DNA of 22,574 nt, from positions 1 through 22,574 of IMG/VR virus record IMGVR_UViG_3300031463_000237; one strand, given 5' to 3'. This document shows, one piece after another, positions 1 through 22,574 of this stretch. The first letter of the stretch is position 1, and every line of letters starts with the position of its first letter. Source of the stretch: a virus. The notes under the pieces are model-generated. The model had not been told where the DNA came from and made no database searches. It saw nothing but the letters and a program-made list of their open reading frames with translations. Position numbers and translations under genes: made by a program.

Positions 1-16
1 TGAGCGCGTCTATTTA

Positions 17-25
17 TGGTAGAAT
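17..25 (+). promoter_or_regulatory. Extended -10 promoter of the tRNA-Lys gene
   Basis: TGGTAGAAT reads as an extended -10 element (TGn followed by TAGAAT, five of six matches to TATAAT). It is followed by a GC-rich stretch (ggcgcgcg) typical of the discriminator of stable-RNA promoters. The predicted start is about position 31-33, a few bases before the mature tRNA 5' end at 39. The -35 region lies mostly outside the window. An autonomous promoter suggests a host tRNA rather than a phage tRNA carried in an operon. Confidence 0.55.
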
Positions 26-38
26 CTGGCGCGCGAAC

Positions 39-111
39 GGTCCACTAGCTCAACTGGTAGAGCAACTGACTCTTAATCAGTGGGTTCAGGGTTCGAGTCC
101 CTGGTGGATCA
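39..111 (+). tRNA. tRNA-Lys (anticodon CTT)
   Basis: A full cloverleaf can be drawn. The acceptor arm pairs GGTCCAC with GTGGATC (one G-T pair). The D arm contains AGCTCAACTGGTAGAGC. The anticodon stem is ACTGA/TCAGT with loop CTCTTAA, giving anticodon CTT. The T arm carries GGTTCGAGTCC and the discriminator is A. The gene is followed by CCT, so the 3' CCA is not fully encoded and must be added after transcription. It is transcribed toward the phage/plasmid-type genes, all of which run the other way. tRNA 3' ends are common integration targets, and an excisionase-like gene lies 70 bp away, but no second copy of the tRNA 3' half is seen in the window, so an attachment site is not proven. Confidence 0.95.
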
Positions 112-124
112 CCTAAATATAGGG

Positions 125-151
125 ATATATGTTTATAAAATTGCCATATAT
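125..151. repeat. AT-rich inverted repeat between the tRNA and the excisionase-like gene
   Basis: ATATATG (125-131) is repeated in inverted orientation as CATATAT (145-151), separated by 13 bases. It sits in the 69-bp gap between the tRNA 3' end and the stop codon of the last - strand gene. It could be a weak bidirectional terminator or a recombinase/excisionase binding site. There is no T-run that would make an intrinsic terminator convincing. Confidence 0.3.
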
Positions 152-180
152 GGGGGTAATCTCAAAACTGTTCTATCCAA

Positions 181-396
181 CTAAGGTTTATTTAATGCAT
201 ATGAATTAGCTACGTCACTGGTTTCCACCACTTTCTGTTTTTCCAGCCACTTCTCCAAATCACTCCGCCTGATCCTTACATTACGGTTCAATTTTAAATG
301 GGGTATCTGTTTTCTCTGCACCATCAAATAAACCTTCGCCTTGCTGATTTTTAGATATTCGGCAACTTCCGGAATTGTTAGTATTTCCTCCATCAT
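181..396 (-). CDS. Excisionase-family / MerR-like helix-turn-helix protein
   Basis: A 71-aa protein of the HTH_17 (excisionase DNA-binding) type. Residues 5-50 follow the family pattern: LTIPEVAEYLKISKAKVYLM forms the helix-turn-helix, followed by a wing (IPHLKLNRNVRIRRSDLEKWL) in which Arg/Lys residues contact DNA and the 'DLEKWL' helix closes the fold. Length is usual for small excisionases and plasmid regulators. The start overlaps the primase stop codon (ATGATG with TGA inside), so it is probably translated by coupling; the second Met is an equally good start. It is the promoter-distal gene of the block and lies beside tRNA-Lys, which fits a role in excision/integration control, but no integrase is visible and it could equally regulate replication genes. 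Confidence 0.8.
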   Translation of the reverse strand: MMEEILTIPEVAEYLKISKAKVYLMVQRKQIPHLKLNRNVRIRRSDLEKWLEKQKVVETSDVANSYALNKP

Positions 397-1322
397 TTCA
401 ACCCTAGCCTTTCTGCAAGATCATCCACCGCTTCCTTGAACTCCATGTGATTGAACTTCATCCAAAAATCTATTACTGAGCCACCCCCACAACCTGCAAA
501 ACAATTCCAGTAATTCTCTTTCTCGTTTACAGAGAAACTCGGTTTTTCATCATCGTGAAATGGACACCGCCCGATTCCTTTGTCATTCAGATCCACGAAT
601 TGTTCAATCAATTCTCGTACTGTTATCTTTTGCTTGATGCGCTCCCACATAGGAAGTCCTACATGGTCTTTTCCGTTTCCATTTACAAAAGGCCTTTTTA
701 TCGGCTCTTTGTATTGATATTTCATCACAATCTCCAGAGGTATCCTTCCAGCAGGTTTGGATAGTTCGATTAGTTGTTCACTTGAACTTGAAAAACCTGC
801 AAACTGATAACGGGTTCCAGATTTCCTGTGAATTCCGAATGGCAACCTTATACAACTTCCCGGACCTTTACTGACCGTTTGCTTTGGAAATACCTCGGCA
901 TCTATCCTAAATATCTTGGCGATTTCCAGCCCGAAATTTCTTGCTTCCTTACCTGATACTGGCTCCTCAAAGAAAAACCAGAGATGTCCTCCCCTTCTTG
1001 AATATTCAAGGTATGAAGGAAATAACAGATTTCTGAAAACAAACTCCAATCGATCAAAATTATCTTTATCGTCTGCATCCAGGACACAGAATTTTGCAGT
1101 GCTTTCTTTGCTGAGCGTGTAAGTACCAAGGGTTATTTTTCCGTTTAAATGCCGCTCAATCAAACGGGGAGTAACTGGCTCTTTGACACAGTAATAGACT
1201 CCGCTTGGAAGTTGTAAAGCAAAACAATCGTCCCTATTGATATAGGTTTCCATCATGTTTTCCGCCATCTTCTCGAAATCACTTTTTCTCTTTAACTCTC
1301 TATTTTGTTCTTGCTCTACCAT
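393..1322 (-). CDS. AEP-type primase with C-terminal CHC2 zinc finger
   Basis: A 309-aa protein in two parts. Residues 30-200 look like an archaeo-eukaryotic primase (AEP) domain of the kind found in mobile elements: an acidic LDADD motif (81-85) for metal binding, a basic SRRGGHLW motif (108-115), DAEVFPKQ (141-148) and a late RLPFGIH (159-165). Residues 236-309 look like the CHC2 zinc finger of DnaG-type primases: C253-x2-H256, then C274-x3-C278, followed by a conserved helical tail. The likely role is synthesis of RNA or DNA primers for the element's replication. The start is backed by a strong Shine-Dalgarno (GGGAGGTGA) ending 8 bases before the ATG. A stable hairpin (1345-1385) sits just upstream. 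Joining an AEP core to a C-terminal CHC2 finger is unusual, since CHC2 is normally N-terminal in DnaG. Confidence 0.8.
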   Translation of the reverse strand: MVEQEQNRELKRKSDFEKMAENMMETYINRDDCFALQLPSGVYYCVKEPVTPRLIERHLNGKITLGTYTLSKESTAKFCVLDADDKDNFDRLEFVFRNLLFPSYLEYSRRGGHLWFFFEEPVSGKEARNFGLEIAKIFRIDAEVFPKQTVSKGPGSCIRLPFGIHRKSGTRYQFAGFSSSSEQLIELSKPAGRIPLEIVMKYQYKEPIKRPFVNGNGKDHVGLPMWERIKQKITVRELIEQFVDLNDKGIGRCPFHDDEKPSFSVNEKENYWNCFAGCGGGSVIDFWMKFNHMEFKEAVDDLAERLGLK

Positions 1323-1344
1323 AATTTATTCACCTCCCTTCATT

Positions 1345-1385
1345 CCACGGCCAAGGCTAGAAAGAGAGTTCTACCTCGTCCGTGG
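1345..1385 (-). promoter_or_regulatory. Hairpin in the leader of the primase gene
   Basis: On the - strand CCACGG and CCGTGG form the outer arm. Inside, AGG pairs with CCT and TAGAA pairs with TTCTA around a six-base loop. The structure spans nearly all of the space between the zinc-ribbon gene and the primase Shine-Dalgarno. It is not followed by a T-run, so it is more likely an mRNA processing or stabilising element than a terminator. Confidence 0.45.
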
Positions 1386-1391
1386 TTAGCT

Positions 1392-1562
1392 TTAAGAAGC
1401 CTTGTGATACTTACCGCACTTTGGACACCAGTGGAGCTGGATATACTCTTCAGGGTTTTCATCACCGTCACCCTTTGGTAGCGGAAAGACGACATTCACA
1501 GCCGCTTTCCTTATCTTGTCCACCGTATCAACGGCTTTCAAAAGCTTTTCCCTTTCGGACAT
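1392..1562 (-). CDS. Small zinc-ribbon-like protein (56 aa)
   Basis: A 56-aa ORF beginning MSEREKLLKAVDTVDKIRKA and ending with a C-x2-C knuckle, HWCPKCGKYH (44-53). Two Cys and flanking His residues could bind one zinc, alone or as a dimer. It has an excellent Shine-Dalgarno (GAAAGGGGGTGA) with the ATG four bases further on, which strongly supports translation. It lies between the coupling ATPase and the primase in the same orientation. Its function is not recognised; a small nucleic-acid- or protein-binding accessory of the replication module is plausible from context only. Confidence 0.75.
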   Translation of the reverse strand: MSEREKLLKAVDTVDKIRKAAVNVVFPLPKGDGDENPEEYIQLHWCPKCGKYHKAS

Positions 1563-1592
1563 TGGTATCACCCCCTTTCTAAGCCTTTGGCC

Positions 1593-1638
1593 AACCTAAA
1601 CGGGTCAAGCCCGTAAAGGCCGAGTAGGGGAATATTGG
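1593..1638 (-). repeat. Intergenic hairpin between ATPase and zinc-ribbon genes
   Basis: The - strand contains ACGGG-CTTGA-CCCGT, flanked at a distance by GCCTTT and AAAGGC, which can also pair. It lies between the ATPase stop and the next Shine-Dalgarno. No T-run follows, so a processing or attenuation role is as likely as termination. Confidence 0.3.
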
Positions 1639-1645
1639 TAAGGTG

Positions 1646-3142
1646 CTAAAGGGTGGGCGGGCTGGGTTTTACTTTCCCATCAAGACCCAAACTTCTTTGA
1701 TTGATGATTTCAAGGGCATCTCGAACCCTCACACCCCTTTCTCTTAGAAGGCGTTCTTTTACATCATCAGGGTTTTCATCCAGCCCGCCTCTGGAATTCT
1801 CCCTCGTCTTTGCTACGTAACGAATGAAACGATCCGGAATCTTTTCAGACACGAAACGCCGTATAACACACTCACGATGTTTAAGGGCTTGTATCCAATT
1901 CGCAGCCCGTAAATACTGTCCTCGATCTGTCTCTGGTATCGGGTGCTGATTTGGTGTCTTAGGTGGCAGCTTTACAACCTTTGGCTCATAGGGGAAAAGT
2001 TGCTGAGCGATCTCGTAAGCCTCTTTAAAATTGGAAATCCCGAAACAAACCAGATTGCCAATCGACCATATTTGCTCTCTCAGGGTGCTTGCAAGTTGAG
2101 AGAGAGACTGTAAAACCACATAAAGTTCAAGTTTTCTGGATCTGTAAAGCGGGGAAAGCATTCCTATTTCTTCGGCCATACCAGGAATAGAAAGAAGCGA
2201 ATAAACCTCATCCATAACAAGGGCAACGGGTTTATCATCCGGGTTTCCTGGCTGGCGTTTGTTTATTTCGGACATGATGAGGGAGTATGCCTGAGTAAAG
2301 AGATAGTGCTGAGTAGTTCTTTGATTGATGAGTCGAGCCCCGTTGACGAGTATCATTTGTCCTTTTGAGATTGCTTCTTTTGGAGTCCAACCCGGACGGT
2401 AGTAACCGACCCTAGCTCTTGTCTCCCTGGGTTCGATAGCTCCAAGTAAAGCAATAAGGGCATAGGAGCGAAGTTCACGCTCTGAGGGTTTTAAATTTAA
2501 AAATACCTGTTCTAAAAACCATTTTGCAGTGGGAACCTCTCCCCCAAATTTAGCAAGAGCCCTCCGCATTTGAGTTGCATCAACTAGGAGCTTTTTAACC
2601 TCGGTTATTTGCCACGGTTCTCCATGCTCATTTCTAATGGATGTCAAAAGCCTCATTATTTGTGGGGCAATTTCCCTTAATCCCAATCCAGCCAAAAATG
2701 GAGCATCTTTGACTAACTCAGGAGCAAGTTTGGTTAGATTTGTGGCCACCCTTTGTACTTGCTCTTCATAGCTTCCGCCATAATCTGAGGAAAATTCGGG
2801 TAAAGGAATTACCCAATCAGGGTTACCCAACTCATCATAGACAACCCGCCGGAGCAACTTTTCTTTTTCATCTTGAGGTTTCTGCAGGATTAGTGTAAGG
2901 ATTGAATCAGTAATTGAACCTGACCAATCGAGTACAAAAATAGCCCGATCTGAATACTTCTCAAAATAGCGTACCAGGTGATTAGCCAGACTTGAGGTTT
3001 TGCCTGTTCCCTGCCGACCAATATATAAAGTTCCCATGGTTAATCCTTCATCAAAAAGCTCGTCAGAAGAGCACGAAGCCAGGTTCGGCAAGGGAAGCTT
3101 ATTGCCTACAAGTATTGTTTTAAGTAGTGATAGATCCATCAT
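1646..3142 (-). CDS. VirD4/TraG-like coupling ATPase (HerA/FtsK superfamily)
   Basis: A 498-aa P-loop ATPase. Walker A is GRQGTGKTS (42-50). Walker B is VALVMDEV (306-313). A motif YVVLQSLSQL (341-350) matches the Gln-containing sensor motif of type IV coupling proteins. Such ATPases pump DNA through a membrane channel or dock a relaxosome to a secretion machine. No N-terminal membrane helix is seen; the two small membrane proteins encoded upstream could supply an anchor. The start overlaps the preceding gene by 23 bp and lacks its own Shine-Dalgarno, so coupling is likely; Met1 and Met2 are equivalent starts. A DNA-packaging or replication-segregation ATPase is the alternative, but the pairing with a replication-relaxation-like gene favours conjugation-type transfer. 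Confidence 0.75.
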   Translation of the reverse strand: MMDLSLLKTILVGNKLPLPNLASCSSDELFDEGLTMGTLYIGRQGTGKTSSLANHLVRYFEKYSDRAIFVLDWSGSITDSILTLILQKPQDEKEKLLRRVVYDELGNPDWVIPLPEFSSDYGGSYEEQVQRVATNLTKLAPELVKDAPFLAGLGLREIAPQIMRLLTSIRNEHGEPWQITEVKKLLVDATQMRRALAKFGGEVPTAKWFLEQVFLNLKPSERELRSYALIALLGAIEPRETRARVGYYRPGWTPKEAISKGQMILVNGARLINQRTTQHYLFTQAYSLIMSEINKRQPGNPDDKPVALVMDEVYSLLSIPGMAEEIGMLSPLYRSRKLELYVVLQSLSQLASTLREQIWSIGNLVCFGISNFKEAYEIAQQLFPYEPKVVKLPPKTPNQHPIPETDRGQYLRAANWIQALKHRECVIRRFVSEKIPDRFIRYVAKTRENSRGGLDENPDDVKERLLRERGVRVRDALEIINQRSLGLDGKVKPSPPTL

Positions 3143-3824
3143 CTTTGACTAAAGGATGGGCTTGACCATCCCCTCCCCAGAAATAAATTGGAGTAGAAAG
3201 TTGACGACGGAAAGGAACCTCTAAAAAAGTCTTGTAATCGGTAAAAAGAAAGGGATAGTTCCCGATTTTATGAAAATCAAGCCACGCCCTAACCCTTTCT
3301 CTTTCTACATCAAGGACAAAAAGGACAACAGAAGAACAACCAAACCTTTCTTCAATTGCCGGAAGCACTTCTTTGTAACGAGCAATCTTGCTTCTTAACT
3401 TTCTGTAGAAGTTATCGGCTGTACAAAACTCGAAAAGAAGCATCTTCCCTGTCGAGTATTTGATACCCCATTCAGGGACAACACCGAAGCCAAAAAAGAA
3501 GCCAGTCTTGATAATCTCGCAATTTGGTTTTGAAAGAGCCAGTCTAACTAATCCTTCTGTACAAGCCAGCTCATGCTCAATATTTGGATCATAGAAATCT
3601 CCGTATTTCTTCATTCTCTTTCTAGGGACTGAGTAAATAAGTTTTTTTCCATACCATCGGGAGACGAGTTTTCCTTTTTTTACTAGACGTGGAAGCAAAA
3701 CCTCAACTCGCTTACTTCTTCTAGGCTTGCCATAAAACCACAAGACGTAATGATCCCTGGTAGCCCACTGAAACAAATGAGCAACCTCTAAGAACTCTTT
3801 TTGTGATATATAAGGTCTGGTCAT
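3120..3824 (-). CDS. Replication-relaxation-family-like protein
   Basis: A 234-aa protein taken to start at MTRPYISQ (3824), because GAGG lies 7 bases before that ATG; an upstream in-frame Met would add 33 residues without a better ribosome site and would run through a hairpin. Residues 1-75 look like a winged helix (ISQKEFLEVAHLFQWATRDH, then RRSKRVEVLLPRLVKKGKL). Residues 90-200 contain an EHELACTEGLVRLAL helix and VVPEWGIKYSTGKMLLFEFC, which resembles the degenerate nuclease-like half of plasmid replication-relaxation proteins (PF13814-type). These proteins act with coupling ATPases in mobilisation or plasmid copy control. The gene overlaps the ATPase gene, the usual arrangement for this pair. 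The family call comes from pattern recognition, not a search. Confidence 0.55.
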   Translation of the reverse strand: MTRPYISQKEFLEVAHLFQWATRDHYVLWFYGKPRRSKRVEVLLPRLVKKGKLVSRWYGKKLIYSVPRKRMKKYGDFYDPNIEHELACTEGLVRLALSKPNCEIIKTGFFFGFGVVPEWGIKYSTGKMLLFEFCTADNFYRKLRSKIARYKEVLPAIEERFGCSSVVLFVLDVERERVRAWLDFHKIGNYPFLFTDYKTFLEVPFRRQLSTPIYFWGGDGQAHPLVKDDGSITT

Positions 3825-3838
3825 AATATTCCTCTTAA

Positions 3839-3870
3839 GGGGTGGAACTACCTCCTTAGAGCTCCACCCC
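3839..3870 (-). promoter_or_regulatory. Hairpin displaying an AGGAGG core in its loop
   Basis: On the - strand GGGGTGGAGCT pairs with AGTTCCACCCC (one C-A mismatch), with loop CTAAGGAGGT. The loop presents a perfect Shine-Dalgarno core 26 bases before the ATG at 3824, which also has its own GAGG. This could be a ribosome standby site, a protein-binding hairpin or an intercistronic stabiliser. Confidence 0.4.
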
Positions 3871-3897
3871 ATGTCCACTCTAGCATAGCAAGGAAAT

Positions 3898-4203
3898 TTA
3901 CCCAAAAATAAGGTGCATAACACCTACCGTGAGGAAGGCTTGAACAATCCAACCCACTACGATTGTGATGAAAGCTGCAACGCAAAGGACGTAGTAAAGG
4001 ATCGTGTCATACTCAGTGGGAAAGCCAGCTGCAAAAGCCCTCCTGCGCCACTCGTTGGCCATTCGCTCAATCGTTCCGGGCATGGCTCGGATGTTATTAC
4101 TTAGGGCTACAAAGGCTGTCCAAAGTAAAGCCCCAATTGCCCGAATAACCCACGGCAGGATAAAGCGGACACCTCGTATGAAAGTTCTAATTACTCGTAC
4201 CAT
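3898..4203 (-). CDS. Small membrane protein of the transfer block
   Basis: A 101-aa protein starting at MVRVIRTF. This start is chosen over one 18 bases upstream because GGAGGTG lies 6 bases before it. It has two hydrophobic spans (about 13-35 and 70-96) separated by a basic, Arg-rich segment (MANEWRRRAF), so a hairpin in the membrane with a positively charged cytoplasmic loop is likely. It overlaps the preceding gene by 13 bp. Function is not recognised; its position just before the replication-relaxation and coupling-ATPase genes suggests a membrane partner for DNA transfer, by context only. Confidence 0.65.
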   Translation of the reverse strand: MVRVIRTFIRGVRFILPWVIRAIGALLWTAFVALSNNIRAMPGTIERMANEWRRRAFAAGFPTEYDTILYYVLCVAAFITIVVGWIVQAFLTVGVMHLIFG

Positions 4204-4670
4204 GACAACACCTCCACCCATGTTCCGTCTGGTAGAACAACGTACAATGCAGGATCCAGTAGTAGGAAACCCATTGTGAGAATTGCTCCTGCAACATAGG
4301 CCATCATCACAATGGCAGTTCCTACAATCTTGACGGCAATTTCTCCTGCTTTACTAACTGTCTCCCAGGGGACTTGAATGGGTTTAAAATCAATTTCTTT
4401 TGTGGGAGCGGATAAAAGTTTGGGTGCTTCGTGGCCAAGAACAAGGCCTTCAATAGGGATATCTGCACGCTTGAGAGCTTCTATCCTCTCCTTGGCTTTT
4501 GCGGGTATAATTTCCTCGTCTCCTTTGACGGGTAGATACCACCAGCCCTCCCTATACTCAGGATTTTGGATCATCTCACCTCCATCTTTGAGACGAAATC
4601 CCCAATGGTTCTGATCAGCCAGATCAAGAACCCGCAGAACATTAACTGATCGCCGAAGTTTGTTTTCCAT
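4191..4670 (-). CDS. Membrane-anchored protein of unknown function
   Basis: A 159-aa protein with a soluble N-terminal half (1-105, rich in charged residues, with a WGFRLKDGGEM / GWWYLPVKGDEE segment) and one or two close hydrophobic spans at about 108-145, ending in a short tail. A strong Shine-Dalgarno (AAGGAGG, 8 bases before ATG) marks the start. It is the first gene of the - strand replication/transfer block and is divergent from the LamG regulator, the two start codons being 88 bp apart. No family is recognised. It could be a membrane component of the same machinery as the coupling ATPase. Confidence 0.65.
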   Translation of the reverse strand: MENKLRRSVNVLRVLDLADQNHWGFRLKDGGEMIQNPEYREGWWYLPVKGDEEIIPAKAKERIEALKRADIPIEGLVLGHEAPKLLSAPTKEIDFKPIQVPWETVSKAGEIAVKIVGTAIVMMAYVAGAILTMGFLLLDPALYVVLPDGTWVEVLSWYE

Positions 4671-4758
4671 AGTCAGCCTCCTTTTGGCAAATGGTAGCCG
4701 CCAATTCCTTCTATCGTTCTTCTCTCTTTCTTCTCAATTCTGTCCAGGAGGAATCAAT
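4671..4758. promoter_or_regulatory. Divergent intergenic region between transfer block and LamG regulator
   Basis: An 88-bp gap separates two divergent start codons, each with a strong Shine-Dalgarno (- strand AAGGAGG; + strand AGGAGG). On the - strand TTGAGA followed 16 bases later by GATAGA is a poor promoter candidate. A pyrimidine-rich tract (ctctctttcttctc) precedes the + strand ribosome site. The regulator may control this region, but no clear operator palindrome is seen. Confidence 0.4.
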
Positions 4759-5922
4759 ATGTCCGTGGAGTCCGACACTGAAAACTTTAAAAAACTGACA
4801 AAAAACGAGGTAACACTTCTTTATTGGAAGTTTAGAGAAAAGCCGACTGCAGAAATATGTAAGTTATTGGCCGTAGAAGAAAGTGAATACTATCGAATAC
4901 AAAGAAGTGCCTATAAAAAACTTGAAGTAGATATGAGTTTGTCCACTCCTGAGAAGTGGAATGATGTCAAAACTAGATTTGGTGACTTATTAACTTTGCT
5001 GACTGATGAAGATTTAAAAAGTTGGAAGGAAAAAACTTCCCCCACGCCCGAAGAACCCTCAATTCCAAAAGAAGAACCAAAAGAACATCTTGAAGTACCA
5101 GATAGAGTTGAGACTGGCAACCGGAGGGCTTTGTGGCTAGGTGTAGGATTTATGATTATCTTGGCTTTAGTAGGGGGTTACTATTTAGGAGCTCACAACT
5201 CACCGCCTAGGCAGATTGTTATTACAGCAACATTGGCTCCTGTGTCTCAGGCTACCACCAATAAAGTTGTTCCTACCACTCGGCCAACGGAGAGGATACT
5301 TCTGACCTCAACTGAAAGCCCAACCGATACGATAGCTCCTACTGATACGACAGCTCCTACCGATACGCCCACTATTGCCCCAACTCTAATCCCATTACCT
5401 TTTCAAGACAATTTCAATAATGGGTTAAACCCCATGTGGAATCAGTTAACTGGAACCTGGCGTGTGATTAACGGACAACTCACAGCCGATCCTGATGATT
5501 CCTGGTCCAGAATTTTGGTAGGAGATACTAGGTGGACAAATTTTCGAGTTGACGTGGACGTATTCAATTACGATTGGAATTACCAGGTTGAAGTAATTGC
5601 ACATGCTACCCCTCAAGGATTTATTAGTTTTAGAACCAATGGTGATGGATCATCTTGGATGCTCCATAAAATAGGATCCGACGAAGAAACTATTGCCAGC
5701 CTTGATAAAGGCGGTTTGACTTTTTCGGGTTTTGATGGTTATGCTAAAAACCACATTCGCCTTGAGGTAAACGGTAATACTTACTCTGCCTACGTAGATG
5801 GGCAACTCTATTTGCAGGTCACAGACCCCACCTTTCCAAGTGGGCAGGCAGGATTGGGTATTTATTTTCCCAATTCGCACACGCATAGGTTTGATAACTT
5901 TTCAATAGAGGCTTTACCTTAG
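4759..5922 (+). CDS. Membrane-bound regulator: HTH, TM helix, PT-rich linker, LamG-like domain
   Basis: A 387-aa protein starting at MSVESDTE, fixed by AGGAGG 7 bases upstream. Residues 12-57 resemble the LuxR/sigma-70 region 4 helix-turn-helix (LTKNEVTLLYWKF, then AEICKLLAVEESEYYRIQRS). Residues 124-145 form one transmembrane helix after basic NRR, so the HTH is cytoplasmic. Residues 150-213 are a Ser/Thr/Pro linker including an 18-base tandem repeat (PTDTxA). Residues 214-387 form a beta-rich domain like LamG/concanavalin or DUF1080 (FQDNFNNGLNPMWNQLTGTW at its start). The likely role is sensing a surface glycan or polymer and regulating transcription. It is the only long + strand gene and converges on the last lysis-region gene with a 9-bp overlap. 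It may be a lysogenic-conversion gene. Confidence 0.75.
   Translation: MSVESDTENFKKLTKNEVTLLYWKFREKPTAEICKLLAVEESEYYRIQRSAYKKLEVDMSLSTPEKWNDVKTRFGDLLTLLTDEDLKSWKEKTSPTPEEPSIPKEEPKEHLEVPDRVETGNRRALWLGVGFMIILALVGGYYLGAHNSPPRQIVITATLAPVSQATTNKVVPTTRPTERILLTSTESPTDTIAPTDTTAPTDTPTIAPTLIPLPFQDNFNNGLNPMWNQLTGTWRVINGQLTADPDDSWSRILVGDTRWTNFRVDVDVFNYDWNYQVEVIAHATPQGFISFRTNGDGSSWMLHKIGSDEETIASLDKGGLTFSGFDGYAKNHIRLEVNGNTYSAYVDGQLYLQVTDPTFPSGQAGLGIYFPNSHTHRFDNFSIEALP
5323..5367 (+). repeat. 18-bp tandem repeat in the PT-rich linker
   Basis: Two near-perfect copies of ACYGATACGAYAGCTCCT (5323-5340 and 5341-5358) are followed by a partial third copy. They encode PTDT(I/T)A. The length of this extracytoplasmic spacer could vary by slippage. 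Confidence 0.7.
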
Positions 5923-6009
5923 TTTCTTCCAGATTAGGACACCAATAATAATCCCTACAAGAAGAGGGATTAAAAATATTGTTGCTGGTACTCTAATGCT
6001 TATCCACAT
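5914..6009 (-). CDS. 31-aa single-span membrane peptide
   Basis: MWISIRVPATIFLIPLLVGI followed by IIGVLIWKKLR: one hydrophobic helix flanked by Arg and Lys. It overlaps the preceding gene by 17 bp in another frame. The region before the start (TTGGAAAG) gives only a weak, close ribosome site, so translation is uncertain. It is included because it continues the run of small membrane ORFs around the endolysin and its composition is fully that of a membrane peptide. Its end overlaps the end of the convergent LamG regulator gene. Confidence 0.4.
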   Translation of the reverse strand: MWISIRVPATIFLIPLLVGIIIGVLIWKKLR

Positions 6010-6130
6010 CTTTCCAATATTTTCCTTCGTATTCGTCAAGGTCATCTCGGCTACTTTCATGCAAAAAGATAGCACCGTAAAGTACGGCAGTCACAATTCC
6101 CAAAACGATCCAAAGGGCAGTAAATAACAT
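5993..6130 (-). CDS. 45-aa small membrane protein
   Basis: MLFTALWIVLGIVTAVLYGA forms one membrane helix (1-23), followed by an acidic tail (ESSRDDLDEYEGKYWKDVDK). The start lies 4 bases after the stop of the previous gene (TAATGAAATG), an arrangement typical of translational reinitiation. One span with a charged tail could be a holin, antiholin or spanin-like accessory; no family is recognised. Confidence 0.6.
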   Translation of the reverse strand: MLFTALWIVLGIVTAVLYGAIFLHESSRDDLDEYEGKYWKDVDKH

Positions 6131-6134
6131 TTCA

Positions 6135-6347
6135 TTAATTGCTTGTTCCTGAACTATTCGATTTAATTATTCCTGCTGTATTCACAACCGCATTCCCAGC
6201 TGTGAATATTCCTATGACCCAAGTCGCAAAATCCAAAAATTTATCCGCTGGAACGAAATTTTTTAGTACTAAAACAAAAGCAAAGGTCAAAACAAGAATA
6301 GCAAGTAAAAATTTTCTACTTACAAGCGATTTCAATGCATCTACCAT
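6135..6347 (-). CDS. Holin-like protein (70 aa, two spans)
   Basis: A 70-aa protein with two hydrophobic segments (about 12-29 and 38-60) separated by KNFVPADKFLDF, a basic N-terminus (MVDALKSLVSRKF) and a short polar tail. Size and topology fit small phage holins, which open the membrane to release endolysin. It lies just downstream of the endolysin gene and a 68-aa membrane protein, with gaps of only a few bases. Holins are too diverse to assign to a family by eye. Confidence 0.6.
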   Translation of the reverse strand: MVDALKSLVSRKFLLAILVLTFAFVLVLKNFVPADKFLDFATWVIGIFTAGNAVVNTAGIIKSNSSGTSN

Positions 6348-6353
6348 ATTTTT

Positions 6354-6560
6354 TCACCACCTTCCTGATCTCAAAATAAGAGCTAGCCCCAAAAGGAGCC
6401 AACTTAATGTCTCAACCAGATAAATCCATTTGTCCATTTTGTTTTTCGGGATCGTAAAGAAAAATTTGCGTATCCCCACCACTAGCCTCCTCAACTCTCT
6501 GAGAAGTTTTTCGAGTTCTACTTCGAGGGGATATTCTTTTGTCCATTTTATTTTTGCCAT
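6354..6560 (-). CDS. 68-aa membrane protein of the lysis cluster
   Basis: The N-terminal 35 residues are charged and helical (ELEKLLRELRRLVVGIRK), followed by a linker (IPKNKMDK) and one hydrophobic helix (46-62, YLVETLSWLLLGLALIL) with a basic end (RSGRW). It overlaps the 3' end of the endolysin gene by 13 bp, implying coupled translation. It could be an antiholin-like or membrane-targeting partner; function is not recognised. Confidence 0.55.
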   Translation of the reverse strand: MAKIKWTKEYPLEVELEKLLRELRRLVVGIRKFFFTIPKNKMDKWIYLVETLSWLLLGLALILRSGRW

Positions 6561-7306
6561 AATCCCAGCAATTTACTCAAAGATTTCCATAGCTGGACTA
6601 GGAAACGTGGAATTTTCGTGCCTGCGACCTCACTAGACGCATTTTGAGGTGCCTCATTTTGGAAAGATGATGGAGTAGTCATCTCTTGCTCTTTGTTTTC
6701 GGGATTTTGTGGTACTGGCACTTCTACGGTTATGGTTTCAGCAGGTTTTTGGTAGTAACCTACTAGTTCACGGGTCATTCCTTCAAGATTTCCAAAAGTC
6801 TCGTTAGTTCCCCTAACCTTGAGAGTTTTAAAAGCATCTCTTAATACCGAGAGTGATCTTTCCTCATCTGCGTTAAGAGGCGGCTCTGTCTGAACCCTAT
6901 ATCTAAGCCATCCTAATACTGCATCGTAATTGTGAGTCACCAAATGGCAACTTTTCAGAGTACCCCAATTCTGATCAAAACTCTCAAAAGAATTTGTATT
7001 GGAATTTCCCGTAGCAATGCAAACATGTCCAGCAACTCCTATTTTGTTACTGAGTACCACAATATCACCTGCTTGGGGAAGCCCGTTGGGAGTGTTGGGA
7101 ATAAATTCAAAGTAAGTCAGGGCAATATCTTTAGGTTGTGTCCAAATCTGATAGGCATAATAGCTTCTTATACAATCTCTGGGAACTCCTAAAGCGTCAC
7201 ACCAGGCGTAAGCCAAATCCATACACTGAGCATAGTTTGAAGGGTCATTGACCTCACAAAACTTTCCATTCCACTGATTAAAAAACTGATCGAATTTTTC
7301 TTTCAT
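6548..7306 (-). CDS. CHAP-domain endolysin
   Basis: A 252-aa cell-wall hydrolase. Residues 8-137 follow the CHAP (NlpC/P60-like) cysteine peptidase/amidase pattern. The catalytic Cys is C28 in SNYAQCMDLAYAWCDALG, the His is H94 in VAGHVCIATG, and ESFDQNWG (108-115) gives the third polar residue. Such enzymes cut peptide bonds in peptidoglycan. There is no signal peptide, so a holin should be needed for release. Residues 145-205 include a helical stretch, then an Ala/Gln/Ser-rich linker, and the last 20 residues (FLVQLWKSLSKLLGLWQK) form a cationic amphipathic helix that may bind envelope. The start overlaps the previous stop (ATGA) with GGGGGA upstream. Confidence 0.85.
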   Translation of the reverse strand: MKEKFDQFFNQWNGKFCEVNDPSNYAQCMDLAYAWCDALGVPRDCIRSYYAYQIWTQPKDIALTYFEFIPNTPNGLPQAGDIVVLSNKIGVAGHVCIATGNSNTNSFESFDQNWGTLKSCHLVTHNYDAVLGWLRYRVQTEPPLNADEERSLSVLRDAFKTLKVRGTNETFGNLEGMTRELVGYYQKPAETITVEVPVPQNPENKEQEMTTPSSFQNEAPQNASSEVAGTKIPRFLVQLWKSLSKLLGLWQK

Positions 7307-7440
7307 AGATGAAATCCCCCATTGATTAACTGATTAAAAAGTTGAATTACAAAAGCAAAGAAGGGAGCTAAAAGCCCTCCCAGACTATATCCAGTCAAAT
7401 ATTCAACAATGCCGATGATAAAAATCCAAACGATAATCAT
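7303..7440 (-). CDS. 45-aa membrane protein coupled to endolysin
   Basis: MIIVWIFIIGIVEYLTGYSL, then GGLLAPFFAFVIQLFNQLIN: two hydrophobic stretches with a Gly-Gly turn. It is joined by ATGA overlaps at both ends, to the 53-aa gene before it and to the endolysin after it, so the three should be translated as a coupled unit. A holin or holin-regulator role is inferred from position and topology. Confidence 0.65.
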   Translation of the reverse strand: MIIVWIFIIGIVEYLTGYSLGGLLAPFFAFVIQLFNQLINGGFHL

Positions 7441-7598
7441 TTCTTCAATAATGCTTTAACTAACATGTACAGTAAGTATCCTGCTGCGACTACCAAAACA
7501 GGGATCACAATCAGACCAGCTATATAGGAAAGACTGGGTAACAAGATAAGGCCGATTATTATCGCTACAAAAGCAATTAAAAATTTCCTCCAATCCAT
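7437..7598 (-). CDS. 53-aa holin-like membrane protein
   Basis: A 53-aa protein (MDWRKFLIAFVAIIIGLILL, a short SLSY turn, then IAGLIVIPVLVVAAGYLLYM, tail LVKALLKK). It has two spans, a charged N-terminus and a basic C-terminus, matching a two-span holin. It has a good Shine-Dalgarno (GAGGTGAG, 5 bases before ATG) and is the first member of the ATGA-coupled set leading to the endolysin. Confidence 0.7.
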   Translation of the reverse strand: MDWRKFLIAFVAIIIGLILLPSLSYIAGLIVIPVLVVAAGYLLYMLVKALLKK

Positions 7599-7613
7599 AT
7601 TTCTCACCTCATT

Positions 7614-7874
7614 TCAATTTTTTATACCCTCAACGGTTTCAAGTCTGACAACTCGATTTTCAATTTGTGTGATTAGACTGACTTCACTTTCAAGTTTTTG
7701 CGTTTGCTGGGCGATAAGAAGGTTTGTTTGCTGAACCTGCTGTTCGAGTAAGGCTATACGTGTTCCGAAGTAAAAGAAAGATGAAGCTATTCCGACCACC
7801 ATCACAATTATCGGCATCCAGAATTGAAGTTCCGGCCTTGAGATTAAAGATTGTTTTTGAGTTGAACTTGTCAT
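7614..7874 (-). CDS. Single-span coiled-coil protein (spanin- or holin-like)
   Basis: An 86-aa protein. Residues 17-38 form one transmembrane helix (FWMPIIVMVVGIASSFFYFG). Residues 40-83 are a coiled coil rich in Gln, Leu and Glu (ALLEQQVQQTNLLIAQQ). This membrane-helix-then-coil layout is that of inner-membrane spanins; it is the reverse of XhlA-type proteins, where the coil precedes the helix. It overlaps the end of the Gly-rich fibre gene by 4 bp and opens the lysis cluster. It could also be a virion-associated trimeric stalk protein. Confidence 0.6.
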   Translation of the reverse strand: MTSSTQKQSLISRPELQFWMPIIVMVVGIASSFFYFGTRIALLEQQVQQTNLLIAQQTQKLESEVSLITQIENRVVRLETVEGIKN

Positions 7875-9043
7875 AGGAAATTGTGAAAAAAGATACCTCC
7901 AGCTGATTCTACTAAAGTTGTATCTTGATTAGCATATAAAGTTGGGTTGGTTGAACCAGAGTAAGTGCTTGAATAGTGAAGGGCAATACGACCGACACCA
8001 CCAGCACCACCAGCGCCACTTGCCGTCCCGCCCGTTGCTGTTAATAGAGAAGAGCCAATGGTTGCACTTGAGCATACAAGAAGAATAGAACCCCCAGCAC
8101 CAGATCCACCATCTGCGTTGGTTGATGTTTCATTTCCACCAACCCCACCATTGGCCGTAAAACTGTTGCCAACAGAAATTGTTTTGCCTATCAAAAAAAT
8201 GATTTTACCTCCGGCACCACCAGAGCCAGTATTGTTGATACTTTCCCTAGCTCCCCCACCGCCAGCACCGCCAAAAACCATATTAGTCAAATCAACACTA
8301 CCAGCAGTAGAGCCACCAGTCCCCCCAACACCATTACTAGCAGAACCATTATTCCCAATAGTTCCGTTCCCACCCCCACCACCGCCAGCACCGCCAGGAG
8401 AGCCAGTCATTCTTCCGCCACCACCGCCGTTCCCGTTAGCAGAATTGGTTTGAAATGATCCTCCTGCTATTCCTTCACCACAGTAAGAATTAAATGCAGG
8501 CGTCGCATCTAATCCTTGTCCGCCCGCAAAACCGCCAGTGCCACCAGCGGGATCATTTGCCACGCTTCCGTTAGCACCATTACCATCAATTACCCCGTTT
8601 ATAGTTATTGTTCCTTTTGCTGCCAAAACCAGAATCCCCCCCGTGTCTCCACCCCAACTAGGCACCGTCCAAGTCCCAGAGGGACAAGTTACATTGTTAT
8701 ATCTAAATATCTTGACCGCTTGTGCTTGTGAAGCCCCACTATCAGTATATGTATATTGAAGGGCTTTATCCAAAGTTAAAGAAGTTGTACCGCCACCACT
8801 AACAACTTTGTTTATCTCCCACTGTCCCGCCCCTGTTCCTCTTGTTTGATGGATTAAAATCAAATCTCCATTTGAAAATCCAGCTGAAGTTAAAGTTAGA
8901 GTTGTTGAGCTTGCAGAACCGCTACAAGAGCGGTAAGTCATTGTAGGAATTGTTGAAGAGTTGTAATCACCATCAGCACCATCCCCAAAGGGCTTGCCAG
9001 CAATTACTCTGTCTATTCGTTGCCAAGAATTCAAATTTGCCAT
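7871..9043 (-). CDS. Glycine-rich tail fibre / receptor-binding protein
   Basis: A 390-aa protein. Residues 30-150 are Ser/Thr/Gly-rich beta structure (SSTTLTLTSAGFSNGDLILI, ITINGVIDGNGANG). Residues 150-350 contain runs of Gly (GGAGGGGGG, GGAGGGG, GGSGAGG) separated by short hydrophobic strands, like the polyglycine-II helix bundles of some phage adhesins such as the S16/gp38 type. The C-terminus (YANQDTTLVESAGGIFFHNF) is a more normal beta segment. Position after the nozzle and first fibre genes supports a role in host attachment. The antisense strand is open through this region only because of its Gly/Pro composition. The start lies beside the end of the previous gene with weak ribosome-site support. 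Confidence 0.65.
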   Translation of the reverse strand: MANLNSWQRIDRVIAGKPFGDGADGDYNSSTIPTMTYRSCSGSASSTTLTLTSAGFSNGDLILIHQTRGTGAGQWEINKVVSGGGTTSLTLDKALQYTYTDSGASQAQAVKIFRYNNVTCPSGTWTVPSWGGDTGGILVLAAKGTITINGVIDGNGANGSVANDPAGGTGGFAGGQGLDATPAFNSYCGEGIAGGSFQTNSANGNGGGGGRMTGSPGGAGGGGGGNGTIGNNGSASNGVGGTGGSTAGSVDLTNMVFGGAGGGGARESINNTGSGGAGGKIIFLIGKTISVGNSFTANGGVGGNETSTNADGGSGAGGSILLVCSSATIGSSLLTATGGTASGAGGAGGVGRIALHYSSTYSGSTNPTLYANQDTTLVESAGGIFFHNFL

Positions 9044-9049
9044 TTTTCA

Positions 9050-9868
9050 TTATGCAAACTTTGCTCCTACTCCATACCAAGTAGAACCTACATATCGAAG
9101 GTTGATTACATTCATTTTTGATGCCGTAGTTGTAAAAGTGGGAGTAGTATTGTCTTGCCAAATAATAGTTGTGCTAAAAGATATTGTTCTGCCACCCGTT
9201 GAGTCTTGCAGTAAAAATAGCTCCAAAGCCTCACCCTCGCTAGGGTTTGAAATTGTAATAGTTACATTTCCAGTCAAAGTTCCCTTTTGCCTTGTTCCTT
9301 TATTCATATCTATTGTAATTGCTCCAGTAAGATTGCCGTTGTCATATACTCCGCCCACCCGTGGAGAAGCCGATTTACCTGTCAGAAGAAGTGGAATATA
9401 GGTATCATCTCCTGAAGCTGAAATTATTGGCCCACTTCCCGTTGCACTATTAGAAATAGTCAGTTCATTTACGGCTGAATCGACATAGGTTGTCTTTAAA
9501 ACCTCGTTGCCGTGTACATCTTGGAGTGCAACCGCATCAATTCCTCTTAATTTGTCATTGATCCTATTGATATGAGATTTAGATACAATACCGACCACCG
9601 TACATCCATTGGAATGAGATTTAGCAGATGAACCTTCCACACCTCTTGTAACACCTGTCAACTCATTTCCGGAAATTCCAGTGTATTCGATATATTCTAC
9701 TACGGATATATCTAGGTTCGCAGACCAATCAAGACATAAAAAGCCGCCAGTCGTTGGAAGACCTGAGACTGATGTAAGAACAATGCCCGTAGTTTGCGAG
9801 GCATTAATTCCGCCCGCAACGTTCAAGGTCGTACTAAAATTTTGAGGTAGGTCACGTAAACTTGCCAT
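9050..9868 (-). CDS. Tail fibre / distal tail protein
   Basis: A 272-aa, Thr/Ser/Gly-rich beta protein. The N-terminal part contains EYIEYTGISGNELTGVTRGV, a pattern widespread in phage tail/structural proteins that attach fibres. Residues 185-272 form a repeated-strand C-terminal domain (GTLTGNVTITISNPSEGEAL, then LRYVGSTWYGVGAKF), also common at the tips of tail fibres. It follows the nozzle gene and precedes the Gly-rich fibre gene, 6 bp away. No good Shine-Dalgarno is present; a CCTTATAA element lies 28 nt before the ATG. Confidence 0.65.
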   Translation of the reverse strand: MASLRDLPQNFSTTLNVAGGINASQTTGIVLTSVSGLPTTGGFLCLDWSANLDISVVEYIEYTGISGNELTGVTRGVEGSSAKSHSNGCTVVGIVSKSHINRINDKLRGIDAVALQDVHGNEVLKTTYVDSAVNELTISNSATGSGPIISASGDDTYIPLLLTGKSASPRVGGVYDNGNLTGAITIDMNKGTRQKGTLTGNVTITISNPSEGEALELFLLQDSTGGRTISFSTTIIWQDNTTPTFTTTASKMNVINLRYVGSTWYGVGAKFA

Positions 9869-9896
9869 ACTTCAATTGTCTTAAATCAAGACTTGG

Positions 9897-9905
9897 ATTA
9901 TAAGG
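9897..9905 (-). promoter_or_regulatory. CCTTATAAT element, 28 nt before the 9868 start
   Basis: The - strand reads CCTTATAATCC directly after the stop of the nozzle gene. TATAAT matches the -10 consensus, but there is no -35 at normal spacing: TTGACA lies only 9 bases upstream. The same element is exactly 28 nt from two other starts in this window. Confidence 0.5.
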
Positions 9906-11846
9906 TTATGATGTCAATCTGATTCGATTATCTGGTGGAAGAGGTTTCCCAGCAAGAAGAAGCCAGTAGAAAGAAAGACCTAAGAATTTAAAATCAGCAC
10001 TCGTACTAGAATCAATAAGTTGAAACTTTATTGATCTAGCCACTTTATTGAAGACAATTTCCATTGGTTGATCTGAATTTAGGGATGTGGTTGAAGCTCC
10101 TTCTGAATCCCCCGCCTTAAATCTACCAGGTATATCAAAGCCAGCTCCTATTCCAGAAACAAGGGGACTGATCCTAAACTCCCCTGAGGAAAATACTCCA
10201 TCATTGACGATATAACCCTTTATTGTTCCTCCCGAAACGTCTTTGAACCAAAAGTTGGGGTTCCTATACTGCTTATACTGATTAAAATATTTCTGCATGA
10301 AACTCTTCGTGGAGATTTGCCAATTGATTGCGGCTCCATTATCCGAAGTCCCAGTAAACATCTGAACAATATATCCTGAAGTTTCTGAGCAATAGTAAAG
10401 TTCTTCGTTTCCATTTGCGTCTGTATAGGTAAAGAATGAATTTGCATTTATTCCATCCCAATATCCTAGCCATGCTCCAAAACGGGCATCATAGACATAA
10501 CAGCGGTCATTGATTGTAGATGATCCATTTGCAAGAGAGACAATGTATAGGTTTCTGAAGTAGTAGGCACAAGAATTTCCTAGCTGTGCAAGATTGGCTG
10601 AATCAAGATAACTTCCAGCAGAGATTTTCAGGCTTCTTTCTACAGTTCTTAGAGCATTAAAATAGTTGGGCACATTTCCAAGGGAGATAATTGTAGCCTT
10701 ACCATCTTTCTTGCTAACAAACCAGAGATCATTATCGACAATTCTGATAGTTCGAAAACTCTCACACCCAAACTCGTTAGTTATTAGTTCGAGTTGGGGA
10801 AGACCTGTTGAAGTAAAGCTAAATTTCCAAATCGAACGGTGTTTAAAAACAATGACTACATTCTGGTAGAAAACAATGCCTGTTATTGAATCACCATCGT
10901 TTTTTGAAACATCTACCCACCCACCCGAATAGGCTGTGGAAAAATCATCTATTGAGGTTCCAAATCCTCCGTAATAAAGTCTGGAAGGATTTGAAGGATC
11001 ACCAGCAATAAATAATCGGCTCATGGCATAGATAATCATCGAACCCTTTTGCCCTGCGGTTGAATTGCCTTCAGGTGGTGTCAGAATTGTTGAAGGAGTA
11101 TCGGTTCCTTTATCGTTATAGAGATTGGTGGTGACAGTTGCCAATTTTGTTTCCCCAATACCATTATCGGCTGATATTTTTCTCCCGTAGACGTTATAGC
11201 CAACTGCGTTAGGTACCGCATCCCATTTGACCTCGTTGTAGTTGTTCGTATCCAGAGTGGCGTTGCCTGTTGTGGTTGTGACCGAAACTGAGGCCAGAGT
11301 TTCACCTGTATTGTTGAAGGCTGACACTCGATATGAATATCTAGTAGTTCCAGTGGTTCCTTTAGGAGTAACAATAACATTTGTGGGAGTTGTTAGCGCC
11401 GTAAAAACTGTTGCGGTTGGGACTCCCCCCACAATAGTTATCTTTACTAGATTGTCATAGCCATTTTCAACATAGAGAGTATCCCTGGCCATGGCAAACT
11501 CAGTCCGTTTACCAGCGGTCATAGTAGCCCCAGCTATTGCTGTGGGGACATTGGAGGCGTTGTAATACATTAGTGAAGTTCCACCCTCCCGAATGATGAA
11601 CCTATCTCCCGCCGAAGTGTAAAAAGAAGTTCCACCGAAAACTCTCGAACCCGATGAAGAACCAAAATTGTTAGTTCCTGGTCTCTTTTTGATTCCATCG
11701 ACTACCAAAATAGAGTTTTTAGAATCAGAAAGCTCATTATCATCAATCAAAGATTCATCTTGAAGTTTATTGACACCCTTAGCAAAGCCATAGATATAGG
11801 TCATCTGCTCGGGCGCATCTTTCATGGGTATCTTTAAGAATGTCAT
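9906..11846 (-). CDS. Tail nozzle-like protein with FN3-like insertion
   Basis: A 646-aa protein resembling the beta-propeller tail proteins of podoviruses (T7 gp12-type nozzle / stabilisation proteins). The N-terminus (GFAKGVNKLQDESLIDDNEL, then SILVVDGIKKRPGTNNFG) is the typical opening where the protein meets the adaptor. Later motifs (MSRLFIAGDPSNPSRLYYGG; ITGIVFYQNVVIVFKHRSIW; CYVYDARFGAWLGYWDGINA) are propeller blades. Residues 152-245 look like one fibronectin-III domain (TTPTNVIVTPKGTTGTTRYS, then VKWDAVPNAVGYNVYGRK) inserted in the propeller. It starts 6 bp after the adaptor gene. The product forms the channel end through which DNA leaves. Confidence 0.7.
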   Translation of the reverse strand: MTFLKIPMKDAPEQMTYIYGFAKGVNKLQDESLIDDNELSDSKNSILVVDGIKKRPGTNNFGSSSGSRVFGGTSFYTSAGDRFIIREGGTSLMYYNASNVPTAIAGATMTAGKRTEFAMARDTLYVENGYDNLVKITIVGGVPTATVFTALTTPTNVIVTPKGTTGTTRYSYRVSAFNNTGETLASVSVTTTTGNATLDTNNYNEVKWDAVPNAVGYNVYGRKISADNGIGETKLATVTTNLYNDKGTDTPSTILTPPEGNSTAGQKGSMIIYAMSRLFIAGDPSNPSRLYYGGFGTSIDDFSTAYSGGWVDVSKNDGDSITGIVFYQNVVIVFKHRSIWKFSFTSTGLPQLELITNEFGCESFRTIRIVDNDLWFVSKKDGKATIISLGNVPNYFNALRTVERSLKISAGSYLDSANLAQLGNSCAYYFRNLYIVSLANGSSTINDRCYVYDARFGAWLGYWDGINANSFFTYTDANGNEELYYCSETSGYIVQMFTGTSDNGAAINWQISTKSFMQKYFNQYKQYRNPNFWFKDVSGGTIKGYIVNDGVFSSGEFRISPLVSGIGAGFDIPGRFKAGDSEGASTTSLNSDQPMEIVFNKVARSIKFQLIDSSTSADFKFLGLSFYWLLLAGKPLPPDNRIRLTS

Positions 11847-11852
11847 GTTTCA

Positions 11853-12503
11853 TTAAAATTCTTCATCCGGGTCATTAATCCCAAAATTTGACCAACCGGC
11901 ACCTCTCATTCCCTGTTCTTGGTTCATCTGGGCGACGATTGATTCAAATTCCTGCATAGGGGCAACTGCTTTAGCTTGCTGGGAAATACTCATCCAGTAA
12001 CGAGCCTCAGCATATGCAGCCAGGGCTTCCGTATATTCATCGGGAATAAGGAAAGTTCCTCCATCGGGAACCTTCGTCGCTCTTTTCCAGTATTTGATTT
12101 GGTGGACTGAGCCATCGCCCGAATCAATAGGCAAGAGGTAATATTTTCCTCCAAAGCGGTAAAACTTATAAGAAGTATGAACCGTGGGAAGTCGGACTAC
12201 TGCTCCAACTCCTTGATAAACTCTATTCTTCTTGTAAGGGATTTGATCATAGTAAATATTGTTGATTTTAAGTTCTATAAATTCTTTGCAGTCTGCAGGT
12301 TCATTATAGCCTGTGGTAGAACCAGTATTAATGTTCGAAGTGTTAGATGCCTCCAACCACCACCAATTTCGTCTCCTTGATATATCGAGATATCCAAGAT
12401 TTAGCCATTCAAGCCTCTGGTTCTTGGTCGTTGAATCACTGGGAGCTGCAGTCTCGCCCAAGCGATATGCAAGTTGTAATTGTAGATCATTGGTATCCAC
12501 CAT
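11853..12503 (-). CDS. Tail adaptor (head-to-tail connector) protein
   Basis: A 216-aa protein of the podovirus adaptor type (T7 gp11 / tail tubular protein A-like). Signs are an N-terminal helical pair (LQLAYRLGETAAPS, then NQRLEWLNLGYLDISRRRNW), a central beta part where aromatic residues cluster (YKFYRFGGKYYLLPI, IKYWKR), then IPDEYTEALAAYAEARYWMS and a helical end. Adaptors dock under the portal and hold the nozzle, encoded next. It has no clear Shine-Dalgarno; CCTTATAA lies 28 nt before the ATG. Confidence 0.75.
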   Translation of the reverse strand: MVDTNDLQLQLAYRLGETAAPSDSTTKNQRLEWLNLGYLDISRRRNWWWLEASNTSNINTGSTTGYNEPADCKEFIELKINNIYYDQIPYKKNRVYQGVGAVVRLPTVHTSYKFYRFGGKYYLLPIDSGDGSVHQIKYWKRATKVPDGGTFLIPDEYTEALAAYAEARYWMSISQQAKAVAPMQEFESIVAQMNQEQGMRGAGWSNFGINDPDEEF

Positions 12504-12531
12504 ACTTAGAGTTTATGAAGATACCCTTTAT

Positions 12532-12540
12532 TTTATAAGG
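12532..12540 (-). promoter_or_regulatory. CCTTATAAA element, 28 nt before the 12503 start
   Basis: The - strand reads TCCTTATAAAAT, overlapping the stop codon (TAA) of the large virion gene. TATAAA is a plausible -10. No -35 is found at 16-18 bases. Spacing to the adaptor ATG is 28 nt, identical to the other two copies. Confidence 0.5.
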
Positions 12541-15500
12541 AAGCCTTGGCTGTCTTATATTGATCCACCTTTAATTTTAAAGGCTTACCCTTGTAACTGA
12601 AGGCGGGTACATTCGCCCTCAAAATCGGAGCTTTTAGTGTTGATCCTACTTTTGGCAGAGGGAGCTTGACATTGCTAGCAGCATTTACTGCCTTTAGTGT
12701 ACCCCAAACATTAATTTTCTTGGCTGTGTTGGATTTAGTTTTATTTGTAGCAGGAAGTGCACTTTGTAATTTGGCAATTTCGTTTTTAGCCTGGTCCAAA
12801 CTAATTTGGTTGTCTTGATAAAGAGCAATAATATCGTTCATCCTGGTGCTTAGGGCTGACTTGTATGAGGAAATTAATTTTTTATCAATTGTGTCATCTC
12901 CTGTTAGGATTGGAAATTCGATTGGGGTAGATAGGTCAATATTTTTAACCGAGCCTGTATCAGGGTTGACCAAAATATATTGCCCTAAACTTGATGTGCT
13001 AGTAGTAGAAGCCATATTTGGTGTTGGAACGCTTCCTGATGCACTTGGTGATGTCTGGGATAGGTCTATTGTGCCTCTTACCTTCTTTCTAACTTGTGTT
13101 ACCACAGAGTTGATTGCATTAGCTTTGTCCTCATCGCTTAGAGCCTTGTAACCGCTTGAATTAAAGAGTGCCTGAAGTTGGGCGGTCACTTCTGGACCAA
13201 TTGCTGCTTCTAGAGCGTTGAGTTGTTCTGGTGTGAGTGTTTGTTTTACCCCGTTAATTGTCTGATTTTTGGTTAGTGCGCCTGGTGTTGCATTACTCCC
13301 GATATTATTTAATCTGGCTAACTCATCTACTACTTGATTGTGGATGGGAGTTTTTGAATTAAACAAATCTATATAGGCATTTATTCCTGTTGGTTCTTGA
13401 GGAATGATATTCCCAAGGACATCCCTTTTGGGAAGCATTGTGTTTCTTACCCCTGGAATACTAGCTTTGATATAATCCATTGAACTATTCATTTCTCTGG
13501 CATATGGATCAAAAGCCTTGGAGGTATCTTTGACAAAGTTGGGAATAGGTGAGGACATGAGGTTTCCTACATAACTCTTACCATATCTAGTCGGGTCGGT
13601 AAGGGCGGCAAGTGGTTGCTGAATTCCTGCAAGAAATGTCTGATTGAGCTGGTCTTTCCCCAGTCCCATTGCATATGCTCCAACCGATCTGTCAGGTTTG
13701 CTCATTTCTTCGTTATATTTTGCCCCAGCAAGAAGAACTAGATTTTGGGGACCAATTGAATTGATTGATCTCCATTTTCCGCCGATTAAGACTGAATTGC
13801 TCGGTTTATTCTCAAGTTGCCACTGATGAGCTTCAGCTGCATCTTTGGGTTGCCCCGTCATTAGTCCTTTACTCATGAGATAAGCTCCTAAAGCAAAAAG
13901 ACCTGTTCCCATTACTCCTCTACCGACCTCCTGAGCTGCCTGACGTTGCAATTCAGGCATTGGAACCTTGCTCAGCATTACTCTACCTACATCTATCGCA
14001 CCTCTCACAAGTCCAATGGGAGAATAGGAGACTGTCTTACCGGCAATTGATGAAGGAACTCCTGTAAAAGGAGCCACAACTTCTGCCGGTAATTTCGTGT
14101 ACCATTTTTGTCCAGCCCATCTCTTGATACTACTGGCAAGCCCCGATAGTTTGTTCGGATCGTGGAAAGTTGCATAGTTTGCATCTTTTGTGGCGGTTGT
14201 CAACATTTGTTCTGTGGGGTTTTTAACTAAATTCTCAATAAAAGCTTTGTCTCCAGCTTTACCAGCATTTATCGCCATAGCCCCCGCCTGATCATATAAA
14301 GACCTGGCATATGCTGTTTTCCAGAAAGGTTTATCCTCAGCTCCAAGAGTTCTAAAAACTGCATCTGTATATTTTTTGAGAGCTTGTTCTACGGGATTTT
14401 TACCCCAATTGATCTGTCTGATCTCAAATTTTGAGATTGATTCTTCAGGATCAAAACCCATAGTGACAATGTCTTTTGCAGACTGTAACCCTTGTTTAAG
14501 TCCTTCTCCTGTTTTGAGGTTGAAAGTGAGAGTTCTCTGACCCGTTTTCTTACTCATCAGCCAATCCATTGGAGCTGCAACAACATCTTTTGCAACTTCG
14601 GACGCCCCCATGATCGTATTACCCAGCAAGTTTCTTTCATGAGTTCTAAGAGATGTAAGAAGTCCAGCCTTCCAGGTCGTAATGATTTTGTCGGTAATTG
14701 AACTTGGTATGAATTCGTTGATCTTGGTCATTAATCGATTGATAGCGATATTTCTCTCTCTTCCTTCCGGAAGTGCATCAATCGCTTTTACACCATCGCT
14801 TATTATTTTTTGCTGTTCTCCTGTAAGCTCTGGTATTTTCTTCCATGCCGTCTTGTTATATTCCTGAATTCTGGCTGCCACCGATTTTGAAATAGCTTCA
14901 GGACTCATCTGATCTAGTAGGGAGTACGCATGTACGCCACGACCTAATTCTGTTCCGTACCTGGCTAGGTTGTTATAAAGGTTGGCTGCCGCATCGTGAT
15001 TGCCAAGTTTGTCCTGGTTGATAGCCTCTTGAATTGTGGCTGCTACTTTCTGGTCTATATTTTTGACATTTTTAAAATCAATTTTTGATCCTTCGGGTAA
15101 GTTCTCAAGTAGCACCTTTGCTTCACCCATAAGTTTTACATTAGATTTTGGTTTGTAAGTTCCCGATACCCCAGCTTGTGTCTCTTTGGTGACGTTTGGA
15201 GATTCTTTAACCGAGCTGACAAAACCTCTCTCCTTTGTACCAGGTGCTATACTCTCTGCTAATGAGGGATTTTTTAACGGATTTTTTGTTTCCGGCACTA
15301 CTGGCTCCACTGGCCTTTCTGTTACTTGCGGGCTTGATACTTGGGGTTGCGGTTCTATTTGGGGGGTTTTAACTTCTCCCACCCCAGTTATCCCTCCTTG
15401 TCCTTGTACAGGGGGTTGTTCAGGTGGTGCTTCCTTTCCTGTTACCTTCTTGTAATCTTCTGGGGTTAATTTAGAAACATCTTGAATACTGTTTCCAAAT

Positions 15501-16597
15501 GGTTGATTCCTCAATCTATACTCCAACATTGTCATTGTTACCCTTTTCCCCGTCTTGGGGTCAATCTCGGTGGTTGTTACTGGAATCGTCCAGTCGCGAA
15601 TAGTTTTTTGTAGTGCGTTTACAACTGCTGTACGAGATTCTCTATTTATTGCCGTATTCCATGTTCCCCTGATTCCTGCAGTTCCTACATTCATTAAAAG
15701 CGTACTTGGCATATTGTTTAACCAATCCTTCATAAATGAATTTTGTGATTCTTGATCTAATCTCCCTAAAATTGTCATTGCAGTATTCTGTACCGGCGAG
15801 TCGGCTAATGCTTGCAAGAACAACCTCTTAAACCCCTCTTTAACCTGGCCTACTGCAAAAGGTTGCGTAACTAATTTAGAAGTTAATTGCGGAGCAACTC
15901 TCGCTAGGGCTAATTCTGTAATAGCATTGCTAAGTGGTGCTATACCAGAAAACTCAAACCCTCCTGCTGCATTTTCCATCAAACTGGACTTTGTTATCGG
16001 TTTCCCTTGAAGTAGGTCTGTCCCTGCACCTATTGCAGTTCCAAGCCCTGTTCCTATGAGTGCGTTACCTGCCATTTTCAAAGCACCACCACCAAGAGGC
16101 GAAGTCATTGCCGTCAATGCAATTCCGCGTCCAATCTTTTCCGATGTTCTCTCCGCTGCCGTCTGTGGATTCGTTATCGCTTCTTGTGCTTTGAGTGGTG
16201 AATTAAAGGCCTGAAACGGAGTAACACTTAATGCTCCACGTATTCCATGTCCTACTAAGTTTGATACCTGTCCCACTTGTTGTGGGGTGTAATTTGTATT
16301 AAATAGATTATTACTTAATCTTCTAACACCCTCACCAACAGCTAACGTATCGGGAACAATGGTTGATTTCATAGAAAGTGGTGTAAAAGTCTGCCACGGA
16401 GTATTTTTTATGTTTTGTACACCTTTTCCTATTGGTTTGACTACATTTTGTTGTACATTTACCAACGTATTAGCCACTGGCGTGCTCCAAAAGTTTTGAC
16501 CATTATTAGAAGTCGGGTTAAAATATTGAACTGCGTTTCCGATCTTTTGTTCAGCTACTCCAAGTAATTCACGAAGCTTGTCGGCAAATGTCTTCAT
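12533..16597 (-). CDS. Large internal virion / ejection protein (about 1354 aa)
   Basis: The longest gene. I start it at MKTFADKLRE (ATG, 16597); an in-frame TTG 21 bases upstream (16618) would add seven residues. The protein is helix-rich. A Gly/Ala-rich stretch at 150-230 (NALIGTGLGTAIGAGTDLLQ) could insert in a membrane. A Pro/Gln/Val linker lies at about 395-455. A long conserved-looking core covers 620-1120 (LRTHERNLLGNTIMGASEVA, GVMGTGLFALGAYLMSKGL, GGKWRSINSIGPQNLVLLAG). The end is Ser/Thr- and Lys-rich. Such proteins in podovirus tail loci are internal virion or ejection proteins, or phage polyvalent proteins (the core resembles LPD38-type regions). No enzyme motif is recognised. It lies between the 357-aa protein and the adaptor. 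Confidence 0.65.
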   Translation of the reverse strand: MKTFADKLRELLGVAEQKIGNAVQYFNPTSNNGQNFWSTPVANTLVNVQQNVVKPIGKGVQNIKNTPWQTFTPLSMKSTIVPDTLAVGEGVRRLSNNLFNTNYTPQQVGQVSNLVGHGIRGALSVTPFQAFNSPLKAQEAITNPQTAAERTSEKIGRGIALTAMTSPLGGGALKMAGNALIGTGLGTAIGAGTDLLQGKPITKSSLMENAAGGFEFSGIAPLSNAITELALARVAPQLTSKLVTQPFAVGQVKEGFKRLFLQALADSPVQNTAMTILGRLDQESQNSFMKDWLNNMPSTLLMNVGTAGIRGTWNTAINRESRTAVVNALQKTIRDWTIPVTTTEIDPKTGKRVTMTMLEYRLRNQPFGNSIQDVSKLTPEDYKKVTGKEAPPEQPPVQGQGGITGVGEVKTPQIEPQPQVSSPQVTERPVEPVVPETKNPLKNPSLAESIAPGTKERGFVSSVKESPNVTKETQAGVSGTYKPKSNVKLMGEAKVLLENLPEGSKIDFKNVKNIDQKVAATIQEAINQDKLGNHDAAANLYNNLARYGTELGRGVHAYSLLDQMSPEAISKSVAARIQEYNKTAWKKIPELTGEQQKIISDGVKAIDALPEGRERNIAINRLMTKINEFIPSSITDKIITTWKAGLLTSLRTHERNLLGNTIMGASEVAKDVVAAPMDWLMSKKTGQRTLTFNLKTGEGLKQGLQSAKDIVTMGFDPEESISKFEIRQINWGKNPVEQALKKYTDAVFRTLGAEDKPFWKTAYARSLYDQAGAMAINAGKAGDKAFIENLVKNPTEQMLTTATKDANYATFHDPNKLSGLASSIKRWAGQKWYTKLPAEVVAPFTGVPSSIAGKTVSYSPIGLVRGAIDVGRVMLSKVPMPELQRQAAQEVGRGVMGTGLFALGAYLMSKGLMTGQPKDAAEAHQWQLENKPSNSVLIGGKWRSINSIGPQNLVLLAGAKYNEEMSKPDRSVGAYAMGLGKDQLNQTFLAGIQQPLAALTDPTRYGKSYVGNLMSSPIPNFVKDTSKAFDPYAREMNSSMDYIKASIPGVRNTMLPKRDVLGNIIPQEPTGINAYIDLFNSKTPIHNQVVDELARLNNIGSNATPGALTKNQTINGVKQTLTPEQLNALEAAIGPEVTAQLQALFNSSGYKALSDEDKANAINSVVTQVRKKVRGTIDLSQTSPSASGSVPTPNMASTTSTSSLGQYILVNPDTGSVKNIDLSTPIEFPILTGDDTIDKKLISSYKSALSTRMNDIIALYQDNQISLDQAKNEIAKLQSALPATNKTKSNTAKKINVWGTLKAVNAASNVKLPLPKVGSTLKAPILRANVPAFSYKGKPLKLKVDQYKTAKASL

Positions 16598-16625
16598 GCT
16601 CTTAGTTTGAAATATCAAGGGCTAA

Positions 16626-16634
16626 TTTATAAGG
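16626..16634 (-). promoter_or_regulatory. CCTTATAAA element, 28 nt before the 16597 start
   Basis: The - strand reads GTCCTTATAAATTAG in the short gap before the large virion gene. Spacing to the ATG at 16597 is 28 nt, which also supports that ATG over the upstream TTG. No -35 box is seen at normal spacing and the ATG has no good Shine-Dalgarno (only TAAGAG). Confidence 0.5.
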
Positions 16635-16666
16635 ACGCCAAGATTTACTTTTGAAGATACAAGATA

Positions 16667-17740
16667 TCAGGCTGAGATATTAAAGGAGTTAAGATAGTCT
16701 TGATAATTCTTGTACCATTTACCATTGGACCAAAAACCCGAGCCCACATCTTGGTTTGACGTTGGAAGCGTATAGGTTGAATTACCAGTGGCTGTAAGGT
16801 TGGCCAATAGTCGTGAGACATTATTAGCAGTAGTATCGCCTGTAATACCCTGAATTGAACCCAAAGTTGGATTAAGTAAGGAAGCAATCGTTAAAGCTTG
16901 ATTTCTAATGTTATCAATGGTGCTTTTAATTGCTGCTGCACCAGAAATATCATTATTGGCAAGGGCTGCAGTAATAGCATTCTTGCCAGCTTGGTATTGA
17001 AGAGCTAAGTTTGCAAGAGATGATTCAGCCTGTTTCTTATAGGCGTTAATGTTTTGTTCGATTGAATTTATATCCTGTGCTTGAGCGGTTTCTGTTGCAG
17101 CTCTATTTTCTGCTAGAGATTGATCTGCTCTGGCCTGTTGTTCACCGAATGCCGAGCTATCTAAAGTACCAAGAGATGAAAAGGTACCCTGTCTTTGCCT
17201 TCCCAAATCTTGGTAGGTTTTAAGCATATTGGCGAGAATATTTGAGTAACGGGTATTAACATCCGTTTTCTGTTTCTCTCCTGCTTGAACGGCTTCGTCA
17301 ATTGCGTTTTGAATATCTGTCTTCCCTTGTCCATAACTCTGCTCTAAGAGGGGATTCATGGCTTCTATTTGAGCCCTAGCCTGTTGATAGGCTGCATCGG
17401 TAAGATTGACATCTTGGTTGCCATTTGTTGTGGGAATAATTGTTCCCCCACTTGAAGGAGTGGTGGAAGGACCTGAAGAAGTGGGGACAGGATTAGGATA
17501 GCCTTGATTAGAATATGCACCAGAATATGGGTCAGATTGCATGGGGCCTGTCTCAGCTGCTTTAACCGTCCCAACTGGATTAAGAGCACTCCCAATTTTG
17601 CTGAGTGTCTCAGAAACATGCAATTCAGGAAGCTGAACCCGAACAGGAGCTCCACCAATAGGATATACGTATAGAGGTCTATTTAATAGATTACCTGCTG
17701 TTGTAGCTGCTTGCCCTAGTATTTTACTAAAAACTCCCAT
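16667..17740 (-). CDS. Coiled-coil virion protein (internal virion candidate)
   Basis: A 357-aa protein. Residues 1-60 are mixed, with an amphipathic start (MGVFSKILGQAATTAGNLLN). Residues 60-115 are a low-complexity Pro/Ser/Thr/Gly linker. Residues 115-290 are long Ala/Gln-rich helices (DAAYQQARAQIEAMNPLLEQ; AAGKNAITAAL-type repeats), consistent with a coiled coil. The last 40 residues are aromatic-rich (GSGFWSNGKWYKNYQDYLNS). Position between capsid genes and the 1354-aa ejection-type gene suggests a second internal virion/ejection protein. The start codon has no Shine-Dalgarno, and a TATTAT -10 sits 7 bases upstream, so its own transcript would be leaderless. Confidence 0.55.
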   Translation of the reverse strand: MGVFSKILGQAATTAGNLLNRPLYVYPIGGAPVRVQLPELHVSETLSKIGSALNPVGTVKAAETGPMQSDPYSGAYSNQGYPNPVPTSSGPSTTPSSGGTIIPTTNGNQDVNLTDAAYQQARAQIEAMNPLLEQSYGQGKTDIQNAIDEAVQAGEKQKTDVNTRYSNILANMLKTYQDLGRQRQGTFSSLGTLDSSAFGEQQARADQSLAENRAATETAQAQDINSIEQNINAYKKQAESSLANLALQYQAGKNAITAALANNDISGAAAIKSTIDNIRNQALTIASLLNPTLGSIQGITGDTTANNVSRLLANLTATGNSTYTLPTSNQDVGSGFWSNGKWYKNYQDYLNSFNISA

Positions 17741-17757
17741 GTTTGCTATAATAAATT
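17741..17757. promoter_or_regulatory. Shared symmetric -10 element of a divergent, leaderless gene pair
   Basis: The + strand reads TTTGCTATAATAAATT. TGCTATAAT (17744-17752) is a perfect extended -10, with TTTACT (17723-17728) as a possible -35 at 18 bases. The - strand of nearly the same bases reads TATTAT (17753-17748), five of six matches. Starts 6-8 bases downstream on each strand fall on or beside the two ATG codons (17758 on +, 17740 on -). Neither ATG has a Shine-Dalgarno. Confidence 0.55.
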
Positions 17758-17922
17758 ATGAAACGTTTAATATATCTTGTCGTTGGGGGACTAATAACGT
17801 TAATTTTTATGGAATTACCGTTTCCTGATTCTCCCCCAGCTTCGACAATCGTTGCTCTTCTCTACATCATAATCTGGTTAGGATTAATTCAGCTTCTCAG
17901 AACAAAGACTGTTCTACGCTAA
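17758..17922 (+). CDS. 54-aa double-span membrane protein, antisense moron candidate
   Basis: MKRLIYLVVGGLITLIFMEL, a PFPDSPPAST turn, then IVALLYIIIWLGLIQLLRTK and a basic tail: two hydrophobic helices with positive ends, so a membrane hairpin with both ends inside. It is the only + strand gene within the virion gene block and has a perfect extended -10 five bases before its ATG, so it would be expressed on its own as a leaderless mRNA. This is the usual make-up of a moron, for example a superinfection-exclusion or small envelope protein expressed from a prophage. A holin is the alternative. Function is inferred from position only. Confidence 0.6.
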   Translation: MKRLIYLVVGGLITLIFMELPFPDSPPASTIVALLYIIIWLGLIQLLRTKTVLR

Positions 17923-17928
17923 ATCAGG

Positions 17929-17943
17929 TTCTTAATCCAAGAA
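17929..17943 (+). repeat. Small hairpin after the antisense membrane gene
   Basis: TTCTT-AATCC-AAGAA lies 6 bases after the + strand stop. The stem is short and AT-rich with no T-run, so terminator function is doubtful. Confidence 0.2.
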
Positions 17944-17962
17944 TATAATGTAGGTCTCGGGA

Positions 17963-17970
17963 TTATAAGG
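17963..17970 (-). promoter_or_regulatory. CCTTATAAT element after the 52-aa gene
   Basis: The - strand reads TAATCCTTATAATCCC, beginning one base after a stop codon, as at two other copies. The next start (17740) is over 200 bases away, so the 28-nt rule does not apply here. Confidence 0.35.
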
Positions 17971-17971
17971 A

Positions 17972-18130
17972 TTATTTTTTATTCTTCTTGACCACTAAAG
18001 GTTTGACTGTTTCCACTGGTTTTTCTTCTACTTTGGGTTCTGGTTTCCCTGGAACAAAATCCACAACTCTCCCGCTTCCTTGCGCTCCTTTTGGAGAACC
18101 CGTTGGAATAAAATCTTTAAATTCTGCCAT
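17972..18130 (-). CDS. 52-aa Lys/Pro/Val-rich small protein
   Basis: MAEFKDFIPTGSPKGAQGSG, then RVVDFVPGKPEPKVEEKPVE and a basic tail (VVKKNKK). It has no hydrophobic span and is probably disordered. The Shine-Dalgarno is perfect and extended (GGAGGTGATTAACG before ATG), so translation is well supported. It overlaps the end of the glycosyltransferase gene by 14 bp. It is not recognised; small disordered basic proteins next to capsid genes may be minor virion or DNA-binding proteins. Confidence 0.65.
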   Translation of the reverse strand: MAEFKDFIPTGSPKGAQGSGRVVDFVPGKPEPKVEEKPVETVKPLVVKKNKK

Positions 18131-18824
18131 CGTTAATCACCTCCATTCTCTGATATATCTTTTTCCCCTTGGTTTTATAAGGGACAAAGTGTCTAAAATC
18201 CAATTCTGTTATCAAATGACCTTTTCCGTCCAGGTGTCCAGTTTTGACATTCGGATCACAATAGAGTTTATAGCCAGCTTCCCACATCCTTCTGCAAAAC
18301 CCAACATCTTCACCGATCTTTGAGAGAGTATCAAGAAGAGGATCGTGAAATCTCGGTGTTCTTAATTTCTTTATTGCATCGACTTTAATTACTGCACAAA
18401 ACAACCCAATTCCGTCCACTTCAAAGGTATCGTCTGGATAATCGATAATGGGTGAATATTTCTCATGAATTTTCTTCCCTTTCCTGTAGGTCTTGCACTT
18501 TAAACAAGTTGGAGCAAATGGGGGCTTCTTCATAAAGGCAATACCAGAAATAAAGTCTTTGTCTTGACTAATCAACCTCCGGAAGGAATTAACAGGGAAT
18601 ACCATATCATCATCTAAAAACCAGATGTAATCAAACCCACCCTCTAAAGCAGTATTTACAAGTTCTTCTCTAGCCTCCACAACTGGTTTTCCAGTAACTG
18701 TAGCAAGAGCAAAATGATAATCCTTGTATTCTTGTTCAAAAAGAAAAGTCCCCAAAAGACTAATCACAAACCCTTCATTCCAGGTGTGATCCCTCTTGGG
18801 AATTGCAATTAAAACTTGTTTCAT
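18117..18824 (-). CDS. GT-A fold glycosyltransferase (GT2-like)
   Basis: A 235-aa protein. FDYIWFLDDDMVFP (64-77) holds the DxD motif (D71-D73) that binds the metal and sugar nucleotide. VDGIGLFCAVIKVDAI (136-151) and SKIGEDVGFCRRMWEAGYKL (168-187), with E172-D173 as the likely catalytic/acceptor acidic pair, then CDPNVKTGHL (189-198) with H197, complete the GT2-type pattern. CLKCKTYRKGKK (107-118) adds a Cys pair of unknown role. No membrane span. It sits between capsid decoration and ejection-type genes, so it may glycosylate a virion protein or modify the host surface. The ribosome site is modest (CAGGA). Confidence 0.75.
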   Translation of the reverse strand: MKQVLIAIPKRDHTWNEGFVISLLGTFLFEQEYKDYHFALATVTGKPVVEAREELVNTALEGGFDYIWFLDDDMVFPVNSFRRLISQDKDFISGIAFMKKPPFAPTCLKCKTYRKGKKIHEKYSPIIDYPDDTFEVDGIGLFCAVIKVDAIKKLRTPRFHDPLLDTLSKIGEDVGFCRRMWEAGYKLYCDPNVKTGHLDGKGHLITELDFRHFVPYKTKGKKIYQRMEVINDGRI

Positions 18825-18846
18825 CGTCCTGGCCGTCTAACCAAAC

Positions 18847-18862
18847 CTGGCTAGATAGCCAG
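18847..18862. repeat. Near-perfect inverted repeat before the glycosyltransferase gene
   Basis: CTGGCT-AGAT-AGCCAG forms a compact 6-7 bp stem in the 52-bp gap between the decoration-like gene and the glycosyltransferase gene. On the - strand it is followed by GTTTGGTT rather than a full T-run. An attenuator between capsid genes and the glycosyltransferase is possible. Confidence 0.4.
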
Positions 18863-18876
18863 TACAACAAGCAAGT

Positions 18877-19284
18877 TTACATACACTTAATAAATACCTT
18901 GCCTGTAGACACAGTAGTAACTCCTGCCAGAGCAACTCCTAGAACTGTTCCTGTCGTGGTTGTAGTAAAGGCATATTTCGCCATTCCACCAGTTCCAAGA
19001 AGATCCCCTTGAGCAACGTCAGTTGTACCACCATCGACTTTTACGGCTGGGTGATAACCATAAATTTGCATTCTGCCGTAATCACCCGCAGCAATTGAAT
19101 CAATAATAACACCAGCAACATATTTGCTGCCAGCTGTGGCTGTGGTATTAACAGTTATTCCGTCGCCTGCAGTAGTATCCCAAATAACCACATCACCATT
19201 AGCCAGGGCTCCACTTGAACCATTTTTGACCCTGACGTAAATTCCTTCAGGTGCGTCTTTAGGAACCATTCTTTGAATTAACAT
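18877..19284 (-). CDS. Capsid decoration / cement-like protein
   Basis: A 135-aa beta-rich protein with no long helices: GALANGDVVIWDT, SKYVAGVIIDSIAAGDYGRM, VAQGDLLGTGGMAKY, VLGVALAGV. The repeated 'GDxV...GV...GD.G...' pattern resembles small cement proteins (DUF2190-type) that bind the outside of HK97-fold capsids. The gene comes directly after the major capsid gene, the usual place for a decoration protein. The start is clear, with AGAAAGGGGGTGA 7 bases before ATG. Family assignment is by pattern only. Confidence 0.6.
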   Translation of the reverse strand: MLIQRMVPKDAPEGIYVRVKNGSSGALANGDVVIWDTTAGDGITVNTTATAGSKYVAGVIIDSIAAGDYGRMQIYGYHPAVKVDGGTTDVAQGDLLGTGGMAKYAFTTTTTGTVLGVALAGVTTVSTGKVFIKCM

Positions 19285-19392
19285 AATCTCTTCACCCCCT
19301 TTCTAATTTTTTAGCTCGTGGTATCGTCTGGTTTATTTGATTCCCCAGATTCCCCACTCAAGCTGGAGCCACCGCATCCTTAACCATTTCCG
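19285..19392 (-). other. Intergenic region between major capsid and decoration-like genes
   Basis: A 108-bp gap holding the decoration-like gene's Shine-Dalgarno (GAAAGGGGGTGA). A 6-bp inverted repeat CTTAAC...GTTAAG (19379-19397) overlaps the capsid stop codon. No T-run follows, so it is not an obvious terminator. No ORF of note is present. Confidence 0.4.
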
Positions 19393-20334
19393 TTAAGATT
19401 TGTTGGTAAGCTTGTAGAAGCTCTTTCTTCTATCACAGGTAAGATTACCCATGAAGAGAATTTGAGCAACTTTTGCATCCTGGTTCTCAGGTTTTACGAA
19501 ATCGCTCGTCTCAAAGTTTGCGTCCTTGTGGACAACAAGCTTCATGTGCTTCGTGTTAAGGAAGTACATCGTACCACTCGGGCAAAGTTCGTCCCATACA
19601 ATGGGAACCCCTTTGAACTGGAGAGCTTGGAAACCAGCATCGGCTAATTTCTTTGCCCCGTCAGAATTCATCATAATTGTGGGTGTAACCAAACTCTCAT
19701 ATTTTTCAAAGAGAGCCTGTGTCGTCACAATCAAATCGGGAGTATCTTTGCCTCCAATGGAAGCTCCGTTGAATGCTGTCCTCATCTTGGGAAGTCCCAA
19801 GGCCTCGGAAGTAGCCTCAACGCCTGCTTGCCACCATGTATAAGTGCTGGAGTCAATGCCTCCATAAATACCTGAGTTAAGAACCATAGCTTCAAGACCA
19901 GTAAGGTCTTTTCCAGCGTTTCCGGTTCCATCTGAGAAAAGTCCTTGTGAGAGAGACTCCGTCAAAGACATCTCAGCTTGCTTTGTGCGAGCTTCAAGAA
20001 TGTCAATAATTTTGCTTGTTCCGGAGTTTTTCCTTTCCTCTTCACCAGAGATGGTAATAGAAACAGAGTATTGTTTCCAATTGAACTCTGCGGAATCAAT
20101 ACCAGTCTGAGGTGTGACATCAAGGATTTCGTAACCAGAGTAAGACCTTGCTGTATCGTTTTTACCGTACATCAAAGGCTGAACTATGCGTTCTCCTCCA
20201 TCTTCTTCTTTTATTCCCCCATTTTGTTTGAGGTAGAAGAACACGGCATTACTCTTGTGAATATTGTCAACAAGAGTTTTTCTGTACTTTTTCAAGGTCG
20301 TTGATAACAACAACCCCATATTTACGTCTGCCAT
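19393..20334 (-). CDS. Major capsid protein (HK97 fold)
   Basis: A 313-aa protein with the start of a known podovirus-type major capsid family: LLLSTTLKKYRKTLVDNIHK, then GGERIVQPLMYGKNDTARSY, and ILDVTPQTGIDSAEFNWKQY. Residues 95-150 (ISGEEERKNSG, EARTKQAEMSLTESLSQGLF) match the spine helix region. PDLIVTTQALFEKYESLVTP and FKGVPIVWDELCPSGTMYFL are the P/A-domain strands, the latter a hallmark of phage capsids (a 'GVPI' strand followed by 'MYFLN'). It assembles on the scaffold encoded just before it. The Shine-Dalgarno is GAAAGGGGGTGA. Length is normal for the family. Confidence 0.85.
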   Translation of the reverse strand: MADVNMGLLLSTTLKKYRKTLVDNIHKSNAVFFYLKQNGGIKEEDGGERIVQPLMYGKNDTARSYSGYEILDVTPQTGIDSAEFNWKQYSVSITISGEEERKNSGTSKIIDILEARTKQAEMSLTESLSQGLFSDGTGNAGKDLTGLEAMVLNSGIYGGIDSSTYTWWQAGVEATSEALGLPKMRTAFNGASIGGKDTPDLIVTTQALFEKYESLVTPTIMMNSDGAKKLADAGFQALQFKGVPIVWDELCPSGTMYFLNTKHMKLVVHKDANFETSDFVKPENQDAKVAQILFMGNLTCDRRKSFYKLTNKS

Positions 20335-20383
20335 TTTACATATTCACCCCCTTTCGCAAACCCATTTGATAAATGGATTCAAA

Positions 20384-21286
20384 TCATTTCATTCCGAGTT
20401 CTTTCTTGGCTTCTTCAGCCGCCTCGTGAATGGATTTTGGCTGTGAGTTTGCAGCCGCCGACTGGGGGGATGAATTGACACTGGGGAACTTAGTGGCTCT
20501 AGTTCTAGCCGAATTAGATAGTTCCTCCTTGCCCTCTGTTTTAGCCTTCCCAATAAGCGCATCAACTGTATCAATGGCTTCTCTCGTAGCTCCAACTGGG
20601 TCCTTCGTCCATTCTGGATTTGAAAAGACCACCCTGGCTACCATCTCACCGAAGGTTATCGTTCTTCCGTCCTTAAGTTGATAAGTCAACTTCTCGTCGT
20701 TCAACCTCGGGTCGACTTTTTCTGCCTCTAAGATACCTGTTTCAAGTTGTTTTTGTTGTTCAGACGCTTGATTCTTCTGATCCAACCGGTTCAAAATTAC
20801 TTTTGCTCCAAGTTGCATCATCTTAATTGCATCTTCCGAGTACCCCTCCCTTTTCAGCTCCATTTCTAGAGCTTGTAAATCGGGGTCAACTTGATTTTGT
20901 GCGTTTTGTGGGGAAAGCATCTCCTCCACAATCGGAATAAGATGTTGATACTTGTCGTATGCTTCCGCTTTAGTCTTTAAAGACTCTACAGCTTTACGGG
21001 CTTCAGCAATTTCTTGCGTTTTCCTGGTAAAGGCTGCTTGCATCTGCTTATACGCAGGTTTCAACTCTTCAGGCACTTGATTGGGGTCGAAAAATGTATC
21101 TTCCGATTTTCCCAAGTCTTCGGGTTTCCCTGCCTCAACTCCATCTTGGGATTGACCCGAACTATCTGATTCTGGCTCTGTCGTTGTACTGGTAACGGGT
21201 GTGGAGGCTGTACTACCTTCATCACTTGTCGTTACGAGAGTATCTGCACTCGCCGTATTGTTATTATCTGTATCTATGTTAATCAC
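20384..21286 (-). CDS. Capsid scaffolding protein
   Basis: About 300 aa, acidic and highly helical. Residues 1-65 are Ser/Thr/Asp/Glu-rich and disordered. FFDPNQVPEELKPAYKQMQA (65-84), then AFTRKTQEIAEARKAVESLK (85-104), is a strong coiled coil typical of podovirus scaffolds. The tail is basic (ESIHEAAEEAKKELG-type). It comes directly before the major capsid gene. The start is uncertain: the coordinate uses GTG (21286), but AGGAGG is only two bases away from it; ATT (21283) or ATA (21277) in the same frame have better spacing. Confidence 0.75.
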   Translation of the reverse strand: MINIDTDNNNTASADTLVTTSDEGSTASTPVTSTTTEPESDSSGQSQDGVEAGKPEDLGKSEDTFFDPNQVPEELKPAYKQMQAAFTRKTQEIAEARKAVESLKTKAEAYDKYQHLIPIVEEMLSPQNAQNQVDPDLQALEMELKREGYSEDAIKMMQLGAKVILNRLDQKNQASEQQKQLETGILEAEKVDPRLNDEKLTYQLKDGRTITFGEMVARVVFSNPEWTKDPVGATREAIDTVDALIGKAKTEGKEELSNSARTRATKFPSVNSSPQSAAANSQPKSIHEAAEEAKKELGMK

Positions 21287-21375
21287 CCCCTCCTAAGAGT
21301 CCCTAAAAGGGTTATTCTTTGGTAAGAAAACCAATTAGGGGGTTCTAGCCTGAAATTAACAAATAAGATTGGGGA
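21287..21375 (-). promoter_or_regulatory. Leader of the scaffold gene with two small hairpins
   Basis: Between the zinc-binding protein gene and the scaffold gene lie TTGGT...ACCAA (21319-21334) and CCCT-AAA-AGGG (21301-21311), then AGGAGGGGGTGA. The region starts after a CCTTATAAT element that overlaps the upstream stop, so transcription could begin here about 80 nt before the scaffold start. Confidence 0.4.
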
Positions 21376-21383
21376 TTATAAGG
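21376..21383 (-). promoter_or_regulatory. CCTTATAAT element overlapping a stop codon
   Basis: The - strand reads ACCCTTATAATCCCC, the TTA TAA being the last codon and stop of the zinc-binding gene. TATAAT fits a -10; no -35 at normal spacing. It precedes the scaffold leader. Confidence 0.35.
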
Positions 21384-21726
21384 GTTTGAGCCTGACTGGG
21401 TACTTTTTGCCTTTTAAAGTGATATAAGTTTTGCCCTTGGTCTCAGAGAAGTTAACTCCCACAATAAAAGTTGTCCCTAGATGGCAATTTAAGCATTCCA
21501 CCTCCCGTTTTCCTATATCTGTGATGGTAAATTCGTGCTTACAACCCGTAGGGTCCAAGACTTTCTCTGGTTTCCAATATTTGTGGTTAGATTGATTGGT
21601 AGGAATATGAACAATCTCTTCTTCACTGGTATTTTCATTCCGTATTCCGTAGAGATCTTGACCATTCTGGTCTTTGATTATCCTATCGAATGGTTTCCCT
21701 GAATTGGGATTGGGTAATTGACTCAT
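21376..21726 (-). CDS. Zinc-binding small phage protein
   Basis: A 116-aa protein. The first 50 residues are polar (MSQLPNPNSGKPFDRIIKDQ). CKHEFTITDIGKREVECLNC (62-81) has C62-x-H64 and C78-x2-C81, a compact zinc ribbon, followed by a small beta domain (FIVGVNFSETKGKTYITLKG). It lies between portal and scaffold genes and overlaps the 44-aa gene before it by ATGA, so it is translated by coupling. It is a hypothetical of the head module; a role in portal or capsid assembly is inferred from position. Confidence 0.65.
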   Translation of the reverse strand: MSQLPNPNSGKPFDRIIKDQNGQDLYGIRNENTSEEEIVHIPTNQSNHKYWKPEKVLDPTGCKHEFTITDIGKREVECLNCHLGTTFIVGVNFSETKGKTYITLKGKKYPVRLKPL

Positions 21727-21857
21727 GTTTTTTGAGTGCTTGGTCTCCAGCCAAATTTATTCCTCAAGGTTCCATAAACATAGGCATCTTTCCTTTTACC
21801 TTTGAGGCCTTTCCTTCTAGCTTCCTCTTCAAGCATTCGTTCCGCCCATTTTGGCAT
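21723..21857 (-). CDS. 44-aa basic head-module protein
   Basis: MPKWAERMLEEEARRKGLKG, then KRKDAYVYGTLRNKFGWRPS: a helix rich in Glu/Arg, a basic turn and an aromatic end. The ribosome site is strong (GGAGGAG, 8-9 bases before ATG). It overlaps the next gene by ATGA. Small basic proteins of this kind occur next to portal/scaffold genes in many tailed phages; a specific function is not known. Confidence 0.65.
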   Translation of the reverse strand: MPKWAERMLEEEARRKGLKGKRKDAYVYGTLRNKFGWRPSTQKT

Positions 21858-21858
21858 T

Positions 21859-21973
21859 TTACTTTCTCCTCCATCTTCTAAGCATGAGAGCAAATCTAGC
21901 CCTAGCGCCTATTTTGTAGTTGCCCTGGCTTTTTGATTGCTCTCTGAATAAGTCTCTCTTTATATTTACCCAT
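21859..21973 (-). pseudogene. Small basic phage protein split by a +1 frame change
   Basis: The first frame (ATG at 21973) gives MGKYKERLIQRAIKKPGQLQ and stops after 23 aa (21902). The next frame carries GNYKIGARARFALMLRRWRR and K, then stops at 21859. A +1 shift at the Gly codon (CCA GGG C AAC) would join them into a 37-aa protein of the 'IKKPG...GARAR.ALML' type that is common beside portal genes in tailed phages. Either a programmed +1 shift (GGG slipping to GGC), a sequencing/assembly indel or a decayed gene. The start overlaps the end of the portal gene; GGAGGTGGAATGC gives a ribosome site nearby. Confidence 0.45.
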
Positions 21974-22574
21974 TTTGCATTCCACCTCCTTGTCCTATCT
22001 GGCCATTGGGTATTGGAGTTGGCACTCCCTGTCCCGAAGTGCCAACACCCAAAGCTGGAGTTGCTTGCTTGCTTATTTCTTGTGCTATTGCTCCTGCTAG
22101 TTCCGGATTAGTCTGTGAGATTTGCTGAATAAATTGTTGAACTCCCTTCTTTTGGATTTCCTGAATCGAAGTTAAATAACGATCAGCATCTTTCTTGCCA
22201 AAACCATTTTGAAGTGTATCTTTCCAAATCTCTAGTAAGTTTAATAGACCTGGATGAAGTCTCTCACTGTTTAGGGCGGTGTCAAGTAGATCAAGTGCAT
22301 CCTGTTTCATTTGTACTTTATTGATCGAAAGCGATTCAACTTCAATATCAAGCTTTGCTAGTAAATGATCATCTGCCAAGACTGAAAGGACTTGTTGATT
22401 AACATTCGCATCCTCACCGAATACCTCTTTAGTTAGTGGATCATCGGGCTTCCAGTTAACCCCGATCTGTTTAAGTTGGAAGAGAATAATTTGCCTGATA
22501 AACCTAGCAATCTTCTTTCTCTTGCGTCGCACATTCCTATCGGCTGCTTCAGCATAAACTGCAATGCCTCTCGG
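21966..22574 (-). CDS. Portal protein, C-terminal part (5' end outside window)
   Basis: An open frame of 202 aa that continues past the right edge; an internal GTG (22532) is not a real start. RGIAVYAEAADRNVRRKRKK, then IARFIRQIILFQLKQI, is the arginine-rich helical crown/stem junction found near the end of podovirus-type portal proteins. It is followed by a helical domain (NQQVLSVLADDHLLAKLDIE) and a flexible Gln/Gly/Pro tail (IPNGQIGQGGGMQNG). Portals form the ring through which DNA is packaged and ejected. Position before scaffold and capsid genes agrees. The large terminase gene would be expected beyond the window. Confidence 0.7.
   Translation of the reverse strand, partial: PRGIAVYAEAADRNVRRKRKKIARFIRQIILFQLKQIGVNWKPDDPLTKEVFGEDANVNQQVLSVLADDHLLAKLDIEVESLSINKVQMKQDALDLLDTALNSERLHPGLLNLLEIWKDTLQNGFGKKDADRYLTSIQEIQKKGVQQFIQQISQTNPELAGAIAQEISKQATPALGVGTSGQGVPTPIPNGQIGQGGGMQNG

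Follow-up and report, generated by a model that had tools for sequence, protein, structure and literature searches.

The virion genes of an uncultured tailed phage are very probably served by a two-part, phage-specific promoter from which transcription is predicted to start at, or 2 nt before, the start codon, which would make the messages leaderless. The reading draws on the fixed register of an upstream word, a -10 downstream of it, a predicted +1 A, a position that is conserved between phages while the word itself turns over, a strand bias and an association with virion genes. In the proposed mechanism, sigma region 2 of the host's bacterial RNA polymerase would recognise a weak sigma70-type -10 (YANAMT, with A-11 and T-7 nearly invariant), and a phage-supplied factor would recognise, in substitution for the host -35, a box at -36..-29 that is particular to the phage. 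Initiation at the first base (A) of the start codon, or 2 nt ahead of it, would then give leaderless virion mRNAs for which a Shine-Dalgarno would be dispensable, and at a few sites, for example before the scaffold gene, an ordinary leader would be kept. The window, that is, the whole stretch of DNA that was analysed, is a 22.6-kb IMG/VR record (22,574 nt) encoding a primase, a protein with a weak terminase-like match, a CHAP lysin, a fibre, an internal virion protein, an SU10-type adaptor, a major head protein and a scaffold. The record breaks off inside the portal gene at 22574, where its end matches the 3' part of the ORF in portal position of the related phage G002.

The 8-mer CCTTATAA was found six times in the window (at 9898, 12533, 16627, 17963, 18175 and 21376), all on the - strand, which is the gene strand, and not once on the other strand. 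Dinucleotide shuffles of the window contained 1.16 ± 1.02 copies and never reached six, and among gene-strand 8-mers the word ranked second in over-representation (Poisson p = 7.6×10−6, uncorrected for 65,536 words); once corrected for all 8-mers, the bare count in the window was not significant. The count by itself could be luck, and the convincing part is the fixed register. An earlier note on this DNA had reported a gap of 28 nt between the end of TATAAW and the ATG at 9868, 12503 and 16597, and this distance was exact in all three; one 8-mer standing at one distance before 3 of the 22 gene starts was obtained in 1 of 5,000 random-register controls. Chance is rejected and the pattern is real. 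The note was also correct that the three genes are without a good Shine-Dalgarno, as none was found at any of them, and most window genes still use one. Its claim that a strong Shine-Dalgarno excludes the element did not hold, given that genes 18130 and 21286 have both. Of the two copies said to follow stop codons, the one at 17963 does so, but the one at 21376 contains the stop (TAA) of the upstream gene; the 12533 copy likewise includes the TAA stop of the gene upstream of it and the 9898 copy lies directly after a stop. The copy at 18175, described as intragenic, is indeed within a gene, but at its 3' end and 52 nt before the next start (18130).

A second conserved block, YAnnnT, lies 16 nt past the hexamer and ends 6 nt before the ATG. 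To keep the test from being circular, 26 sites in four phages were chosen by the upstream word only and then scored for other conserved columns. A-11 and T-7 were each present in 24 of the 26 sites (p = 2×10−10 and p = 9×10−13, respectively), +1 was A in 22 and -1 was T in 17, and Y-12 and, weakly, A-9/M-8 were also conserved. The TGn of an extended -10 was not conserved in these sites (-14 was G in 5/26). When 218 genes from ten related phages were examined, the distance of [TC]AnnnT to the ATG peaked at d = 6, as for a -10 of the TANNNT type. A-11 and T-7 are the most important bases of the bacterial -10. If the A-11/T-7 block is the -10, the word is thereby placed at -36..-29, which is the -35 position, and the start codon at +1, and the TATAAW within CCTTATAA is, in this reading of the sequence, part of a -35-position element and not the -10. 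The constant 28-nt distance would then follow from a transcript whose predicted start is the ATG itself or a position 2 nt ahead of it. A generic sigma70 scan did not detect these promoters, because their -35 words are not TTGACA-like.

The earlier note had instead taken TATAAT, which is identical to the -10 consensus, for the -10 itself, with a fixed leader, which would be some 21 nt long. This is very unlikely, considering that positions -41..-50 of the 26 sites were close to uninformative and held no -35 upstream of TATAAW, that an almost invariant A/T pair follows 16 nt downstream with an A at 29 nt, that the supposed leader would belong to three genes without a Shine-Dalgarno, and that the words standing in this place in other phages (GGATAAA, TTGAAAACC) are no -10s. 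The statement that no -35 could be seen at any copy is literally true, but only since the CCTTATAA element itself occupies the -35 position. The idea of a promoter was thus right and its anatomy, as to which hexamer is the -10, was wrong.

All six copies in the window fit the pattern of element plus -10, and the window's other strand has no instance of the complete pattern. Three of them, all on the - strand, are predicted leaderless promoters. The promoter of the fibre gene (9875..9905) consists of the element CCTTATAAT at 9905-9897, a 16-nt spacer and the -10 GACAAT at 9880-9875, with +1 at the A of the ATG at 9868. The gene (9050..9868, - strand) encodes a tail fibre-like protein of 272 aa with PHROG tail fibre matches, and orthologous sites were found in G001, G002 and G016. 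The promoter of the adaptor gene (12510..12540) has the element CCTTATAAA at 12540-12532 and the -10 TAAACT at 12515-12510, with +1 at the ATG at 12503, and has orthologous sites in G001, G002, G016 and G004; the product is an SU10-type adaptor of 216 aa (11853..12503, - strand; Pfam SU10_adaptor, 7.4×10−12). The third promoter (16604..16634; CCTTATAAA at 16634-16626, -10 CAAACT at 16609-16604, +1 at the ATG at 16597) precedes a gene for a 1354-aa protein (12533..16597, - strand). Similarly placed ORFs of 1436 and 1429 aa are present in G001 and G002, respectively, with comparable sites ahead of the large gene (28441 and 22718). The label of ejection-type protein given to this gene earlier was not confirmed, as there were no PHROG or Pfam matches to the 1354-aa protein, and a search for relatives with its sequence was empty.

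The other three copies, also on the - strand, are leadered. Before the scaffold gene (20384..21286, - strand; GTG at 21286 with a Shine-Dalgarno), which encodes a head scaffolding protein of 300 aa (PHROG 3927, 8×10−6) with orthologues of 48-54% identity in G001, G002 and L030, a predicted promoter (21353..21383) combines CCTTATAAT at 21383-21375 with the -10 TAATTT at 21358-21353 and a +1 at about 21346. Scaffold-gene sites were also present in G001 (24137), G002 (11884), L030 (9044), L006 (6695) and G005 (6547). The copy at 18152..18182, in the 3'-terminal part of gene 18117-18824, has CCTTATAAA at 18182-18174 and a -10-like TATATC at 18157-18152, which is poorer than the others and without T-7, making this the weakest of the six window sites; its predicted +1 at about 18145 would give a 15-nt leader with GGAGGTGA ahead of the ATG at 18130. 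The copy at 17940..17970 has CCTTATAAT at 17970-17962, the -10 TATTCT at 17945-17940 and a predicted +1 at 17933, and the next gene starts at 17740. No leaderless ORF begins at this predicted start, and gene 17740 would be preceded by either a leader of about 190 nt or a small RNA; Rfam gave no match in 17740-17933 (- strand). At gene 17740 itself (17740-17780, - strand), TATATT lies exactly 28 nt upstream of the ATG and TATTAT 7 nt upstream, perhaps a degenerate seventh copy; the counterpart of this gene in G001 (29562) has a full promoter copy upstream. From their sequence and the genes that they precede, we infer that these sites would be active as promoters and act late.

The closest relatives of the phage, all of them uncultured and with capsid proteins 69-79% identical, are G001, G002, G003/L006, G004, G005, L030 and L031, of which L030 and L031 are contigs binned in MAGs. 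The check suggested in the earlier note, a search of related phages for the 8-mer, gave a divided answer, with CCTTATAA itself absent or rare and other words present at the same register. Its scarcity was considered as a refutation and dropped after orthologous genes had been compared in their upstream regions. In the aligned regions upstream of the fibre and adaptor genes, each phage had its own word in the same place, namely CCTTATAAW in the window, ACTTATAAG in G002, TTTCCTATAWT in G001, GTCGCTCATAAT in G016 and GTTATAAT in G004. The word of G005, GGATAAA, was read from the sequence ahead of its fibre and adaptor genes; its top word in a de novo search was CCTGATC. The gap between hexamer and ATG was 28 nt in nearly all of the orthologous fibre and adaptor sites and 30 nt at the adaptor site of G016. 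A hexamer of the type [TC]ATAA/TATAT ended 28 nt before the ATG in 21 of the 218 genes from ten related phages (Poisson p = 6×10−15), compared with 0-5 genes, about 2, at each of the other distances (3 to 60 nt); of 254 genes in more distant phages, none had it at 28 nt.

Searching de novo for a word followed at fixed spacing by YAnnnT returned a private word at an equivalent register in the window, G001, G002, G016, L006, L030 and G020. In ten records, made up of nine from the family and the remote relative G017, 52 sites had both the word and A-11/T-7; the ATG was at +1 in 20 of them and at +3 in 11, and +1 was A in 44. No opposite-strand copy of a word with a -10 was found in the eight records counted on both strands. 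The word of G020, GTTAAAAA, lies one base off the register counted, hence none of its copies were scored with A-11/T-7. In G017, the arrangement TTGAAAACC-N16-YAnnnT was found, and in several genes the ATG coincided with +1 or lay 2 nt past it. The -10 was present at 5/6 TTGAAAACC copies, and in sequence terms this is the same architecture with a wholly different -35 word. Near-leaderless promoters of the form TTGAAAACC-N16-TATAAT-N8-ATG were observed in L048/L049 (G017). A private word for each phage at the same register strongly supports a phage-specific promoter class, as had been suggested in the earlier note.

The alternative raised there, an RNA-level element such as a processing or ribosome-binding signal, would be in line with the fixed distance to start codons but is hardly credible. 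Both blocks occur with the same spacing at leadered sites that are off the start register (21383 and 17970 in the window, 18104 and 37372 in G001), so that the -10/-35 geometry is kept even there, and the word varies across phages at constant A-11/T-7. Phage-specific words would also be expected for the promoter of a phage-encoded single-subunit RNA polymerase. In such a promoter the conserved bases would form one continuous sequence, not two blocks in a host-like -10/-35 geometry, and no Pfam RNA polymerase match was found among the large G001 ORFs scanned, which makes this reading extremely unlikely.

An archaeal promoter, in which TTATAA would be a TATA box about 30 nt before a leaderless start and would be read by TBP/TFB, has to be considered since the relative L030, with a capsid protein 79% identical, was binned in a Nitrososphaeraceae MAG, and since TA-rich signals about 30 bp upstream mark archaeal leaderless genes (PMC3160421). 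The best-conserved bases outside the upstream word are, however, A-11 and T-7, the hallmark of a bacterial -10, and the G017 word TTGAAAACC is no TATA box, yet is accompanied by TATAAT at the -10; the sites thus differ from archaeal BRE/TATA promoters, where TATA is the main determinant and a bacterial -10 is lacking. The capsid protein search gave only one archaeal (Nitrososphaeraceae, L030) and one Melioribacter (L031) MAG, each the sole match in a sample of about 300 genomes from the class concerned, none of the other 299 in the archaeal sample having the capsid gene, and given these single matches both placements are probably binning errors or contamination. Further, the tRNA-Lys of the window resembles copies in bacterial phages and plasmids, the products of the window include a CHAP lysin and a zinc ribbon of the DnaG type, and relatives encode a homologue of sigma region 4. 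Altogether, an archaeal promoter is highly improbable.

Returning to the two-part bacterial promoter, a candidate for the factor that reads the box was found just upstream of the portal gene, where a protein of 78-129 aa (family A1) is encoded in 7/7 related records covering that locus. As the window ends within portal, at 22574, this locus falls outside it, and a profile search did not detect the family in distant relatives. Sigma C-terminal regions (TIGR02937, TIGR02980) were the leading NCBIfam matches of the family, and Pfam Sigma70_r4 was matched by 5/7 members and r4_2 by 6/7, with values for Sigma70_r4 of up to 5.4×10−7 and with the scores shown for individual members below the curated cut-off. 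An AlphaFold2 model (core pLDDT 79-89) could be superposed on sigma region 4 structures over 69-73 residues with Z of 8-9, as expected of a region 4 fold, although Foldseek E-values for the model were only about 0.05. The targets include -35-binding domains crystallised alone, and on SigB region 4 the model residues 16-88 gave Z 9.0 over 69 residues at 2.2 Å. A sigma4-like HTH fold is common. As modelled, the protein resembles a sigma region 4 standing by itself.

The -35 is normally read by sigma region 4. Because of this, and because the -35 words are phage-specific and the protein co-occurs with the promoters, the family A1 protein is the best candidate for the reader of the box, and with confidence a little above even we infer that it binds there. 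More tentatively, its region 4 could replace that of the host sigma factor, combining a private -35 word with the host -10, in which case word and recognition helix would co-evolve and the messages would be leaderless. An alternative sigma factor of the host, with words that differ as hosts differ, is an unlikely reader. One complete sigma would account for both -35 and -10, but words differ between phages with 69-79% identical capsid proteins at a common -10 pattern, and the phages themselves have a conserved gene that encodes a sigma4-like domain. In G017 the promoter architecture is present and a family A1 protein was not detected, therefore another reader is possible there. A small HTH ORF of G001 (3387-3602) was rejected as reader, as the family A1 profile finds it at chance level only. 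A one-sequence scan with the sigma4-like protein gave no relatives outside its own contig.

The arrangement resembles sigma appropriation by AsiA and MotA of T4, where middle promoters keep the host sigma70 -10 and carry a MotA box in place of the -35 (PMC2988021). The MotA box, TGCTTtA, is centred at -30 and 12±1 bp from the -10, whereas the box described here is C(T/C)TATAWT-like, lies 16 bp from the -10 with its centre at about -32.5, has a sigma4-like candidate reader and would give leaderless transcripts. Bacterial leaderless genes of Actinobacteria and Deinococcus-Thermus have TANNNT about 12 bp before the start codon (PMC3160421); the phage sites share with them a -10 adjoining the ATG and the lack of a Shine-Dalgarno, but have in addition a constant, phage-specific upstream box. 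RinA and Ltr of Gram-positive phages are small DNA-binding proteins that activate packaging and virion genes from a sigmaA-type promoter, the Ltr sites being direct repeats between -107 and -32 at one late promoter (PMC13123087), in contrast to the single box at -36..-29 of each site and the many promoters per genome found here. The gp39 protein of Thermus phage P23-45 diverts the host polymerase from host -35/-10 promoters (PMC7403470); unlike in the extended -10 middle and late promoters of that phage, TGn is not conserved in the present sites. In the Bacillus subtilis SigO-RsoA system sigma function is split over two polypeptides, and Xpf is a small phage-linked sigma (PMC10141391), whereas the phages described here have a region-4-like piece only, with no region-2 partner identified. 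Within a limited literature search, no published description of this promoter class was found.

A promoter class of an uncultured phage family can thus be defined from sequence alone, and its pattern predicts transcription starts to the base and assigns start codons to genes that are without a Shine-Dalgarno. It would also provide an example, in phages, of virion genes moved wholesale to leaderless translation and, if a stand-in region 4 is indeed used, these genes would depend neither on recognition of a host -35 nor on initiation through a Shine-Dalgarno. The -35 words and sigma4-like proteins of G001, G002, L030, L031, L006, G005 and G020 form a natural paired series that should be useful for studying how sigma region 4 selects DNA.

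Some further features of the records were noted. The primase ORF of the window (393-1322, - strand) combines an AEP-TOTE domain with a C-terminal zinc ribbon of the DnaG type (CHC2). The tRNA-Lys (CTT) is of bacterial type and lies at the very edge of the record (39-113, + strand), near a 71-aa HTH_17 (excisionase-like) ORF (181-396, - strand), and a tyrosine recombinase is encoded in G001; the tRNA-Lys edge of the window may be where a prophage joins a tRNA gene. Near-identical copies of a small ORF (MNSETVIELVKLGLEK...) were found at L041:1312-1701 and G001:39810-40190, near both ends of the G001 record, which suggests terminal redundancy, duplication or assembly overlap.
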